Assembly: GCF_006937785.1 (NCBI RefSeq)
Contig: NZ_SJEE01000004.1
Coordinates: 1-64,000 of the forward strand
Reading direction: 5' to 3'
Length of the DNA stretch: 64,000 nt
Source: Pseudanabaena sp. UWO311
GTDB taxonomy: Bacteria; Cyanobacteriota; Cyanobacteriia; Pseudanabaenales; Pseudanabaenaceae
In this document: positions 1-64,000 of the stretch, piece after piece
Numbering within the stretch: the first letter of the stretch is position 1
Layout: every line of letters begins with the position of its first letter
Program-made: the position numbers and the translations under genes
The notes under the pieces: generated by a model
The model's database searches: none
Seen by the model: the letters and a program-made list of their open reading frames with translations, nothing else
Told to the model about the DNA's origin: nothing

Positions 1-90
1 GCAATTACTATGGCTATTAATTCTATTACTGATGAAGATGCTCTTAATTGGTTTCATCATTGTGGTCTCTGCTTCGACCCTTTTAGTTAG
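1..90 (+). mobile_element. C-terminal end of an IS630-family transposase (partial)
   Basis: The reading frame is open from the left edge and stops at TAG 88-90, giving 29 residues. They contain the tail typical of IS630/Tc1-like transposases (DALNWFHHCGLC), so this is the last part of an insertion sequence whose body lies outside the window. The catalytic DDE residues are not visible. The IS end should lie within a few tens of bases after the stop and seems to abut a broken PIN-domain gene. Family assignment is from remembered resemblance of the short tail. Confidence 0.6.
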
Positions 91-111
91 CTTCTTTTGT
101 GGCGGGTTTGA

Positions 112-342
112 TCGGTATTTGCTGTAACTGAGTTAAGCCAGCAGGTCGAGAGAGTCACAATCAACCAGCAAATCCGAGCCTGTCGCGATCCCAAAGATGA
201 TAAGTTCTTAGAATTAGCTGTCTGCGGTGATGCCAACTACATCATTACAGGCGATGCTGATCTTTTAGACTTACATCCATTTCAAAATATTTCTATCATT
301 AAAGCAGCTAGATTTTTAACTGCGATCGCGCTATATCCTTGA
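112..342 (+). pseudogene. 5'-truncated PIN-domain toxin (VapC-like, COG1569 type)
   Basis: An open frame without a start codon runs from just after TGA 109-111 to TGA 340-342. It encodes the C-terminal half of a PIN-domain ribonuclease: CRDPKDDKFLELAV followed by ADYIITGD-like residues (ANYIITGDADLL), which hold the conserved acidic residues of the family. The N-terminal half, including the first catalytic Asp, is missing and replaced by IS630-type sequence. PIN toxins cleave RNA and are paired with an antitoxin; none is seen here. The gene is probably dead. Bases 343-503 hold only HIP1-type sequence. Confidence 0.7.
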
Positions 343-503
343 CCTCATTAAGTGCGATCGTGCGAGTAAGTATCGAATTAGTTGCGATCGTCGTAGGGAA
401 GAGCATTCCCATGAAAATCTACGCTTTTATAGATTGATTTAATTTGAGAATCCAATGACCTAAACACGCAAGACAGGGAAAAGCGATCGCTAAAAAGAGA
501 AGT

Positions 504-1124
504 CTAGAGGCTTCGCATCGCTTCGCTTAAGTTCATTAATAGCTTGTAATAGCGAATCACCCATATCAGAAAAAGAAGTAAAGACAATAAAGCTATGATG
601 GGGAAAATCGTAGCTAATCCCAACGATACAACCAGTCCTATGCCAATGAGCAAAACCCCTTCTGCATCTTTTGCAAGGTTGTTTTTATGGATGAATTCTG
701 CAACCTGTTTAAGAAATATTAAAAAAGAGACATAAGCAATCACTGAAATAATCGTTTGTAGCCCTGCACCATTTTGGGGAAATGCTCCGATGCCCTGGAA
801 ATAAGCAATAATTATTGAAATTAAATCAAACATGACAGATATATAAATAGTTTCTTTTCCCGTCATTCTCTCTGGTGCTGTTAAGCAAAATAATTTGCCC
901 ACAATAGCCATAATCTGTGCGACCACAGATGCAATTATAGTACCAATCACTCCGATAAAAAGAAACACTAGGCTTCCAGCAAAGGGCGTAATAATGAGAA
1001 TAATTACACTTAAAATAGTGAGGGCAAGGCTGTAATAGAGAAACGAAATCCCCCTAGGTACTTTAGTTTGCTTAAGTTGCCTAGCGGGGTTTGTATTCTG
1101 TCTAGAATTATTTTGCTGTCTCAT
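504..1124 (-). CDS. Hypothetical multi-pass membrane protein
   Basis: The product is about 206 residues from ATG 1124-1122. A longer frame reaches 1208, but its extra N-terminus runs into a palindromic repeat, so the inner start after a GAG-containing leader is preferred. After a short polar, Gln/Asn/Arg-rich cytoplasmic N-terminus there are four or five hydrophobic helices (around residues 25-75, 95-115, 125-145 and 160-200). I recognise no family motif. It stands alone on the minus strand next to palindromic elements. The translation looks intact and fully coding; its function is unknown. Confidence 0.6.
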   Translation of the reverse strand: MRQQNNSRQNTNPARQLKQTKVPRGISFLYYSLALTILSVIILIITPFAGSLVFLFIGVIGTIIASVVAQIMAIVGKLFCLTAPERMTGKETIYISVMFDLISIIIAYFQGIGAFPQNGAGLQTIISVIAYVSFLIFLKQVAEFIHKNNLAKDAEGVLLIGIGLVVSLGLATIFPIIALLSLLLFLIWVIRYYKLLMNLSEAMRSL

Positions 1125-1174
1125 AGGGCTCTGAAGTTCGACCCTCGCAGTATATAGCTTCGAGAGCTTTATTG

Positions 1175-1260
1175 TATAGCAGGACAAGAGATAGCCAGCA
1201 CAAATCAAAACCCAAATAAATGAAGGCGGCGCTTCGCGCCGCCTTCATTTATTTGGGTTT
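1175..1260. repeat. Palindromic interspersed repeat, copy A
   Basis: A perfect palindrome with 25-bp arms (1208-1232 and 1236-1260) and a TTC loop is preceded by a tail starting TATAGCAGGACAAGAG. The arm ends AAACCC/GGGTTT and the GCGGCGC-TTC-GCGCCGC core recur at 1318-1374 and 33594-33646, and the tail recurs as well, so this is a dispersed element rather than a simple terminator. It lies upstream of the membrane-protein gene. Confidence 0.75.
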
Positions 1261-1288
1261 ATGTCCTAAGCAAGACTTTCATTGTTAC

Positions 1289-1374
1289 ATAGCAAGACAA
1301 GAGATACTAGGACAGAATAAACCCCAAAAGATAAGTTGCGGCGCGAAGCGCCGCAACTTATCTTTTGGGGTTTA
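1289..1374. repeat. Palindromic interspersed repeat, copy B (may terminate nrtR)
   Basis: The tail ATAGCAAGACAAGAGATACT leads through AGGACAGAA to a perfect 27-bp-arm palindrome (1318-1344 and 1348-1374, loop GAA). Tail and arm resemble copy A and the copy at 33585-33679. It sits 16 bp beyond the nrtR stop and could end that transcript. Confidence 0.75.
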
Positions 1375-1390
1375 TCGTAACATCAGTTAA

Positions 1391-2134
1391 TTAAATAAAC
1401 ACCATCGGTTTATTCTTAAATGGAGCGAAAGCTTCCGCATCAAAGCGGTAGAGACTAGCGGGACGACCTGCTCCCCGTGAAGTTTTGATACCAGTATCGC
1501 TTAAAAAGCCTAACTTTAATAATCGGGTACGGAAATTGGAATAGTCAGAGAAATTCTCACCGAGAACAGTTGTGTAAAGTTGATAGAGATCGCTGAGAGT
1601 GAAAGCTTCAGGTAGAACATCAAAGGCAACAGGGCTATATTCGAGTTTGTTGCGGAGGCGGCGATGTCCATATTCGAGAATGCGATTGTGATCGAAAGCG
1701 AGTTGCGGAACTTGCTTGACGGGATACCATGCAATGCCGCTTACTCCATCGGCGATGAGTTCTGCTTGAGAGAAAGGAACTAGGGCAAAATAACTGACAG
1801 ATAGATAGCGCACAGCAAAACTGTCGGGAGCCTCGCGAGGATCGCGTCCGATATCGCCAAAGGTGAAGAGTTGTTCGAGATAGAGATTTTTAGCGCGGAT
1901 TTTTTCTGAGAGGATGCGATAAGCCGATTCTTCGAGAGATTCGCCTTGACGGACGAGAGTTCCTGGCAAACACCAGCGATCGCGATATGGTTCATGTTGA
2001 CGCATCACAAGTAGTACCAATAGACGATTTTGCTCGGTATCTACGGAAAAAATCACGTTATCGACACCGACCTTGAAGTCTGCTAGGGGCTTCTGGTTTG
2101 GAATATGGGCTATTGTGCGGGACTTGTCTGCCAT
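1391..2134 (-). CDS. nrtR: NrtR-type Nudix-wHTH transcriptional regulator of NAD metabolism
   Basis: The 247-residue product has an N-terminal Nudix fold (about residues 22-150) and a C-terminal winged helix (about 170-240, with RGAGRPASLYRFD), the architecture of NrtR regulators, which bind ADP-ribose and repress NAD salvage genes. The Nudix box is degenerate: G58 and E65 are present, but the REUxEE core reads RILSEK (residues 73-78), consistent with a ligand sensor rather than an active hydrolase. It overlaps the 3' end of nadD by 25 bp and lies in the same operon as nadD and pncB, which strongly supports the role. Autoregulation of the operon is inferred. Confidence 0.82.
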   Translation of the reverse strand: MADKSRTIAHIPNQKPLADFKVGVDNVIFSVDTEQNRLLVLLVMRQHEPYRDRWCLPGTLVRQGESLEESAYRILSEKIRAKNLYLEQLFTFGDIGRDPREAPDSFAVRYLSVSYFALVPFSQAELIADGVSGIAWYPVKQVPQLAFDHNRILEYGHRRLRNKLEYSPVAFDVLPEAFTLSDLYQLYTTVLGENFSDYSNFRTRLLKLGFLSDTGIKTSRGAGRPASLYRFDAEAFAPFKNKPMVFI

Positions 2135-2697
2135 GCGTAAAGCGACTCTCGTTGGATATATGCTGCGACTGTGGGTATTATGACTGAACTGTTGCCATTG
2201 TTGCGATAGTCTGACGAAGAAACGTTAGGTATCGATGTGGAGTCAGGCGCGATCGCAACTTCAGTACCCATATTCACAAGGCGATTGATATCGTCTCCTA
2301 AAATGGTTACGCCTTGACGGGGGACAACTAGTAAATTTACTTGATTGAGTAGATCTTGAGCGCGATACCAAGTTGGCAACTGCGGCACAAGGTCACCACC
2401 GATAACGAGGGTGAAGTTTGTATCTTGCCAGATTTGTTTGGCTTGCTCGACGGTGTTAATCGTGCGTGGATTGCTGATTTCAGGATGCAAGCCAATCGTT
2501 TGGGCTGGTGGTTGGATCGCGGCAATGGTTAGCTCCATCATGGCGATGCGATCGCGTAGGCTTGCTTGATGCGTTTTGAATGGGTTATCTGACACCCAAA
2601 CAACAGTGCGATCGTAATGATTATCGAGCCATTGCAAGATCTGTTGATGTCCAATGCTCGGCGGATCGGCGCTAGTTCCAAAAAGAGCGATATTCAT
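2110..2697 (-). CDS. nadD: Nicotinate-nucleotide adenylyltransferase
   Basis: This 195-residue protein is of the nucleotidyltransferase alpha/beta phosphodiesterase superfamily. The N-terminal GTSADPPSIGHQ carries the (H/T)xGH-type ATP-binding site, and the C-terminal VSSSDYRNN corresponds to the ISSTxIR signature. NadD transfers AMP from ATP to nicotinate mononucleotide, giving deamido-NAD in the cytoplasm. It starts 2 bp after the pncB stop and overlaps nrtR, so PncB makes NaMN, NadD adenylates it, and NrtR probably controls both. Length is normal for cyanobacterial NadD. Confidence 0.88.
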   Translation of the reverse strand: MNIALFGTSADPPSIGHQQILQWLDNHYDRTVVWVSDNPFKTHQASLRDRIAMMELTIAAIQPPAQTIGLHPEISNPRTINTVEQAKQIWQDTNFTLVIGGDLVPQLPTWYRAQDLLNQVNLLVVPRQGVTILGDDINRLVNMGTEVAIAPDSTSIPNVSSSDYRNNGNSSVIIPTVAAYIQRESLYAWQTSPAQ

Positions 2698-2699
2698 GA

Positions 2700-4055
2700 T
2701 TACCCTTGCAAGCTTGCTGCGATCGTAACAGGAATAGATATTGGTGCAGTAATGGCGCGTACAGTCAGCGGTAATGACTGAACAGATTTACGGGTGCGTT
2801 GCGCGATCGCATCCAAATCATCCAATGATTTCAATAGTTCTCCATCATGCATGATTAGTTCTAGTAAAGGTTGCTCGTTGGGTTGTGGAATATCAGATAT
2901 ATGAGTGAGGCGATCGCCTGTGATCACGCCATTCTCGCAACTCCGCCAGATTTGCTTGCGACCTGCGATCGATTGCTTCCCGCTTGATTTTTTAGAAACA
3001 GGAATATTATCAATTTCCACTAGCTTATAAACTCCATTTACGGGTGCACCTGTTACCAACTTTGTACCGATGCCGTAGCCATCAATGGGTGCTCCTAATG
3101 CTTTGAGACGGAGAATCTCGGCTTCGTCAATATCGCCACTGGCGAATATAGCAGCATCAGGAAGAAGCGATCGCACTTCTTTAGAAACTGCGGCAATATC
3201 GCCTGAATCAATGCGAATTCCTTTTAATTGCATCTCGCCAGATTTGACTTTTTCGGCAAGATTTCGAGCAGCAGTGATCGTATCGAAGGTATCGATTAAT
3301 AACGGACTATGAGGGAAAACTTGGTGGAAAGCGCTAAAAGCTTGAGCTTCACTTCCTTCAGTTGCATTCAATGCCATCACTAAAGCATGAGCCATCGTGC
3401 CGCTTGGCTTTCTGCCAAGCTTTAGCGCAGCTAATACATTAGACGTAGCATTCATTCCTGCGGCGAGAGCTGCTCTTGCAGCCCAGAGTGAAGCTTGAGG
3501 ACTGAAGGCTCGTCTTGTGCCAAATTCTAAAAGGGTAATGCGATCGCCTGCTGCATCACGCATTCTTGCGGCTCTAGTCGCAATCAGTGTTTGATAGTTA
3601 ATGGTATTTAGAAGATAGGTTTCCACTAATTGTGCTTGCCAGAGTGGTGCTTCGATTCTCAGAAAAGGCTCATTGGCAAACATGGCGGTTCCTTCTGGCA
3701 CTGCCCAGAGATCGCCTTCAAAACGAAAATTTCTTAATAATTCCCAAAAATGGCGATCGGCCTTGGCAAAGATACCTGTAGCTTGTAGAGCTTCGATTTG
3801 CTCTGAGGTGAAATGCAGATTTTGCAGATATTCCACTGCCTGAGCGAGTCCCATCGCGATCAGATAGCCAAATCCCTCAGGCAATCGACGCACGAATAAC
3901 TCAAAACTAGCGCGTTTGCGATCGCATCCTTCTCGGACATAACAAGCGCCCATCGTCAGTTGATATAGGTCAGTGAGCAATCCATATTCATCGGTGGCGA
4001 TGTTCAGCGTATCGGACTTCAGGCTCACGGCAGGATTAACGGTTATAGCGCTCAT
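2700..4055 (-). CDS. pncB: Nicotinate phosphoribosyltransferase
   Basis: The 451-residue product begins with LLTDLYQLTMGACYVREG, the hallmark N-terminus of NAPRTase, and continues with EFGTRRAFSP, SNVLAALKLG and RIDSGDIAA, which form the phosphoribosyl-binding barrel. The enzyme converts nicotinate and PRPP to nicotinate mononucleotide in the Preiss-Handler salvage route. It is first in the pncB-nadD-nrtR operon. The about 200-bp upstream region holds three TTATAGTA repeats that may serve the regulator. The gene is complete, with the start at ATG 4055. Confidence 0.92.
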   Translation of the reverse strand: MSAITVNPAVSLKSDTLNIATDEYGLLTDLYQLTMGACYVREGCDRKRASFELFVRRLPEGFGYLIAMGLAQAVEYLQNLHFTSEQIEALQATGIFAKADRHFWELLRNFRFEGDLWAVPEGTAMFANEPFLRIEAPLWQAQLVETYLLNTINYQTLIATRAARMRDAAGDRITLLEFGTRRAFSPQASLWAARAALAAGMNATSNVLAALKLGRKPSGTMAHALVMALNATEGSEAQAFSAFHQVFPHSPLLIDTFDTITAARNLAEKVKSGEMQLKGIRIDSGDIAAVSKEVRSLLPDAAIFASGDIDEAEILRLKALGAPIDGYGIGTKLVTGAPVNGVYKLVEIDNIPVSKKSSGKQSIAGRKQIWRSCENGVITGDRLTHISDIPQPNEQPLLELIMHDGELLKSLDDLDAIAQRTRKSVQSLPLTVRAITAPISIPVTIAASLQG

Positions 4056-4088
4056 GACTTTGATTGGGTAGAGGCTGGTATATTTTTA

Positions 4089-4248
4089 TTATAGTACTTT
4101 TTACCAAAATTGCAAGCGTTTTTTATTTGGCAATACTTAAAATATTTATAGTAAAACCATAAACTTTCAATGTCTTAAAGCTATTTCCTATAGATGCAAG
4201 ACATTAGCTATCAAAGCTATATGCTTAAAATCTGCAATAGTTATAGTA
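4089..4248. promoter_or_regulatory. Three TTATAGTA repeats upstream of pncB, candidate operator region
   Basis: TTATAGTA occurs at 4089-4096, 4146-4153 and 4241-4248 within the AT-rich gap between pncB and the upstream LysR gene; two copies are followed by AA. Repeated short sites before an NrtR-regulated operon suggest regulator binding, but I cannot match them to an established NrtR consensus. Confidence 0.3.
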
Positions 4249-4257
4249 AATACAACT

Positions 4258-5169
4258 TTAAATACTAATTGCTGTGGCAGCAAGAATATTACGTAACCAT
4301 TTGTGAGTCGTATGGTTGCGGGTACTTTGATGCCAGCGCATAAATACAGAAAAGCCGTCAATCGTTATAGGGCAAGGGAAAACTTTTAAATGCAAATCTT
4401 GAGCAAAGCTATTGGCTACACGTTTGGCTAAGGTGGCGATCAGATCGCTACGGGCAAGGATGGAAGGAGCGACGAGAAAATGGGGAATAGAAATAGTAAT
4501 ATTGCGGCTAAGTGTTTGTTTCGCTAAAAGAGTATCTACTCGTCCGACCATATCTTCTTTTATGGAAATTAAGAGATGAGAAGTCGCCAGATATTCTTCC
4601 AAAGATAAAGAATCTTTAATTAGGGAATGATTTTGACGACAGACACAGACAAACTGTTCTTGGAAAAGCAATTGTTCTTGATGCCAAGGAATCTGTTCAG
4701 GAAATACGCCACAAATTAGATCGACTTTGCCGTTATCCAATAGATCAAATAATTGTTGCCGATCGCCTGTACGGATTTGAATTTTGGCATGGGGTGCAAT
4801 CTGTTCTAATTTTTCTAATAAAGGCGGTAACATTACAAATTCCACATAGTCTGTCATGCCGATCGCAAATACGCGATCGCTAGTCATTGGCTCGAAACTC
4901 TCTGCCGATGAAAGCGCTATCTGAATCTGTTGTAATGCGGGTTGAATCTGTTGGGCTAAGGCGATCGCTACGGGTGTGGGTTGCAAGCCAGACTTTGCCC
5001 TGATGAATAATTCATCTTTAGTCAGATATCGCAATCTAGCCAGAGCGTTACTGGTCGCAGGTTGGCTTAAACCAATGCTCTCACCTGCACGAGTGACATG
5101 GCGATCGCGCATTAGAGCATCAAATACCACCAATAAATTGAGGTCAATCTGGTTCAGACTAAAATTCAT
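4258..5169 (-). CDS. LysR-family transcriptional regulator
   Basis: From ATG 5169 the protein has 303 residues, the normal LTTR length; an upstream ATG at 5274 would add 35 atypical residues and cross an inverted repeat. The N-terminal winged helix-turn-helix (LLVVFDALMRDRHVTRAGESIGLSQPA..., about residues 10-65) is followed by a LysR substrate-binding domain (about 90-295). It is divergent from the DJ-1/PfpI gene at 5304 and so probably controls the 5304-6655 pair and itself; that is the usual LTTR arrangement, not proven here. The ligand is unknown. Confidence 0.85.
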   Translation of the reverse strand: MNFSLNQIDLNLLVVFDALMRDRHVTRAGESIGLSQPATSNALARLRYLTKDELFIRAKSGLQPTPVAIALAQQIQPALQQIQIALSSAESFEPMTSDRVFAIGMTDYVEFVMLPPLLEKLEQIAPHAKIQIRTGDRQQLFDLLDNGKVDLICGVFPEQIPWHQEQLLFQEQFVCVCRQNHSLIKDSLSLEEYLATSHLLISIKEDMVGRVDTLLAKQTLSRNITISIPHFLVAPSILARSDLIATLAKRVANSFAQDLHLKVFPCPITIDGFSVFMRWHQSTRNHTTHKWLRNILAATAISI

Positions 5170-5238
5170 AGCATGAATGATTTTTATATAAAATATCCAT
5201 TGGACAAATGCATAATACTCGATCCACACTTTAGGTAG

Positions 5239-5273
5239 TGATTTTTGATTTGCCAAAGGCAAATCAAAAATCA
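5239..5273. promoter_or_regulatory. 16-bp perfect inverted repeat in the divergent LysR/DJ-1 promoter region
   Basis: The arms at 5239-5254 and 5258-5273 (TGATTTTTGATTTGCC and its complement) are separated by AAA. The palindrome lies between divergent start codons at 5169 and 5304. It could be an operator bound by the LysR protein or another hairpin of the type common in this genome. Confidence 0.45.
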
Positions 5274-5303
5274 TAAAAAACTTCTTACCAAGTCAAATTC
5301 TCC

Positions 5304-6020
5304 ATGAGCAAACAAATTCTCTTAATTGTTGCCAATCCTTCCACCTCGACTACGTTAGGAATTCCCGTAGGATTTTGGGCTGCGGAATTGATTCATCCCT
5401 ACGATGCGTTTATCAAAGCAGGCTGTCAGGTGACGATCGCTAGTCCCAAGGGTGGCAAAGTGGAATTTGATAGCTTGAGCGATCCCCGTGATGCGTCGGG
5501 TTATTCCAAAGATGATGTCCTATCGTTGCAATATATCAATCAACCAGATTTTATGCAGTTGCTGGAAAAAACACCTGCGATCGATGATCTAGATATGCCT
5601 AATTTTGATGCGATCGTCGTTTGTGGTGGTCAATCACCGATGTTTACTTTCCGTCAAGATCAAAGTCTCGTGCAATTGTTCACAAATTTCTACGAAACTG
5701 GCAAACCTACGGCTGCTCTCTGTCATGGCACTTGTCTATTATTGGAAATCAAGTTATCTCATGGCGAATATCTAATTCAAGGTAAATCAATTACAGGTTT
5801 TGCCAATAGCGAAGAAGACTATGCCGATCAAGTCGTTGGGCAGAAAGTGATGCCCTTTCGGATTGAAGATGAAGCCAAACAATTAGGAGCTAATTTTGTA
5901 ACTGAAGCACCGTTTTCACCTCATGCGCTCCGTGATGGTAATTTAATTACAGGTCAGCAGCAAAACTCTGGTCTAGAGACTGCAAAATTAGTGTTAGAAG
6001 CATTAGGAATCACCCTATGA
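5304..6020 (+). CDS. DJ-1/PfpI family protein (HchA-like type 1 glutamine amidotransferase fold)
   Basis: The 238-residue product has a DJ-1/PfpI fold with the nucleophile elbow AALCHGT (Cys140, His141) and an acidic residue early in the chain. Members include glyoxalase III/deglycase (HchA), proteases and stress proteins, so a role in aldehyde or electrophile detoxification is plausible but not specific. It overlaps the next gene by 4 bp (ATGA), which indicates translational coupling. The neighbouring divergent LysR gene is the likely regulator. Confidence 0.8.
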   Translation: MSKQILLIVANPSTSTTLGIPVGFWAAELIHPYDAFIKAGCQVTIASPKGGKVEFDSLSDPRDASGYSKDDVLSLQYINQPDFMQLLEKTPAIDDLDMPNFDAIVVCGGQSPMFTFRQDQSLVQLFTNFYETGKPTAALCHGTCLLLEIKLSHGEYLIQGKSITGFANSEEDYADQVVGQKVMPFRIEDEAKQLGANFVTEAPFSPHALRDGNLITGQQQNSGLETAKLVLEALGITL

Positions 6021-6655
6021 AGATTGCATTCATTGGTACTGGTAATGTCGGCGCACCTCTAGCCGATCGCCTTCAAAAACTCGGACATCAAGTATTTATC
6101 GCCGCTCGCGCTCCCCAATCTAAGTCAGTCAAAGAAGCAACAAACCGTAATGCAGAACTGATCGTCAAATCACCAATGGAAGCTGTCCAAGAAGCAGAAG
6201 TTGTTTTTCTGGCGACTCCTTTTGGTGCGATCGAGACTGCGCTTGCTCCTGTGAAAGCATTACTAGATGGCAAAATTTTAGTGGACTGCACTAATCCTGT
6301 TGGCGCAAATTGGTCGCATGGTTTGCAAAGTCAAATTTCTGGCAGTGAAACCATTCAGGAATTTGTACCCAATGCCCATGTGGTCAAAGCCTTCACCATT
6401 TATGGGTTTGAGAACTTTGAAGATAGTACTTATACTGGCTATGGCGATCTCAAACCTGCGATGCTAATTGCTGGGAATGATACATCTGCCAAGGAAACAG
6501 TAATGTCACTATGTACTGAATTAGGTTGGGAACCTGTGGATACAGGCAATCTGACGATGAGCTTGCATTTAGAACATATGACTTTGCTATGGATTAAAAT
6601 AGCGAGAGTTCAGGGTAAAGGCGCGGGATTTGTTTGGGCTATGTTACAGCGTTAG
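6017..6655 (+). CDS. NADPH-dependent F420-reductase-like oxidoreductase
   Basis: This 212-residue Rossmann-fold protein begins MKIAFIGTGNVGAPLADRL (GxGxxG dinucleotide-binding loop) and has VFLATPFGAIE and VVKAFTIYG, typical of the COG2085 family (F420-dependent NADP oxidoreductase-like). Cyanobacteria do use F420-like cofactors, but the actual substrate is unknown. It is the second gene of a two-gene operon with the DJ-1 protein, a pairing that suggests a redox or detoxification step. Complete, normal length. Confidence 0.78.
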   Translation: MKIAFIGTGNVGAPLADRLQKLGHQVFIAARAPQSKSVKEATNRNAELIVKSPMEAVQEAEVVFLATPFGAIETALAPVKALLDGKILVDCTNPVGANWSHGLQSQISGSETIQEFVPNAHVVKAFTIYGFENFEDSTYTGYGDLKPAMLIAGNDTSAKETVMSLCTELGWEPVDTGNLTMSLHLEHMTLLWIKIARVQGKGAGFVWAMLQR

Positions 6656-6702
6656 GTATAGCGGTTTTCAGATGACCAAGGTACAAAAATAGGATGGTTT
6701 TT

Positions 6703-6736
6703 GGTTTGCAAATGAAGACGCACTCATTTGCAAACC
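6703..6736. terminator. 13-bp inverted repeat after the reductase gene
   Basis: GGTTTGCAAATGA (6703-6715) and its exact complement (6724-6736) flank an 8-nt loop. It sits between the 3' ends of two convergent genes (6655 and 6814). There is no strong U-run, so termination is only suggested. The segment before it (6658-6702) holds no gene. Confidence 0.4.
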
Positions 6737-6813
6737 GCAATAGTCAATGGGGAAGGTGAAGACAGGGCAAGGGATTTTTGGAAGTGGAAAAAGCAGCACA
6801 AAGTGCCACTTTC

Positions 6814-7368
6814 TTAAACTTTGCTGCTTAAAATATCTCGTCTTAGAGCATTTTGAAAACTTTCTAAATGGGACGTATGTTGTGGGAGCCATACATGGCT
6901 CGTCTCTGTATTCATAGGTGGTAGAACATCATAAATTGGCTCCTGCAAAAAATAAGTTTCTTTTAATTGAACTAACCATGCGGCTTGCCCTCTATCTTCT
7001 ACCCTTGATTGGAGATCGATCAAGCTGGTAGGCGCAATATCAAGATGTTGATCTAGCTCAAAATCTACATCCAAATTTTGGCGATCGCAGGGAAAAATAG
7101 AAGCGATCGTGGCTAGTCCTTGGATCGCAAAAGCAGGAAAAGTATCAGTGTCAAAGCCAAACTCATCCATGAGTTGCCTACACATATGGGCAGATTCGGG
7201 ATTATCGGGATAACCAAGGGAATGAATCAACACTCTACTCCCGATAGAAGTTTTGATAAACTCAGGCGGATTGAAAACAACTAAGGTTGTGTAAACCCTC
7301 GCTAAGTAACAAACTGCTTCTTCGGGGCATAGGGAAATCGCTACGGTTATCGCTGCTCGATCAAGCAT
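6814..7368 (-). CDS. Hypothetical protein
   Basis: The 184-residue soluble protein starts at ATG 7368 and shows no signal peptide or membrane helix. It is acidic and mixed alpha/beta; sequences such as VLIHSLGYPDNPESAHMCRQLM could suggest a small nucleotide- or metal-binding fold, but I recognise no motif. It is followed on the same strand (upstream gene at 8227) by a gap of 136 bp, so co-transcription with the creatininase-family gene is uncertain. Codon use resembles its neighbours. Confidence 0.55.
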   Translation of the reverse strand: MLDRAAITVAISLCPEEAVCYLARVYTTLVVFNPPEFIKTSIGSRVLIHSLGYPDNPESAHMCRQLMDEFGFDTDTFPAFAIQGLATIASIFPCDRQNLDVDFELDQHLDIAPTSLIDLQSRVEDRGQAAWLVQLKETYFLQEPIYDVLPPMNTETSHVWLPQHTSHLESFQNALRRDILSSKV

Positions 7369-7504
7369 GAGTGAAAATGCTAGTACTTTTGATGTTTAAG
7401 CTGATCAGCATACAACGATTCTTGAATTTGCGTGTTGCTGCAAATGACTTAATCTTGTTCCAAATTTGTGGATTTAGAGAGAAAATTAGCAATTTTGCTT
7501 AACT

Positions 7505-8227
7505 TTAAATTTCAGCAAGAAAATCGTTGTATTGGCTGACTAGCTCTTTGACGGAAAGTTCAAAAAGTTGTTGCCCATGCTCAACAGTTGCTAAAGCAGG
7601 ATTTGAGCCCATGCGTCCATCAGGATAACGTTTACGAAATTCTTCGGGGCTGTAAATACGGCTATCTTTGTTGACGGATTCGCTAAGAGGGAAGTTTTTG
7701 ATCGAGTCAGGATAGAGATACATCGTGACAGCGACTTCACTGGGCGTAGCATGATAGCCTTCTTGATTTCCATAAAGCTCTCTAACCAGTTTATACATGT
7801 CATTACTTGCCCACCAGTTACCAAGGCGACAACGCACATCAGGCAGCTCGTTATAAATCTCTGTGAAGGCAGTTTTGAGAACGGCAATATTGCCGCCATG
7901 ACCATTCAGAAAGAAAAAACGTTTAAATCCATGCTTGGCAAGCGATCGCACGACATCATGAATTACTAAAGTAAGCGTAGAGGGTTTTAAGCTAATTGTG
8001 CCTGCAAAGCCTGTGTGATGCTCGGCCATACCAAGCGTAAGAGTGGAAGTAACCAAAGCATCGGCTTTTTCGCCAACGGAACGGGCGATCGCTTCGGCAC
8101 AAATAAAATCTGTACCGATTAACCCTGTGGGTCCATGCTGCTCAGTGGAGCCGATGGGAATAATTACAGCCTGCGATCGCTGCAAATAAGTCTCGACTTC
8201 TTGCCATGTGGATAGTTGTAACAGCAT
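7505..8227 (-). CDS. Creatininase family protein
   Basis: This 240-residue protein carries the creatinine amidohydrolase signature: GSTEQHGPTG near residue 27, GTDFICAE, and NGHGGN around residue 110, supplying the Glu, His and Asp metal ligands. The usual HAGExET motif is altered to HATPSEVAVT, keeping His and Glu. Family members hydrolyse cyclic amides (creatinine, formamidopyrimidines in riboflavin/F420 synthesis) or act in peptide-cofactor maturation. The substrate here is unknown. No partner genes pin the pathway. Confidence 0.82.
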   Translation of the reverse strand: MLLQLSTWQEVETYLQRSQAVIIPIGSTEQHGPTGLIGTDFICAEAIARSVGEKADALVTSTLTLGMAEHHTGFAGTISLKPSTLTLVIHDVVRSLAKHGFKRFFFLNGHGGNIAVLKTAFTEIYNELPDVRCRLGNWWASNDMYKLVRELYGNQEGYHATPSEVAVTMYLYPDSIKNFPLSESVNKDSRIYSPEEFRKRYPDGRMGSNPALATVEHGQQLFELSVKELVSQYNDFLAEI

Positions 8228-8281
8228 AGATTTTATATTTTAGTTCTGAATCTAATTATTACAGCGCTTTGCGCTCAAACC

Positions 8282-8344
8282 CGAGCCAAGAGATTATTGG
8301 AAATTGTTGCGAAGCAACAATTTCCAATAATCTCTTTTGGTTCG
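8282..8344. terminator. Long hairpin between the creatininase and GGDEF-EAL genes
   Basis: The arms at 8282-8310 and 8314-8344 pair over a 22-bp perfect core around a GAA loop, with a few outer mismatches. It directly follows the stop of the GGDEF-EAL gene (8367, minus strand), so it probably ends that operon. Its architecture (about 25-bp arms, 3-nt loop) matches the palindromic repeat family. Confidence 0.6.
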
Positions 8345-8366
8345 TTATAGGCAGTACCTTTACAGC

Positions 8367-10625
8367 CTATGTTGTTTGACTTCTTATCATTTGCTCAGCA
8401 GCAGCAGCGATGATCGGACGGGAGAAAAAATAGCCTTGGGCATACTCACAGCCCAATTGCTTCAATATGGACATTTGCTCATGGGTTTCCACGCCTTCGG
8501 CAACTACATTCATATCTAGAGCATGGGCAAGAATAATAATCGTGCGGATAATTTCGAGATTTTGTCCACCAAGGCTCATCTGTTCAACAAAGGTGCGATC
8601 AATTTTGAGCGTATTTATGGGAAACCGATGTAAATAACTGAGAGAAGAGTAACCCTGTCCAAAGTCATCAATACTCAGTTGAATATTACGGGCGCATAAT
8701 TCCTCTAGTTTCGCGATCGTTTCTTCACCTTGATCCATCATTGAGCTTTCGGTAATTTCTAATCGGATCGTGCTGCCATCTATTCCTGTTGTGGCTAACA
8801 CCCGATCTAGTTTCTCTAAAAGATTCTTTTCGCGTATTTGTTGACAAGTAAGGTTAATGCTCATTTTCAGAGACTTTGCTTCTAGAAATTTGCTTTGCCA
8901 TGTAGATATCTGCTGACAGGCTTGGTTTAGCACCCAATCACCGATCGCAATAATTAAGCCTGTTTCTTCGGCGATGGGAATAAACTCACTGGGTGATACT
9001 AATCCACGTTCGGGGTGATGCCAGCGAATCAATGCTTCAAATCCTGCGAGCTGATCTGATGTCAAAGATATAATCGGTTGATAATACAGCTCAAACTCCT
9101 GACGCTCTAAAGCGTAATGGAGATCACTATCAAGTTGACTCGCCTTCAGATTCTGTTCATACATTTCCTTATCAAAGAGAATGTATCTTCCTTTGCCAAG
9201 AGATTTAGCTCGGTACATCGCAATATCTGCATCTCTGAGTAAATCAGTACTATTCACATAGTCTCGATTACTGATGACGATACCAATACTGGCACTTGCA
9301 AAAATTGTTTGAGTTGGTAAATTAATCGGAAGTAAAAGCTTAGAAAGAATGCGATCAGCAATCATCAGAGCTTCGCTGACTTCTTGAATATCATCAACCA
9401 AAATCGTGAATTCGTCACCACCGAGACGAGCCACAGTATCCCCAACCGATCGCAAACAACTTCCTAACAGCTTAGCGATCGCTTGCAAAAACTGATCGCC
9501 GATCATATGACCATGTATATCATTGACCATTTTAAAGCGATCTAGATCGATGAACATCACCGCAAACATATATTGAGAATGTCGGTTACTATATTTGAGA
9601 GCTTGCTCAACACGATCCATAAACAGATTGCGATTTGGTAGCCCTGTAAGTGAGTCATGGAGAGCATCATGGACTAATTGGTCTTGCGCTCTTTTGTGAT
9701 CAGTAATATCTCGAACAATTCCATCGATCCGTATGACGTTACCATCACGATCATAAACAAGATATCGGCGATCGCTTACCCAGCGAACCTCTTGATCAGG
9801 GCGTAAAATTCGATATTCTTCGCTTACAGTCCCAGTCGCCATAATGCTGCGATTAGCAATCTCAATGCGTTCGCGATCCTCCAAATGAATGACTTTTAAC
9901 CAGAATTCAGGATCTTCAAAAAACTTAGAGGTTGGATAACCATAGATCTTTTCTACGGCTGCGTTAAAATAGATAAACTGTGAGGCTGTTGGATGCATTG
10001 ACCAGACAACATCTTCAATAGAAGCTAAAATGCTTTCTAAACGTTCTTCGCTAACCCTCAAACATTCTGCCGTATGCTTACGCTCAATAATCTCTAACGC
10101 TAATTCTTCATTGATTCTTGCTAATTCTTCTGTTCGCTGCTCGACGCGCAATTCGAGTTCTTCATTAAGTTGCCGAATTTCTAATTGAGAAGCTTTTAAT
10201 GCGAGTTGATATTTGACGCGAATGAGAACTTCTTCTACTTGAAATGGTTTAGTAATATAGTCCGCACCGCCCATATTAAAAGCTTTTATCTTATCGAATA
10301 CATCATCTAAAGCGCTTAAAAAGATGATAGGAATATCACAAGTCGCCGCAGATGATTTGAGTCTCTGACAAACTTCGTATCCATCCATATCGGGCATTTT
10401 GATGTCTAGCAAAATCAAATCTGGCGATGTGGTCTCAACCGCCATTAGTGCGATCGCACCACTCTTAGCACAACGAATTTGGAATCCTTGACCTGACAAG
10501 GCGGCGGACAAAACGCGGAGATTGTCAGGTAAGTCATCAACAATCAAAATCACTCTTTCTGTTTTTGTGAAACTAGTTATAATATCTAAAGATGGATTTT
10601 GAGGTAGGTTGATAGATTCATTCAT
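8367..10625 (-). CDS. Response regulator with PAS, GGDEF and EAL domains
   Basis: The 752-residue product has, in order, a receiver domain (about 22-140, ILIVDD-type start, [14 protein letters not shown] phospho-acceptor), a coiled coil (about 145-190), a PAS/PAC domain (about 195-315), a GGDEF domain (about 325-490, intact GGDEF) and an EAL domain (about 500-745, intact EALIRW). Diguanylate cyclase and c-di-GMP phosphodiesterase motifs are thus both present. It starts with a 4-bp overlap with the hybrid histidine kinase upstream, which probably phosphorylates it. It is expected to set c-di-GMP level and so motility or attachment. Confidence 0.9.
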
Positions 10626-12133
10626 AGAGAAATTGCCTCTTGCGCCAAAGTGATAATCCGATCAAAGTTAAAATCAGTAACATGATCTTCGATCTCTTTA
10701 GTGATCAGAAAATGCTCCTGCGGTACTTGGGTTAATAATTGGGTGATCGCAATACTATCTAACTGTGAAGCTGATTTCTCAAGTTGCACTAGCCATTGTT
10801 TTGACATCACCAACAGAGATTCAGCCGTAAATTTGACTAGAGATTGATTAGTTGCATGCTCACAGGTTGCGATCTCCTCATAGATGTACTGCACACCGAG
10901 ATATTCGGACATTTTCTCAAAGATTATATCTTCTAGAAAAGGTTTACGCACAAAATCATCACAACCTTTCGATAAGATGATGGCACGTTCTTCCTCTAAA
11001 GTACTAGCTGTGAGCGCAATAATCGTCGTTGCTTGCCCTTTTAGTTGGGATCTGATCTGGGTAGTAGCTTCATAGCCATTCATGACGGGCATCCGCATAT
11101 CCATCCAAATTAGATCTGGTTGCCATTGCTCCCAAATTGTGACGGCAACCTGCCCATTTTCGGCTTCTTCGACTTCCAAGCCAATCGGAGTTAATAATTT
11201 GATTAAGATTTGTCTATTTTCCCAGCGATCGTCAACAACTAGAATGCGATAAGTTCTTTGGTTGGGGGCTAGCCTAATGACTCGACTGGAGGTAGATGTA
11301 GCACTTATCTTGGCAGATTTACTCAATCCCACTAGGACGTTAAACTCAAATACTGTACCAACTCCAGCTTCACTCTTAAAGGCGATATCACCGCCCATAA
11401 GCTGTACAAACTTACGGCTTATCGGTAACCCCAAACCAGTACCTTGCTCAGATTTACGCCCCGTTTCAGTCTGCATGAATGGATCAAATACTTTATCAGT
11501 TTCGTCGGCAGCAATTCCATCACCAGTATCAGTAACTAAGAAATTAATATTGATCTGGTTGGAACTTAATGATACATCAGTTTTTAAAGAGTCAAGCTTA
11601 ACATTGAGAGTAATGCCGCCAGTTTTGGTAAATTTGAGAGCATTGCTAATTAGATTAATTAAAACTTGACGTAACTTTTGTTCATCGGTACGGATAAATT
11701 GAGGAAGATCGTCGGATTTCTCCAGATTGAGATATAAGTTCTTAGTTTCAGCTCGCATTTGAAACATCTCGATGACTAAATCTAGAGATTCCCATAGATC
11801 AAAATCTATCTCATGCAGCATAATCAGTCCTGACTCAATTTTGGACATATCAAGAACATCATTGATCAAAGCTAGTAGGTGCTCACCGCTGCGACCGATG
11901 ATACTGAGATTCTCAACTTGTGATTTGTTGAGACTGCGATCGCGTTTCATAACTTGGGTAAAGCCTAAGATCGCATTTAATGGTGTTCTTAGTTCATGAC
12001 TCATATTAGCGAGAAATTCACTTTTGGCAACATTGGCAACTTCGGCTTGTTCCTTGGCTTTTTGTAGTTCTATCGTACGATCAGCAACTTTAGTTTCCAT
12101 GTTTTCAAAGGATTCTTGTAGCTCCGAAGCCAT
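10622..12133 (-). CDS. Hybrid histidine kinase, C-terminal part (HisKA-HATPase-REC) separated by frameshift
   Basis: From ATG 12133 the frame encodes the end of a HAMP linker, a coiled coil, HisKA ([19 protein letters not shown], phospho-His), HATPase with DTGDGI and GTGLGL boxes, and a receiver domain ([25 protein letters not shown]) with a C-terminal helical tail. It lacks membrane segments because the N-terminal part lies in another frame at 12070-12582. The preceding bases in this frame still encode HAMP-like [12 protein letters not shown], so the start at 12133 is probably only a remnant of a longer gene. Still, the kinase could be made as a soluble protein and is coupled to the GGDEF-EAL gene by a 4-bp overlap. 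Confidence 0.85.
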
Positions 12134-12582
12134 TTTATTAAAGGAAGTTGATAGGAAATATGCACGCGAGTTTCCAGATCCCCATCAGCGATTGCCGCCG
12201 CCGCTTGGCTTAACCTTTGAATTGGCTTAGCAATCCAGCGAGAGGTGATTAGTCCAACTAAAATCGCGATCGCTAAAGCCACAAGACATAGCAAAATCGT
12301 GGTGCGAGTATTGGCAGTAATCTGTTCCATCTTGTTAATCTGATTAATTTGATGGGGAGCTGATAAATAGCCCTGAAGATAGTAAGAAATTTGTTTTGTG
12401 GTAGTTTCACGTAGTTGACCAGTCAGATCTTGGACAGATTGCTGACCATTGCGCAATGAGACATATCCAGTGATACTCACTGCGGCAACAATTTGCATAA
12501 TAAATGGAACAACTAACAAAAGCCGCAAAGATATACCTTGTTTTTGTGGATTCAGTTGGCTGTCCTTTAGCATTAACGACAT
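12070..12582 (-). pseudogene. N-terminal sensor fragment of the hybrid kinase (frameshifted, sensor domain deleted)
   Basis: The 170-residue frame has TM1 (about residues 20-40), only about 55 extracytoplasmic residues, TM2 (about 97-117), and a HAMP start ([27 protein letters not shown]), then runs into nonsense that overlaps the kinase ORF. Relatives known to me have a Cache sensor of well over 200 residues between SAPHQINQIN-like and INANTRTT-like sequences; here these two pieces are joined directly. After DGDLETRV about seven HAMP residues are missing and the frame changes. Two deletions therefore appear to have broken one gene. Confidence 0.75.
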
Positions 12583-12870
12583 AAAATAAATCTATAATGA
12601 CGACTTAAATTAGTTTTTATCAAGGAAATCACTCTAACGCATTTATTTGATAAATATTCAATTAATTCAAATATCTGATAGAGCAATCCATCACAGCAAA
12701 TTAAAATGCGAAGCCCAGCACTGACGACTCTTAATTGGGATCAGATTTGGTATTAACTTTGACTTATTAAGAGCGGCTTTGACCTGATAATTTATTTGTA
12801 AGGTTAGTATGAATAGAGATTCATGCTATGCATCCTAAGTTCTAAACAAGTAAACAGTGAGTTTTAAGTT

Positions 12871-13896
12871 ATGTATTCAAGCGATTTTGATGCTGTAGAT
12901 AGTGAAGCAACTTTAACTTCGCTATCTACAGTTAAAGATGAGACTAAAGTTAAATCGGCAAAAGCGATTCAAAGCTCTAAGCAAATTCTCTCCGCTCAAG
13001 AATTAAATATATTGAATGCCAAGTCTGATCTCAAAGGAACTTTGCAGCTGGCTGGGCATCTAGCGGTAATGGCTGGAAGTGGATATTTATGGGCAACGAA
13101 TATATCTAGTTTTAGCGATCGCTGGTACATCGCCTTACCTGCCTTAGTGCTTTACGGATTTAGTTTTGCGATTATGTTTGCGCCATTGCATGAGGCATCC
13201 CACCGCACCGTTTTTACGAATAATCGCGCCAATGATGTCCTATGTTGGTTTGCAGGACTTTTATCTTTTTATAACAGCACCTTCTATCGTCTCTATCACA
13301 AGTGGCATCATCGCTATACCCAAATTCTTGATAAAGATCCTGAACTTAGCGATCGCAAGCCGACCAATCTCAAGGAATATATCATCGAAATTAGCGGGAT
13401 TACTTGGTGGATCGGCAAGTTTCGGAGACATTTCCTCACAGCGATCGGTAACTTAGAAAATTGTCCATTTATTCCTGAAAGCTCTCGTGCAGAAGTGATT
13501 CGCTCTAACCGTTTACAGCTATTGGTTTATGCTGTTGCGATCGCTATTTCAATATATTTCCAACAGCCTTGGTTTATCACCTATTGGATGCTACCTCTCG
13601 CAGTTGGTCAGCCTATTTTACGCTTTCTACTCCTAGCCGAGCATACCGATCGCCCCAATACCGACAATATGCTCGCCAATACCCGCACCACGCTCACTCT
13701 TGCGCCCTTGCGCTTCTTAATTTGGAATATCTCCTACCATGCCGAGCATCATCTCTATGCTTCCATTCCCTTCCATCAATTAGGCGCTGCCCATGCAAAA
13801 TTAAGTAGCCATTTTGAATGCGTCGAAAATGGCTACTTCAATGTCCATCGCCAAATCATCGCTAATTTCAGCAAGACTGGGAACTCCGCAGCATGA
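12871..13896 (+). CDS. Fatty acid desaturase family protein
   Basis: The 341-residue membrane protein carries the three histidine boxes of di-iron desaturases/hydroxylases: HEASHR, HKWHHR and HAEHH, with hydrophobic helices around residues 60-110 and 210-245. The N-terminal about 45 residues are polar. Such enzymes desaturate acyl chains or hydroxylate carotenoids at the membrane; the exact substrate is not clear. Its last codons overlap the ATG of the MetX-like gene by 4 bp, so the two probably act in one pathway. The 288 bp upstream (12583-12870) hold no gene, only the shared divergent promoter region. Confidence 0.82.
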   Translation: MYSSDFDAVDSEATLTSLSTVKDETKVKSAKAIQSSKQILSAQELNILNAKSDLKGTLQLAGHLAVMAGSGYLWATNISSFSDRWYIALPALVLYGFSFAIMFAPLHEASHRTVFTNNRANDVLCWFAGLLSFYNSTFYRLYHKWHHRYTQILDKDPELSDRKPTNLKEYIIEISGITWWIGKFRRHFLTAIGNLENCPFIPESSRAEVIRSNRLQLLVYAVAIAISIYFQQPWFITYWMLPLAVGQPILRFLLLAEHTDRPNTDNMLANTRTTLTLAPLRFLIWNISYHAEHHLYASIPFHQLGAAHAKLSSHFECVENGYFNVHRQIIANFSKTGNSAA

Positions 13897-14897
13897 ATGT
13901 TTTTGAGATTAAGGACTTTCAGCTTCAGTGCGGTGCAACTTTGCCACAAGCTCAACTGGTGTGTCAGACCTACGGCGAACTAAATAGCGATCGCTCCAAT
14001 GTAATTCTCTATCCCACCTCCTACGGAGCGCAACATCCTGATATTGAGTGGCTAGTGCAACCTGATGGCATTCTCGACCCGACAAAGTGGTTCGTGATTA
14101 TCATCAATATGTTTGGGAATGGGCTATCGAGTTCGCCCAGTAATTGCGCGGAATGTGGCTTAGCTGAGCAAGGTTTCTGGTTTACCCATCTAGATAATGT
14201 CACGGCTCAAGAGCAATTGCTGCGAGAAGTCTTTGGGATTAAGCGCTTAGCCCTAGTTTATGGTTGGTCGATGGGCGCACAGCAAGCCTATCATTGGGGC
14301 GCATTGTATAGAGATCGCGTCGAACGTATCGCCGCCATTTGTGGCACGGCGAAAACCACTGATCATAATCGCATTTTCTTAGAGAGTTTACGCTGTTCCC
14401 TCACAGCCGATCCATCTTGGAATGGAACTAGTTTTGATGGTATTCCCGATCGCGGATTTCGCACCTTTGCCAGAATATACGCCAGTTGGGCAGCATCCCA
14501 AGCCTTTTATCGCGAAGGTTTGTATTATCAATTCGGTTACGCATCTCTCGAAGATTATCTCTTGCGTGGTTGGGAAGCAGGCTATCGCAAGCGCGATCCG
14601 CGAAATTTGATGGCGATGCTTGATACTTGGCTCAGGTGTGATGTCAGCGATAATCCCATTTATCAAAATGATTATGAGCTTGCCATGCGATCTATTCAAG
14701 CGAAAACTCTAGTCATGCCTAGCACTACGGATTTGTACTTCACCCCCGAAGATTGCGATCGCGAGTCGGCGCTAATCCCCCTTAGTTCCTATCTTCCCAT
14801 CCCTTCGATCTGGGGACATCGTGCGGGTAATCCCTATCAAAATCCTGAAGATGAGCAGTTCATTCGTCAAGCAGTTGGGGAATTGCTAAGTGGGTAA
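13893..14897 (+). CDS. Alpha/beta hydrolase, homoserine O-acetyltransferase (MetX) family
   Basis: The 334-residue protein has the MetX-type fold: YGELN near the N-terminus, NMFGNGLSSSPSN, the nucleophile elbow YGWSMGAQQAYHW (Ser in GWSMG) and a C-terminal Asp/His pair (TTDLYFTPED, WGHRAGNP). MetX enzymes transfer acetyl to homoserine, but many homologues act as plain hydrolases or acyltransferases. The 4-bp overlap with a desaturase suggests an acyl-related role rather than methionine synthesis. That is inference. Confidence 0.8.
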   Translation: MNVFEIKDFQLQCGATLPQAQLVCQTYGELNSDRSNVILYPTSYGAQHPDIEWLVQPDGILDPTKWFVIIINMFGNGLSSSPSNCAECGLAEQGFWFTHLDNVTAQEQLLREVFGIKRLALVYGWSMGAQQAYHWGALYRDRVERIAAICGTAKTTDHNRIFLESLRCSLTADPSWNGTSFDGIPDRGFRTFARIYASWAASQAFYREGLYYQFGYASLEDYLLRGWEAGYRKRDPRNLMAMLDTWLRCDVSDNPIYQNDYELAMRSIQAKTLVMPSTTDLYFTPEDCDRESALIPLSSYLPIPSIWGHRAGNPYQNPEDEQFIRQAVGELLSG

Positions 14898-15040
14898 GAA
14901 GAAACAGCTAAGCAAAGCTACAGCAACTATATTGTATCAAGGCTTGAAAGTAGCGATTTCGTTAGGATGCTGTCAAAAATAGCTTGATAATACTATCGAC
15001 TAATATCAAAATTGCGATCGCGGGAGCCATATTAACTACC

Positions 15041-17098
15041 CTAACGATAACTTTTTCGGTAACTTCCTGAACTTCTCAATTCTTCTGGAGAAGGATCGCT
15101 GCCGCATTCTGGACAGATAAACATCCATCTGTCACTATGTTTGGGATGATCGGATTTGCGATGAAAGTAGTTACTAAATTTAAGCAAATGATGATGATTG
15201 CCATAACAGCTATTCACTACCCAAAAGTCACCGCATTCTGGACAGCCGTAATATGTGCTTAATCCTTGTGCAAAAATATTTTGTTTGGGGTCAAGAGAAT
15301 AGCCACAGGATATACAGGTTGAAATTAGAGATTCATGGAGATGATATTGCAGTAATAGGCGAATAATTTTTTTGAGTTGTTGATTAGCTTTCTCAGGATC
15401 AGTATCAGGAAAGAGTGAGATCGCCCCATATTGATGTCCAACATAATCATTCTTATTTTGACCAACTCGAAATTTCTCTTGAGCAAAGCGACTAAATGGT
15501 ACTTCACCCCAATAGTCATAATTTCCATCAGTATGGAGAACAAAGCAAGCTTGTAGTTTTAATTCTTCTTGATATCGAGATTTCGCAATGTCGATCACAT
15601 CTTTTTGAAAACGGGCATAGCCTTGATTTTGATAGTTGCGGTATTTCGCATCAAATCCAAATTTAGCTGTTGGAGATCCCTTGATCGAAATTTCAATTAA
15701 GATATCTGGTTTTCGCAGTTCATCATAGAGATTGTACTGCTCGGATTCGTAGGTGAGTGTGACTTTGAGTTGGCGGCGATCGCTTAATTCTTTGCTTAAT
15801 CGAAACGGTCTATTTTTAGGAATTTGGATAGTTCCCATCGATACTGTTAAGTTCTCAAATAAACCTTCTGACCGATCGTATTGCATTCCTGCATAGAGAA
15901 TAAAGGCACTATAAATACTAACAAAGCACCATATTTCATAGATTTCCCAAACTGGTTTGATATTTTTGGGAGCGAGATTTTCAAAGGAAAGAATTTGCTG
16001 TTGCAGGTTTTCTAGTAAATGTCCTTGAGAACTGCTGTAACAAGCGTAGATCGATCCATAGGCAGGTGATCCCGTTAATCTTAAAGAATGGTTTGGTAAA
16101 GTGTGAGGTGTGGAAATATTTCTTAAAAATGGTGAATTGCGAGCATATTTTGCCCAGATTAGACATTCTTGCAGTTGCTTGATTTTTTCCTTGACTGATG
16201 CTTCAAATTGATTGATTTTTTGGGTGCGTTGATCGATTTTTTTTTGAGTGTCTTCCCAAAATTTAGTAAGCTGAGGATCGTTACGGCGACTAGGAATTAA
16301 TCGTTTTTCCACATTATCAATGGTTAGTGCTTTTAGACCAGAGATAACTCCTTTAACGACATCCTGTAAATAAATATCTAGCAGGTAACAGAGAAATTGA
16401 TTTTCGGAACAGTTAGTGGTTTCTATCCGAACCATGCCCATAAAATTTTGCTTTGCGGGTTGGCTATAGGCTCTGATTAATAATTTGGGTGATGTGTAAA
16501 CCCGTGATCGGCTGACCTTGCCGATGGTGGTTTCAATATCTTTGAGCGATCGCTTTTCGAGAGCGCCCCAATTTTGCTGCATAACCAATGTAAGTTCAAT
16601 TAGAGCATCTGCGGTTGTGAGCATTCCTTGATAGGGCGACCATTTTTGTCCGTAGTCAGTTTCCCCTGATCCTATGGCAGTAGGAATCTTAATTTCCCGA
16701 TTCACACAACTAGATACTGATAGTGCAAGTGTGCCAATATCAGCAATCATCCGATCCAATTGACTATCAGTTAAGCTCGCAGGATGGACAGCTAATCTAG
16801 TTTTTGTTGCTTCAATTTGGTCGCCTTTCTCATCAATGAGAATCACTGTCACAATTCCTGCACTACTGATAATTGAAGGTGGAGTTTGATTGTTTTTAAA
16901 CTGCCAGTAGTTAGTTTTTGTTACATTCAACAAGTCATTACTCGGATTACCTTGCAGCCTAACTTTACCTAGCCAGCGATCGCTTAGATAAATTTGCCAA
17001 GATTGCCTAAATTGTTGGATATGTTGCAGTCCATCTTCGTCACTGGGTAGGACATTACCGCGATCGTCCACAAATTGTATGCTGGGATATTTAGGCAT
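15041..17098 (-). CDS. McrC-like DUF2357 nuclease with C-terminal zinc ribbons
   Basis: The 685-residue product has a DUF2357-type N-terminal region, a coiled coil around residues 270-310, and a PD-(D/E)xK nuclease core: DILIEIS followed by FDAKYR (residues 482-487). The tail has three CxxC pairs (about 595/598, 619/622, 662/665) and a His-rich stretch, consistent with zinc-ribbon DNA binding. McrC-type subunits cleave DNA when driven by an McrB GTPase/ATPase. It starts 6 bp after the stop of the AAA+ gene upstream, so the two form an operon and probably a type IV-like restriction system. Confidence 0.78.
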   Translation of the reverse strand: MPKYPSIQFVDDRGNVLPSDEDGLQHIQQFRQSWQIYLSDRWLGKVRLQGNPSNDLLNVTKTNYWQFKNNQTPPSIISSAGIVTVILIDEKGDQIEATKTRLAVHPASLTDSQLDRMIADIGTLALSVSSCVNREIKIPTAIGSGETDYGQKWSPYQGMLTTADALIELTLVMQQNWGALEKRSLKDIETTIGKVSRSRVYTSPKLLIRAYSQPAKQNFMGMVRIETTNCSENQFLCYLLDIYLQDVVKGVISGLKALTIDNVEKRLIPSRRNDPQLTKFWEDTQKKIDQRTQKINQFEASVKEKIKQLQECLIWAKYARNSPFLRNISTPHTLPNHSLRLTGSPAYGSIYACYSSSQGHLLENLQQQILSFENLAPKNIKPVWEIYEIWCFVSIYSAFILYAGMQYDRSEGLFENLTVSMGTIQIPKNRPFRLSKELSDRRQLKVTLTYESEQYNLYDELRKPDILIEISIKGSPTAKFGFDAKYRNYQNQGYARFQKDVIDIAKSRYQEELKLQACFVLHTDGNYDYWGEVPFSRFAQEKFRVGQNKNDYVGHQYGAISLFPDTDPEKANQQLKKIIRLLLQYHLHESLISTCISCGYSLDPKQNIFAQGLSTYYGCPECGDFWVVNSCYGNHHHLLKFSNYFHRKSDHPKHSDRWMFICPECGSDPSPEELRSSGSYRKSYR

Positions 17099-17104
17099 AG
17101 TTGA

Positions 17105-18964
17105 TTAACCCCAATAGCGCACGATTTGACGGCGCTCATCGTTAAGTTGACGTTCTAGGCGATCGAGAATATTGGCGGGATCGTAGGTTTTGTAATTTTG
17201 TTTGAGTTCCTTGAGCCATTCTTGAAATAGACCATTAGTTTGATTATCCTTAAAGAACTTGATTCTAGGCAATATTTTGGTAAAGAGAAAATGACCAAAA
17301 GCTTCTTTTGGATTCAATTCTAGCCAATCAGCGATCGCACAAAATACGGCATAATCTTTCATCGTCCGATACCCCAAAGGTGTACCTAACTCTGCTACTC
17401 CAGCAAAATAAGAACTTTGCCATTGCTGAATTTTTACCCAGTCCTGAGATTTTCCATTGACAACCAAATCCCAATTTTTCTTATATCCATCGTGGAGAAC
17501 TTGCCTAAGTTTGGAGCTAGAGATGGAATTGATTTGGTTTGCTACTTGATTGGTGACTTGTTTCGGTAATTGATTAAAATCAGCGATCGGATAGGTAATT
17601 GTATAGGAGCGATCGATTACCTTGGGACTGAGATCATAGGTGGTTTCATCGGAATTTAACGTACCCAGTAAAATCATATTTTGTGGTACAGGTTGATGCG
17701 ATCGCCATTTCTGCAAAAACATCTGTAATCTTTGTTGTCTCGCTTTTTGATTTGATTCGAGAGATTGCTGCTCCTCCAGATATTTCACCACTTGCCACAA
17801 TTCTGTTTCGATATCACCAGAAAACAGCAATAAGGAATTAGCATCTCCTGCCCCATCTAAATCATCAGATTCACGGATTTCGCGGGAATACTCTAGCTTT
17901 GACAACAAATCTGAAGCATAGTTCTCAATTTTAGCTAGATTCAACTCGTCCAGACAAATTAAGTTTAATCTTTCTCGATCTGTTTCGGCGTTTTTTAAAG
18001 CTGTGAGAAAGCTGGTAGGGCGAAATATCTCATGAATTGGATCAAAGAATCCCAATAAATCCGCAGGCTCAATCCATGCAGGACGCACAGGAATAATCGC
18101 ACAGGAGCCTCCGATCAATTTGGCTGAATGTTTAACAATGCTAGTCTTACCCACGCCCACTGAGCCATTGAGTAACACAATGCCCCCTGAGTAAAATCCT
18201 GATAGCATAGACAGCAGGAAGCTATTGGCGATATTTCGAGATACACAAAAATCTCCTGTTTGTAATTGACTATGCCATTTAGTTCCTACTTTCTCAGGTA
18301 GTGGTAATGCTTCGGAAACTGATAAGTTCTCAATTTTTACAGGGACTGCAAGACGATAAGGCTCGATTTCCTTAAACAGCTCTTTTATTTTTAGTTCTCT
18401 CTGCTCTGATTTTTGTAGGCTCTGATCAATTCTCCCCATTTCTTCATATATATACTCTTCTGATTTAGAAAGCTCTTGAAATTTTCTATCATATTCAGTC
18501 TTGATGTTTTTAGTACGATTTGTGGCTTCTTCTTCTATTAGAGAATCTAATGAATTTTCTCTATCCACAATTCTTTTCAGATGTTTAATCCATATTTCTC
18601 TTAACTCGCTAGGTAATAATCCCTTGAATTTTTTCGTTAATTCTTCTGCAACTTCTTTACTAGTAACCTCAATTTCAATGGCTTCAGGATCTCCCTCTCC
18701 ATCGCGTTTGCGATCATAACTGCGCTCACCAACCCTCTGCCATTCAAAAATCACAAAGTCATCTTTGGCTATTGATGCAGTTTTGCAGTTTCTTTTTAAT
18801 CCAAAAAACTTTCTTGTTTTAGAACCATCTTGCAAAGTTATTTCTAGTAAGGGTTCAATGAAAATGAAAACATCTGTAACAACTTTTGCTCGTCCTGCTA
18901 ATTTCCCCCCGTATAGGCAATTAAGCCATCTCGCATCAAAAGGATCTTGATTTAATTCAGTCAT
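17105..18964 (-). CDS. McrB-like AAA+ ATPase with N-terminal barrel and coiled coil
   Basis: The 619-residue protein has an N-terminal beta-rich domain (about 1-105), a charged coiled coil (about 135-205) and an AAA+ module: Walker A GSVGVGKT (267-274), Walker B LNLICLDELN (334 on) and GTLNSDETTYDLSPKVIDRS, the signature seen in McrB/AAA_5 proteins. It pairs with the DUF2357 nuclease gene 6 bp downstream. The N-terminal domain should recognise the target and the ring drives the nuclease. Coiled-coil McrB/McrC tandems are reminiscent of CoCoNuT-type systems. The nearest named subtype cannot be fixed by eye. Confidence 0.8.
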   Translation of the reverse strand: MTELNQDPFDARWLNCLYGGKLAGRAKVVTDVFIFIEPLLEITLQDGSKTRKFFGLKRNCKTASIAKDDFVIFEWQRVGERSYDRKRDGEGDPEAIEIEVTSKEVAEELTKKFKGLLPSELREIWIKHLKRIVDRENSLDSLIEEEATNRTKNIKTEYDRKFQELSKSEEYIYEEMGRIDQSLQKSEQRELKIKELFKEIEPYRLAVPVKIENLSVSEALPLPEKVGTKWHSQLQTGDFCVSRNIANSFLLSMLSGFYSGGIVLLNGSVGVGKTSIVKHSAKLIGGSCAIIPVRPAWIEPADLLGFFDPIHEIFRPTSFLTALKNAETDRERLNLICLDELNLAKIENYASDLLSKLEYSREIRESDDLDGAGDANSLLLFSGDIETELWQVVKYLEEQQSLESNQKARQQRLQMFLQKWRSHQPVPQNMILLGTLNSDETTYDLSPKVIDRSYTITYPIADFNQLPKQVTNQVANQINSISSSKLRQVLHDGYKKNWDLVVNGKSQDWVKIQQWQSSYFAGVAELGTPLGYRTMKDYAVFCAIADWLELNPKEAFGHFLFTKILPRIKFFKDNQTNGLFQEWLKELKQNYKTYDPANILDRLERQLNDERRQIVRYWG

Positions 18965-19089
18965 AACTAAGGTTTTAATAACCCTTAGATTTTAGCAAAT
19001 TTTGCTGATATTTTTGAAAAATGGCTTGCAATAGCTCAAACACCCGATCTAGATCGCCTGTCGTATGGAGCATAGTTTTAGATATTTAG

Positions 19090-19740
19090 TTATGATAAGT
19101 TCTCTTGCATCCATAACCGAAAAGCCTTCATCGCTTTACTGCGTCCTTGGCTAAGACTGATCTCTAAAAACTGCGGTATGACATCACGAATCGGAATATC
19201 TCCAAAAATAGGGCTTAATTCCGATTCGACATACTCGCCATCACGCAAGATATAAATTTTCAATGTCTCATCGTATAGCCAGAGTTCAGGTACACCGAGG
19301 ACGCGATAAACATCAAACTTAGTTTTGGAAGTTACATCTACCTCGATCGCTAGATCAGGTGGAGGATCGATGGTCATGTCTAGTTTGCGGATACCACGCA
19401 TAGCGACATTGTTCTGAATGTAGAAACAGTCATCGGGTTCTAGTCCTGCGAGTTTATCAATGCGCTTGAAAGTTGTAGATCCAAACTCTTCAAAATCAAT
19501 TCCCATTTCGTCCATCAGAACTTGTACAAAATCTCTAATCAAAACTTTAATTTTTTCGCTTTCAGGTAGGGACAAAGCAATTTCTAATACACCGTTTAAA
19601 TAAGCAATTCTTGATCTACGCCTGTCGCCAAGGTCTTGGAGAATCGATTCAAATTGTTGCCAGTCGATTTCATGGAGGACTGTGCTTTGTCCTGCTAAGG
19701 TCTCAATCTGTGAGATTCGTAATAGGGTGGTCATTTGCAT
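19090..19740 (-). CDS. Uma2 family (DUF820) putative endonuclease
   Basis: This 216-residue protein has the Uma2 nuclease-fold pattern: RIAYLNGVLEIALSLPESE, a central Glu, PDLAIEVDVTSKTK (PD-(D/E)xK-type D and E-x-D/T-x-K core), YRVLGVPELWLYD and a C-terminal IPQFLEISLSQGRS helix. Uma2 proteins are abundant in cyanobacteria; a restriction-like or transposon-derived origin has been proposed but function is unknown. It stands alone between the McrBC-like operon and a DUF3782 gene. The start is ATG 19740. Confidence 0.85.
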   Translation of the reverse strand: MQMTTLLRISQIETLAGQSTVLHEIDWQQFESILQDLGDRRRSRIAYLNGVLEIALSLPESEKIKVLIRDFVQVLMDEMGIDFEEFGSTTFKRIDKLAGLEPDDCFYIQNNVAMRGIRKLDMTIDPPPDLAIEVDVTSKTKFDVYRVLGVPELWLYDETLKIYILRDGEYVESELSPIFGDIPIRDVIPQFLEISLSQGRSKAMKAFRLWMQENLS

Positions 19741-19792
19741 ATCTCCTAGCTTTACTCATCCAGCGATCGCTATTTACAGTTTACGCTATTAG

Positions 19793-19823
19793 AAAAGATG
19801 ATTAGCGGCGCTACTCATCTTTT
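19793..19823. repeat. Decayed short palindrome of the AAAAGATGAGTAGC type
   Basis: AAAAGATGATTAGC (19793-19806) pairs with GCTACTCATCTTTT (19810-19823) with one mismatch. The arm is nearly the inner arm of the element at 33594-33646 (AAAAGATGAGTAGC), so it seems a shortened relative. It lies in the divergent gap between the Uma2 and DUF3782 genes. Confidence 0.55.
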
Positions 19824-19878
19824 GAGTTTTGGAAGAGTTTATAATCATTATTAACATCTAACGCGATCGCTAAAAACT

Positions 19879-20472
19879 ATGTCTCAACGCCCTGTAACCA
19901 TAGATGATATTTTCGAGTTGTTTCGTGAAAGCGAACGCCAACGCAAAGAACAACAACGAGAGTTTGAGCAGTCTTTGCAAGAATATAGAAAGACCTCTGA
20001 GCAAGAAATGGCTGAACTCAAAAAAATTGTCGCGCAGACAAATAAGCAAGTCGGTGGGATTACGAGTCGATGGGGTGAGTTTGTCGAAAATTTAGTTAGA
20101 CCTGCGGCAGTGCGGATGTTTCGCGAGAAGGGGATTGAAGTGCATTTTACAGCCTTGCGAGTGGAAGCTCAGGATGAAAAGGGTTCAATTGAAATTGATG
20201 TTCTAGCCGAAAATACTAATGAAGTGGTGGCGATTGAGGTCAAGTCTCATTTAGAAGTTCGCGATGTGAAGCGATTTTTAATCACTTTAGATCGGTTTAA
20301 ACAGGCTTTGCTCAAGTATCAAAGTTATAAGCTCTATGGCGCGATCGCTGGGATTAAGGACGATGAGAGAGCCGATGAATATGCCACGCAGGAAGGGCTA
20401 TTTCTGATTAAGCCTTCGGGGGATACGGTGGCGATCGTTAACGATCGGAATTTTGTGGCAAAGACTTGGTAA
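19879..20472 (+). CDS. DUF3782 family protein, coiled coil plus PD-(D/E)xK nuclease fold
   Basis: The 197-residue protein starts with a long charged coiled coil (about residues 10-60, rich in RESERQRKEQQRE), then a WGEFVENLVRPA linker and a nuclease-like core: GSIEIDVLAENTNEVVAIEVKSHL, with the D...E-x-K arrangement at about residues 120-135. Proteins of this kind are frequent in cyanobacteria and often lie near transposases and Uma2 genes. The biochemical role is unknown; DNA cleavage is inferred from the motif only. Confidence 0.8.
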   Translation: MSQRPVTIDDIFELFRESERQRKEQQREFEQSLQEYRKTSEQEMAELKKIVAQTNKQVGGITSRWGEFVENLVRPAAVRMFREKGIEVHFTALRVEAQDEKGSIEIDVLAENTNEVVAIEVKSHLEVRDVKRFLITLDRFKQALLKYQSYKLYGAIAGIKDDERADEYATQEGLFLIKPSGDTVAIVNDRNFVAKTW

Positions 20473-20529
20473 ATAAAGATTTGGTAAATATTGACAAGAT
20501 TGATACGAGACTGCATTTTAATTTGCGCG

Positions 20530-20574
20530 ATAATCCCGTTTGCTGAGAGATAAACATTGTGACAACGGGATTAT
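20530..20574 (+). promoter_or_regulatory. Inverted repeat that covers the glnT ribosome-binding site and start
   Basis: The arms ATAATCCCGTT (20530-20540) and AACGGGATTAT (20564-20574) are exact complements of 11 bp around a 23-nt loop. The right arm contains the CGGGA ribosome-binding sequence and the A and T of the ATG (20573). In mRNA the hairpin would hide the start; in DNA it could be an operator. Confidence 0.5.
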
Positions 20575-21880
20575 GACTAAGTCTTTATCGGAAATTGCTC
20601 AAGAAAAAGGGATTCGTTACTTTCTCATTTCCTTCACTGACCTATTTGGCGTGCAACGCGCTAAATTAGTGCCAACCGCAGCGATCGACTCCATGGAAGC
20701 TAACGGTGCAGGGTTCGCAGGATTTGCCACATGGCTGGACATGACACCCGCCGATCCTGACATCTTCGCTATTCCCGATCGCAATAGTCTCTTCCCCTTA
20801 CCTTGGCAACCCGAAATTGGCTGGATGCCCGCCGATCTCTACATGAATGGCGAACCTGTCAAACAAGCCCCACGCTATGTTCTCAAACAAGCCCTCAGCC
20901 AAGCTAAAGCCCTCGGCTATCGCGTTAAAACTGGTGTGGAATGCGAATATTTTCTGCTCTCTGCTGATGGTACGGATATTTCTGATTTAAGCGATCGCGC
21001 TAGTAAGCCCTGCTACGACCAACAAGCCCTGATGCGTCGATTCGATATCATTGCCGAAATCTGCGATGCCATGTTAGCGATGGGGTGGGGAGCCTATCAG
21101 AACGACCATGAAGATGCGAATGGTCAATTTGAAATGAACTGGACTTACGCCGATGCACTGGTTACAGCCGATCGCCATGCCTTTTTTAAATATATGGTCA
21201 AAGCGATCGCCGAAAAGCACGGCTTCCGCGCCACCTTTATGCCCAAACCATTCCCACATCTAACGGGCAACGGCTGTCATACCCATCTCTCCGTTTGGGA
21301 TTTAGAGGGAAATGCGAATCTCTTTGATGATGCAAAAGGAGAACTCGGTCTATCGAGCTTAGCCTATCAATTTATCGGCGGCGTATTGCATTCCGCCGAA
21401 TCCGTCTGTGCTTTCACCAATCCCACCGTCAATTCCTACAAACGGATTAATGCACCTGTCACCAACTCTGGAGCAACATGGTCGCCCAACACCATCAGCT
21501 ACACAGGCAACAACCGCACCCACATGATCCGCATTCCCGAAGCAGGACGCTTTGAGTTCCGTCTCGCCGATGGAGCCGCAAATCCCTATCTCCTCCCTGC
21601 TGCCCTGATCGCCAGTGGTCTCGATGGCATCAAACACCAACGCGAAGCAGGTCAACGTTATGACAATAATTCCTACACCGATCCGCTTCCCTTTGGCACA
21701 GTGAAACAATTGCCAGCAAATCTTTTGGATGCGCTGCGATGTTTGGATGCAAATACGATTTTGCCCGATGCTTTAGGCTCAGAATTCGTGCAGTCCTATA
21801 TTAAGTTAAAGCAACGCGAATGGAATGATTACAGCACTCGCATTAGTCCTTGGGAATTAGAACATACTTTAGATTGTTAA
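20573..21880 (+). CDS. glnT: Glutamine synthetase family protein, GlnT-type (type III glutamate-ammonia ligase)
   Basis: From ATG 20573 the protein has 435 residues, the length of the GlnT type (TIGR03105), shorter than GlnA. It contains the N-terminal beta-grasp (IRYFLISFTDLFGVQRAKLVP) and the catalytic domain with ECEYFLL, QNDHEDANGQFEMNW, GNGCHTHLSVWD and FRLADGAANPYL. It should condense a glutamate-like acid with ammonia or an amine; family members can also be gamma-glutamyl-amide ligases, so the substrate is open. A further TTG at 20540 in frame is less likely. It ends in a strong hairpin. Confidence 0.88.
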   Translation: MTKSLSEIAQEKGIRYFLISFTDLFGVQRAKLVPTAAIDSMEANGAGFAGFATWLDMTPADPDIFAIPDRNSLFPLPWQPEIGWMPADLYMNGEPVKQAPRYVLKQALSQAKALGYRVKTGVECEYFLLSADGTDISDLSDRASKPCYDQQALMRRFDIIAEICDAMLAMGWGAYQNDHEDANGQFEMNWTYADALVTADRHAFFKYMVKAIAEKHGFRATFMPKPFPHLTGNGCHTHLSVWDLEGNANLFDDAKGELGLSSLAYQFIGGVLHSAESVCAFTNPTVNSYKRINAPVTNSGATWSPNTISYTGNNRTHMIRIPEAGRFEFRLADGAANPYLLPAALIASGLDGIKHQREAGQRYDNNSYTDPLPFGTVKQLPANLLDALRCLDANTILPDALGSEFVQSYIKLKQREWNDYSTRISPWELEHTLDC

Positions 21881-21933
21881 AACCAAAAAAGCCCTAGCGC
21901 ACGCTGTGCATGCGCTAGAGCTTTTTTGGTTTT
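21879..21933. terminator. Bidirectional terminator between glnT and a Uma2 gene
   Basis: The arms AAAACCAAAAAAGCCCTAGCG (left, from 21879) and its complement (to 21933) pair over 23 bp with one mismatch; A and T runs at the ends make it work on both strands. It overlaps the stop codons of the convergent genes glnT (21880) and Uma2 (21932). Confidence 0.8.
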
Positions 21934-22558
21934 AATCATTCGCACTTAAAAATTTACGCCATGCTCTAACCATTGCAGGTTCTTGATCGGGTTGGATGTA
22001 TTCAACCATTAGGTTTAGATCGAGATTGGGAAAGAATTGGCTTTGAGCGATCGCATTATATCCACTGCGATCGCTATTGATACGATAAAGATTAAACTTC
22101 CCATTTTGATAAAACCAAACTTCGGTAATTCCTAATCCCTGATAAACCTCCAACTTATCAATACCGCCACTAGTGACCGTTATCTCGATCGCTAAGTCAG
22201 GCAATTCTTGACGCTGACCAATACAGAAGCTTTCATCGGGTTCTAATCCCCTCGCCGTAAATTCTGATTTGCAAGTAGCGGAGCCGCAACTAAAGAGGTC
22301 AATATTCATGACATCGGCATAGACATATAGCAATCTCGCAATCAGAGTTTTTAACATTTCATGCTCTGGCGAAAGCGTCACGATTTCTAATGCTCCTTTG
22401 AGATAGGTTAGATGGAGGTTTTGATGTCCAGAAAATAGATCGATAAAGGTTTGGTATTGCTGCCAATTTATGTCATAGAGAGCAATACGCGGTTCAGCGA
22501 TCGCAGGAGCAATTAATTTTTCAAGTTCAACTTGAGGTATATCAAGGGTGACTTTCAT
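21932..22558 (-). CDS. Uma2 family (DUF820) putative endonuclease
   Basis: The 208-residue protein has the family hallmarks: LTYLKGALEIVTLSPEHE, a central GSATCKSEF, LEPDESFCIGQR, PDLAIEITVTSGGIDKLEVY (PD-(D/E)xK core) and ITEVWFYQNGKFNLY. It is convergent with glnT and shares its terminator. Its paralogues here lie at 19090, 50416 and 61137; it is closest in motif detail to the one at 61137 (both keep LTSG/VTSG and EPDES). Function is unknown. Confidence 0.85.
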   Translation of the reverse strand: MKVTLDIPQVELEKLIAPAIAEPRIALYDINWQQYQTFIDLFSGHQNLHLTYLKGALEIVTLSPEHEMLKTLIARLLYVYADVMNIDLFSCGSATCKSEFTARGLEPDESFCIGQRQELPDLAIEITVTSGGIDKLEVYQGLGITEVWFYQNGKFNLYRINSDRSGYNAIAQSQFFPNLDLNLMVEYIQPDQEPAMVRAWRKFLSAND

Positions 22559-22646
22559 GGTTCAAATTCCCTCTTTTTCCTTTTCTAATATTTCACAATC
22601 TTCCATGCGAGAAAATAGACACTTTATAGAGGTTAACCCATTACCA

Positions 22647-22798
22647 TTAGGACTTACGCATCTGCCCTGCAATAAATTGCGGGCTAAAAGCTTAAACCTA
22701 TTGAAACAGGTTGGGTTGAGGCTTTCTTTAGTCAGCTTTAACTGACTTGAGCTTTGAGCCAAGAACTTTAGTTCTTGGTTGATTTGCGTAAGTCCTAA
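22647..22798. mobile_element. MITE with 14-bp terminal inverted repeats
   Basis: TTAGGACTTACGCA (22647-22660) and its exact complement (22785-22798) bound a 152-bp non-coding unit flanked by CCA on both sides, a possible 3-bp target duplication. Inside is a short inverted repeat (CCAAGAACTTTAGTTCTTGG, 22759-22778). Ends of this kind (AGGACTTACGCA) are common in cyanobacterial insertion sequences. Such elements move using a transposase encoded elsewhere. Confidence 0.8.
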
Positions 22799-22924
22799 CC
22801 ATTCATAAAAACCAAGCGATCGCATTGCTGACTAGTTTACTAGAATTTTAGGCGATCGCAAGAAACGGTTAGCTTAAATATCAAATCATTGCTAAATTGA
22901 GAGTAAACCCTCGTATTGCTGAGC

Positions 22925-23809
22925 ATGAACTCCCCGATGGACAAATTTTTAGATGAGAACATCGGTGATCGCGCAACCTATGAACTGATGGCAAAAGCGA
23001 TCGCCTTTATTCGTCAAAACCATCGACAACAGCCAGACCTCGCTGCGATCGCCCAACATGTTCATCTGAGCGAATATCACTTTCAGCGCTTGTTTACCAA
23101 ATGGGCAGGGATTAGCCCTAAGCGTTTTTTGCAATACCTGACGGTGGAATATGCTAAGTCCAAGATTGCGGAAACTAGGAACTTATTGGAATTGACGGGA
23201 GATGTCGGTTTATCTAGTTCAGGGCGATTGCATGACCTATTTGTGAACATCGAAGCAATGTCACCGCAAGAGTTTAAGACTGGTGGTGCGGGTTTACAGA
23301 TTTGGTATGGCATCCATGAAACCATGTTTGGTGATTGCCTGATTGCCACGACAGAGCGAGGTATTTGTAATTTGTATTTTCTCGATGGAATGGATGAGCA
23401 AGCTGCCGCATTAATGCTGCGAGAGGAATGGTCAAAAGCAGAGATTATTAGCGATCGCGAAATTACGCAACCAATTTGCGATCGCCTATTTAGCCATCTT
23501 CCTAATTTGAATACTGCTAAGCAACCGCCCCTTACTCTCTACGTCAAAGGCACTAACTTTCAAATCCAAGTCTGGCGAGCTTTGTTGCGAATTCCTTTTG
23601 GTGGGATTACCACTTATCAGGGTTTAGGGCGATCGCTTGGTCGTCCTAAAGCTGCAAGGGCGATCGGTAATGCCGTTGGTAGTAATCCCATTAGTTACAT
23701 CATTCCCTGTCATCGTGTGATTAGAGAATCTGGAGAGTTAGGAGGCTATCGCTGGGGATTGGAACGTAAGACAGCAATATTGGGTTGGGAGGCTAGCTAT
23801 CAGAGATAG
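22925..23809 (+). CDS. AraC-type HTH fused to methylated-DNA-protein cysteine methyltransferase (Ada-like)
   Basis: The protein has about 294 residues from ATG 22925. The N-terminal AraC double helix-turn-helix (HLSEYHFQRLFTKWAGISPKRFLQYL) is followed by an OGT domain with VWRALLRIPFGGITTYQ, GRPKAARAIGNAVGSNP and the active-site PCHRV (about residue 260). It removes alkyl groups from O6-guanine by a suicidal transfer to Cys. Unlike Ada of E. coli it lacks the N-terminal phosphotriester zinc domain, so how it senses damage as a regulator is not clear. Stands alone. Confidence 0.88.
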   Translation: MNSPMDKFLDENIGDRATYELMAKAIAFIRQNHRQQPDLAAIAQHVHLSEYHFQRLFTKWAGISPKRFLQYLTVEYAKSKIAETRNLLELTGDVGLSSSGRLHDLFVNIEAMSPQEFKTGGAGLQIWYGIHETMFGDCLIATTERGICNLYFLDGMDEQAAALMLREEWSKAEIISDREITQPICDRLFSHLPNLNTAKQPPLTLYVKGTNFQIQVWRALLRIPFGGITTYQGLGRSLGRPKAARAIGNAVGSNPISYIIPCHRVIRESGELGGYRWGLERKTAILGWEASYQR

Positions 23810-23839
23810 AATTAGAGCTATACAAAAACGCAGAGATTT

Positions 23840-25114
23840 ATGACAAATTCGGAACTATTGCTTGAGCTGCTGTTGCAATTGACTGTAATTTTGTCGGTTT
23901 GCCGATTAGTTTCTTATATCGGTAAACGTTATTTCGGACAAACTGATGTCGTGGGTGAAATGCTCGCTGGGATTATGCTTGGGCCCTCACTATTTGGGTT
24001 GATTGCCCCAGAACTCCAACAGTGGCTATTTCCTAAAGCACCAGTTATTGTTGGTGTGACCCATTTACTGCCCAACCCTTCGATGTCGATTTTGTATACT
24101 CTGAGCCAAATTGGACTAATGATCTATATGTTTTTAGTTGGCTTAGAACTAAATACAGATCTATTAAGAAATCGGGCAAGAAGTGCAGGACTAGTATCGA
24201 TCGCAGGCATCATTTCCCCATTTATACTAGGGGCGATCGCTGCTTTTAATTTGTATGGTGGAAGTGGTTTATTTAGTCCCACGATTACACCTTGGGCGGC
24301 TGCACTCTATATGGGCGCATCAATGTCGATAACCGCATTTCCGATGTTGGCAAGAATCTTGCATGAGCGCGGATTGATCAAAACCAAACTTGGTACTTTA
24401 GTTTTAGCCGCAGGTTCACTAGATGATGCGATCGCATGGTGTCTCTTAGCACTAGTTCTGGCTAGCATCAAAAGCTCAATTAATGTTGCCATTATTGCGA
24501 TCGGTGGCACATTGGCTTATGTCTTGTTTATGTGGTTTGTGGGGCGGCGCATACTACGGATATTTAGTTATTGGACACGTCGTGATGGTGAAGTCACAAT
24601 CCAGACCCTAACCTTTGTATTCATCATCATGATGTTATGTGCTTATTACACCGATTTTATCGGAGTTCACGCCATATTTGGCGCATTTGTTTTAGGAACA
24701 GTTATGCCACGCGGACATTTTGCCGAGTCAGTGCATCGCCATCTGGAATATCTAACAACTTCGTTACTTGTCCCCATTTTCTTTGTCTTTTCGGGACTAA
24801 ATACACAATTAGGCTTACTGAATACTCCGCAGTTATGGGCACTCACTTTACTAATTATTGCGATCGCTGTTCTCGGCAAAGGCATTGCATGTACTCTAGC
24901 CGCTCGGTGGTCGGGGGAAGATTGGCGTGATTCAATGACAGTTGGCGCTTTGATGAATACACGCGGAATGATGGAATTAATTATTTTAAATATCGGTTTG
25001 GAACAGGGATTAATTACGCCAACTCTATTCACAATTATGGTAATTATGGCGATCGTCACGACTTTAATGTGTTCACCATTAATTAACTTTTTAGTAGTTC
25101 CATCTAAAGCATAA
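23840..25114 (+). CDS. Cation/proton antiporter of the CPA2 family (KefB/NapA-like)
   Basis: This 424-residue, about 12-helix membrane protein has GEMLAGIMLGPSLFG, MFLVGLELNTDLLR, MGASMSITAFPMLARIL, LVLAAGSLDDAIAWCLLA (the Asp-Asp ion-binding pair) and a late ALMNTRGMMELIIL. It exchanges protons for Na+ or K+ across the plasma membrane. There is no C-terminal TrkA-N domain. It follows the AraC-OGT gene by 30 bp and could be co-transcribed. A hairpin ends the unit. Confidence 0.9.
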   Translation: MTNSELLLELLLQLTVILSVCRLVSYIGKRYFGQTDVVGEMLAGIMLGPSLFGLIAPELQQWLFPKAPVIVGVTHLLPNPSMSILYTLSQIGLMIYMFLVGLELNTDLLRNRARSAGLVSIAGIISPFILGAIAAFNLYGGSGLFSPTITPWAAALYMGASMSITAFPMLARILHERGLIKTKLGTLVLAAGSLDDAIAWCLLALVLASIKSSINVAIIAIGGTLAYVLFMWFVGRRILRIFSYWTRRDGEVTIQTLTFVFIIMMLCAYYTDFIGVHAIFGAFVLGTVMPRGHFAESVHRHLEYLTTSLLVPIFFVFSGLNTQLGLLNTPQLWALTLLIIAIAVLGKGIACTLAARWSGEDWRDSMTVGALMNTRGMMELIILNIGLEQGLITPTLFTIMVIMAIVTTLMCSPLINFLVVPSKA

Positions 25115-25115
25115 T

Positions 25116-25156
25116 TAAACAGAAAGAGAGCGAGCAAAGCTCACTCTCTTTCTGTT
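25116..25156 (+). terminator. Terminator after the antiporter gene
   Basis: The arms AAACAGAAAGAGAGCGAGC (25116-25134) and GCTCACTCTCTTTCTGTTT (25138-25156) pair over 19 bp with one mismatch around an AAA loop, 1 bp after the stop at 25114. Confidence 0.75.
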
Positions 25157-25432
25157 TAGCTAAACTAGTGCAAATTAATAGAATAGGTTCAGATCATCTA
25201 GATTTTTTGCAGAAGTCAATAGTCAATTACAAATGACTCACTTTCACTACCGTCGGCAAAAGGATGTTAAAATCTTGATGAATTCAGAACAAATATCTAA
25301 AACTTTAGAACACATTTTCACCTTAGTCTAAATGTGTATTTCTTTAGTGGGAAGGGAGTATCTTGAATAGTTTGGGGCGATCGCATCTCAAGTAATCTCA
25401 AGACAAGGCGATCGCTATTTGCTGAAAGTAAC

Positions 25433-25500
25433 CCCGCGATCGCTTTAAATGATGTTAAACAAATGCTCGGTTTATGAGATTTTAGATAAATCGCTATTTG
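25433..25500 (+). repeat. Antitoxin-tail direct repeat, copy 1 (orphan)
   Basis: This 68-bp sequence differs from 25943-26010 at three positions. The latter is the last 15 codons of an antitoxin plus 3' flank; here no gene precedes it. It is directly preceded by GGCGATCGCTATTTGCTGAA, which resembles the promoter region of the next modules. It is best read as the scar of a lost toxin-antitoxin unit. The rest of 25157-25432 holds no gene. Confidence 0.8.
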
Positions 25501-25533
25501 CTTGAAGTACAATGAAAACTAAAATTATCAAAA

Positions 25534-25782
25534 ATGAAATATGGTATTGCATTTAAGCCAAAAGCAGTTAAGGATTTGCGGGATCTACCTAAACTAATAC
25601 AGGGTAAAATATTAGAAAAGATTCAGTTAATGGAAAATGACTTAGCTGGCGATGTGAAAAAGCTAACCAATTTTACGACTGAATATCGACTAAGGGTTGG
25701 AAACTATCGCGTACTCTTTGAGATAGAAGATACAAATATTGTGAATTATCGCGTTAAACCCAGAGACAAAGCCTACCAATAA
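25534..25782 (+). CDS. RelE/ParE-family toxin, module 1
   Basis: The 82-residue protein has the RelE fold: YGIAFKPKAVKDLRDLPK, KILEKIQLMEND, KKLTNFTTEYRLRVGNYRVLFEIED and a final YRVKPRDKAYQ. The Arg/Lys set fits a ribosome-dependent mRNA interferase. Its antitoxin follows after 7 bp, so the order is toxin first (HigBA-like). A TACAAT box at 25508-25513 lies just upstream. Module 1 is bounded by two antitoxin-tail repeats. Confidence 0.85.
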   Translation: MKYGIAFKPKAVKDLRDLPKLIQGKILEKIQLMENDLAGDVKKLTNFTTEYRLRVGNYRVLFEIEDTNIVNYRVKPRDKAYQ

Positions 25783-25789
25783 ATTTATT

Positions 25790-25987
25790 ATGTTTAACCT
25801 AAATCCAGAATTGATTACTAAAGATGGCAAGCCGATGTTTGCGGTAATTCCATACGAGCAGTTTTTGGCAATTAAGGAGATGTTGGAAGACTTTCAAGAT
25901 TTGCAAGATTTGAGAGCCGCTAAGCAAGAAGAATATAATCAACCCGCGATCGCTTTAAATGATGTTAAACAAATGCTTGGTTTATGA
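25790..25987 (+). CDS. Antitoxin of module 1 (Phd/YefM or HigA-like small protein)
   Basis: The 65-residue acidic protein (LITKDGKPMFAVIPYEQFLAIKEM...) matches the DUF-type antitoxins that accompany RelE toxins; the KxxFAVIPYExF core is Phd/YefM-like. The C-terminus AIALNDVKQMLGL is encoded by the direct repeat copy 2. It should bind and neutralise the toxin and repress the operon. Start ATG lies 7 bp after the toxin stop. Confidence 0.75.
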   Translation: MFNLNPELITKDGKPMFAVIPYEQFLAIKEMLEDFQDLQDLRAAKQEEYNQPAIALNDVKQMLGL

Positions 25988-26010
25988 GATTTTAGCTAAA
26001 TCGCTCTTTG
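25943..26010 (+). repeat. Antitoxin-tail direct repeat, copy 2
   Basis: This copy contains the real 3' end of the module 1 antitoxin (stop TGA 25985-25987) and about 23 bp after it. Its part 25948-26004 is identical over 57 bp to 26647-26703. Confidence 0.9.
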
Positions 26011-26093
26011 AATAAGTGCAGTAAAAGGCGATCGCTTTTTTCTGAAGTATAATGACAACCGAGGTTATAGAGTAAACTTTCATAAATAATCCT

Positions 26094-26318
26094 ATGAGTC
26101 AAGCCTTAAAAACATCTCTATTTCAAGAAGCTCTAAATGCCATAGATGCTTTGTCTTTAGACGATCAAGCTGCTTTAATTGACGTGTTGAATAATCGTTT
26201 AAAGTTGCGTCAACGGCAGCAAGTTGTTAAAGAAGTTCGAGAGGTTCAGCAGGAGTATCGAGAAGGTAAATTCAAATCTGGTTCTGTTGATGATTTTTTG
26301 GCGGAGTTGGATAGTTGA
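26094..26318 (+). CDS. Antitoxin of module 2 (RelB/addiction-module type)
   Basis: The 74-residue protein is helical and acidic (ALNAIDALSLDDQAALIDVLNNRL...VDDFLAELDS). The first part is the addiction-module pattern and the C-terminal helix should wrap the toxin. Its stop TGA overlaps the TTG start of the toxin by 4 bp. A TATAAT box lies at 26048-26053 and resembles the TACAAT region of module 1. Antitoxin first, unlike module 1. Confidence 0.8.
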   Translation: MSQALKTSLFQEALNAIDALSLDDQAALIDVLNNRLKLRQRQQVVKEVREVQQEYREGKFKSGSVDDFLAELDS

Positions 26319-26599
26319 GAAATATTGATTGGACTGCTAAATCTCAGCGAGCTTTTAAACGTCTAATTCGCAAAAGTCCACAACTACGCCCTTTAATTGA
26401 AAAGACGTTGCGGCAACTAGCGGAAGATCCTTATCATCCAAGTTTGAGAACTCATAAACTGGTTGGCGATCTTTCAGATATTTGGGCTTGTTCTGTAGAC
26501 TATAACCATCGCATTTTGTTTGAGTTTGTGCAAAAAGCTGAATCCGAACTGGATGCGATTTTATTGTTAAACATAGGCTCTCATGATGAGGTTTATTAA
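26315..26599 (+). CDS. RelE/YafQ-like toxin of module 2
   Basis: The 94-residue protein starts at TTG 26315 inside the antitoxin stop. It has the pattern WTAKSQRAFKRLIRKSPQLRPLIEKTL...YHPSLRTHKLVGDLSDIWACSVDYNHRILFEF with a final IGSHDEVY, typical of RelE/YoeB/YafQ interferases (His near the end, two Arg). No ATG is available between the stop and the conserved start. Module 2 is bounded by repeat copies 2 and 3. Confidence 0.85.
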   Translation: MRNIDWTAKSQRAFKRLIRKSPQLRPLIEKTLRQLAEDPYHPSLRTHKLVGDLSDIWACSVDYNHRILFEFVQKAESELDAILLLNIGSHDEVY

Positions 26600-26646
26600 A
26601 TTTAGCGATCGCCTATCCAAGCTGTATGCCATAAACAATCAATGAT

Positions 26647-26703
26647 GATCGCTTTAAATGATGTTAAACAAATGCTTGGTTTATGAGATTTTAGCTAAAT
26701 CGC
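26647..26703 (+). repeat. Antitoxin-tail direct repeat, copy 3 (orphan)
   Basis: These 57 bp are identical to 25948-26004 and encode a free ALNDVKQMLGL tail with its stop but no gene body. It follows the toxin of module 2 by about 50 bp and ends just before the 3' end of the EVE-DUF3578-HNH gene. Confidence 0.9.
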
Positions 26704-26713
26704 AAGACGATCG

Positions 26714-28540
26714 CTACTCATTTTGTTTAAGTAAAAATGTTTCATAGTGACGGGCTAATGCTTGCGGCGATGGACTCGCAGCGTAATCTTGGGGAGGTTT
26801 TAGGGATTTGCCGTTTAGCTCCTTGTAACAGGTATTGAGTAGAGTAGATGAAACAACAACTTTGCTAGTATCTGGATTAATCGAAATTAGGTAAAGGTCA
26901 AACAGGGTATGAATATCAGCACGAAGTAGTAAACCATTTTTAACGTGATTTGTGTCAGTGCCAAGATAGGGAAATATATGTGCTGCTTCTAGGGCTGCTT
27001 CTGCATCACAGTCAGTAATTGCACATTGTTCGCCATAGGCTTTTAATAGCTCAGAACGAAATTTTGACTGTCCCTGACGCTGTACAATCGCTCTATTGGT
27101 GCGCTCCCTAGCATCTTCTAAGTTCTCTGGATTAAAGTCTAATTTAGACTCAATATCCTCTCTATCAGCTTCAATATTTTCTAGGCTTTCTATTGATAAA
27201 TCACTGGATTTCTCTTCAATATTTTCTAAAATATCTGATATTTTTTCTAGTTGACCTAGCTCTTTTTTATAATACCAGTCATGAAATTTGTTAAGCATTT
27301 CAGCAAAGTGGTTTTCTCTATCTTCTCCGATCGATACAAATAAATCTAATAGCGGATAAAGTCCAACAAATGCTGTTTTAAGATTCCACAACTCATCTTT
27401 AAAATTTGCAGGAAAAAAGTAAGATTCAGTATAGAAACACAGACTATTTATATCATTACCTTCCGATAAGTCAAAATGGTTTGTGTTTATTAATTTATGG
27501 AAATCTTTAGCATTTTTAGAAATGCTTGAGTTGTAACGGATTCCCAAACTTGAAAAAATTGTACTAAGTAAATCAAGATTTAACTGCATCTCTTTCCTAA
27601 CTATCTCTACAAAAGCTGCATCAATTGAGTTGCTAAATGGTACAAAATAAACTCCTATACAGCCCTCTGGGAAAACATCAAAGGTAAGGTAAACTGTATG
27701 AATATATATTGATTTACCAGTAGCATTTTTAATTGCAAGTGGTGTATCTTTCCTTGAGTTACGTCTTTTCCCTGATCTACCAACATAAATACCTCCAGAT
27801 TGCGTTTTTATAACAGCTTTCTTTCTATTATTTGGTCTATAAACATTAATCATTCCTACATATGGATCAATCCCATAAACTTCTTCTACAAGTTCTAGAC
27901 TATCTTTTATAAGTAGTTCTAAACGAGGAAAGAAATGCTTTTGAAGAGTGTCAATACGTTCGTTAACATCAGGAATTTTAAACACCTCTAAATCTTGCTT
28001 ATCAAACCTTATGTCTCTAACATCAACTGGTTTAACTTTATTTTCGGATGAAGTTTTCCCGTCATCAATTTTGTCAGTATATTCGACTTGAAGTAAAGGT
28101 TTAGGACTATTTAGAAACTTCGCCCAATCTTCCTCAAGGTGTTTTGCAACATCATCTGGAATACTCATCCCTGATGCCTGTGGTGTCCAATTTACTTCGC
28201 TATAAATTTCACCAGATTGAAGCAGTTCAATGGGGAATATAGCCAATCTATCTATGTCAATGATGGTGTCAAAATGAACGTCTACATATAAAGCAGCTTT
28301 TGACTCATCTGCCCAATGAACATCCTGAAAAACATCACTTGTTACACGACCTGAAGCCATAATTCCACGAGGAGATTTACCTAATCTCATTAAAAAAAAG
28401 CGATCATCAGGCTTAATTTTCTTTGTGACACCTGCACTCCAAGTAGCATTACAAAATTTATTTAGGTTTATTTCAGCAATATCGTCTTGAAAATTCCATT
28501 CCCATTTATTAGGATTATATGTAAAGAGATAAGTAGCCAT
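26714..28540 (-). CDS. EVE-DUF3578-HNH protein, likely modification-dependent restriction endonuclease
   Basis: The 608-residue protein has three parts. Residues 1-145 form an EVE/PUA-like domain (TYLFTYNPNKWEW..., RFFLMRLGKSPRGIMASG), a pocket that reads modified bases. Residues about 200-345 form DUF3578/MrcB-N (VEEVYGIDPYVG, YLTFDVFPEGCIGVYFVPF), found in type IV restriction subunits. After a helical linker (about 420-490) comes an HNH nuclease (AITDCDAEAALEAAHIFPYLGTDTN..NGLLLRADIHTLFD). Reading and cleavage are thus in one chain. It has no partner gene; the ends are bordered by repeats on both sides. Substrate (for example hydroxymethyl- or methylcytosine DNA) is inferred. Confidence 0.82.
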   Translation of the reverse strand: MATYLFTYNPNKWEWNFQDDIAEINLNKFCNATWSAGVTKKIKPDDRFFLMRLGKSPRGIMASGRVTSDVFQDVHWADESKAALYVDVHFDTIIDIDRLAIFPIELLQSGEIYSEVNWTPQASGMSIPDDVAKHLEEDWAKFLNSPKPLLQVEYTDKIDDGKTSSENKVKPVDVRDIRFDKQDLEVFKIPDVNERIDTLQKHFFPRLELLIKDSLELVEEVYGIDPYVGMINVYRPNNRKKAVIKTQSGGIYVGRSGKRRNSRKDTPLAIKNATGKSIYIHTVYLTFDVFPEGCIGVYFVPFSNSIDAAFVEIVRKEMQLNLDLLSTIFSSLGIRYNSSISKNAKDFHKLINTNHFDLSEGNDINSLCFYTESYFFPANFKDELWNLKTAFVGLYPLLDLFVSIGEDRENHFAEMLNKFHDWYYKKELGQLEKISDILENIEEKSSDLSIESLENIEADREDIESKLDFNPENLEDARERTNRAIVQRQGQSKFRSELLKAYGEQCAITDCDAEAALEAAHIFPYLGTDTNHVKNGLLLRADIHTLFDLYLISINPDTSKVVVSSTLLNTCYKELNGKSLKPPQDYAASPSPQALARHYETFLLKQNE

Positions 28541-28554
28541 ATTTGAAGTTGTTC

Positions 28555-28590
28555 TCGCTTTACTTTCATAGAGATTAAAGAGGCGATCGC
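28555..28590. repeat. Module-border repeat, copy A
   Basis: TTTACTTTCATAGAGATTAA and its continuation to the HIP1 site GCGATCGC (28583-28590) recur at 29168-29206 and 30121-30160. Copy A lies 15 bp upstream of the HNH gene start. Confidence 0.75.
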
Positions 28591-28669
28591 GCTGCTAGGT
28601 ATGTTGTGTTTGATGCGATCGGTTACAGTGAAGATATACTTGGATATAGAACTGTAAAAGGTTGAAGTT

Positions 28670-28891
28670 ATGACTAGCTTACTATTACAAGCATTTGAAA
28701 AAGCGCAATCCTTACCAGAATATCTACAAGACGAATTTGCTGTCCAATTTCTCGAAGACATAGAAAGCGAAATGCGTTGGGTACAAACTCTATCTCAACC
28801 ACAGCCAGCTAAGCTAGATCAACTTGCTACTAAAGCTTTAAATAACTCCGCAAATAGCAAAACCAAGATTTTAGGTTTTGACCAACTATGA
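28670..28891 (+). CDS. Antitoxin of module 3 (RelB-like)
   Basis: The 73-residue helical acidic protein (LLQAFEKAQSLPEYLQDEFAVQFLEDIESEMRW...) is placed directly before a RelE-like gene with a 4-bp overlap (ATGA). The pattern Lx-A-F-E-K-A-Q-S-L-P fits antitoxins of this genomic type. Function is by position and size, not by a clear motif. Confidence 0.7.
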   Translation: MTSLLLQAFEKAQSLPEYLQDEFAVQFLEDIESEMRWVQTLSQPQPAKLDQLATKALNNSANSKTKILGFDQL

Positions 28892-29164
28892 GATCGGAGT
28901 TAGACGAAGAATTTATCAAACTTTTTGCCAAACTACCCGAACGAGTCCAAAAAGCTGCTCGTAAAAACTATCAACTTTGGCAGCAAGATCCTACCCATCC
29001 CAGTTTAGAGTTTAAAAGGGTGAATACAAAACAACCAATTTATTCAATCAGAGTTGGCATTGGCTGGCGTGCATTAGGAGTTAGTTAAACAAGATAGTCA
29101 AACCATCATTTGGTTTTGGATTGGCTCTCATGGCGAATATGATAATTTGCTTAAAGAACTATAA
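28888..29164 (+). pseudogene. RelE-like toxin of module 3, frameshifted near its end
   Basis: The frame from ATG 28888 gives a RelE pattern (FIKLFAKLPERVQKAARKNYQLWQQD...HPSLEFKRVNTKQPIYSIRVGIGWRALGV) but stops at 29088. Right there GTTAGTTA (29080-29087) is a 4-bp duplication. Removing it restores a full toxin with the expected tail (IIWFWIGSHGEYDNLLKEL, stop 29162-29164). As it stands the 66-residue product lacks the conserved His and the last strand, so it is probably inactive while the antitoxin stays intact. Confidence 0.8.
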
Positions 29165-29167
29165 AGT

Positions 29168-29206
29168 CTCGCACTTTACCTTCACCGAGATTAAAGAAGC
29201 GATCGC
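29168..29206. repeat. Module-border repeat, copy B
   Basis: This copy is diverged (TTTACCTTCACCGAGATTAA) but ends in GCGATCGC like copies A and C. It lies between the toxin 3' end and the stop of the minus-strand unknown cassette. Confidence 0.65.
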
Positions 29207-29208
29207 AC

Positions 29209-29487
29209 CTAAACAAATACAGGCTCAGATTTTTGTGCTTCAGTATTTTCTTGATACCTGCCGCTAATCTGCACATACTCATCTTCCAACAGAAAATCTT
29301 TCACCTTCTCATAGTCACGCGCCGAATAAACCACCTGATACCCCTCAGTTGGGTCATAAAGTGTATAGCTTCCATCCATATCACCAATCAACATCAAAAC
29401 ATAGGGCAGATCAGAGCTAGGATCGACCCACATTTCAATAAACTTCCAACTAGATAACTTCGCTTGGTTTTGTGCGTGGAATGACAT
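29209..29487 (-). CDS. Hypothetical protein, third gene of an unknown cassette
   Basis: The protein has about 92 residues from ATG 29487 (an alternative ATG lies at 29496). It is soluble, with KFIEMWVDPSSDLPYVLMLIGDMDGSYTLYDP and a charged tail. The DPTEGYQVVYSARDYEKVKDFLLEDEYV part suggests an alpha/beta immunity- or antitoxin-like protein, but no family is recognised. It overlaps the 3' end of the preceding gene by 38 bp, so translation is tightly coupled. Confidence 0.6.
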   Translation of the reverse strand: MSFHAQNQAKLSSWKFIEMWVDPSSDLPYVLMLIGDMDGSYTLYDPTEGYQVVYSARDYEKVKDFLLEDEYVQISGRYQENTEAQKSEPVFV

Positions 29488-29809
29488 GATATTCACCCTT
29501 AATAATTTTCATCTCTGCAAAATACAACGGCAATCGAGTCCCTTCTAAATCAATTCTATAGCCAATTGCTCGATCGAAATACATCCCATAACGCTCATGA
29601 CCTCTCACCGTGCCAACAAACTCACCCGACTCAAACAAAGCCTCTGTAACCTCAAGTAATGTTTGGAGATCGTTAAATACATGAGCTTTACCATCTTCCT
29701 TTAGTAGCTTTAGCATCTGCGGTGTATCAGGCAAATGCTTCTGAACATGTCTTTCTGCTAAATTGAGTCCTCTCGGTGGTTTACGTTTGTCACCATCCTC
29801 TAGCGGCAT
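29450..29809 (-). CDS. Hypothetical protein, second gene of an unknown cassette
   Basis: From ATG 29809 the product has about 119 residues; a longer frame to 29902 would overlap the first gene and is less likely. It is basic at the start (EDGDKRKPPRGLNLAERHVQKHLPD) and contains GTVRGHERYGMYFDRAIGYRIDLEGTRLPLYFAEMKI, a beta-rich region that may bind nucleic acid or be a toxin fold. It resembles proteins annotated as DUF6972 in my memory, uncertain. Preceded by a 14-bp gap. Confidence 0.6.
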   Translation of the reverse strand: MPLEDGDKRKPPRGLNLAERHVQKHLPDTPQMLKLLKEDGKAHVFNDLQTLLEVTEALFESGEFVGTVRGHERYGMYFDRAIGYRIDLEGTRLPLYFAEMKIIKGEYHVIPRTKPSEVI

Positions 29810-29823
29810 AAATTTTAAAATCT

Positions 29824-30075
29824 CTAACCTGCTTTTGCCACTAAACCAATACCAGAAATATATTCTACAGGCTTCATACTGGGCATTCCACCCTCGCCCC
29901 AATCATACTCAGGCAAATTACCGCCTAAATCTGCATCTAACCAAGATTGAGACTCTAGATCATTTGGGGCAAAATTTTCTGTTTTTGATAACTCAGTCGC
30001 TAGAAACTGAATAGCCCTAAGCTTATCGGAAGGGTTTAGTTTTTGCAGATTCGGCAACAACTCGGTGAAGGTCAT
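29824..30075 (-). CDS. Hypothetical small helical protein, first gene of an unknown cassette
   Basis: The 83-residue product begins with a helical antitoxin-like part (LLPNLQKLNPSDKLRAIQFLATELSK) and ends Gly-rich (EYDWGEGGMPSMKPVEYISG). The first half is similar in style to antitoxins that go with small toxins. It leads a minus-strand trio with overlapping or near-touching genes, suggesting a TA-like unit. Confidence 0.6.
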   Translation of the reverse strand: MTFTELLPNLQKLNPSDKLRAIQFLATELSKTENFAPNDLESQSWLDADLGGNLPEYDWGEGGMPSMKPVEYISGIGLVAKAG

Positions 30076-30120
30076 AATTGTAAACTCAGAATAACTGCTT
30101 ACTTTATTTTACTCGCTAGC

Positions 30121-30160
30121 GATCGCACTTTACTTTCATAGAGATTAAAGATGCGATCGC
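30121..30160. repeat. Module-border repeat, copy C
   Basis: GATCGCACTTTACTTTCATA and its continuation GAGATTAAAGATGCGATCGC share all of copy A apart from two positions and an added ACT-type start. HIP1 octamers lie at both ends. It separates the unknown cassette from the DUF815 gene. Confidence 0.75.
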
Positions 30161-30168
30161 ATTACATC

Positions 30169-31503
30169 TCAACCCTTAAGGTCTAAGTCCGCATGCAAAA
30201 AATCGACAAATTGCTGGGCTGTACGTCCCGATTGACCATTATGGCGAGTAGCCCATTGCAAGGCGCGAAAATTGAGATCATCATCTAGCAATTCAATACC
30301 TGCACGCTTCGCAAGGTGATGCACGATTTTGAGATAGATTTCTTGGTCGGCTTGCAGGAATGTCAGAGTTAAGCCAAAGCGATCGCTTAAAGATAACTTC
30401 TCCTGCATTGTGTCCCAAGGATTGACTTCTTTACCATCACTAATATCTCTCAGGCTAGGGCGATCGCTAAAATATTCGCGCAATAAATGACGGCGATTGG
30501 AAGTAGCGTAAACCAAAATATTATTGGGTTGTGCGGAAAGATTCCCTTCTAGAACTACCTTGAGAGCCTTATAGTCTTCGCTTTCTTCCTCAAAGGACAA
30601 GTCATCGACAAAAATAATAAATTTCTGTGGAACTTGACGCAGAATCTCGGCAATGATGGGCAAATCTTTCAGATCGTTTTTGGCGACTTCGACTAGACGT
30701 AACCCGCGATCGGAATAGGCATACATCAATGACTTAACCATCGAAGACTTGCCAGTACCGCGACTGCCATAGAGCAAAGTATGCAACCCATGATAGCCCG
30801 CCAAAAAAGCTTCTGTATTCTTGTATAGAGTCTGTCTTTGCGACTCGTAGCCGATTAGATCGGATAGCTGCACCAAATCGGGATAGGCGATGCCCTCTAG
30901 ATGACCTTTGCACCAACGGAATGCATCGTAATCGGTAAAAATGCCCGTTCCTGACTGCCTGTAAAAACTGGCTAACTCTGGCAAAAGTTGAGTCCAGTCA
31001 TCAGTAGATTGAAATTTGAGAATCAGCGATCGCTTAGCTTCTGAAAGCCTCGATATATTACTTTCTGACAATTGCAAGGTCACAGGGCGATCGCCAAAAG
31101 ATTCTATACAATCAACTAGCTTATCTCCGCCCCAAAGACTAATCTCTTCTAGAACTTGGAGATCATGCTTGGCGGCAGCGACCAATGATTGAGATAACAA
31201 CTTAAATTCTGTGGTTTGAGCTTGCTGACTAAAGGGATTGTCAGAAGTCAAAATTTGCGAAATTAGATAGTCTCGCCAGTTGTAACCTGTTGATGCGATC
31301 GCGCGAAACCATTTGCCATAGGCAAATAAATAGCTAAGTCGCCGTGAGCTATTCTCATGACCATCTAAAGCGAAGTTGGCGAGGCTATGCAATAACTTCA
31401 CATAGGCTTCCCATGCTTCTTGCTCCAAAACATTTTGGTAAAGCAGTAGTGAGGCGATTCTCACTTGCTTTGTATAAATCGATTGCCGCGTCTCTTCAAG
31501 CAT
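30169..31503 (-). CDS. DUF815 family AAA+ ATPase
   Basis: The 444-residue protein has a helical N-terminal part (about 1-190) and a P-loop ATPase part: LLYGSRGTGKSSMVKSL (Walker A, about residue 245), FIIFVDDLSFEEESEDY (Walker B), YATSNRRHLLREYF and DRFGLTLTF, diagnostic of COG2607/DUF815. The family is broadly conserved but its role is not known; a chaperone-like or replication-linked activity has been suggested by fold only. It stands at the right edge of the accessory region and looks like a housekeeping gene. Confidence 0.88.
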   Translation of the reverse strand: MLEETRQSIYTKQVRIASLLLYQNVLEQEAWEAYVKLLHSLANFALDGHENSSRRLSYLFAYGKWFRAIASTGYNWRDYLISQILTSDNPFSQQAQTTEFKLLSQSLVAAAKHDLQVLEEISLWGGDKLVDCIESFGDRPVTLQLSESNISRLSEAKRSLILKFQSTDDWTQLLPELASFYRQSGTGIFTDYDAFRWCKGHLEGIAYPDLVQLSDLIGYESQRQTLYKNTEAFLAGYHGLHTLLYGSRGTGKSSMVKSLMYAYSDRGLRLVEVAKNDLKDLPIIAEILRQVPQKFIIFVDDLSFEEESEDYKALKVVLEGNLSAQPNNILVYATSNRRHLLREYFSDRPSLRDISDGKEVNPWDTMQEKLSLSDRFGLTLTFLQADQEIYLKIVHHLAKRAGIELLDDDLNFRALQWATRHNGQSGRTAQQFVDFLHADLDLKG

Positions 31504-31530
31504 ATCTACATCAAGTTAATAAAGAGCCGA

Positions 31531-31565
31531 TTTTTGGTGGTGTGGCTTCGCCACACCACCAAAAA
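31531..31565. terminator. 16-bp perfect hairpin between two minus-strand genes
   Basis: TTTTTGGTGGTGTGGC (31531-31546) pairs exactly with 31550-31565 around TTC. It lies between the stop of the 99-residue gene (31576) and the start of the DUF815 gene (31503), so it likely ends the former transcript. Confidence 0.55.
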
Positions 31566-31575
31566 ACTTTTACTG

Positions 31576-31875
31576 CTAGTCTCTAGATATTTCAGCATAA
31601 TCTTGAAACTCTTCCCATGTTATCCCTTGTTGGAGATAGTTAGGCTGATTTGGTTTATAGGGTGCGGCGAGACGATCGATGCTCAATATTTCGGCGCGAT
31701 CGCTAATTACTGGCACATCAGGATCAAATGCTGTTGATCGCATCAAGGAGCTTGAAAAACCTTTAAAAATCATTACTTCATCAAGTTCATCATCAATTTT
31801 TAGCTTGACCAGTAAAACTTCTTGAGGATGGTTACTACTATATATTTCTAATTGTTGACCTTGATTTGCAGGCAT
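31576..31875 (-). CDS. Conserved hypothetical protein
   Basis: The 99-residue soluble protein (LEIYSSNHPQEVLLVKLKIDDELDEVMIFKGFSSSLMRSTAFDPDVPVI...) has a beta-rich start and ends with LQQGITWEEFQDYAEI. The phrase VMIFKGFSSSLMRSTAFDPDVPVI is typical of a small conserved cyanobacterial/plastid family whose function is unknown to me. Short, complete and codon-typical. Confidence 0.65.
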   Translation of the reverse strand: MPANQGQQLEIYSSNHPQEVLLVKLKIDDELDEVMIFKGFSSSLMRSTAFDPDVPVISDRAEILSIDRLAAPYKPNQPNYLQQGITWEEFQDYAEISRD

Positions 31876-31994
31876 AGTACAAATGATTTTTATTTTAAGT
31901 TTAGGTTAGGCGGTGCAGATTTCTAGAATATATTAGGAACTCAGCCTGTAGTGATACTGTCAACAAAATAAAGTAATTTCAAAGTTTTTAGCAT

Positions 31995-33563
31995 ATGTGG
32001 AAACGTCGATCTCCCAAATTTGTGATCCATGCTTTACCGATCGCCATTCTGACCTTACCTTTAGTAAGCTTTTCAACGATCGCCCAAAGCAACTTTGGGC
32101 GTTCTGGAGAAGATGGCAATCGTGGTCGAGATGGACGTAATGGGCGAGATGGTCAAGACATCAAAATTGTTGGTGACGGTAAACCTGCTGCTTATAATCT
32201 CACGGGGACAGTGGGGGAAGATGCAGAAGATGGAATTGCAGGGCGATCGGCTAGTAGTTGTGAGCAGCCTCGGCGGACTCAATTCTCCCTAATTGGCGCA
32301 TCTGGTGGTAGTGGAGGTGTCGGTGGTAATGGCGGTAATGGTGGGCGTGGGGGCAATGCCACTATTTTTTATACTGATATTGCAGCGCTCCAGATGCTCG
32401 AAATTCGTAATAATGGTGGAAGAGGTGGTCGTAATGGGCGCGGCGCTCTTGGTGGAAAGGGTTGTGAATGCCAAGAGACTTCTTGGACAATTACGACCTG
32501 TACTGCGGAAATTGAACGCAGACCAGCCAAGGATCCAAACGCTGCTTGGCAATATTATTCTAGTCATTCGAGAGTTTGCTCAACATCAGGCGGCGAATTC
32601 GTAAGTGATGTTTTGGGGAATATTTTGCAAAATACTTTTTCATCCTCAAAAACTCCTAGAGATGATAGCAATTGGGTCTATCGCAGTAAAAAGGAACAAT
32701 CAAGTAGTGCTTCTTATACTTGTCAGAGTGGTCGCGATGGACTGACAAGTAACAACGGACTTGAAGGAAAAACTGGCTCCTATGGAAAAATTACACTTGT
32801 ACCACGTTTAGATATCCCTGCGGAAATTACAAGCGATCGCACCGCACTAGGAGTAGCGATCGGCAAAAAAGTGGGACTAATCAAAAACATTTGGGTTGAG
32901 AGAAGTGGCTTGACACGGTTACTACGTGCAAGCTCTGACGTGCCAGATACATACACCTATCTCAAAGATACAGCCCGACTTTTTTACCGATTTGATTGGG
33001 CAGCCAAAGAAACTCCTGTCGCGTTAGGAGTTGATCGAGTCGAAATTGGGGCAAAGGTAAATGTCCGCAATGAGAATGCAGAGCTTGAATACCAACTACC
33101 AGGAACATTGGAATATCAAGTTACTTCTGAGAATAATCTTCAAGTGGTAAAGATTACAGGCGGGTTTAATCCAGATCGTGTTAGATCATTCCAATTGCAA
33201 ACCATCTCAGGTGTTGGCACTGACAATCTGTTAATCCTTAGCGATCGCGGCAATGTGCGCGAATTGCTCAAAGAGACACAAATCGAAGTGGAATGTTTTA
33301 GTAAGCAATCGGCAACGGGTGTAGTCGCTGGCGATTATGTAAAACGGCGCAAAGTTACTTTCAAAATCCCACCAAAACTAGAGCCTAGCGAGGGAGCGAA
33401 AGTTGGTGGCAATACCTACACTTTGCCCGTTGGTCGTTATTGCTCTCCTTGGCTGAAAGCTGATTACAATGCAGCCTATGGAATTGTGATCAATCAAACC
33501 ACCAAGAGCGGCGCAAAATATAATCAAAGTATCGACTCTGCTTTTGTCGTTGGAAAAAACTAA
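31995..33563 (+). CDS. Secreted collagen-like/Gly-rich protein
   Basis: The 522-residue protein has a signal peptide (positive start, hydrophobic core about residues 11-28, AIAQS cleavage region) followed by Gly-X-Y repeats of collagen type (GRSGEDGNRGRDGRNGRDGQD begins, about 36-56), a Gly-rich stretch (GGSGGVGGNGGNGGRGGN) and another (NNGGRGGRNGRG), with Cys pairs (CECQ, CQSG). The rest (about 280-520) is beta-rich with GTLEYQVTSENNLQVVKITGG. It is probably an exported surface or sheath protein. No function is known; the Gly stretch may form a triple helix. Confidence 0.75.
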   Translation: MWKRRSPKFVIHALPIAILTLPLVSFSTIAQSNFGRSGEDGNRGRDGRNGRDGQDIKIVGDGKPAAYNLTGTVGEDAEDGIAGRSASSCEQPRRTQFSLIGASGGSGGVGGNGGNGGRGGNATIFYTDIAALQMLEIRNNGGRGGRNGRGALGGKGCECQETSWTITTCTAEIERRPAKDPNAAWQYYSSHSRVCSTSGGEFVSDVLGNILQNTFSSSKTPRDDSNWVYRSKKEQSSSASYTCQSGRDGLTSNNGLEGKTGSYGKITLVPRLDIPAEITSDRTALGVAIGKKVGLIKNIWVERSGLTRLLRASSDVPDTYTYLKDTARLFYRFDWAAKETPVALGVDRVEIGAKVNVRNENAELEYQLPGTLEYQVTSENNLQVVKITGGFNPDRVRSFQLQTISGVGTDNLLILSDRGNVRELLKETQIEVECFSKQSATGVVAGDYVKRRKVTFKIPPKLEPSEGAKVGGNTYTLPVGRYCSPWLKADYNAAYGIVINQTTKSGAKYNQSIDSAFVVGKN

Positions 33564-33584
33564 TGGTTGTTAGTGCAGAAATTA

Positions 33585-33679
33585 TATAGCAATAAACCCA
33601 AAAGATGAGTAGCGGCGCTTCGCGCCGCTACTCATCTTTTGGGTTTTGATTTGTCCTAGCTATCTCTTACGTTGCTATA
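33585..33679. mobile_element. Palindromic MITE-like element, copy C, with 8-bp terminal inverted repeats
   Basis: TATAGCAA (33585-33592) and TTGCTATA (33672-33679) bound the unit. Inside is a perfect 25-bp-arm palindrome (33594-33618 and 33622-33646) with TTC loop and the tail GATTTGTCCTAGCTATCTCT, shared with copies A and B at the left end of the window. It is the most complete copy. The flanking 33680-33802 holds no gene, only the upstream region of the response regulator. Confidence 0.75.
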
Positions 33680-33802
33680 GATGCGATTCATAGTTTGAAC
33701 GATTTAACATTGCCTATAGCCCTGTTAATCTTAAGTTGAGTAGTTTTAATGCCCCTTCTATGAGATTCTGGTATCAATACAGACTATGCACAATCTGCAA
33801 AA

Positions 33803-34498
33803 ATGCTTATGAGTTCGATTCGTGTTGTCCTGATTGAAGACCATGACCTGACCCGCATGGGCATGAAGATCGCCTTGCAACAGCAGGGTGAGCTTGTGTT
33901 TGTTGGCGAAGCTGCCACGGGTGCAGAAGGCGTGGCTTTGGTAAATAGCCAGCTTCCAGATGTAGCGATCGTTGATTTGGGCTTGCCTGATATGGATGGC
34001 GTAGAAGTAACTCGCCAAATCAAGGCAGCGGCTACTGATGCAGGACGTGCCACTAAAGTTTTAATTTTGACGCTGACCGATAGTCAAGAAACCGTGTTAG
34101 CCGCTTTTGCCGCTGGAGCAGATTCCTACTGCATCAAAGATATTAGTTCCGAAAATCTAGTACAAGCGCTGAAGCTAACTGCCGAAGGAAACTCATGGAT
34201 CGATCCTGCGATCGCAAGTATTGTCTTGCAGCAGGTACGCCGTCGTGAAGCAACCGTAGAAATTGATGCTGCTGAGGCAGACTACAAGCAAGTCCTTGCC
34301 GCTACGCCATTAACTGAGCGCGAGCTAGAAGTGCTATCTGAGATTGTCAATGGCAATAGCAATGCCGAAATTGCTGAGCGCCTTTACATCACAGTGGGCA
34401 CTGTCAAAACCCATGTGCGCAATATTTTGAACAAGCTTTGCGCTGATGATCGCACTCAAGCAGCAGTCCGTGCTCTCAGAGCAGGATTAGTTAAATAA
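33803..34498 (+). CDS. NarL/FixJ-family response regulator
   Basis: The 231-residue protein has a receiver domain (about 5-125; VVLIEDHDLTR, VAIVDLGLPDMDG with the phospho-acceptor Asp, LTLTDSQE, Lys in YCIKDIS) and a LuxR-type helix-turn-helix (about 165-225; LTERELEVLSEIVNGNSNAEIAERLYITVGTVKTHVRNIL). It should bind DNA when phosphorylated. A second ATG at 33809 is an alternative. No kinase lies next to it, so it is an orphan regulator. Confidence 0.9.
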   Translation: MLMSSIRVVLIEDHDLTRMGMKIALQQQGELVFVGEAATGAEGVALVNSQLPDVAIVDLGLPDMDGVEVTRQIKAAATDAGRATKVLILTLTDSQETVLAAFAAGADSYCIKDISSENLVQALKLTAEGNSWIDPAIASIVLQQVRRREATVEIDAAEADYKQVLAATPLTERELEVLSEIVNGNSNAEIAERLYITVGTVKTHVRNILNKLCADDRTQAAVRALRAGLVK

Positions 34499-34503
34499 AA
34501 GAT

Positions 34504-34540
34504 AAGAGATAAGGCGGCGATTTGTGCCGCTTTATCTTTT
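34504..34540 (+). terminator. Terminator after the response regulator
   Basis: AAGAGATAAGGCGGC and GCCGCTTTATCTTTT pair over 15 bp with two mismatches, followed by T-rich sequence. It directly follows the stop at 34498 and is a variant of the AAAAGAT...GCGGC palindrome theme. Confidence 0.65.
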
Positions 34541-34602
34541 GGCTTTTGCCAATATCAAGGTGAAAGTCGGGGCTCTCAATCTCTGCAAACCGAGAAACCT
34601 CA

Positions 34603-35853
34603 ATGATAGAAAAGCTCAGTAAAAAACGCTATTCTACGAACCTGTTTGATATCACGCAGGACATTATTGGTGCGCTGCCACTGAAATTGGTTGAGCAATG
34701 GTTGAGCAGCGAACAAACCCAAGATGATGCGTTACAACTACTAGAGAGCCACAAAGTACAGGGCTATAATGTATCTTCTGACTCAGTGGGACTAACTAAA
34801 CTGACTCAGCAAAAGGGATTATTAGAGATTCTGGCTATCATTAACCAGCCGAAAAAGATTTTACATGGTTATGGGAAAGCGATCGGGGGAGAAAGTGTAG
34901 GAATTTGGGCAGCAGACAATTCACAAATGTTCTATCCAGATTCTCTTAGTGCATCTACCCTTGTTTCCACACTGCTAACGATCCAAGATGAGATCGCAAA
35001 CAGTTGTCAAATCAAAATTGGTATTGGTGCTCATTATGGTAATTTCTATTCGATTAGTGGTGGTTTGTATGGAGCAGAAGCAGATGAGATCGAAGAAATT
35101 GCAGAGAATCATACCTGTGGTGGAGAGATCTTAATTAGTCAAGCGATATGCGATCGCTTGACTCCAAATCATAATTTTACTATAGAAAAACGCAATGATT
35201 TAAATCCGACAATTGGTAATATTTATCGAGTATTAGATGGCATAAGATTATCAGGATTACAGCCAATCGATCAACGTTATCCAATTCCCTATTCTGAGGA
35301 TTTTTATGACGATTTGTTGGAATATGAAACCAGACTAACCGACCAAGATTTTGCTCATCTCTTGTTAGATAAATACATTCAGAATAAAGTAGTAGTACTG
35401 ATCGAGAGTAAAAATGAAGTAGTGGAAACCCATGAAGTTTCCATGTTTAATCAGCTCTCATTCTCAGCTTTAATGAAAGATATCGGCTTGCGACTGCTAG
35501 ACAAAAAATCTGTTGCGGAAATCAAAGTACTTAGCTCATTGGGGATTTATGCTTTTGATGATGGGATCGCGGCAGTAAACTTTGCCCAAACATTTCGCCA
35601 AGAGTTAGCAAAACAAAATATCACTTGTCGGATTGGAATTGATCGAGGTGAAGTTCTTATTTTTAATCTACCATTTGGCACTAGAGATATAGCAGGAAGC
35701 CCTGTTAATGTAGCTTCCAAAATGGCTCAAGACAAAGGCGAATTTGGTAAACTATATTTGAGTGCATCGATGCGGGATCTAGTAGATGTGAGTGGATTTC
35801 ACGAAATTAAGTACAGTATTTCTGGAATAGAGATAACGTCCTATGAAGGGTAA
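34603..35853 (+). CDS. Protein with two degenerate class III cyclase-like domains
   Basis: The 416-residue soluble protein has two cyclase homology domains. The first (about 85-215) has IGGESVGIW and KIGIGAHYGNFYSISGGLYGAEADEIEEIAENHTCGGEILISQAI; the second (about 300-405) has CRIGIDRGEVLIFNLPFGTRDIAGSPVNVASKMAQDKGEFGKLYLSASM. The metal-binding Asp of the DIxGFT motif and the transition-state Arg/Asn arrangement are not seen, so activity is doubtful; it may be a nucleotide sensor or a scaffold. It overlaps the TPM gene by 11 bp. Confidence 0.65.
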   Translation: MIEKLSKKRYSTNLFDITQDIIGALPLKLVEQWLSSEQTQDDALQLLESHKVQGYNVSSDSVGLTKLTQQKGLLEILAIINQPKKILHGYGKAIGGESVGIWAADNSQMFYPDSLSASTLVSTLLTIQDEIANSCQIKIGIGAHYGNFYSISGGLYGAEADEIEEIAENHTCGGEILISQAICDRLTPNHNFTIEKRNDLNPTIGNIYRVLDGIRLSGLQPIDQRYPIPYSEDFYDDLLEYETRLTDQDFAHLLLDKYIQNKVVVLIESKNEVVETHEVSMFNQLSFSALMKDIGLRLLDKKSVAEIKVLSSLGIYAFDDGIAAVNFAQTFRQELAKQNITCRIGIDRGEVLIFNLPFGTRDIAGSPVNVASKMAQDKGEFGKLYLSASMRDLVDVSGFHEIKYSISGIEITSYEG

Positions 35854-37528
35854 TTTAATCAAAATCTTCTGTGTAATATGTTTACTATGGGCAATCCTCT
35901 TGCCTATCGCTCCTCTCCATGCAAGCCCCATTAGTGATATTCCGAATCCCAGAAGAGTGAATGGAACTTGGGTTAGCGATGTCGCCAATATTCTGAGCGC
36001 TGATACCGAAGCACGTCTCAATAAACGAATTTCGCAACTAGCTGCAAATAACGGTTCAGAAATCGCAGTGGTGACAGTACCAGATACGACTCCAGCCAGC
36101 ACAGTCAAAGCATATGCCACGGAATTGTTTAACACTTGGGGAATCGGGAAACGGGGATTGGATAATGGCGTGCTATTTCTAGTCGCAGTTAAGGAACGAC
36201 GCATTGAAATAGAAACTGGGCGTGGTATTTCTCCCTATATCAGCGATCGCCAAGTCAAGCAAATTATCGAAGAGATGATCACTCCTGAGTTTAAGCGTCA
36301 GAACTACGATCGCGGGCTTATTAATGGCGTGGAGGAAATCGCAGGACGTTTAGAGAAAATTAATTTTTATCCTTTTCCCTTTACCCCGATTTACAGCAGC
36401 ATCGGACTGATGGGCATAGCGATCGCAGTTAGTGGCGTGATATTGATTATTATCAAAATTCGAGAATGGCGACAAACATTACCTACAGCAAGTTTAGAAC
36501 TCCAAAATTCTGTTGTTTTTCAGTTACTTATTCCTAAATTGACAGAATTTACTAGTTTAGGAATGTTGTTAATGGTGTTTGGACTTGCTGCGATCGCCGT
36601 TAGCATTAATGCATGGGTACTATCTCAAGAAATATTAACTAACTTATTTATTCAGCCCATTAATCAACTTTTAGTTACAGTATTGATTAACTTGATAGTT
36701 GCCTTTGCTTCTCTTCAGTTGTGGTTGAGTATTGAAAAATTTTGGTTGGCTCAGTTAACTGTCATTTTCCAAACTCCAATACAGCGCTATGGAGGAACTC
36801 GATTTGGATTTGAACGTTCTAGCTTGATCATTGTTTTGCATTTACCCGCTTTAGTTGTGCTATGGCTAATTACAAGTACTTCAATTTTGCTGACAATTCC
36901 TAGTCACTTGTTATTTGCGGGGATGAACTTAGTTATGGCGATGGGATATCAATTTATATGGCTGCATCTAGTTAACAAACTATACCTTGACATGCGTTTA
37001 GCGAAGGAACAGCGTTTTTGTCAAAACTGCCGAAATCTAATTCAGCATCTAGCCTCAGATATAACTAATCAGTACTTGACCAAGCCAGAGTTAAAGGCTA
37101 TTGAGTTAGGGAATGCCACTTATACAGTATATTCTTGCGATCGCTGTTATCCTCAAACTCGCGATCGCCAACATGTTTATTGCCAGCCCAACATTTTAAA
37201 TGAAGAAGCAGTTTGCCCTAAATGTAGCTATCCAACTTTGATAGATGCAGAACTAGCCCAATCTCGTAAAACTAAGAAATTCCCCAAAAAAGCTTCCAAA
37301 AATGCGATCAGTATGCGCCAATGTCAAAACTGCTTTTATGAGGAGCCAGTTTATCCCTTTATTCCTAAACCAGTTAGTTATGCTAGCAGTTCAGATTATT
37401 CCAGTTCTAGTGATAGTTACAGTAGTAGTTCTAGTAGCTATGATTCCTATGACTATGGAAGCTCTTCCTCTAGCAGTGACTTTGGCGGCGGCAGCAGCGA
37501 TGGTGGCGGAGCTGGGGGCGATTGGTGA
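35843..37528 (+). CDS. TPM-domain membrane protein with zinc ribbons and Ser/Gly-rich tail
   Basis: The 561-residue product has a signal-anchor (about 8-28), a TPM domain (about 35-180; VSDVANILSADTEARLNKRI, GIGKRGLDNGVLFLVAV, GRGISPYISDRQ), then four membrane helices (about 190-370) and cytoplasmic CxxC zinc-ribbon pairs (CQNCR, CDRC, CPKC, CQNCF). The last about 60 residues are Ser/Gly-rich, ending GGGAGGDW. TPM proteins include phosphatase-like Psb32, linked to photosystem II repair, and YgcG. It overlaps the cyclase-like gene, suggesting joint expression. Confidence 0.8.
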   Translation: MKGNLIKIFCVICLLWAILLPIAPLHASPISDIPNPRRVNGTWVSDVANILSADTEARLNKRISQLAANNGSEIAVVTVPDTTPASTVKAYATELFNTWGIGKRGLDNGVLFLVAVKERRIEIETGRGISPYISDRQVKQIIEEMITPEFKRQNYDRGLINGVEEIAGRLEKINFYPFPFTPIYSSIGLMGIAIAVSGVILIIIKIREWRQTLPTASLELQNSVVFQLLIPKLTEFTSLGMLLMVFGLAAIAVSINAWVLSQEILTNLFIQPINQLLVTVLINLIVAFASLQLWLSIEKFWLAQLTVIFQTPIQRYGGTRFGFERSSLIIVLHLPALVVLWLITSTSILLTIPSHLLFAGMNLVMAMGYQFIWLHLVNKLYLDMRLAKEQRFCQNCRNLIQHLASDITNQYLTKPELKAIELGNATYTVYSCDRCYPQTRDRQHVYCQPNILNEEAVCPKCSYPTLIDAELAQSRKTKKFPKKASKNAISMRQCQNCFYEEPVYPFIPKPVSYASSSDYSSSSDSYSSSSSSYDSYDYGSSSSSSDFGGGSSDGGGAGGDW

Positions 37529-39067
37529 TTATACGGTAAGGCGGTGCTTAGCATAAATGGCAATACTGCTAATACAAAGCAAAGGTGTCAACCAATCACC
37601 CCACAGTACATATAGAGTTTTTGAGTCTCTTAAATAAACCGTTTCCAGATGAGTTTCGTAAGTGTTTATATCAGAGAGCCAAATCGTGCGTCCGTTAGGG
37701 TCAACAAAGCCAGAATAGCCAGTATTAGTTGCTCTAACTGCCCAGCGATCGCTTTCGATCGCTCTTGCCACATCTTGAGCATGGTGTTGCGCCGACATAT
37801 AGGAAGCAAAATGGGAATTATTTGAAGCCGATAAAATTAATCTGCCACCTGCGGCGGTTTGAAAACGGAAAGTTGCTGGATAAGCCGACTCATAGCAAAT
37901 GCCGACAATGAAACGTCCCCAAGGCGTATCCACAAGTTGTTCGCTCGATCCTGCATCGACCTCACCTCTGAGCGGCGATAGGCGTTTAATCAGACTTCCT
38001 AATATTGGCTTAAAGGGAATATATTCTCCCACTGGCACAAGCCGTACTTTGTCATATTGACCGAGAATCTTATCAGAGCCATCAATCAGAAATAGACTAT
38101 TAGTATAATTATTTGGATCTTCGGCATTGGGATTGCGAGTTGTGCCAAAACCGCCCAACCAGACTGGAACGCGATATTTCTTCACAGCGAGATCAAACGG
38201 TTCGCGACGGGCATCATAATTTGGATAGAGAAAAGAAATTGCAGTTTCAGGAGTGACGATCATCTCTGCTCCTGACTGAGCTAGCTTTTCATAACCCTTG
38301 GTGTAATTATTCACTGCAATTTCCCACCCATTAGGCTTGACTGTCAAAGCATTGGGGAAATTTCCCTGAATGATTCCTGCTTTGATCGCTTGCCCATTGC
38401 TACTTGCCATGCGATCGTCTTGCATTGACCATGCGCCATAACCCGCGATCGCAATTAACAAAGCAATCGCCGCGATCGCATAGCGTCGTCTTTCCGCCCA
38501 AGTTCTATGCAAAAGAATTTCGGCAAATAATCCATTAATTGCCACAATTGCCGCAGTCATAGTCTGCTGTCCAGAGATACGGCTAATTTGTAGTAATAGC
38601 AAATCATGGGGACTCTGCGTATAGCCCAGCGACGTCCAGTAAAGTGGTCCCCAACTCCACACAATTTCCAGTCCGCTAAACATCGCACAAGCAATAATTA
38701 TCCGACTAGTTACATTGAGCTTCTGAGTGAACAATGACATTCCCCCAGCCCATAAGCCCGACAATACCGCACCCCACCCCGTAATCAACAACCAAACCAA
38801 TGTGGCAATCCAAAAACTTGTCCACCAAGGCACACCCATCCATTCCATCGGATGCACGCTCGTAATCCAAAATAACGCCATCCCGTGATAGCAAAATCCC
38901 CACATCGCCCCCATTGCGATCGCCGCTTTGACTTTCAGCTTTTGCGCCAGCATCCAAAGAGGAATCAAAGCAATCCATGCTAGCCCCCATTGACTAAACG
39001 GGTCAGGGGTGAGGCCCATCAGTACCCCACCTAAAGCGGCAAACAGGAGATTTTGCAAATTTCGCAT
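37529..39067 (-). CDS. lnt: Apolipoprotein N-acyltransferase
   Basis: From ATG 39067 the protein has 512 residues; a longer frame to 39166 is less likely. It has about six to seven N-terminal helices and a carbon-nitrogen hydrolase domain (about 245-480) with the catalytic Glu in TPETAISF, Lys in DKVRLVPVGEY and Cys in GICYE. Lnt adds the third acyl chain to lipoproteins at the outer face of the plasma membrane. It is convergent with the TPM gene with no gap (37528/37529). Confidence 0.88.
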   Translation of the reverse strand: MRNLQNLLFAALGGVLMGLTPDPFSQWGLAWIALIPLWMLAQKLKVKAAIAMGAMWGFCYHGMALFWITSVHPMEWMGVPWWTSFWIATLVWLLITGWGAVLSGLWAGGMSLFTQKLNVTSRIIIACAMFSGLEIVWSWGPLYWTSLGYTQSPHDLLLLQISRISGQQTMTAAIVAINGLFAEILLHRTWAERRRYAIAAIALLIAIAGYGAWSMQDDRMASSNGQAIKAGIIQGNFPNALTVKPNGWEIAVNNYTKGYEKLAQSGAEMIVTPETAISFLYPNYDARREPFDLAVKKYRVPVWLGGFGTTRNPNAEDPNNYTNSLFLIDGSDKILGQYDKVRLVPVGEYIPFKPILGSLIKRLSPLRGEVDAGSSEQLVDTPWGRFIVGICYESAYPATFRFQTAAGGRLILSASNNSHFASYMSAQHHAQDVARAIESDRWAVRATNTGYSGFVDPNGRTIWLSDINTYETHLETVYLRDSKTLYVLWGDWLTPLLCISSIAIYAKHRLTV

Positions 39068-39194
39068 AGAAAAGCCAAATAATCTTGAGTATTGTAATTC
39101 TACAATTTTCTCATTTATTCCTGAATAGCACTCTGCTACAATGCGATCGCATTTATTAAACGACAATCATTAGTAGATTTCGGGCTAGCTTTAC

Positions 39195-40526
39195 ATGACT
39201 GATCCTCAATCTGACCTACTAGATAAAATACGCCAGCAATTTGATAGTAGTCCATATCCTAGAATCCCTCTTGACAAATCCCCCAAAAACGATCCGAATG
39301 AACTATATATTCACAACCTAGTAACTTCTTTCTACTTAAGAGATCAAAAAGTTATAGATACTAAAGGGAAAGTGATTTTAGACGCAGGATGTGGTTCTGG
39401 TTATAAATCTCTAATTTTAGCTGAAGCAAATCCTGGAGCAAAAATAGTTGGAGTAGATATATCCGCAGAATCAATTAAGTTGGCGGAACAACGTTTAAAA
39501 CATCATGGTTTTGATAATGTGGAATTTTTTACCACATCAATCGAAGAGTTGCCATCTTTAGGCTATCAATTTGATTATATAAATTGTGATGAACTGTTAT
39601 ACCTTTTCCCAGAACCTGCGATCGCTCTAAAATCGATGCAGTCAGTCTTAAAACCTAACGGCATAATTCGCAGCAACTTGCATAGTTCCATTCAGAGAAC
39701 TAATTTTTTTCGTGCTCAAAAAATGTTTAGAATGATGGGTTTATTGGATGAAAACCCAGAAGATCTAGAGGTCGAAATTGTTGTGGAGACAATGCAAGCT
39801 TTAAAAGACAATGTTTTGCTAAAAGCTCAAACTTGGGACACAAAATATACAGCACAAGAAAATAAGCAAGATATCTTGATGAATCACTTATTTCAAGGTG
39901 ATAAAGGCTATACGATCGCTGACCTTTTTGAAGCTTTAAGATTAGCTGATCTAGAGTTTATTAGTATGGTAAATTGGCGCGACTGGGATTTTCGGGATTT
40001 ATTTAAAGATGGAGATAATTTACCTGTCTTTTTAGGGATGAGCTTGCCAGATCTATCAATTGAGGATCGATTGCAAATGTATGAACTAATCCATCCAATT
40101 CATCGATTATTAGATTTTTGGTGTGGTCATCCACAGCAATCTCAAACCTTTGTTCCTTTTATGGAATGGAGCGATGTCGATTGGCAGACCGCAAAAGTTT
40201 ATCTACATCCCCAACTCAATACTTCTAAGTTTAGACAAGATTTAATAACTAACGTGACAGGCTGTGGGATTCTTAATCTTAATAACTATCTGTCAACACA
40301 TAAGCAAGTTGTAACTCTTGATAGCTCAATGGCAACTTGTCTACTACCTTTATTGGATGCACCACAGCCTATGCTCTCTCTCGTTGAACGTTGGAAGCGA
40401 TTTAGACCTGTAGATCCTGTGACTTTGCAGCCTATAGATCATGAGAAAGCTTTTCAGCTAGTCCAAAATACAGTAAGGTCTCTGGAAAGTCTAGATTACC
40501 TTATGCTAGAACTTCAAGCTCACTAA
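39195..40526 (+). CDS. Class I SAM-dependent methyltransferase with long C-terminal part
   Basis: The 443-residue protein has a Rossmann methyltransferase domain (about 55-180): VILDAGCGSGYKSLILAE, VGVDISAESIKLAEQRL and the CDELLYLFPEP loop. The C-terminal about 250 residues carry no motif I recognise and may bind the acceptor. It heads a run of methyltransferases and TPR-GT41 genes next to the pilins, and so may modify a surface glycan or pilin. It has its own upstream region (39167-39194 is short), so the promoter probably lies in the lnt start. Confidence 0.8.
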   Translation: MTDPQSDLLDKIRQQFDSSPYPRIPLDKSPKNDPNELYIHNLVTSFYLRDQKVIDTKGKVILDAGCGSGYKSLILAEANPGAKIVGVDISAESIKLAEQRLKHHGFDNVEFFTTSIEELPSLGYQFDYINCDELLYLFPEPAIALKSMQSVLKPNGIIRSNLHSSIQRTNFFRAQKMFRMMGLLDENPEDLEVEIVVETMQALKDNVLLKAQTWDTKYTAQENKQDILMNHLFQGDKGYTIADLFEALRLADLEFISMVNWRDWDFRDLFKDGDNLPVFLGMSLPDLSIEDRLQMYELIHPIHRLLDFWCGHPQQSQTFVPFMEWSDVDWQTAKVYLHPQLNTSKFRQDLITNVTGCGILNLNNYLSTHKQVVTLDSSMATCLLPLLDAPQPMLSLVERWKRFRPVDPVTLQPIDHEKAFQLVQNTVRSLESLDYLMLELQAH

Positions 40527-40556
40527 TGTTTATCTGTTTATCTTAAATTTTTCACA

Positions 40557-42149
40557 ATGGATTTAGTCATGGAATTAGCCTCTATCTCTAGCGATCTCTA
40601 TCTTGAATATATTTTCAGCCACTATCCTGACATTGACGCAGACATTTTGTCATCAGTCGAAGCAATCTTTGAAAGCACTAACTGGGATAGTCCTGAGACT
40701 TCTCTAGATTGGAATAACCTAGCTGTCATAGATTTGATTGAAGCTGAGCAACTTGAAGATTTAGATGAGAAAACAAAACTAATCCAGATGGCAATGGGAA
40801 AACTGGAGAAAGGATTTAGCCTAGATACAAGCCCGTATTGTGCTGCTCATTATCTGCTTATTCAAAGTATGTTAAGAGAAAACACTAAGGCAACTAATCT
40901 AGCTTTAAATACCACGATTACCACATTCCAATCTGCACATTTATATACTCAAAATGCTTTACTAGGATTGGTTTACCTACCTCCATCTGCTCGACCTTCA
41001 ATTGAATTTGAGCTTATTTTAAATGCAGACAATGGTTACACTCAGTCGTTAATGCTTCTAGCGGAGACATTGTGGCGATCGCAATTTGTATTTTACAATC
41101 CTTCAGGAATACGATTTTTAAGAATAGCTAATCAGCTTTTTTCGGGCAGTCCCACTATTTGTTTAATGCTGGGTATTGCCGAACTAATGACTGGGCAACT
41201 TGAAGGAATTGTGTACTTACATCACTCGCAACAACTACTCCCGCTTTACGCGCCAATTTTGCAAGCACTTTATCTTGGCTATCGTAGTATTGGCGATTTT
41301 AAAACCGCTGCATATTGGCTAGAGACAGCCAATGACTTTTGTCTAAATCAAAATAGTGATGCTGCTGAGTGGCAATGGACAAAATTGGCAATAGACAGCA
41401 AAATCACCTATGTTGCTTTCGATCAAGATTTGGTACTTGCCGTTGAGCCAACCTTTCGCAGTATTGTTACGGGCGTGTTAGTCGCTCAAGGCGACTGGTT
41501 TGAGAGCGAGATTGAGTTTTGGCGCAACTGGATTCGAGAAGGCATGACAGTGATTGATGTAGGAGCAAATGCTGGTGTGTACACATTTAGTGCGGCGCAA
41601 AGAGTGGGAGAGACAGGTTTGGTCTTGGCAGTTGAACCATTTTCGCAATGTGTGGGTTATCTCAATGAAACTTGTCAAGTTAATCAAATTGATTGGGTAA
41701 AAGTTTGTGCAGGTGCGGCTAGCGATCGCAATGGCAAAGCAAAACTATCGCTAAGTGCGGCGAGTGAGCTGAATGAACTGATTGCTGAAGATGATGATAA
41801 ATCTAGAGATGCGGGTAGCTTTGAAGAAGTTGAGTGTTTTACGTTGGATAGCCTAATTGAAAAATATAAGGTAAGTCGAGTTGACTTTCTCAAGATTGAT
41901 GCGGAGGGGCATGAACTCCAAGTTTTGAAAGGAAGCGATCGACTTCTTACTGACTTTGCTCCAATCATCCTCTATGAAAATATTGCAGCAGATCAAGGAA
42001 GTAACTTACCTGTTGCAGATTTCCTAAGAAGTATTGGTTACAACCTATTTCGCTATCAGCCCTATTTACAAAAGCTGATTCCTGTTGATGTTAATGCTGA
42101 TTTTGGAGATAGCCTAAATGTAATTGCTTTACCTAAAAACTATCTTTGA
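40557..42149 (+). CDS. FkbM-family methyltransferase with N-terminal helical repeats
   Basis: The 530-residue protein has an N-terminal TPR-like helical region (about 1-280) and a C-terminal FkbM-type methyltransferase (about 300-525): GMTVIDVGANAGVYTFSAA, VLAVEPFSQC, VDFLKIDAEGHELQVLKGS and FAPIILYEN. FkbM enzymes methylate hydroxyl groups of sugars or polyketides. It follows the previous methyltransferase by 30 bp. A helical protein-binding front is shared with the GT41 genes nearby, which suggests a common protein target. Confidence 0.82.
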   Translation: MDLVMELASISSDLYLEYIFSHYPDIDADILSSVEAIFESTNWDSPETSLDWNNLAVIDLIEAEQLEDLDEKTKLIQMAMGKLEKGFSLDTSPYCAAHYLLIQSMLRENTKATNLALNTTITTFQSAHLYTQNALLGLVYLPPSARPSIEFELILNADNGYTQSLMLLAETLWRSQFVFYNPSGIRFLRIANQLFSGSPTICLMLGIAELMTGQLEGIVYLHHSQQLLPLYAPILQALYLGYRSIGDFKTAAYWLETANDFCLNQNSDAAEWQWTKLAIDSKITYVAFDQDLVLAVEPTFRSIVTGVLVAQGDWFESEIEFWRNWIREGMTVIDVGANAGVYTFSAAQRVGETGLVLAVEPFSQCVGYLNETCQVNQIDWVKVCAGAASDRNGKAKLSLSAASELNELIAEDDDKSRDAGSFEEVECFTLDSLIEKYKVSRVDFLKIDAEGHELQVLKGSDRLLTDFAPIILYENIAADQGSNLPVADFLRSIGYNLFRYQPYLQKLIPVDVNADFGDSLNVIALPKNYL

Positions 42150-42251
42150 ATTAACTATTTTGCTATACTGCCAGCCTACATACTAATGGCTGAAGCTGTC
42201 TTGAAGAATAGCGCAATTACAAAATATACACATTTCTAAGAGTCAATACAC

Positions 42252-43085
42252 ATGCAAACAAAAGCTAATGATCATGATTTTTTAGGACGATTTAGAGAAA
42301 TCGTATCAGATCCGCTTAACTTAGCGATTCAGAGAGACCCTCGCGCTGGCTTTGTAGATGGTGATTTTGTTTATCTTCATAACGGATTAAGAGTTCCAGT
42401 ACTTGGTTCTTACGCCTATTATGGACAATTTAGCTCAATTCTTGTCATAAATCGTGGAGTCCATGAACCTCTGGAAGAATTTGTATTCCAAGAAGTTATC
42501 AAGCGCCTTCCGACTGCGCCACTAATGCTTGAACTTGGAGCTTACTGGGGACATTACTCGATGTGGCTAAAACTAGTTCACCCAAATTCTACTGTTCATC
42601 TAGTAGAACCAGAATTGCAAAATATTAACGCGGGCAAGCATAATTTCCAGCTTAATGGATTTAACGGTGAATTTATACAGGCTTTCGTAGGGAAAAATCA
42701 ATTTGGAGTCGATCAATATTTGGCAGAAAAAAGCATAGAGAAGCTCACCATACTTCATTCTGATGTTCAAGGATATGAAATTGAAATGTTGGAAGATTGT
42801 ACCCAATCATTAAAAAGTCAAGCGATAGACTATCTCTTTATTTCAACTCATTCTCAAAAACTACATCTTGATGTTATCAGTCTACTTGAGAGTTTCAATT
42901 ATCGAATTGAAATATCATCTGATTTTGATAATGGTACTACTTCTTGTGATGGCTTTATCTTTGCATCTAACCCTTCTATTGAACCCGTATTTCAGGAATT
43001 TATTCCTCTAACTAGAGTTGAAATTGCAGATGCGCAGCCTGATTTTCTGGTTGACTATCTATTTAATGTTATGTTGAATAACTAG
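42252..43085 (+). CDS. FkbM-family methyltransferase
   Basis: The 277-residue protein is a short FkbM type: LMLELGAYWGHYSMWLKLVHPNSTVHLVEPE (SAM-binding; GxG loop as LGAYWG), IEKLTILHSDVQGYEIEMLED and YLFISTHS. The Asp in HSDVQG replaces the usual IDVEG. It is smaller than average but complete. Part of the same plus-strand run (102-bp gap from the previous gene). The acceptor is unknown. Confidence 0.75.
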   Translation: MQTKANDHDFLGRFREIVSDPLNLAIQRDPRAGFVDGDFVYLHNGLRVPVLGSYAYYGQFSSILVINRGVHEPLEEFVFQEVIKRLPTAPLMLELGAYWGHYSMWLKLVHPNSTVHLVEPELQNINAGKHNFQLNGFNGEFIQAFVGKNQFGVDQYLAEKSIEKLTILHSDVQGYEIEMLEDCTQSLKSQAIDYLFISTHSQKLHLDVISLLESFNYRIEISSDFDNGTTSCDGFIFASNPSIEPVFQEFIPLTRVEIADAQPDFLVDYLFNVMLNN

Positions 43086-43134
43086 ATTAAAATGATACTA
43101 ATCAATCATTTATAAAAAGCCAAGGATTCTTTAT

Positions 43135-44109
43135 ATGTCAGTATTTCTTCCAATTTTAAAGAGAAATGGTCGTTTAGACCACATTCAAATGACTGTTTGT
43201 AATGTCGGATCGCGCAAATTAAGCAGTCAAGATGACTATGCTAGCCAAGGATGGCAAATATTTGCACCAAACCTAAGTATCTATGGATTTGATGCTGATG
43301 GGAATACTTGTGACGAAGCTAATGCAGAACTTGAGACCAGAGGAATTAACTGGAAAGAAATACACTTTCCTTTAGCGATTGGCAAAGCTATTGAACAGAG
43401 AACTCTTTACATTACAAAAGATCCCATGTGCATTTCTTTATATCCGCCAAACGAAGCATATTTAGAACGCCTAGCTGGGCTATCGGAAGTAGCCAATTTA
43501 GATTTTAGTATTAAAATCGACACAACAACTTTAGATCAGTTCTGCCAAGACGAAGAAATTAATGAAATTGATTTTCTACAAATTGATGTTCAGGGTGCAG
43601 ATCTTGATGTTTTAGAGGGGGCGAATAAGATTTTGAATAGTGGCACTTTGGCTATACAAGTTGAAGTAATATTTTCGCATTTATATAAAAATCAACCACT
43701 ATTCGCCGATGTCGATACTTTCTTGAGAAAGAATGACTTTACTTTGTTCGATTTAACTCGAGCATATGGGCTTCGTGCGCGATCGCCAATTCGCTCAACA
43801 GTAAGAGCAGGGCAATTACTTTGGGGTGATGCTTACTATTTTCGCGATCTAATTCGTGAAGATATGGACGGACATCTAAAATCACCTGATCGGATGTTGA
43901 AGTTGGCTTGTATTGCGGACATCTTGAATTTCCCTGACTATACATTAGAAATATTGGAATATCTAACATTGCAATATGGCAGTAAAGACTCAAATTACAA
44001 CTTCGCTGACAATATAATCGAAGGTTTAGCTCAGTTTCCAGATCTAGTTGCTCAGGGACTAGACTCTTTAGCTGTTGTAGCCAAAATCCAAGAATACGCT
44101 AGCAGTTAA
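43135..44109 (+). CDS. FkbM-family methyltransferase
   Basis: The 324-residue protein has the FkbM domain with YGFDADGNTCDEANAEL (SAM region), TTTLDQFCQDEEINEIDFLQIDVQGADLDVLEG and AIQVEVIFSHLYKNQPLF. The N-terminal motif I Gly loop is weak (CNVGSRKL). It ends the plus-strand methyltransferase run and converges with the GT41 pair on the minus strand with a 45-bp gap. Confidence 0.78.
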   Translation: MSVFLPILKRNGRLDHIQMTVCNVGSRKLSSQDDYASQGWQIFAPNLSIYGFDADGNTCDEANAELETRGINWKEIHFPLAIGKAIEQRTLYITKDPMCISLYPPNEAYLERLAGLSEVANLDFSIKIDTTTLDQFCQDEEINEIDFLQIDVQGADLDVLEGANKILNSGTLAIQVEVIFSHLYKNQPLFADVDTFLRKNDFTLFDLTRAYGLRARSPIRSTVRAGQLLWGDAYYFRDLIREDMDGHLKSPDRMLKLACIADILNFPDYTLEILEYLTLQYGSKDSNYNFADNIIEGLAQFPDLVAQGLDSLAVVAKIQEYASS

Positions 44110-44154
44110 TAATATAGATAGAACTCAGGTAGTGGAAATCTCAGTGGTGGTAAT

Positions 44155-46005
44155 TCACAAATTATCACTACTTGCTGCTAACCGATTATCGGTATATATC
44201 TCCCACATTTTTTCATAGGCAGATTCCATATCTCTAGTAAACTTCTCAGCATTCCATAAAGGCGAAGTTTTACGAGATTCTTTTAGTTTCCAAAAAACCT
44301 GCTTTCGCAAAGCCTCATCTATACCCAGTCTAATACCCCAATCAACATACTCTTGATCACTCCAAGCGATTCCCTCCGCAACTCCTGCATTGATCATCAT
44401 CGTGTAACTATTGCGAGCAGCAAATTGCTCGCCAACTTTTGTAACCATGGGAATACACATCCACAAAGCTTCCATTGTGGTAGTTGCGCCATTATAGGGA
44501 TAAGTATCTAAGATCACGTCAGCAATGTCTAAATTAGCACGGTGTTCGGCTTCGGTAGTTACCTGTGGCAAAAATATGAGGCGATCATCACTTATGCCTT
44601 CTGATTTAGCAATTTCCACAAAAAAGTTTTTCAGGCCTTGTTGATCGGATAACCCCTTAACTAATAGATAACTATTAGGCACAGATTTAATTATCTGCAT
44701 TTGCAGTCTGACGTTGTCAGGATGTCGTTTATATCCTGATTGAGAACTTAGATAAACGATCGCATCGAGCGGGATATTAAACTGATTGCGGTGTATCGTG
44801 GGGAAAAGCACTTCAAAGCTATCAACGGCAATGTAAGTATTTGGTAAACGCCAAATCTTCTCTGAGTAATATTTCTGAGCATTTTCTGGCAATACATAAG
44901 GATCGGCAATAAAGTAATCAATCGCAGGTAAGCCCGAAGCATCTAATCCTAGCCAAGTTACTTGTACTGGCGCAGGTTTAAGGGCCATTACCTGACAGGA
45001 TATGTCTAAAGTGATGCTGTCAAGATCGACGAGAATATCAATTTCATCTTCCGCTATTTGTTTAGCGATCGCGGTTGCATCAGATCCAAATTTGTAGGAC
45101 TTATGGCAATAATCAGCAATAAATTCTCTGACTGAATCAGATGCATTAGGCTTGTCGAACACGAAATAAGCATGAATATTGAATTCCTTAAGATCGTGAT
45201 GCCTGAAAATCCATCTTGCCAACCACCCAACGGAATGTTTACTTAAGCAATGGGACAAATAGCCAATTTTAAGTGGTCGTTTGTCAGTATTTCTAGTTAG
45301 AGGAATCGGAAAGCTTGGTAAACTATCCTGATAAATTTTCGCCAATTCATTTTGTAAAGTTCGATTTCTATTGGGATCATCTTTGAGATAAGGCAAAAAG
45401 AAAGTAGAAACAAGTAGACGAGATATATCAGTAGAATTAGTATTGACAGGGAGTTCTTGAATTAAGGATTCAAGCAAATCTAATTGGCTATCAGCCAACG
45501 CAAAAATTTCTTGCCATTGACTTCCTAAACAAAGCAAAGAATTTAATATTATATGATTTACATAGATCTGATTTGGCAAATCTTGCACTAGTTTGCGACA
45601 TTGTTTGGCAACTTCTATACATTTTTTATGTTCCAAACTCAGACTATAAAAGCGGGCTAATTCAGCCAACAAATAGATATTTTCTAATTCTAGACCCACC
45701 CCTGCTTCTAGAATACTTATAGCCATATCATATCTATTAAGATTCAGCCCAAATTTTCTAGAAATATCTTGGAGAAATCGCACAAATTCATTTTTACTAG
45801 ACTCACTCTCATCAATAGTTATCCACCAAGTTATTTGTGCCTCTTCTATTAGTCCCTGAAACAAAAGACATAAACCCAAGTACCAATAGTGAGATTTGAT
45901 ATCAGGTTCTAGCTCAGTCGCTTTTTCATAAAGCTCAGCGGCTTCAGGATATTGACTCTCAACAAACAATTTGTAAGCACTACTGATCAAATTATCGTTA
46001 TCCAT
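44155..46005 (-). CDS. TPR-GT41 protein, O-GlcNAc-transferase-like (second of a tandem pair)
   Basis: From ATG 46005 the protein has about 616 residues; upstream frame to 46110 is less likely. It has TPR repeats in the first about 230 residues and a GT41 catalytic part: LKIGYLSHCLSKHSVGWLARW, LKPAPVQVTWLGLDASGLPAIDYFIADPYVLP, VYLSSQSGYKRHPDNV and ANLDIADVILDTYPYNGATTTMEALWMCIPMVT. It transfers a sugar to Ser/Thr of a protein. The first ATG overlaps the stop of the paralogue upstream (45998) by 8 bp. Confidence 0.85.
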   Translation of the reverse strand: MDNDNLISSAYKLFVESQYPEAAELYEKATELEPDIKSHYWYLGLCLLFQGLIEEAQITWWITIDESESSKNEFVRFLQDISRKFGLNLNRYDMAISILEAGVGLELENIYLLAELARFYSLSLEHKKCIEVAKQCRKLVQDLPNQIYVNHIILNSLLCLGSQWQEIFALADSQLDLLESLIQELPVNTNSTDISRLLVSTFFLPYLKDDPNRNRTLQNELAKIYQDSLPSFPIPLTRNTDKRPLKIGYLSHCLSKHSVGWLARWIFRHHDLKEFNIHAYFVFDKPNASDSVREFIADYCHKSYKFGSDATAIAKQIAEDEIDILVDLDSITLDISCQVMALKPAPVQVTWLGLDASGLPAIDYFIADPYVLPENAQKYYSEKIWRLPNTYIAVDSFEVLFPTIHRNQFNIPLDAIVYLSSQSGYKRHPDNVRLQMQIIKSVPNSYLLVKGLSDQQGLKNFFVEIAKSEGISDDRLIFLPQVTTEAEHRANLDIADVILDTYPYNGATTTMEALWMCIPMVTKVGEQFAARNSYTMMINAGVAEGIAWSDQEYVDWGIRLGIDEALRKQVFWKLKESRKTSPLWNAEKFTRDMESAYEKMWEIYTDNRLAASSDNL

Positions 46006-48202
46006 TGTGAATCTCCCACATTTGTCTATAGGCATTTTCCATCTCTTTAGCAAACTGTCTACCATCCCAAAGCGGTGAAGTTTTACGAGATTGACGGAGC
46101 TTCCAAGCAACAGTTTGCCTTAATTGTGGATCCATACCGAACTTTACGCCCCATTCCACATATTCTTGAATATTCCAAGCAATTCCTTCAGTTATACCAG
46201 CATTCATCATCATCGTATAGCTATTGCGGGCAACAAACTGCTCTCCGACCTGTGTAACCATAGGTATCCCCATCCATAAGGTTTCCATGGTTGTGGTTGC
46301 TCCATTATAAGGATATGTGTCTAGCACAATATCGGCGATCGCCATATTAGCTCGATGTTCGGCTTCAAACTTGGCAAATGGTAAGAATTTAAGATAATCT
46401 CGTTCAACCCCTTCCGAATCAGCAATTTCATAAAAGAAGTTTTGCATAGAGGTCTCATCTGCTAGCCCTTTAATTATGAAGTAACTATTAGGAACTTTCC
46501 GAATAATTTGCAGTTGCGCTCGAACTATATCAGGATGACGTTTATAACTTTTTTGAGAACTAAAATAAACAATTGCATCAGCAGGAATATCCAGATCGGA
46601 TCGGCGTAAAGTGGCTATTGAAGTTTCAAAGCCATCAACAGCTATGTAAGTTTTAGGTAAGCGCCAAATTTTTTCTGAATAATATTCTTGAGCATTTTCT
46701 GGTAGAACATATGGATCGGCTATGTAGTAGTCAATTGCTGGTAACCCCGAAGCATCCCACCCTAACCAACTAACTTGTAAAGGGGCTGGCTTAAGCGCAA
46801 GAATATCACAGCAATTTCCTGAAGTCATACTTTCAAGATCGACTAACAAATCAATCTGATCGCGATCTATTTGTTCAGCAACTAAAAAGTTATCACCCCA
46901 ATAATCTACGCCTTCCCTAAAGGATTTATGCATTTGGCGTACATACCATTCTTGCAAAAAATCTTTACATTGACTGTATTCGGGGAAATATCCATAAATT
47001 TCAAAAGAGTCTCGATCGAAGTGTTGAAACAGCGATCGAGCTAGCCATCCAACCGAATGCTGTCTTAAACTAGTTGCAAGATATCCAATTCTGAGCTTGG
47101 AGCTTTTTCGACTTCTTGGACTTTCTCTTCTTGAGCGTTGATTATTTTGAAATCTTTGGGTAATTTCAGGCTGATAATGTTGCATATTTGATTGAACCAA
47201 GCTCATAACCTTATTTTGAATGGCTCTGTTATCTTGAGGTATATCCTGAATATAAGGGGCAAAGAAACAAGACATGCAGATATAAGTTACGTAAAACCGA
47301 TTCATGTCAACAGGATTTTGCTGAACTAAATCAGACAACAAAGATTGATATTTAGCAAAAATCACCTTTATTTCTTGCCAATTACCTCCTGCACTCATAA
47401 GTGCGCTCAAAAGTAGGTGATAAGCAATAGTTTGATCTAAACTCTCTGGGAATTTGGCGATAATATTCCGAGCAACTTCAAGAGCTTCATTATAATAATC
47501 GTGCTTAATATAAAGCTGTACTAAGAACCCCAAAACCATAATGCTATCAGGGCAAAGTTGCAGACACATATCAACAAATTTCAGAGATATATCTAGTCTC
47601 AATTTTTGGCTAAAAGCAGCATAAATTAGCTTACTCGTCCCAACTTCTTTGTTTTGAACATAAGGTATACAGGAAGATATAAATCCTAAATAAAAGGTCA
47701 CATCTTCTTCAGATTTTGATTGAGAAATTGGCGTAAATGAAATATTTTCAATTAGTTGTAGTAGAGCATTATCATTAATGTCTATACCTGATTGGATTAG
47801 ATTAATTAAGCCAAGCTCTTGTAAAGTTTGAATGTTAAATATTTGAAGCTGAAGATATAAGTATACGATTTGCACCAAGTTCTCAAAATTTTGGGGAATT
47901 ATTCGGCGTATATATTGACGAATTGTTAAAGACACTTGATATTCTTTTAATTCTTCCTGACGATCAGCCTCTTGCCTTAAGATTTCATAAAGCTCTTTAG
48001 TATATAGGTCAGCATCACTAGAATTTTTTAATCCTAGAGTCCATATATTGTCAGCTTCTTCATCTTTTGATTGCAATAAAAAAGCTAATCCCAAATAATA
48101 ATAACCTTCGCCAACATTTGGATATAGCTCAACCCCTTGTTTGCTATAGCTGATAATTTGGTCGTAATCCTTTTGTAATAGAAGGTCTTGCCAGTTAGTC
48201 AT
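45998..48202 (-). CDS. TPR-GT41 protein, O-GlcNAc-transferase-like (first of a tandem pair)
   Basis: From ATG 48202 the protein has 734 residues, with TPR helices (about 1-360) and a GT41 domain (about 395-730): RIGYLATSLRQHSVGWLARSLF, APLQVSWLGWDASGLPAIDYYIADPYVLPE, VYFSSQKSYKRHPDIV and LDTYPYNGATTTMETLWMGIPM. The C-terminal half is very similar to the next gene, so the two arose by tandem duplication, while the TPR parts differ and may choose different targets. A 22-bp overlap-type junction couples them. Confidence 0.85.
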   Translation of the reverse strand: MTNWQDLLLQKDYDQIISYSKQGVELYPNVGEGYYYLGLAFLLQSKDEEADNIWTLGLKNSSDADLYTKELYEILRQEADRQEELKEYQVSLTIRQYIRRIIPQNFENLVQIVYLYLQLQIFNIQTLQELGLINLIQSGIDINDNALLQLIENISFTPISQSKSEEDVTFYLGFISSCIPYVQNKEVGTSKLIYAAFSQKLRLDISLKFVDMCLQLCPDSIMVLGFLVQLYIKHDYYNEALEVARNIIAKFPESLDQTIAYHLLLSALMSAGGNWQEIKVIFAKYQSLLSDLVQQNPVDMNRFYVTYICMSCFFAPYIQDIPQDNRAIQNKVMSLVQSNMQHYQPEITQRFQNNQRSRRESPRSRKSSKLRIGYLATSLRQHSVGWLARSLFQHFDRDSFEIYGYFPEYSQCKDFLQEWYVRQMHKSFREGVDYWGDNFLVAEQIDRDQIDLLVDLESMTSGNCCDILALKPAPLQVSWLGWDASGLPAIDYYIADPYVLPENAQEYYSEKIWRLPKTYIAVDGFETSIATLRRSDLDIPADAIVYFSSQKSYKRHPDIVRAQLQIIRKVPNSYFIIKGLADETSMQNFFYEIADSEGVERDYLKFLPFAKFEAEHRANMAIADIVLDTYPYNGATTTMETLWMGIPMVTQVGEQFVARNSYTMMMNAGITEGIAWNIQEYVEWGVKFGMDPQLRQTVAWKLRQSRKTSPLWDGRQFAKEMENAYRQMWEIHNG

Positions 48203-48237
48203 TAGTATTACTAGGTAATTATGTAGTTTAGATACCA

Positions 48238-48282
48238 CAAAACTGATTGCAAAAAACGAGAAGTCTTTTGCAATCAGTTTTG
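48238..48282. repeat. 17-bp inverted repeat upstream of the GT41 pair
   Basis: CAAAACTGATTGCAAAA (48238-48254) and its exact complement (48266-48282) flank an 11-nt loop. It lies in the leader of the GT41 operon and just after the pilin region. Confidence 0.6.
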
Positions 48283-48300
48283 CACTTAGGTAATATATAA

Positions 48301-48326
48301 GTTGACCCTTTATATTTAAGGTCAAC
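48301..48326. terminator. Hairpin between pilA and the GT41 pair
   Basis: GTTGACC at 48301-48307 pairs with GGTCAAC at 48320-48326, with a T/A-rich loop and a following T run on the minus strand. It lies about 50 bp after the pilA stop. Confidence 0.45.
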
Positions 48327-48377
48327 TTTACTTGTAGTCGCAGAGAGATTGTTCTATTCAGGCAAAACAGTCGAAGA

Positions 48378-49034
48378 CTACTGAATAGCAGTGTAACCTA
48401 ATGTTGTAGTACCAATAGTTGTGTTACAAGCTGGAGCTGCATTTATAGATGGAAGAATGTATAGAGTACCAGTCTGGACAGCTAGTTGGCTTCCTCCATT
48501 AACAGCAGGTAAATTAGCTTCACAAAGTGTAGCTAGTGTAGTAGCTTCATTACTACCTGTTGGAGTCGAGACACTAACTTGACCTGTGTAGGACTTCAAA
48601 GGTGAGCTAGCACCGCCTGTCATGGCATCAGCAGTAGTACCAGTACCAGAAACAGCACCAGTTGGAGTTGCTACACCAAAAACATTGGCAGATTGAGAAG
48701 TTCCACTAACAGTCTTGCCTCCATTTCTGGCAATTCCATAGCCATAGTTTTCTGTAGTGAAAGCAATACCTACACCAAGAGATCCTAGGTTAGGTGCAAA
48801 TTGTTGTTTCTCTAGGTAATAAGCTTGCTGAGAGCGGTTCATGGAGCCAGTGTAGGTTTTGGCTTCAGACTGACGAGCTTTGGAAGCTTGGTTAAGGAAA
48901 GAAGGAAGCGCGATCGCAGCCAAGATACCGATGATGATGATAACTACGAGTAGTTCAATCAGGGTGAAGCCCTTTTCGCCATTCTTCTTGTTGAGGATGT
49001 GTTGAATGAGCTTGGTCTTGAATTCAGATTTCAT
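48378..49034 (-). CDS. pilA: Type IV pilin (PilA-like), Ser/Thr/Gly-rich
   Basis: The 218-residue prepilin has a 22-residue leader ending Gly, then FTLIELLVVIIIIGILAAIALPSFLNQ, the class III signal with Glu5 for processing by PilD. The body is rich in Ser, Thr, Gly and Ala and has two Cys near the C-terminus. It should form the pilus fibre for twitching and DNA uptake. The O-glycosylation genes lie directly downstream, and many Ser/Thr in the body are candidate sites. A second pilin lies upstream (49207). Confidence 0.88.
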   Translation of the reverse strand: MKSEFKTKLIQHILNKKNGEKGFTLIELLVVIIIIGILAAIALPSFLNQASKARQSEAKTYTGSMNRSQQAYYLEKQQFAPNLGSLGVGIAFTTENYGYGIARNGGKTVSGTSQSANVFGVATPTGAVSGTGTTADAMTGGASSPLKSYTGQVSVSTPTGSNEATTLATLCEANLPAVNGGSQLAVQTGTLYILPSINAAPACNTTIGTTTLGYTAIQ

Positions 49035-49206
49035 AATTCTTTATTCCCGTTAATGCCGAGTAAGTTAACTTGTTGGGTTGTGAAAGTAACTTACCCACAA
49101 AAAAACAGGATGATATCACTCAGAGAAAAAAATATTTTTTGATTGCAAAAGTCAAAAAAACTAGATCATCGCAAAGAACTGATCTAGCTTTTTATTTTTT
49201 AAGTTT

Positions 49207-49773
49207 TTATTCGTCTAGAGAAAAGTTGAGAGGGCATACCATGGTTTGCGAAACGGCGTTAAGCGATCCAGGAGGGATAGCAATATTAGGAGCATTGGCA
49301 ACGCAAAAAATGGTATCTATTCTGACTACTCCAGGTATCCCAACAACACCAACAAAAGCCTTTAAATTGGGGGATGTAGGCGTTGCAACATTAGTAACAA
49401 TTTGATCGATCTGGACTGGGGTGGTATTTCCATTAACATCGCCTGTAATCACAGAATAAGTGAAATTAGCTGAGGATATATTTGCTCCCACATTCAGTGT
49501 AGTTATATTGCCAGCAAACGTCTTTTTTTCCAGATAGTAGGCTTGTTGCAGGCGGCTCATCGTTCCAATAAATGATTTAGCTTCAGCAAATCGTGCCTTG
49601 TTGGCTTGATTGATAAATGAGGGCAGCGCGATCGCAGCTAGCAAACCAATAATAACGATTACTACCAATAACTCAATTAATGTAAAACCTTGTTCTTCTT
49701 GGGTTTGAGCTTTACTAAAACGGCGATCGTGAAGCCATAAACCAACGATAAATTCTAAATTTCTGAAGTCCAC
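49207..49773 (-). CDS. Type IV pilin-like protein, second paralogue
   Basis: The 188-residue prepilin (GTG start 49773) has a leader of about 28 residues ending in Gly (ends QEEQG), then FTLIELLVVIVIIGLLAAIALPSFINQANKARF. The body differs from the first pilin but keeps SKxFIGTMSRLQQAYYLEKKTF. Two Cys near the end (IFCVANAP, MVCPLN) resemble a C-terminal disulfide. The pair is probably pilin plus minor pilin or two major types. The gap 49035-49206 holds only the pilA leader. Confidence 0.82.
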   Translation of the reverse strand: MDFRNLEFIVGLWLHDRRFSKAQTQEEQGFTLIELLVVIVIIGLLAAIALPSFINQANKARFAEAKSFIGTMSRLQQAYYLEKKTFAGNITTLNVGANISSANFTYSVITGDVNGNTTPVQIDQIVTNVATPTSPNLKAFVGVVGIPGVVRIDTIFCVANAPNIAIPPGSLNAVSQTMVCPLNFSLDE

Positions 49774-49841
49774 TGTCCCTTACCTAATACTAACTTGTAT
49801 CCTTAATTCCCCTCAGATCAAGTTACCCATTTTTCTAAGAT

Positions 49842-50423
49842 TTAAACCTCTCTAAAATATTCCAGAATATTAAGAATTCTCGCTTCTAGATTGATCGCAT
49901 CCCTCAGATTACAAAATACATTGGCTTTAAGCTGCGAATCACTACATAACCCAATCACTAAGATATTAATATGCTCAATATATGCAGCATTCAGTGCCGC
50001 CTTACCTTCTTCATATACAAGTGGAATCCCTGGTTGAATGATGGCAAGATTTTGAAAAAATTGATTGGTACTGGTAAAACAGCGATTTATATATTGACTA
50101 AGCAAATCAAAGTCAACCTCAGTCTTTCCTTGAATATCGCCGAGGGTATAAGCAATCATGTCAATCGGCGTGCGATCGCTAACAAATGGTGTCGCCGAGC
50201 TTTGCCAAACCTGTTCGGCAGCATCCAAAACATGATTCTGCACAAATAGCCTCGTCCTAAAGTCCATTGGTTCCGCAGGATCTAAGCCCAAATCTGCAAA
50301 AACTTGACTAGTTGTGGTGCGGACAAAAGGGATATTTAGGTGAGATGAGAGGGCGATCGCTAATGTTGTTTTGCCAGTACGATGTGCGCCGCAGAGTCCC
50401 AGATTGGCATTAAGCTTAAACAT
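49842..50423 (-). CDS. P-loop nucleotide kinase-like protein (AAA/kinase fold)
   Basis: The 193-residue protein begins with NLGLCGAHRTGKTTLAIALSSHL (Walker A GAHRTGKT) and has ATPFVSDRTPIDMIAYTL, a DR-T motif of nucleoside/nucleotide kinases, then a helical tail with NILEYF. The substrate is unknown; a NadR-kinase-like or thymidylate-kinase-like reaction is possible. It overlaps the Uma2 gene by 8 bp at its start. Confidence 0.7.
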   Translation of the reverse strand: MFKLNANLGLCGAHRTGKTTLAIALSSHLNIPFVRTTTSQVFADLGLDPAEPMDFRTRLFVQNHVLDAAEQVWQSSATPFVSDRTPIDMIAYTLGDIQGKTEVDFDLLSQYINRCFTSTNQFFQNLAIIQPGIPLVYEEGKAALNAAYIEHINILVIGLCSDSQLKANVFCNLRDAINLEARILNILEYFREV

Positions 50424-51195
50424 CGTCTGGATCGATACCTAAAGCTCGTAACCGCTCCGCAAGGCGATTAGCACGTATGCTTTCCTGCTCAGCACGTTGG
50501 CTTTCTTGCTCAGCTCGTTGTTGCTGTGCTTCGGCACGTCTCCGTTCTTGAGCGGTGCGTTGTTGTTCTTGCCACACTTGGATTTCTGATTGCTGTAGAC
50601 GTTGGCTTATTTCCACTGGCGACAAAAATCTTTGACCATCGGGACGCGAGATAATTAACTCCTGTCCGAACGCCCAATCAAATCTAATTCCTAACAATGG
50701 ACTGACCCAATTGAGCATTGATGGAATTTGGACGAGGCGATCGCCCACTCTCTGCCAGCCTTCTAAAATCAAATCATCGGGATCGTAAATGTAATATTCA
50801 TGAACGCCATAGGTTTGGTAAAAATCAAACTTATCTTCAAGGGAATCTTGCCCACGCCGATCTTTATTACTGGGTGACAGGATCTCAAAAACTACCTGTG
50901 GCGCAATGTTATCTTCTAACCATTGCTTATAAGATCCCCTTCGACCTTTGGGACGACCTAGTGCCACCATCACATCAGGCGCAACCCTTTTTTGAGTGCG
51001 ACGCACTGGATACCAAAGCAAATCCCCTGCAATAAATACATTAGGATCATCGGCAAACATGATCTCTAAATTTTCTTTGATGATCACGATCCAGCGATAT
51101 TGTTCGGTATTGTCTGCCATAGGATTACCGTCACTGTCAGGATAGTCGATCTCTGGAGCGATTGCTTCTTCAGATATTAGAGGTTGCAGAGTCAT
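50416..51195 (-). CDS. Uma2 family (DUF820) protein with C-terminal coiled coil
   Basis: The protein has about 259 residues from ATG 51195 (an alternative ATG at 51255 adds 20 residues). The Uma2 core is present: KRVAPDVMVALGRPKGRRGSYKQW, APQVVFEILSPSNKDRRGQDSLEDKFDFYQTYGVHEYYIYDPDD (PD-(D/E)xK-like D, E-x-L, K). The last about 70 residues form a coiled coil with repeats of QRAEQESQRAEQES. It ends with an 8-bp overlap with the kinase-like gene. Confidence 0.85.
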   Translation of the reverse strand: MTLQPLISEEAIAPEIDYPDSDGNPMADNTEQYRWIVIIKENLEIMFADDPNVFIAGDLLWYPVRRTQKRVAPDVMVALGRPKGRRGSYKQWLEDNIAPQVVFEILSPSNKDRRGQDSLEDKFDFYQTYGVHEYYIYDPDDLILEGWQRVGDRLVQIPSMLNWVSPLLGIRFDWAFGQELIISRPDGQRFLSPVEISQRLQQSEIQVWQEQQRTAQERRRAEAQQQRAEQESQRAEQESIRANRLAERLRALGIDPDDV

Positions 51196-51291
51196 GGATT
51201 TGCCCTCACCGAAACCTAAGCATAATTCATCCATTAAAACATAATCATCAAACATGAAAAGTGGTGCTTTTACAGCTTTCCATATTTTTCA

Positions 51292-52557
51292 TTAGGCTCC
51301 TAATACCCGCTTAGCTCTAGCGAGATAGGACTCGCGATCAGCTAAGCCATTAGTGCCGCCATTGATGATTTTTGTGATTGTGAGGATATCGTCGCGATCG
51401 GCATGATTATTAAGTTTGCGAGTGTCCCAATACCAACCTGCACTGAGGCAAGCAAGATCGAAATCTCCTAGGCGCTGAGGATTATTAATCAAGTCCACGC
51501 CCAAGGCTCGACCACAATCAGCATAGTTTGCTCTTCCTGTAACTTGGATTAAGCCACGCCCCTTAAATCGCACACCATCACCCGATTGAGTATTACCGAG
51601 ATCTCGTCGTCCTTCGTAGTCCGCGCCAGAGGCATATTCTTCGTTCGTGTTAAACCCATCGCTCTCATGCCCCAACTGAGCTAGGAAATGTGCTTTGCGT
51701 AATGGTGTAGTAATTGCATAACGCTGCATTGTTTTATTTAAGTGGGGCAGCAATCTCTCAAGGCGATCGCGGCGGGAATAGGGAGCAATCGCGCTCAGTT
51801 GCTCTTGGGTAATCAACCCAGAGTTTTTATCTAAATCAACTGCGGCGGTACGCGGATATAGCCCCTCATAGGGTTCTTGAGCAATTTGGCGAGGTGGCAA
51901 ATTATTGAGAATTCTAATCGTGCTATCAACTAGCACATCCTTGGGGTTGAAATCATCTTTCAATCCTGTAATCAATTGATCTAATCGTCGCGCTGCTAAT
52001 TTGCGATGCTCAGTCAAATTCGGTGCTTGGTAAAGTCCTTCATAGGGTTTTCGTAAAACTGGTCGTAAAGTCAAACCACTCATCACCCTAATCAAGTCAT
52101 CAATTCTGCCATCAGCACTATTGGTCTTCGTATCTGTAATATTTCCGATCGCTGCCACTAAAGTCTGAGCGGCTTGTTTACGCCATGTTGCCAAACTTGC
52201 CGCAGGGAAAAGTCCTGAATAAGGCGAGCGCCCTGTTGGACGAGCTGGTAAATTACGCAAAAAGCGAATCAAATCATCGATCGCTCCGTCAAAAACACTA
52301 CCTTCAACATCAGGGATTTTTGGTACGGAAGCTTGAAGAGTTAACGCAGCTCGACTGCGCCATGTTGGTAAATCGGCGGCAGGAAGAATGCCTGCATAAG
52401 GCTGTCGTGCCTCTGGACGCGCAGGCAAATTATTTAATACGCGAACCAGATCATCTACTAGTCCATCTTTTTCATTGATCGTATTGCCGACAATCTTGGG
52501 AACCAGAAATGCAAGGGTTACAGCAGCTTGCGATCGCCAAATCTCAACTTGTTTCAT
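51292..52557 (-). CDS. GH19-family lysin with four N-terminal repeats
   Basis: The 421-residue protein has four about 58-residue repeats (about 5-62, 63-121, 122-179, 180-235), each with DxLI(R)xLxNLPxRP and PYxGLxPAA, then a GH19 domain (about 245-420): AQLGHESDGFNTNEE (Glu298 and Glu306/307 as catalytic acids) and FKGRGLIQVTGRANY. GH19 enzymes cut chitin or peptidoglycan. No signal peptide is seen, so release needs lysis or another route. It is the last gene of the 55951-51292 cluster. Confidence 0.85.
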   Translation of the reverse strand: MKQVEIWRSQAAVTLAFLVPKIVGNTINEKDGLVDDLVRVLNNLPARPEARQPYAGILPAADLPTWRSRAALTLQASVPKIPDVEGSVFDGAIDDLIRFLRNLPARPTGRSPYSGLFPAASLATWRKQAAQTLVAAIGNITDTKTNSADGRIDDLIRVMSGLTLRPVLRKPYEGLYQAPNLTEHRKLAARRLDQLITGLKDDFNPKDVLVDSTIRILNNLPPRQIAQEPYEGLYPRTAAVDLDKNSGLITQEQLSAIAPYSRRDRLERLLPHLNKTMQRYAITTPLRKAHFLAQLGHESDGFNTNEEYASGADYEGRRDLGNTQSGDGVRFKGRGLIQVTGRANYADCGRALGVDLINNPQRLGDFDLACLSAGWYWDTRKLNNHADRDDILTITKIINGGTNGLADRESYLARAKRVLGA

Positions 52558-52594
52558 GGCACTTATCGGGTAATTTCCACTTTGCGTAACACCA

Positions 52595-53521
52595 TCATCT
52601 TATGAAACGCCCAAAAATCAATTTTACAAAGAAGGGAAAGCGCAGAAAAATTCTGCCTAGTAAGTTGATAATCCATTGGCGTAAGCTAATTATTGCAATA
52701 GGTAAATATGGCTCTATATAAGATTCTAATCTTCCAATTAATATGTTGGCGCGACCTATTGGACTAGTAAACTTGAGTGCTATCCAGCAAAAAAACAAGA
52801 TAACGATCACCACAACTGCCACTAGTTGAAAAATGGGGCTTTCTAAAAGATGAAGTAAACGTGTAAATACACGCTTTACTAGCTTTGGTGTGCTGGGTAA
52901 TGTCAAATTTAGCTTGGAAGAAATCCACCAAATCATTAAGACCACAATTGGAGCAGCGATCGCCATGTGCCAACATTGACTAGTTAAAAACAAACTAAAG
53001 CTTTCTGGCAAATCAAGGCGTTTACCAAGATTTTGTAATGGGTCACACCATGTGATCGTCGTGGCAAAAGATACAGTGGCGATCGCAAAGGGACGTAATT
53101 TTTCTTCAACATAATCGGCGATCGCAGTTAAAAATTGCCGCGAAATTTGACTGACCAAAAAACTATGCGCCTTTAAAATGCGATCGGCATGAGGATGTCC
53201 CAAGATATCTTGACAAACTTTCTGATTGAGATCGCCATCAATAGTTATCAATGTCCGCAATATTAACGTTGGATTCTCATCAGGTGGGTTGTCATCCTTG
53301 TCTGTGTAATAAGTCCAAATTGCAATTGCTCCCTGACGTTGAGCAGATATACCTACACTAGAAGCCAATACTTGCAATAATTCCTGACTATTAACTCGAT
53401 ATATAATCTCGTTTTCAGCCGCCAATCCCTTCACATCTAGCTCCATCTGGACTAGAACGCTTGGGTTAAGCCAAAGCCTAATTTCGTCATCAACAATAGC
53501 CAACCAATTAGGCGTAGCCAC
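52595..53521 (-). CDS. Membrane protein with a shared DGD motif (unknown system, gene 5)
   Basis: The 308-residue protein has a cytoplasmic domain (about 1-145) and three to four membrane helices (about 145-160, 185-205, 228-250, 275-305). It contains IDGDLNQKV (from residue 94) with D105, H119 and V123, the same spacing (+11, +25, +29) as in the gene at 54509. A similar motif lies in the gene at 53603. It precedes the GH19 gene by 37 bp. Function is unknown; by position it could place the soluble partners at the membrane. Confidence 0.65.
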   Translation of the reverse strand: MATPNWLAIVDDEIRLWLNPSVLVQMELDVKGLAAENEIIYRVNSQELLQVLASSVGISAQRQGAIAIWTYYTDKDDNPPDENPTLILRTLITIDGDLNQKVCQDILGHPHADRILKAHSFLVSQISRQFLTAIADYVEEKLRPFAIATVSFATTITWCDPLQNLGKRLDLPESFSLFLTSQCWHMAIAAPIVVLMIWWISSKLNLTLPSTPKLVKRVFTRLLHLLESPIFQLVAVVVIVILFFCWIALKFTSPIGRANILIGRLESYIEPYLPIAIISLRQWIINLLGRIFLRFPFFVKLIFGRFIR

Positions 53522-53602
53522 CTTAACTCCGTATTTTAATCAAGTACGCCTAATGTTTTAGTAGGGAAGAGACAAAGCATATTCTCTAATTATTATTTAG
53601 AA

Positions 53603-54469
53603 TTATTTAGAGCGGAATGGCATCAAATCTTTGACTAGGTTTACACAAGTCATGATTAATCCTGACCACTGCTTTTCAGCATTTTCTACCGCTTGATGAT
53701 GCAACTCAAAAATTAGCTTTGCCATCTTCGGGTCAATCTTGCTTCTATTTGAAATAAACAAATCGTCGAGAAATCTGTTATTCAGATCTCCATCAAGTTG
53801 GAACTTTGTCTGAGCATAGATACGCTCACCATTCAACATCGATTGCTCAAACTCCCATAACTTACGGAAATAGCGAATTGTTGGCGCGTCAGGAACCAGT
53901 TCGCCATTAGCATCTTTCGGTAGATCCATTTGGAGAACTTTTTTGGCAAGCTCCTCATAACAAGCTTGTTCAACCTCAAATTGCTCCTTTTGCCTAGGAT
54001 CGCTCAAATTTTGACGACTACTAAATACACGTTCAGCTCGCTTATAAATTTCTAGGTCTCTGTTGTATCGATCCAACTCGGTTTGGTTTGCAGCCGATCC
54101 TTGCTTTTGTAGCTCTCTACTACGATCAAGAAGTGCTCTCTTGATGTCTTGTAAGCCCTCTTCGGTCTTATACATAACATTTTCGAGCAGATCAGCATAG
54201 AATTGTTTGGCATCAAATCTAGCGATCGGAATATGGCTGACGATCAGCGTATTTACTTCTAGTGTCGTAATTTCTTCTAAAACATCTTTGATGGTTTCTC
54301 GAAATTTATGAAGAGTAGTACTTTCTCCAGCACCATCTTTATTCGGTGCTGTTGCGCTAGGAGTAGTCGCTAATTCCGCAGATTTCTTGACAGGTTTGTT
54401 GCCATTAGCTTTAACCCGATTAGCATCATCTTCGGCATTACTTTTACTGTTTGTAGCCCGATCTTGCAT
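53603..54469 (-). CDS. Soluble protein with a shared DGD motif (unknown system, gene 4)
   Basis: The 288-residue protein begins with a low-complexity charged segment (about 1-55), then IKDVLEEITTLEVNTLIVSH (similar to the gene at 54509), a long helical insert (about 95-215) and FQLDGDLNNRFLDD (L225-D236) with H257/H258 and V261. D is at +11 as in its neighbours, and the H-x3-V is 7 residues further. It looks like the 54509 domain with about 140 residues inserted. No known family is recognised. Confidence 0.65.
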   Translation of the reverse strand: MQDRATNSKSNAEDDANRVKANGNKPVKKSAELATTPSATAPNKDGAGESTTLHKFRETIKDVLEEITTLEVNTLIVSHIPIARFDAKQFYADLLENVMYKTEEGLQDIKRALLDRSRELQKQGSAANQTELDRYNRDLEIYKRAERVFSSRQNLSDPRQKEQFEVEQACYEELAKKVLQMDLPKDANGELVPDAPTIRYFRKLWEFEQSMLNGERIYAQTKFQLDGDLNNRFLDDLFISNRSKIDPKMAKLIFELHHQAVENAEKQWSGLIMTCVNLVKDLMPFRSK

Positions 54470-54508
54470 ACAGATTCCTCAGTGACAGGTCGCATAGACT
54501 CGACGCAA

Positions 54509-54949
54509 CTAGACTCGACTGAATATGCGATCGCTACTAAAGCTAGCTGTGTCTTCTTCAGGCTCTGGCTCATTTTCGCCATTTAAAAGTCCTGTTACCT
54601 TTTGACCAATATCGACAAGAGTTTTGAGATTATTCGCGATCGTCTCTGAACCCTTCCCAACTTGAATTTCATGAAAACCGCGTAGCTCTGCATAGGGAGA
54701 GCCTGCCAAAAAGTCTGCCCCTAGCTCATTTTCGATATCACCATCAATCAGATTAATCGTTGTCTTTAAGCGATTACCTGCTCTATGAGTGGTATCTCCT
54801 TCATGGGCAACCCAAGTCACAATTTCTAACTGTACAAGGTCAGAGAATATTTCAATCAAAGCATCACCAAAGTTTTTGGTTTCTTTGAGCTTGCTTTGAA
54901 AACGTACAGACGCAGTTACTGATACCGACGAAGAACTTGAGTACGTCAT
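54509..54949 (-). CDS. Small soluble protein with a shared DGD motif (unknown system, gene 3)
   Basis: The 146-residue protein starts with a Ser/Val stretch, then FGDALIEIFSDLVQLEIVTWVAH (helix and strand), LIDGDIENELGADF (I68 on, D79) and HEIQV (H93, V97), ending with an acidic tail (ENEPEPEEDTASFSS). It is the minimal form of the domain found in the two genes downstream. No hydrophobic helix and no catalytic set that I recognise. Confidence 0.65.
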   Translation of the reverse strand: MTYSSSSSVSVTASVRFQSKLKETKNFGDALIEIFSDLVQLEIVTWVAHEGDTTHRAGNRLKTTINLIDGDIENELGADFLAGSPYAELRGFHEIQVGKGSETIANNLKTLVDIGQKVTGLLNGENEPEPEEDTASFSSDRIFSRV

Positions 54950-55140
54950 AGATAATACCTAATATAAAAATCCTGATGAATTGTGATCAAGACAGATAAC
55001 TGACTACTATTTTAAGCACTTAAACATAGACTTTTTCACAATAAAATCTTTTGTTAAAATCTTTTATAAGTTAAGTTTTCTATAAATCTTTTGTAAATTA
55101 GTTTTGACAAAAGTAACTTAAATGATTTCACTAAACAATC

Positions 55141-55404
55141 TTAATGATAGTCGGACAGCTCAATTAATTCCATTGGCACAAAACTCTCTTGTGGCAACAA
55201 AATCAGTTGAGAGTATATAAGTTTGCCAGTCATATCTATGCGATTAATCGCTATTCCCATTGGTCGAGGTAGTTGCGCGGCATAGGAATCAGCATAATAG
55301 CGATAAATCTGCTTAGCAGCTCTGATAATCATTGGATCGACTTTTTTGATTACAGGTTCTGGCTGTCTCTCTGGTTGTTCAAGGCGCTGGGCGGCATATG
55401 ACAC
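55141..55404 (-). CDS. Small hypothetical protein (unknown system, gene 2)
   Basis: The 87-residue protein has a Pro/Glu/Gln/Arg-rich start, an amphipathic helix (MIIRAAKQIYRYYADSYAAQ) and a beta-like end (GIAINRIDMTGKLIYSQLILL). No family is recognised. It lies in the same direction as the genes downstream, with 191 bp between; that gap and the 154 bp before it hold no gene. Confidence 0.55.
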   Translation of the reverse strand: MSYAAQRLEQPERQPEPVIKKVDPMIIRAAKQIYRYYADSYAAQLPRPMGIAINRIDMTGKLIYSQLILLPQESFVPMELIELSDYH

Positions 55405-55558
55405 AATGTAAACCCCTTAAATTTGACTATTATTTGCCTTATAAAAAGCTGCATCAGGACTTTAGCTGACTTTGTTTTTTTTAGCAAGATTTGAGCTAAG
55501 GATTATACATGAGTTGATATTTTTTGGGCTGTGAAATGAGTAAAAATTAGCAAAATAT

Positions 55559-55951
55559 TTAATTACCATCAGCACTAGCAAGTTTAATCCTAAATAGCTT
55601 GCTGTAGAAGGTTTGAGGGAAATCCACATAGCCCTTGTCGCGAATATTCGAGACAACTTCGATTAAATAACCAACAAATTCTGAATTTTCTAATGTCATT
55701 TCATAGCTCATGTCAGCATCGCCCTCGAAGGTCAATCGACATAACGCTAGGTCAGAAGGCAAATTTGCTACACGCCACACCGCCATAAAAGAAATAGGTG
55801 AACTTCCTTCTACATGACGCTCGCCAGTAATTTCACCTTGTTTGTACAAGGAAATAGCATAGGGGAGAGCTTGACGCTTGTTAGGCTCTCGATAATAGGG
55901 CATGTAGATTGAAACTTCTTGCGGTGGAGCAGCTTTAAGTTCGATCGCCAT
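55559..55951 (-). CDS. Small hypothetical protein (unknown system, gene 1)
   Basis: The 130-residue protein is soluble, with SIYMPYYREPNKRQALPYAISLYKQG and CRLTFEGDADMSYEMTLENSEFVGYLIEVV, a beta-rich pattern ended by a helix. It leads the cluster on the minus strand. The FEGDAD part resembles the DGD theme in outline only. Function unknown. Confidence 0.55.
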   Translation of the reverse strand: MAIELKAAPPQEVSIYMPYYREPNKRQALPYAISLYKQGEITGERHVEGSSPISFMAVWRVANLPSDLALCRLTFEGDADMSYEMTLENSEFVGYLIEVVSNIRDKGYVDFPQTFYSKLFRIKLASADGN

Positions 55952-56058
55952 AGATGTTAGCGCCTTTATTAATAAGTGTTGCTGTGAATTTTTACAAAAA
56001 AGATTAGCAGGTTTTTGCCTTAATTAAATGTTTGTGCAACCTAGCTTGAGAGTAAGAG

Positions 56059-56085
56059 AGTAGGGTGAGCAATGCCCACCCTACT
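56059..56085. terminator. AGTAGGGTG...CACCCTACT hairpin after the substrate-binding protein gene
   Basis: AGTAGGGTG (56059-56067) pairs exactly with CACCCTACT (56077-56085). The sequence GTAGGGTGGGCATTGC-like is a well-known dispersed palindrome in cyanobacteria. It lies 7 bp past the stop at 56092 (minus strand). Confidence 0.6.
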
Positions 56086-56091
56086 AATAAA

Positions 56092-57411
56092 TTAAGGGGA
56101 AACGCGATCAATTACAGTAATTTTGCCATCGGGCTGGACTTCCCAAACGTCATAGCTACCTTTGACATCGCCATATTCATCTAAATCAACATTGCCGCTA
56201 GCGCCTTGATAGTCAATGTCTGTGCCAGCTTTGACTAGCTTGATCGCTTCGCAGACATCGCTGACTTCTTTGCCAGGCGCATTAGCTACTTCACGAATTT
56301 TACTCTTGATGCCATCGCCAGTACCATCTTTGGCAGCTTCAGCAGCGATCGCAACTAGAGCTGCTGCGTCGTAGGAATGGGGCACAAAAGCACCCAAATC
56401 TTGACCAGTTTTTTCTTTGTAGGTCTTGGTAAATTCTGCAAGAGACTTGCCATCAGCACCAGGGACAGTACCGAGCGCACCCGCCAAGATCAATTTACCT
56501 TCAGGGGTCTTACCAATTAGCTTAGGAAAGTCTTCAGTTTTGACACCATCGGTGAGCAAAATCTTGACATCTTTGGTTAAGCCCTGCTCAAAAGCTGCCT
56601 TAATTACCGCACCGCCAGAGTCAGGATAGAGAACCGCCGCAACAGCATCGGGCTTACTGCCAAATGCCCCCTTAGCCTCTGCCTCAAATGTCGTAGCCTT
56701 TGGATCGTAACGTGTTGGTTTGCTCTTGTTAACAATTGTGCCACCAAGTTTTTCAAAGGCATCTACAAAGGATTTCTCAAAACCGACACCATAGTCATTG
56801 TTAATTACGAGAGTGGCAACTTTTCGCGCTCCTTTTTTATAGGCAAGGTTAGCCAAAGCTAAAGCTTGGTATGTATCAGGTGGGGCAGTGCGATACCAGT
56901 AGCCATTAAATTCGCCTTTTTTGGCACGTTCGGTAAAGACTGGGCTAGTGCTACCTGGTGAGATCATCACGACTTTATTTGGCACTGCGATCGCAAGGGC
57001 AGCTGTAGAAACACTACTGGCAAATGAACCAACAACAGCACCAACATTGTCCACTTTGACGAGTTTAGTCATCGCCTCAGCCCCTGCTGGTGGATCGGTG
57101 CGATCATCTTCCTTAAGATAAGTGATTGGCTTCCCAAGCACGCCACCGCATTTGTTGACTGTTTCTACAAGAAAATCAATCGATTTGATCATTGGTGCAC
57201 CAATCGAGGATAGATCGCCTGTGATCGGAAGCAATGCACCTAAACGTAAGGTGTCTTTAACGCCACCACTACCTGAGCTTGTTGCAGGTGAAGTTGTAGA
57301 TGGGGTTTTAGAGTCAGTAACTGTAGTGCTTGGCTGACAAGCCACAATCCAAATTGTGGTCACTGTTGCCAGCAGTGCTAGACAGAGTGTAGAGAAAAAC
57401 CTTTTAGTCAT
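56092..57411 (-). CDS. ABC transporter substrate-binding lipoprotein, amino-acid (LivK-like) type
   Basis: The 439-residue protein has a lipoprotein signal (IWIVAC with lipobox Cys about residue 25), a Ser/Thr-rich spacer and a periplasmic binding domain of the leucine-binding (type I) fold: LRLGALLPITGDLSSIGAPMIKSIDF, VGAVVGSFASSVSTAALAIA, YDPKATTFEAEAKGAF, AYVPHSYDAAALVA-like residues. It captures neutral amino acids or related ligands for an ABC importer whose other genes are not next to it. Complete gene. Confidence 0.88.
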   Translation of the reverse strand: MTKRFFSTLCLALLATVTTIWIVACQPSTTVTDSKTPSTTSPATSSGSGGVKDTLRLGALLPITGDLSSIGAPMIKSIDFLVETVNKCGGVLGKPITYLKEDDRTDPPAGAEAMTKLVKVDNVGAVVGSFASSVSTAALAIAVPNKVVMISPGSTSPVFTERAKKGEFNGYWYRTAPPDTYQALALANLAYKKGARKVATLVINNDYGVGFEKSFVDAFEKLGGTIVNKSKPTRYDPKATTFEAEAKGAFGSKPDAVAAVLYPDSGGAVIKAAFEQGLTKDVKILLTDGVKTEDFPKLIGKTPEGKLILAGALGTVPGADGKSLAEFTKTYKEKTGQDLGAFVPHSYDAAALVAIAAEAAKDGTGDGIKSKIREVANAPGKEVSDVCEAIKLVKAGTDIDYQGASGNVDLDEYGDVKGSYDVWEVQPDGKITVIDRVSP

Positions 57412-57470
57412 GGTTACGATGGACTACGATCATATTTACGAAGTTGCTGTAATTGTATCTGCAAAGTCTC

Positions 57471-58190
57471 ATGACATCTACCATTGATCCACGCCGCCAA
57501 AGAGAACTAGTCCGCTTGTTGGAGCGGATGGGGCTAGAGCAATCAACCCTAGAACGAGTTAATTCCGCTGGATTTGATTGGTTATTAATCGATCAAGCTT
57601 TGGTACATCCCAGTTTCTCAAATGATTACAACAATGATCAATTAGAGTTTGTAGGCGATAGCGTGCTGCGCTTGTCTGTGAGTTTATTTTTAAAGGAGCG
57701 TTATGGCGATCGCAAAGTGGGGGACTTAGCCGCTCTGCGCTCGCATCTTGTGAGTGACAAAACCCTAGCTGAAATAGCGAGTATTTATGAGTTGCAAAAA
57801 TATGTTGTGGTCTCTAATGCGGCGCGTAATGATCCTCAGGCTTTGCGATCGCTACTGGCAGATGCCCTTGAGGCTCTAATGGCTGCGCTATATATTGCGA
57901 CTTGCGACTTAGCCTATATTCGCAAATGGCTCGATCCACATATGCAGCATTTTGCCGAATCATTATTGGCGATTCCTGCACTGGGAAATTACAAAGTTGC
58001 CTTGCAAGAATTAACTCAAGGTCGCTGGAAACGTTTACCTGAATACCGCAATGTTGATGGAGTTAACAATCTTTTTTGTGTAGAAGTATGGTTTGACGAT
58101 CGCTGCTGGGGCAAAGGTCAAGGGAAAAGCATTAAAGCTGCTCAACAAGAGGCAGCAGCGATCGCTTTACAACAAATGTCGCAGTTATAA
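57471..58190 (+). CDS. rnc: Ribonuclease III
   Basis: From ATG 57471 the protein has 239 residues. The signature NDQLEFVGDSVLRLSVSLFL (Glu and Asp of the catalytic site), DALEALMAALYI (second Glu) and a C-terminal double-stranded RNA-binding domain (YKVALQELTQGRWKRLPEY...GKGQGKSIKAAQQEAAAIAL) are present. It cuts double-stranded RNA in rRNA and mRNA maturation. It is divergent from the lipoprotein gene (57411) with a 59-bp gap. Ends in a palindromic hairpin. Confidence 0.93.
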   Translation: MTSTIDPRRQRELVRLLERMGLEQSTLERVNSAGFDWLLIDQALVHPSFSNDYNNDQLEFVGDSVLRLSVSLFLKERYGDRKVGDLAALRSHLVSDKTLAEIASIYELQKYVVVSNAARNDPQALRSLLADALEALMAALYIATCDLAYIRKWLDPHMQHFAESLLAIPALGNYKVALQELTQGRWKRLPEYRNVDGVNNLFCVEVWFDDRCWGKGQGKSIKAAQQEAAAIALQQMSQL

Positions 58191-58199
58191 GTAACTGCG

Positions 58200-58252
58200 A
58201 CCCAAACCATTAAGGTTTCGCCCCGCAGGGGTGAAACCTTAATGGTTTGGGT
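58200..58252. repeat. 25-bp-arm palindrome, member of the hairpin family, with ACATAGCAA tail
   Basis: Arms 58200-58224 and 58228-58252 (loop GCA) pair with one G-T wobble. The tail that follows contains ACATAGCAA and TTAGGACA like the tails of copies A and B, so it belongs to the same family. It ends rnc. The rest of 58253-58497 holds no gene. Confidence 0.65.
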
Positions 58253-58497
58253 TTGTAATTTATTAAATCTACATAGCAATGCAAATTCGACTTAGGACAA
58301 AAAACGGGCGCTTTGAGACTCCTTTTTGTTTTTCTTATTAAAAATTTACGGATAGGTGTATAAATACTTAGCGTCAAATCATAAATTTCTCTGCAAATAC
58401 AGGATAAGCATCGTAATATTTCTTAGTGTGCTAATTTCGCTCGTCTGATCAATTTTTTAAGATTAGTGCTTCGTGTGGTAAGAAGGAGTCAAGAGTC

Positions 58498-60171
58498 ATT
58501 CTGATACTAATATCGATCCTAGCCGCCCTAAATGCTGTGGCAGCAATGTGGCTACTACTTTATGGGCTTAATGCTTATTGGCTCACTGCTGTCCATAAGC
58601 CTAAGCTTTCTCTAAGAAAGCAGCTTGTTCTCTCGCGACTTAATCCTGCAAGAGAATACCAAACAGTTCAAGCTGCAACATCGCCATCGCCAAGTTCAGG
58701 CATGCTCGCTGTCAATAATTTTGATAACTTTAAGAAATTTCGCCTCGACAAGCCTCTAACTAATGGCTTTAGTGGTTATGTTTTGGCAGTTGAGCCGCCT
58801 GAGCATCATGCGATCGCCTTAGAAGATTTCCCAATTGTCACTATTCAGCTACCAATCTTTAATGAGCGCTATGTTTCGCGCCGTCTAGTAGATGCCGTTT
58901 GTCAGATGGATTATCCACGCGAGCGAATGCAAATTCAAGTCCTCGACGACTCCATTGACGATACACAAGAAATTCTTCGCGAAACTGTCCAAGAATATCA
59001 AAATCATGGCTTTTGGATTGAATATATCCATCGTGTCAATCGGTCAGGATTTAAAGCAGGAGCTTTGCAGGATGCAATGCCGTTTGTTCAGGGAAATTAC
59101 ATTGCCATCTTTGATGCTGATTTTATTCCTTCGGTAAACTGGCTCAAGGATACCATTCGGCATTATGTCGAATCCCCCAATGCGAAAGTTGCAGTTGTGC
59201 AAACTCGTTGGGGGCATATCAACTCTGAATATTCGTTACTTACCAAGTTGCAATCGACAGGAATTGATGGACATTTTGCGATCGAGCAGCAAGCCAGAGC
59301 CAATAATGGCTATTTCCTAAACTTTAATGGTACAGCGGGAATTTGGAATCGTGAGGCAATTATTGATGCTGGTGGTTGGCACGCCGATACTTTAGCCGAA
59401 GATATGGACTTGAGCTACCGTGCTCAACTCAAGGGCTGGCAAGTGGTTTATGACAATGATATTGTCGCGCCCGCCGAGTTGCCTGTTGCTATGCTTGCCT
59501 TCAAATTACAGCAATTTCGCTGGGCTAAGGGTAGTATTCAATGCGCCAAGAAGCTAATTGCCCCAATCTGGAAGGCTGGTGATCTTAGTCTGCCTGTAAA
59601 ATTTCAAGCCACAATGCATTTGACAGGGTATTCAGCGCATCCGTTGATGTTGCTCTTGGTATTGCTTTCAATTCCTCTGATGTTGATTACGCCTGATGAT
59701 GCGATCGCTTTACGAATTTCCTTTGAGGGGATGTGGTCAATCTTTATGTTGCCAGCAACCTTTGGTCCCCCATTTTTATATTTCCATGCCCAACGCGAGC
59801 TGTACCCAAAGTCTTGGCATCGTCGCCTCGGTCGAATTTTTCTACTTGCCGTGCTTGGCACAGGTATTTCTTGGAGCAATAGCCGAGCCGTATTTGCTGG
59901 TTTATCGAATACGGGTGCAAATTTCCGTCGTACTCCTAAGTTTGATATTAAGCACAAGAGCGATCGCTGGGAAAATAAAGCTTACAAAATCCCCCTAGAT
60001 GCTACTGCAATGATCGAGCTAAGTTTGTGCGTTTATAGCGTAATTGCTGTGGGATTAGCATTTAGTAAAGGCTTATATATCACTTTGCCTTTTATGGTGT
60101 TGTATGCGTTGAGCTATGGCTATGTTGGTGGGCTTACCCTCTGGCAACATTGGCAACAATCACGAAATTAA
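58498..60171 (+). CDS. Family 2 glycosyltransferase, cellulose-synthase-like, probable ATT start
   Basis: The protein has an N-terminal membrane helix (about 1-30), a GT2 domain (about 115-370; FPIVTIQLPIFNE, VLDDSIDDT, FDADF as DxD, EDMDLSYRAQLKGW and QQFRWAKGS as QxxRW) and four C-terminal helices. It moves a sugar to a lipid or polymer at the membrane. No ATG, GTG or TTG lies in frame between the last stop (58432-58434) and GTG 58537, which would cut the first helix; AAGGAG at 58483-58488 is spaced 9 bases from ATT 58498, which suits a start there. Confidence 0.8.
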   Translation: MLILISILAALNAVAAMWLLLYGLNAYWLTAVHKPKLSLRKQLVLSRLNPAREYQTVQAATSPSPSSGMLAVNNFDNFKKFRLDKPLTNGFSGYVLAVEPPEHHAIALEDFPIVTIQLPIFNERYVSRRLVDAVCQMDYPRERMQIQVLDDSIDDTQEILRETVQEYQNHGFWIEYIHRVNRSGFKAGALQDAMPFVQGNYIAIFDADFIPSVNWLKDTIRHYVESPNAKVAVVQTRWGHINSEYSLLTKLQSTGIDGHFAIEQQARANNGYFLNFNGTAGIWNREAIIDAGGWHADTLAEDMDLSYRAQLKGWQVVYDNDIVAPAELPVAMLAFKLQQFRWAKGSIQCAKKLIAPIWKAGDLSLPVKFQATMHLTGYSAHPLMLLLVLLSIPLMLITPDDAIALRISFEGMWSIFMLPATFGPPFLYFHAQRELYPKSWHRRLGRIFLLAVLGTGISWSNSRAVFAGLSNTGANFRRTPKFDIKHKSDRWENKAYKIPLDATAMIELSLCVYSVIAVGLAFSKGLYITLPFMVLYALSYGYVGGLTLWQHWQQSRN

Positions 60172-60200
60172 AAAAAGGGTGCAAAGCACCCCTTTTTTTA
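60169..60200 (+). terminator. Terminator after the first GT2 gene
   Basis: TAAAAAAAGGGTGC and GCACCCCTTTTTTTA flank AAA, with one bulged C and a T run. It sits at the stop of the gene (60171). A second weak hairpin (ATAAAATTAGAG with its complement) lies at 60203-60241. Confidence 0.75.
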
Positions 60201-60250
60201 TAAATAAAATTAGAGATTGCAAAGCACCCTCTAATTTTATAATTGTCAGT

Positions 60251-61168
60251 ATGTGGTCAATTATTATCCCAACCTATAATCGCTTACCCATATTGCAAAA
60301 GTGTTTGCAAGCGTTGGAAGCGCAAAACTTTACTCAACCCTATGAGGTTGTAGTAGTTGATGATGGCTCCACCGATGGCACGGTAGAATTTTTGCAAAGC
60401 CATGTAGACGAATTTCCTCATGTTTGTCTAATCTTACAAAACCATGAAGGTGCAGCGATCGCTAGAAATACAGGCATCGATGTTGCCCTAGGCGAAACGA
60501 TTGTCTTTATTGATAGTGACCTTGTCGTTACACCTGTATTTTTGTCAGCCCATGCCAAGGCTCTTGCCAAGAGTAACTCTGCCTTTACCTATGGGTTAGT
60601 AATTAATACTAATAATTTTGATAATCCGACCTCTGAGAAAATTAAAATCCAAGATATTTCCACAGCCTTTTTTGCGACTGGTAATGTGGCGATCGCTAAG
60701 CATTGGCTGATCAAAGCTGGAAAATTTGATACTAGCTTTCGTCAATATGGCTGGGAAGATCTAGAGCTGGGTGTACGCCTCAAAAATTTAGGATTGAAAT
60801 TAATTAAATGTCCCGAAGCTGTTGGCTATCATTGGCATCCCGCCTTTACAATTGACCAACTACCGCGACTTGTCGATGTAGAAGCCCAACGCGGACGCAT
60901 GGGTGTAGTCTTTTACAAAAAGCATCCCACATGGACAGTCAGAATGATGATTCAGATGACATGGCTGCATGTAACGCTCTGGGGGGTATTGTCTTTAGGT
61001 GGTTTGCTAAATGAGCGATCGCTACGTCCCTTACTCAAGTGGCTCATCGATCAAGGCAAACCCCAATTAGCCCTAGAAATCGCTAGAATTTTCTTAAATT
61101 GGTACAACGTCAAGGGCGTATACGCCGCCTATCGAGATGATACTAACTCAATCCAAGCCAAATCCTGA
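60251..61168 (+). CDS. Family 2 glycosyltransferase
   Basis: From ATG 60251 the protein has 305 residues. It begins WSIIIPTYNRLPILQKCL and has VVVVDDGSTDGT, RNTGIDVALGETIVFIDSDLVV (DxD-type), GNVAIAKHWL and WEDLELGVRLKN, the GT-A pattern of family 2, close to the chondroitin-synthase-like group. It is 79 bp after the first GT2 gene, separated by a terminator. It overlaps the next Uma2 gene by 32 bp. Cytoplasmic; the acceptor is not known. Confidence 0.85.
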   Translation: MWSIIIPTYNRLPILQKCLQALEAQNFTQPYEVVVVDDGSTDGTVEFLQSHVDEFPHVCLILQNHEGAAIARNTGIDVALGETIVFIDSDLVVTPVFLSAHAKALAKSNSAFTYGLVINTNNFDNPTSEKIKIQDISTAFFATGNVAIAKHWLIKAGKFDTSFRQYGWEDLELGVRLKNLGLKLIKCPEAVGYHWHPAFTIDQLPRLVDVEAQRGRMGVVFYKKHPTWTVRMMIQMTWLHVTLWGVLSLGGLLNERSLRPLLKWLIDQGKPQLALEIARIFLNWYNVKGVYAAYRDDTNSIQAKS

Positions 61169-61730
61169 AGTCAGAATTGAACAACCTCTAATTACATGGG
61201 AACAGTTCAAGCTGATTCAACGAGGTTTTGCGGATGCACGGGGAATTCGGCTAGCTTATTACGAGGGCATTTTAGAGATTGTGTCTACGTCAGTCGATCA
61301 TGAGCTAATTAAAACGATTATTGGAGCATTGTTGGAATTATATTTCTTAGAGATGGAAATTGAGTTTTTCCCTATGGGGCAAGCCACTCAAGAAAAAGTA
61401 GAACAAGTCTCTTTACAGCCAGATGAATCCTATAGCTTTGGTAGTGCTAAAAAGATTCCTGATCTCACCATTGAAGTAATTTTGACTAGCGGCAATACTG
61501 AGAAATTAAAGAAATATTATTTGCTCGGAGTCCCTGAAGTTTGGTTATGGGAGGATGGAGTTCTTGATATTTATCATCTAGATACTCAAAGCGATCGCCA
61601 ATATTGCAAATCATCCACTAGCAAATTTTTACCCAACCTCGACATGGCAACATTGCAACGTTGTATTTTATTTACATCACCACTTGAAGCCCTAAAAACT
61701 TTTAGACAGGCTTTTCGGCAAAGTCTATGA
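61137..61730 (+). CDS. Uma2 family (DUF820) putative endonuclease
   Basis: The 197-residue protein has the core: IRLAYYEGILEIVSTSVDHELIK, FFPMGQATQ, LQPDESYSFG and PDLTIEVILTSGNTEKLKKY (PD-(D/E)xK) with VPEVWLWEDGVLDIYHL. It starts inside the preceding glycosyltransferase gene (32-bp overlap) and its stop overlaps the zinc-ribbon gene by 4 bp, so it sits within an operon. Function unknown. Confidence 0.83.
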   Translation: MILTQSKPNPEVRIEQPLITWEQFKLIQRGFADARGIRLAYYEGILEIVSTSVDHELIKTIIGALLELYFLEMEIEFFPMGQATQEKVEQVSLQPDESYSFGSAKKIPDLTIEVILTSGNTEKLKKYYLLGVPEVWLWEDGVLDIYHLDTQSDRQYCKSSTSKFLPNLDMATLQRCILFTSPLEALKTFRQAFRQSL

Positions 61731-61930
61731 AAGTTTCCCTAGAATTCCTCTACCATTTTCATTGCGATCGCTGTCGTAAGTGGTGGAGCCGAGCGGACAT
61801 TGAGCCACAGATTGGTGAGCAGGTTTATTGCCCCTATTGTGGTCACATTAATACAGTGGAAGCAGTGCAAACTTTTCGGAATGCAGCACGCGGAGGCAGT
61901 TGTCTTAGTCAACGCCCTGACGAAATTTAG
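61727..61930 (+). CDS. Small zinc-ribbon protein
   Basis: The 67-residue protein has CDRC (about 13-16) and CPYC (about 35-38), a rubredoxin/zinc-ribbon knuckle, with KWWSRADIEP and GHINTVEAVQ around. It is coupled by a 4-bp overlap to the Uma2 gene. A DNA- or protein-binding role is possible. Such ribbon proteins often follow other genes as adaptors. Confidence 0.65.
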   Translation: MKVSLEFLYHFHCDRCRKWWSRADIEPQIGEQVYCPYCGHINTVEAVQTFRNAARGGSCLSQRPDEI

Positions 61931-61990
61931 TACTTTGCGCTTTAAAGTAGAGAGGTCGCTTTGCGTCATTTCTACTTTGATAGTGAATAT

Positions 61991-62665
61991 ATGAATACTC
62001 CAAATATAATTCTGGCGGGATATCTGGCGGGTGCATCTGATTACATACCGATCGCCAAGAAGTTAGAAAAGAAAAATTTATCAGCAACGGTGGTTCCTTT
62101 GAAATGGTGGGACTGGGTTCCGACTGTCGGCGGACGCTCGATCGCGCCAATCTTAGAAAAGCTCGACCAAACCGTAAATCAGGAATTAGCCAAAACGGGT
62201 GCATCGAAAGTAAATATCATTGCCCATTCCGCAGGGGGCTGGCTATCACGGATTTATCTAGGCGATCGCCCCTATTACGACAAGGTTTGGAATGCACGTC
62301 CTAAGGTTGCCAAACTGGTTTGTCTAGGAACTCCTCAACGTAGTCTCGAACCTTGGTCACTGCCAAATTTAGGTTTTGTCAATGACAATTATCCTGATGC
62401 TTTTTATGATGATATTGAATATATCTGTGTGGCAGGAAATGCAGTACAGGGCAAAAAATCTACACCCAAAAAATGGCTTGCCTATAGTAGTTATGAACTC
62501 ACGATTGGGCAAGGCGATGTCTGGGGTGATGGCATAATTCCGATTGAGGCGGCTTATTTGGATGGTGCTAAGAATATGGCGATCGATGGGGTCTATCATT
62601 CACCGCGATCGGGTAAATGGTATGGCTCTCAAGAGGTGGTTGATATCTGGGCAGAGTATCTGTAA
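61991..62665 (+). CDS. Lipase/alpha-beta hydrolase
   Basis: The protein has about 224 residues from ATG 61991 (a TTG at 61961 is an alternative). Motifs: NIILAGYLAGASDYIPIAKKLEKK, VNIIAHSAGGWLSRIYL (GHSAGG-type nucleophile elbow, AHSAG), GVYHSP (catalytic His). It belongs to the lipase/esterase group; cyanobacterial relatives act on glycerolipids. No signal peptide is seen, so it is cytoplasmic or thylakoid-associated. Confidence 0.8.
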   Translation: MNTPNIILAGYLAGASDYIPIAKKLEKKNLSATVVPLKWWDWVPTVGGRSIAPILEKLDQTVNQELAKTGASKVNIIAHSAGGWLSRIYLGDRPYYDKVWNARPKVAKLVCLGTPQRSLEPWSLPNLGFVNDNYPDAFYDDIEYICVAGNAVQGKKSTPKKWLAYSSYELTIGQGDVWGDGIIPIEAAYLDGAKNMAIDGVYHSPRSGKWYGSQEVVDIWAEYL

Positions 62666-62786
62666 TCCAAATGGGGAACTCAAAGCGACTCCTCTGAATG
62701 GGTAGATATGTCTATAAAAAACAAATAAAAGTGCAAACATCAGCCAAAAGGCTTACGAAAAACTCCAATATTGCTCGACAAACTAG

Positions 62787-62815
62787 TAGACATTTCGGGA
62801 TGAGGGATGTATAGT
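62787..62815 (+). promoter_or_regulatory. Sigma70-type promoter of the candidate ncRNA
   Basis: TAGACA (62787-62792) and TATAGT (62810-62815) are spaced by 17 bp and each match the consensus at five of six positions. Transcription should start at about 62821-62823. Confidence 0.55.
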
Positions 62816-62820
62816 ATAGA

Positions 62821-62890
62821 GGTGTGAGGAGCGAACAAAAGAAAAAGCCTAGGAACGAAACAGGGAAAGTAACCTAGGCTTTTTCTTTTG
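62821..62890 (+). ncRNA. Candidate small RNA with Yfr1-complementary 5' end and an 18-bp hairpin
   Basis: About 70 nt follow a good promoter. The 5' end is GGTGTGAGGAGC (62821-62832), then an 18-bp perfect hairpin (62836-62853 and 62873-62890) with a 19-nt loop AACGAAACAGGGAAAGTAA and a U-rich 3' arm that can terminate. No ORF is plausible. GTGTGAGGAG is the complement of CUCCUCACAC, the core reported for the cyanobacterial ncRNA Yfr1, and the small hairpin with GAAACA-type loop is reminiscent of the Yfr2 family. Identity as a Yfr2-like RNA is a guess; existence as an RNA gene is well supported by the signals. The gap 62666-62999 is otherwise empty. Confidence 0.6.
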
Positions 62891-62902
62891 GTTACCGTTA
62901 AT

Positions 62903-62942
62903 AAAAAAGAGAGAGTAGCTAATAGCTGCTCTCTCTTTTTTT
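62903..62942 (+). terminator. Terminator after the ncRNA
   Basis: AAAAAAGAGAGAGTAGC and GCTGCTCTCTCTTTTTT (17-bp stem with one wobble, loop TAATA) are followed by a T run. Confidence 0.7.
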
Positions 62943-62961
62943 CATAAATTTTAATGCACCG

Positions 62962-63010
62962 CATCAGAATAAACAAAGCCTCGCTAAGCGAGGCTTTGTT
63001 TATTCTGATG
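62962..63010. terminator. 24-bp-arm palindrome at the end of the DUF2288 gene
   Basis: Arms 62962-62985 and 62987-63010 are exact complements with a single central base. The right arm covers the stop of the DUF2288 gene (63000). It can end the uracil-glycosylase operon and resembles the other long-arm palindromes. Confidence 0.65.
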
Positions 63011-63305
63011 TGGAAATAGGGTCAAGTCTTACAAGAACAAATGGTGGCACAACAAGGCTAATAAACTCTTTTTCTTTGTTTGCATTCCAATCGCTAAGCT
63101 CCTCAGCCACAGGATGACGTATCCAGCCATCCTCGATCCATGTTTGGACTAGCTGCGTATTATCCTCAGTCAGCGCAACGCCCACATCGACAATATCCAG
63201 TTTTGCCCCAACCAAAATTACTCGTGCTCTTGCAGCGTGGGGAGACAGCCAGTCCCATATCGCTACATCTACCATTTTGGTTAAATCTTCTTTTAAATTA
63301 CTCAC
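63000..63305 (-). CDS. DUF2288 family protein
   Basis: The 101-residue protein has ARARVILVGAKLDIVDVGVALTEDNTQLVQTWIEDGWIRHP, the DUF2288 pattern of an acidic helix-turn. The family is conserved in gamma-proteobacteria and cyanobacteria; function unknown. It overlaps the stop of the glycosylase gene by 1 bp and is likely its operon partner. Confidence 0.75.
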   Translation of the reverse strand: MSNLKEDLTKMVDVAIWDWLSPHAARARVILVGAKLDIVDVGVALTEDNTQLVQTWIEDGWIRHPVAEELSDWNANKEKEFISLVVPPFVLVRLDPISTSE

Positions 63306-64000
63306 TAAAATTCCTCGTCATCATCAACTACGCTATCAGCACCAATAATTTCTAGATACTTGGCTTTGATCGCTTTCACATCTTGCCATGTTAGCCACTT
63401 GGGACTGCCTTGTTCACGACTTTGATTTCGCAATAAATAAGAGGGATGGAATATTGGCATTACTAAACGCCCTTCCCACTCGTACCATTTGCCACGCACT
63501 TTAGTAATGCCTAACTTTTCGCCCAATATTGACTTAAGTGATGTTGCGCCTGTTAACAAGATAATTTTAGGATCAACGAGACGAATTTGCTCAAGCAAGT
63601 AGGGTTTGCAGGTGGTGGTTTCTATTTCAGTGGGGACACGATTATTGGGAGGACGGCATTTGACGGTATTGCAAACATAGATATCTTTATTAGTGTCAAA
63701 TCCCACTGATTCCAAGATTTTGTCTAAAAGCTGTCCAGATTTTCCAACAAATGGCAATCCTGATAGGTCTTCTTGTTCACCAGGCGCTTCGCCGATGATG
63801 AGGATTTTGGCATTGCGATCGCCTCTTTCGACGACAACATTAGTCCGTGTTGGGGCAAGCGGGCACTTCTGACAATTGCAAGCGGCTTCTCGCAATGCGT
63901 CTAGGCTAGTAAATTGCTCATGCGCTGGCAATGGGGCAGCAGGTACGGGGCTAGTATTTTTAGCAGCCCGCGTAGTTTTTTTTGCAGGTGAGAGATCAGC
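63305..64000 (-). CDS. Uracil-DNA glycosylase, family 4 (Fe-S), 5' end outside the window
   Basis: The frame stays open to the right edge (64000). It has an N-terminal linker rich in Ala, Pro and Thr, then CNCQKCPLAPTR (Fe-S Cys), LIIGEAPGEQEDLSGLPFVGKSGQLLDKIL (motif A), CNTVKCRPPNNR, TTCKPYL (two further Fe-S Cys) and HPSYLLRN (catalytic His). It removes uracil from DNA as the first step of base-excision repair. An internal TTG at 63931 is possible as a start, but the longer N-terminus reads through the edge and so is preferred. Confidence 0.88.
   Translation of the reverse strand, partial: ADLSPAKKTTRAAKNTSPVPAAPLPAHEQFTSLDALREAACNCQKCPLAPTRTNVVVERGDRNAKILIIGEAPGEQEDLSGLPFVGKSGQLLDKILESVGFDTNKDIYVCNTVKCRPPNNRVPTEIETTTCKPYLLEQIRLVDPKIILLTGATSLKSILGEKLGITKVRGKWYEWEGRLVMPIFHPSYLLRNQSREQGSPKWLTWQDVKAIKAKYLEIIGADSVVDDDEEF

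Follow-up and report, generated by a model that had tools for sequence, protein, structure and literature searches.

The gene cluster and the question it raises

A six-gene cluster in the window (the whole stretch of 64,000 nucleotides of Pseudanabaena sp. UWO311 DNA that was analysed) contains three adjoining genes with a recurring motif, here called A, B and C, and a gene for a GH19 lysin that directly follows them. What do the three related proteins do, and does the lysin work with them? The sequence-only reading had suggested that the cluster would fit an undescribed lysis, release or abortive-infection system. All six ORFs were confirmed, with the following coordinates and strand:

EbsA, 55559..55951, minus strand: type IV pilus biogenesis protein (NCBIfam NF045587, E 1.3e-48, 164 bits vs a cut-off of 33)
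S, 55141..55404, minus strand: 87 aa, conserved between EbsA and A (12 distinct sequences)
A, 54509..54949, minus strand: 146 aa, the minimal shared domain (ORF)
B, 53603..54469, minus strand: 288 aa, shared core split by a helical insert at residues ~87-212 (ORF, AlphaFold model)
C, 52595..53521, minus strand: 308 aa, with the domain at its N-terminus (IDGD..H...V) and probable membrane helices after it (ORF, hydropathy)
GH19 endolysin-like protein, 51292..52557, minus strand: about four N-terminal repeats, each roughly 60 aa (PF00182, 4.2e-10; phrog_181, 2.1e-67)

The GH19 assignment was thus right, and a hydropathy scan found no hydrophobic segment in this protein, consistent with the claimed lack of a signal peptide. 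Two small genes had been described as of unknown nature; this holds for S, whereas the other encodes EbsA. For A, B and C, meaningful matches were absent from the copies of Pfam, NCBIfam, PHROGs and PADLOC that were searched.

A, B and C are variants of one small domain

The motif that had drawn attention to the three proteins was confirmed in the translations. With the hydrophobic residue preceding DGD as the reference point, A has Asp at +11, His at +25 and Val at +29, and C has the identical spacing, while in B the Asp is again at +11 and the His and Val are at +32 and +36, i.e., shifted by 7. The LE(I/V)xT segment noticed in A and B is a real match, and corresponds to strand beta1 in both AlphaFold models. 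The model of A consists of helices 8-24 and 27-38, strands 40-46, 60-66 and 72-76 and a long helix at 89-122; block pLDDT is 85-94 across residues 41-120 but drops to 74-77 at residues 11-40, which makes the first helices less certain than the rest. In B, where residues 1-49 are of low confidence, the core comprises helix 51-66, strands 69-76, 216-224 and 229-233, and helix 247-285. The models of A and B agree in an alpha1-beta1-beta2-beta3-alpha2 core.

Profile comparisons were then made on the cores (columns of the B insert omitted, tails trimmed), each pair being set against 52 controls with shuffled columns or reversed profiles. The A-B (E 3.2e-4, 85 collinear columns), A-C (E 1.4e-4) and B-C (E 3.8e-7) matches reached scores attained by 0 of the 52 nulls in each case; the margin was narrow for A-B, where the top control scored 26.0 against the real 27.0. 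An HMM of the B core recovered, at E <= 1e-3, 22 of 103 A proteins and 16 of 55 C proteins (counts that include a few duplicate loci), but none of 666 shuffles and none of 1146 neighbouring genes. With the A-core HMM, one shuffle (3.1e-4) outscored the best B protein (5.7e-4). When full-length profiles were used with the insert kept (with 56 nulls for each family and 26 families unrelated to the trio), A-B (25.3) and A-C (27.4) failed to beat the null, in which the best unrelated family scored 33.6 against A and reversed profiles reached 28.4; B-C (45.9) was the sole pair above it. A, B and C are variants of one small domain, and the match goes beyond chance. By hydropathy, the window's A has no hydrophobic segment and C has peaks at ~177-206 and ~230-248; across the families such segments occur in 52 of the 55 C proteins, in none of the 64 B proteins and in 3 of the 103 A proteins. 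The proposal of one domain in a minimal (A), an insert-bearing (B) and a membrane-bound (C) form was supported.

The trio is a module, and GH19 looks like a neighbour

Among 388 cyanobacterial genomes, A was found in 66 (30 of 160 genera), B in 54 and C in 50. The occurrences are nearly nested, since A is present in 52 of the 54 genomes with B and B in all 50 with C, and 14 of the 66 A genomes have neither B nor C. Rather than lying mostly apart in other genomes, the genes are usually adjacent: no more than 12 kb separates A from B in 48 of 52 genomes, and B from C in 47 of 50. The A-B-C trio is a module. A frequent order elsewhere is maf-A1-A2-B-C, where A2 carries a long acidic tail of highly variable length (17-38% Asp/Glu and 1-7% Lys/Arg in 41 rows, two of them duplicates). 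Outside the window, maf lies within two genes of A in 24 of 47 cyanobacterial loci, 17 of which also have psbP; in Pseudanabaena and Nostocaceae the trio is placed elsewhere, away from psbP-maf. A genome-wide scan gave solely cyanobacterial matches, with patterns that would miss the Azospirillum proteins described below, and a phylum search was positive in 39 of 386, all from the window's own genome, genus or class.

The association with GH19 is of another kind. Within the window's genus, GH19 is the gene next to C in 24 of 26 genomes, with short gaps in the loci drawn out, as a joint lysis system would have it. Outside the genus, however, in all six searched genomes where A and a GH19 relative are both present, the latter is on another contig or 1.5 Mb away, and the congener G017 retains EbsA-S-GH19 although A, B and C were not found in its genome. 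GH19 was for these reasons judged a neighbour, and it looks to be outside the module. S was likewise judged outside, because the congener that lacks A, B and C keeps it between EbsA and GH19, and EbsA is a neighbour outside the module. No literature on GH19 in Pseudanabaena was found.

Nor did viral comparisons bring the cluster closer to phages. A phage or prophage origin was rejected, as two profile scans of IMG/VR gave 5 and 11 pattern matches and a scan with Azospirillum B gave 5, with zero confirmed. A tblastn search of phage records with A and the Azospirillum A protein returned zero matches, and at E <= 0.001 nothing in the viral structure library matched. The location of A beside maf in 24 of 47 loci is a chromosomal setting, unlike that of a phage. 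No link to known anti-phage defence was found with the PADLOC protein models, for which the six proteins gave at E <= 0.1 a single weak, unconvincing match (Aga_HEPN, E 0.03, 11.3 bits, C residues 125-218). The lysin next door looks unrelated, and therefore the trio is probably not a lysis system. Of the original interpretation, one domain in three forms is supported, while lysis, release or abortive infection is not, GH19 lying apart outside the genus and the searches having shown no phage or defence link; its GH19 part is largely refuted, and as a whole we consider it very improbable.

A predicted fold that may resemble YbaB/EbfC

Solved structures were ranked with VIA-align 2, which re-ranks the Foldseek top 1000. 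For A, four YbaB/EbfC structures took the top four rows (Z 5.5-4.6, rmsd 3.8-5.0 over 79-83 aligned residues), ahead of a row at Z 4.1, where rows within Z 1 count as tied and a Z under 8 can reflect merely a common arrangement. For B, with the insert skipped, YbaB/EbfC recurred at ranks 4, 7, 13 and 16 (Z 6.7-6.4, rmsd 5.0-6.4, 87-91 of 92-94 residues), but unrelated helical rows scored equally well (best Z 7.0). In Foldseek itself nothing reached significance, the best E values for YbaB being 1.1 (A) and 1.8 (B). At the sequence level, the YbaB/EbfC family (PF02575) was absent at E <= 1 from the window's trio and from that of locus L091, at E <= 0.1 from that of Azospirillum, and from the matches listed (25 of 47, 36 and 32 families) for 84 members of A, 54 of B and 48 of C. 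Against a profile of 24 canonical cyanobacterial YbaB proteins, A scored above all 52 nulls (E 0.0044), but, judged by column numbers, its last helix was paired with an earlier part of YbaB; the B (50 of 52 nulls as good) and C (6 of 52) matches were at noise level. The fold of A and B thus appears YbaB/EbfC-like in the models, at modest Z and without Foldseek significance or sequence kinship.

YbaB has been described as to its topology, its dimer and its DNA binding (PMC9610160), and homodimeric "tweezers" that bind DNA are the feature proper to YbaB/EbfC. The trio differs in being three related adjoining genes, and in the helical insert of B, the probable membrane helices of C and the acidic tail of A2. 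One canonical YbaB is present in each of the 39 cyanobacterial genomes searched for it. The acidic charge of the cores (median net charge -6 for A and -4 for B) was dropped as an argument against DNA binding, because canonical cyanobacterial YbaB is similarly acidic (-5).

The trio follows ParA and ParB on Azospirillum megaplasmids

Seven megaplasmids of the soil bacterium Azospirillum carry a homologue of A (HMM E 2.6e-19), a homologue of B (5.4e-6) and a C-like gene, the latter matched to C by motif, position and hydrophobic segment alone, with no HMM match. The order was ParA-ParB-A-B-C in all four regions read, out of 7 records, and in the one plasmid checked for it a second ParA-ParB pair lies at the start of the record. 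Matches in a plasmid search at E <= 5 were solely from Azospirillum; B of the window and another cyanobacterial B gave zero matches to plasmids. These copies come directly after ParA and ParB genes, the kind of proteins that make up ParABS partition systems, but A, B and C are themselves neither ParA nor ParB. Around the cyanobacterial copies no such pair was observed; a ParA-like protein occurred in 1 of 69 loci. The presence of the trio in Azospirillum, together with its location elsewhere in Pseudanabaena and Nostocaceae, lowered the case for a photosynthesis-specific role suggested by the psbP-maf neighbourhood.

A possible membrane-tethered complex

We tentatively favour a membrane-tethered YbaB-like complex of A, B and C that handles DNA. 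Beyond the computed features (shared domain, A/B model core, co-occurrence, gene order and the hydrophobic segments of C), we infer pairing, complex formation and DNA as the cargo. A would be the soluble unit, doubled in many other lineages, where the second copy has a long acidic and probably disordered tail; B would be the unit with a helical extension, and C the membrane anchor. The units would most likely pair through the domain, by analogy with the self-pairing of YbaB. The cargo would most likely be DNA or the nucleoid, because YbaB/EbfC proteins bind DNA and the Azospirillum trio follows ParA and ParB, and the complex would tie DNA, or a partition apparatus, to the membrane. An extended version, in which three divergent YbaB-fold subunits form a hetero-oligomer of an undescribed nucleoid system that ties DNA to the membrane via or alongside ParA-ParB, both in cyanobacteria and on the megaplasmids of Azospirillum, while A2 with its acidic tail acts as a DNA-mimicking brake, we regard as unlikely.

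The same YbaB-like, membrane-linked complex might instead have protein clients, which it would insert, sort or stabilise, and this we hold to be rather doubtful. Chloroplast STIC2, a YbaB homologue with the YbaB topology, does membrane-linked work in thylakoid protein sorting and binds Alb3/Alb4 and ribosome-nascent-chain complexes (PMC11480477); compared by description only, it differs in binding membrane proteins, with no anchor of its own. Mycobacterial EspL, a 115-aa protein of the ESX-1 secretion system with a predicted YbaB-type domain, stabilises its partners EspE/F/H (PMC6319747), and it too is compared with A, B and C by description only. The hydrophobic segments of C, the acidic tail of A2 and the proximity of maf and psbP to A would suit such clients, but that proximity may be mere shared ancestry of place, and A is in just 66 of the 388 genomes. 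Azospirillum, which is not a phototroph, has ParA-ParB at the site instead. A further alternative is a scaffold with a structural or storage function, in which the A2 tail and the paired domains would form a condensate attached to the membrane, or a layer that binds cations, and would serve no particular client. It accords with the composition and variable length of the tails and with A2-type genes that in several lineages are not accompanied by B and C; it is quite improbable, given that tail-less copies in Pseudanabaena, Nostocaceae and Azospirillum keep A, B and C all the same.

In the YbaB and CyanoP-maf cluster literature, no description of the A/B/C family was found in titles and the starts of abstracts of the papers listed, which is not proof of its absence. 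A lacks any meaningful family match in the collections searched, and yet it is this widespread among cyanobacteria, with the trio also in Azospirillum. If the YbaB-like reading is true, the trio would be a multi-subunit, membrane-anchored form of a fold otherwise described, as far as the accounts consulted go, in single proteins. Many cyanobacteria are polyploid. If the handling of DNA by the membrane-tethered complex is true as well, it would bear on how the nucleoid is held at the membrane in cyanobacteria and in multi-replicon bacteria; A, B and C are probably a new family of proteins, whose role at the membrane may be to organise a cargo such as DNA.

A domain common to three proteins of the cluster

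The sequence-only reading had placed six genes at 51292-55951, and open reading frames are present at these coordinates:

55559-55951, minus strand: EbsA, a type IV pilus biogenesis protein
55141-55404, minus strand: gene S, 87 aa
54509-54949, minus strand: gene A
53603-54469, minus strand: gene B
52595-53521, minus strand: gene C
51292-52557, minus strand: GH19 endolysin-like protein

Family libraries agreed with the reading on the GH19 lysin. A, B, C and S had no meaningful match in Pfam, PHROGs, NCBIfam or PADLOC; of the two small preceding genes described as unknown, the other one, at 55559-55951, was recognized as EbsA. The motif was also found as described: an Asp lies at +11 from the hydrophobic residue preceding DGD in A, B and C, A and C have the His and Val at +25/+29, and B has them at +32/+36.

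Relatives of A, B and C were taken from 58 related genomes and from named loci of a scan of an 84,980-species collection (63 loci, cyanobacteria without exception), and the alignments built from them comprised 84 sequences for A, 54 for B and 48 for C. With full-length profiles the B-C match alone was supported (E 6.6e-6), and the A-B and A-C scores were inside the null range. When the tails were trimmed and the insert columns of B omitted, all three pairs matched (A-B, E 3.2e-4 over 85 collinear columns; A-C, E 1.4e-4; B-C, E 3.8e-7), and none of the 52 controls for each pair reached the observed score, with a narrow margin over the best control for A-B (27.0 vs 26.0). At E <= 1e-3, the B-core HMM detected 22/103 A and 16/55 C proteins, and none of 666 shuffles or 1146 neighbouring genes. 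The C-core HMM detected 21/64 B and 1/103 A proteins, no shuffle and one of the 1146 neighbouring genes; this gene, in locus L142, lies directly after B and had been left unassigned, and hence is probably an unrecognised C. The A-core HMM was uninformative, the best B protein being outscored by one shuffle. At the level of sequence profiles, these comparisons show A, B and C to be three forms of one domain, as the reading had proposed.

In the examined loci of the family to which the strain belongs, S, a conserved protein of 87 aa, has its gene after EbsA and before A (or GH19), and a connection with type IV pili is possible. About 6 kb from EbsA lie two genes (48378-49034 and 49207-49773) that resemble those of type IV pilins, their GFTLIELLVVI motif having been identified by eye.

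The module is mostly inherited as a unit in cyanobacteria

Among 388 cyanobacterial genomes A was present in 66, B in 54 and C in 50 (30, 21 and 19 of 160 genera, respectively); the genome counts ignore shared ancestry, and 26 of the genomes are Pseudanabaena. A was found in 52 of the 54 genomes with B, the exceptions (G006 and G303) being 82% and 83% complete, and B in 50/50 genomes with C; 14 genomes carried A without B and C. The genes were within 12 kb on the same contig in 48/52 cases for A-B and 47/50 for B-C. Hydrophobic segments were present in 52/55 C, 0/64 B and 3/103 A proteins. These data show that A, B and C are mostly inherited together, and that one form carries hydrophobic segments.

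Beyond Pseudanabaena the usual order is A1-A2-B-C, where A2 is an A domain with a tail of 17-38% Asp/Glu and 1-7% Lys/Arg (41 rows, two duplicates among them). In the stretches examined at 47 such loci (after dropping two duplicates), A was scored in 46, B in 43 and C in 37. maf was present in 24/47, invariably no more than two genes from A, and psbP as well in 17 (both named by eye, with a Pfam check on two loci). Among ten further regions, three with maf (two also with psbP) carry A1-A2 alone, and three have neither B nor C and carry one longer A of 381-824 aa. In the A-domain tree the A1 copies form one group (32 rows, 96/92) and the A2 copies another (30 rows, 88/76, not firm), and a few rows fall outside; this tree, built on few columns, suggests that A1 and A2 arose by an old duplication.

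GH19 is a neighbour of the module

GH19 was found in 26/26 Pseudanabaena genomes searched, directly after C in 24; in G007 it is on a separate contig. In G017, EbsA, S and GH19 are consecutive, S being separated from GH19 by 44 bases, and searches of that genome found none of A, B and C. This arrangement (L277, G017:C3:6000-16000, EbsA-S-GH19 contiguous at 3159-5229) is either an empty site or a case of natural loss. Outside the genus, A and a GH19 relative occurred together in six searched genomes (G030, G031, G036, G039, G042 and G055, some of them fragmented assemblies), on different contigs except in G039, where they are 1.5 Mb apart. GH19 is a neighbour of the A/B/C module, and its proposed role in a lysis or abortive-infection system was not borne out.

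The GH19 N-terminus carries about four repeats of ~60 aa (WR-x-x-AA ... DDLIR ... NLPARP ... PY-x-GL) with no Pfam match, and two other families have nearly full-length relatives at 46-48% identity. Just downstream, at 50416-51255, a putative endonuclease of the Uma2 family (PF05685) is encoded; its C-terminus is rich in Gln, Glu and Arg.

Copies beside ParA-ParB genes in Azospirillum

With A as tblastn query, the plasmid matches were to seven megaplasmids of Azospirillum (E about 2e-5 to 3e-5). The A homologue (HMM E 2.6e-19) is followed by a B homologue (HMM E 5.4e-6) and by a gene whose product has a hydrophobic segment as well as the DGD motif and was not detected by any C HMM; all three genes are present in 7/7 records. 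The order ParA-type ATPase-ParB-A-B-C was seen in 4/4 regions read, and in one of them Pfam confirmed the ParB domains and the ParA-type ATPase, which has an N-terminal HTH. In L250, an Azospirillum megaplasmid region, this row (6719-10786) is separate from the ParA-ParB pair that lies at the start of the record; such a second pair was present in the one plasmid checked. The Azospirillum sequence is on a very long branch of the A-domain tree, so that transfer and common descent are indistinguishable.

A predicted YbaB-like fold

The A model (mean pLDDT 76; 85-94 at residues 41-120, 74-77 at 11-40) has helices at 8-24 and 27-38, strands at 40-46, 60-66 and 72-76, and a long helix at 89-122. The B model (mean pLDDT 78) has a helix at 51-66, a strand at 69-76, the helical insert, strands at 216-224 and 229-233, and a helix at 247-285. 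In both, the last two strands flank the DGD motif. Foldseek gave no significant match to solved structures. When a finer structural aligner was applied to its top 1000, four YbaB/EbfC structures ranked first for A, and the next row had a Z of 4.1, so that the ranking is partly tied.

Alignment of the A model with YbaB/EbfC structures
3f42: Z 5.5, rmsd 3.8, 81 aligned
1pug: Z 5.2, rmsd 3.9, 79 aligned
1ybx: Z 4.7, rmsd 4.2, 82 aligned
1j8b: Z 4.6, rmsd 5.0, 83 aligned

For B the same structures were at ranks 4, 7, 13 and 16 (Z 6.7-6.4, rmsd 5.0-6.4, the alignments passing over the insert and covering 87-91 of 92-94 residues), interspersed with unrelated helical rows of similar Z (best 7.0). The YbaB topology, as described in two papers (PMC9610160, PMC11480477), is that of both models. 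The fold link of A and B to YbaB is a predicted one, weak by score. Sequence comparison with canonical YbaB established no kinship, and the proteins are therefore called YbaB-like rather than members of that family.

The A, B and C forms would pair with one another, and C would hold the paired forms at the membrane. The cargo of such a complex might tentatively be DNA, slightly favoured by the similarity of fold to YbaB and by the adjacent ParA-ParB genes. A serious rival is that it acts on client proteins, since STIC2 and EspL, other YbaB-type proteins, are reported to work on proteins (PMC11480477, PMC6319747). No description of the A/B/C family was found in the literature searched; by the predicted fold link, weak as its scores are, A, B and C would represent a new form of YbaB-like proteins.
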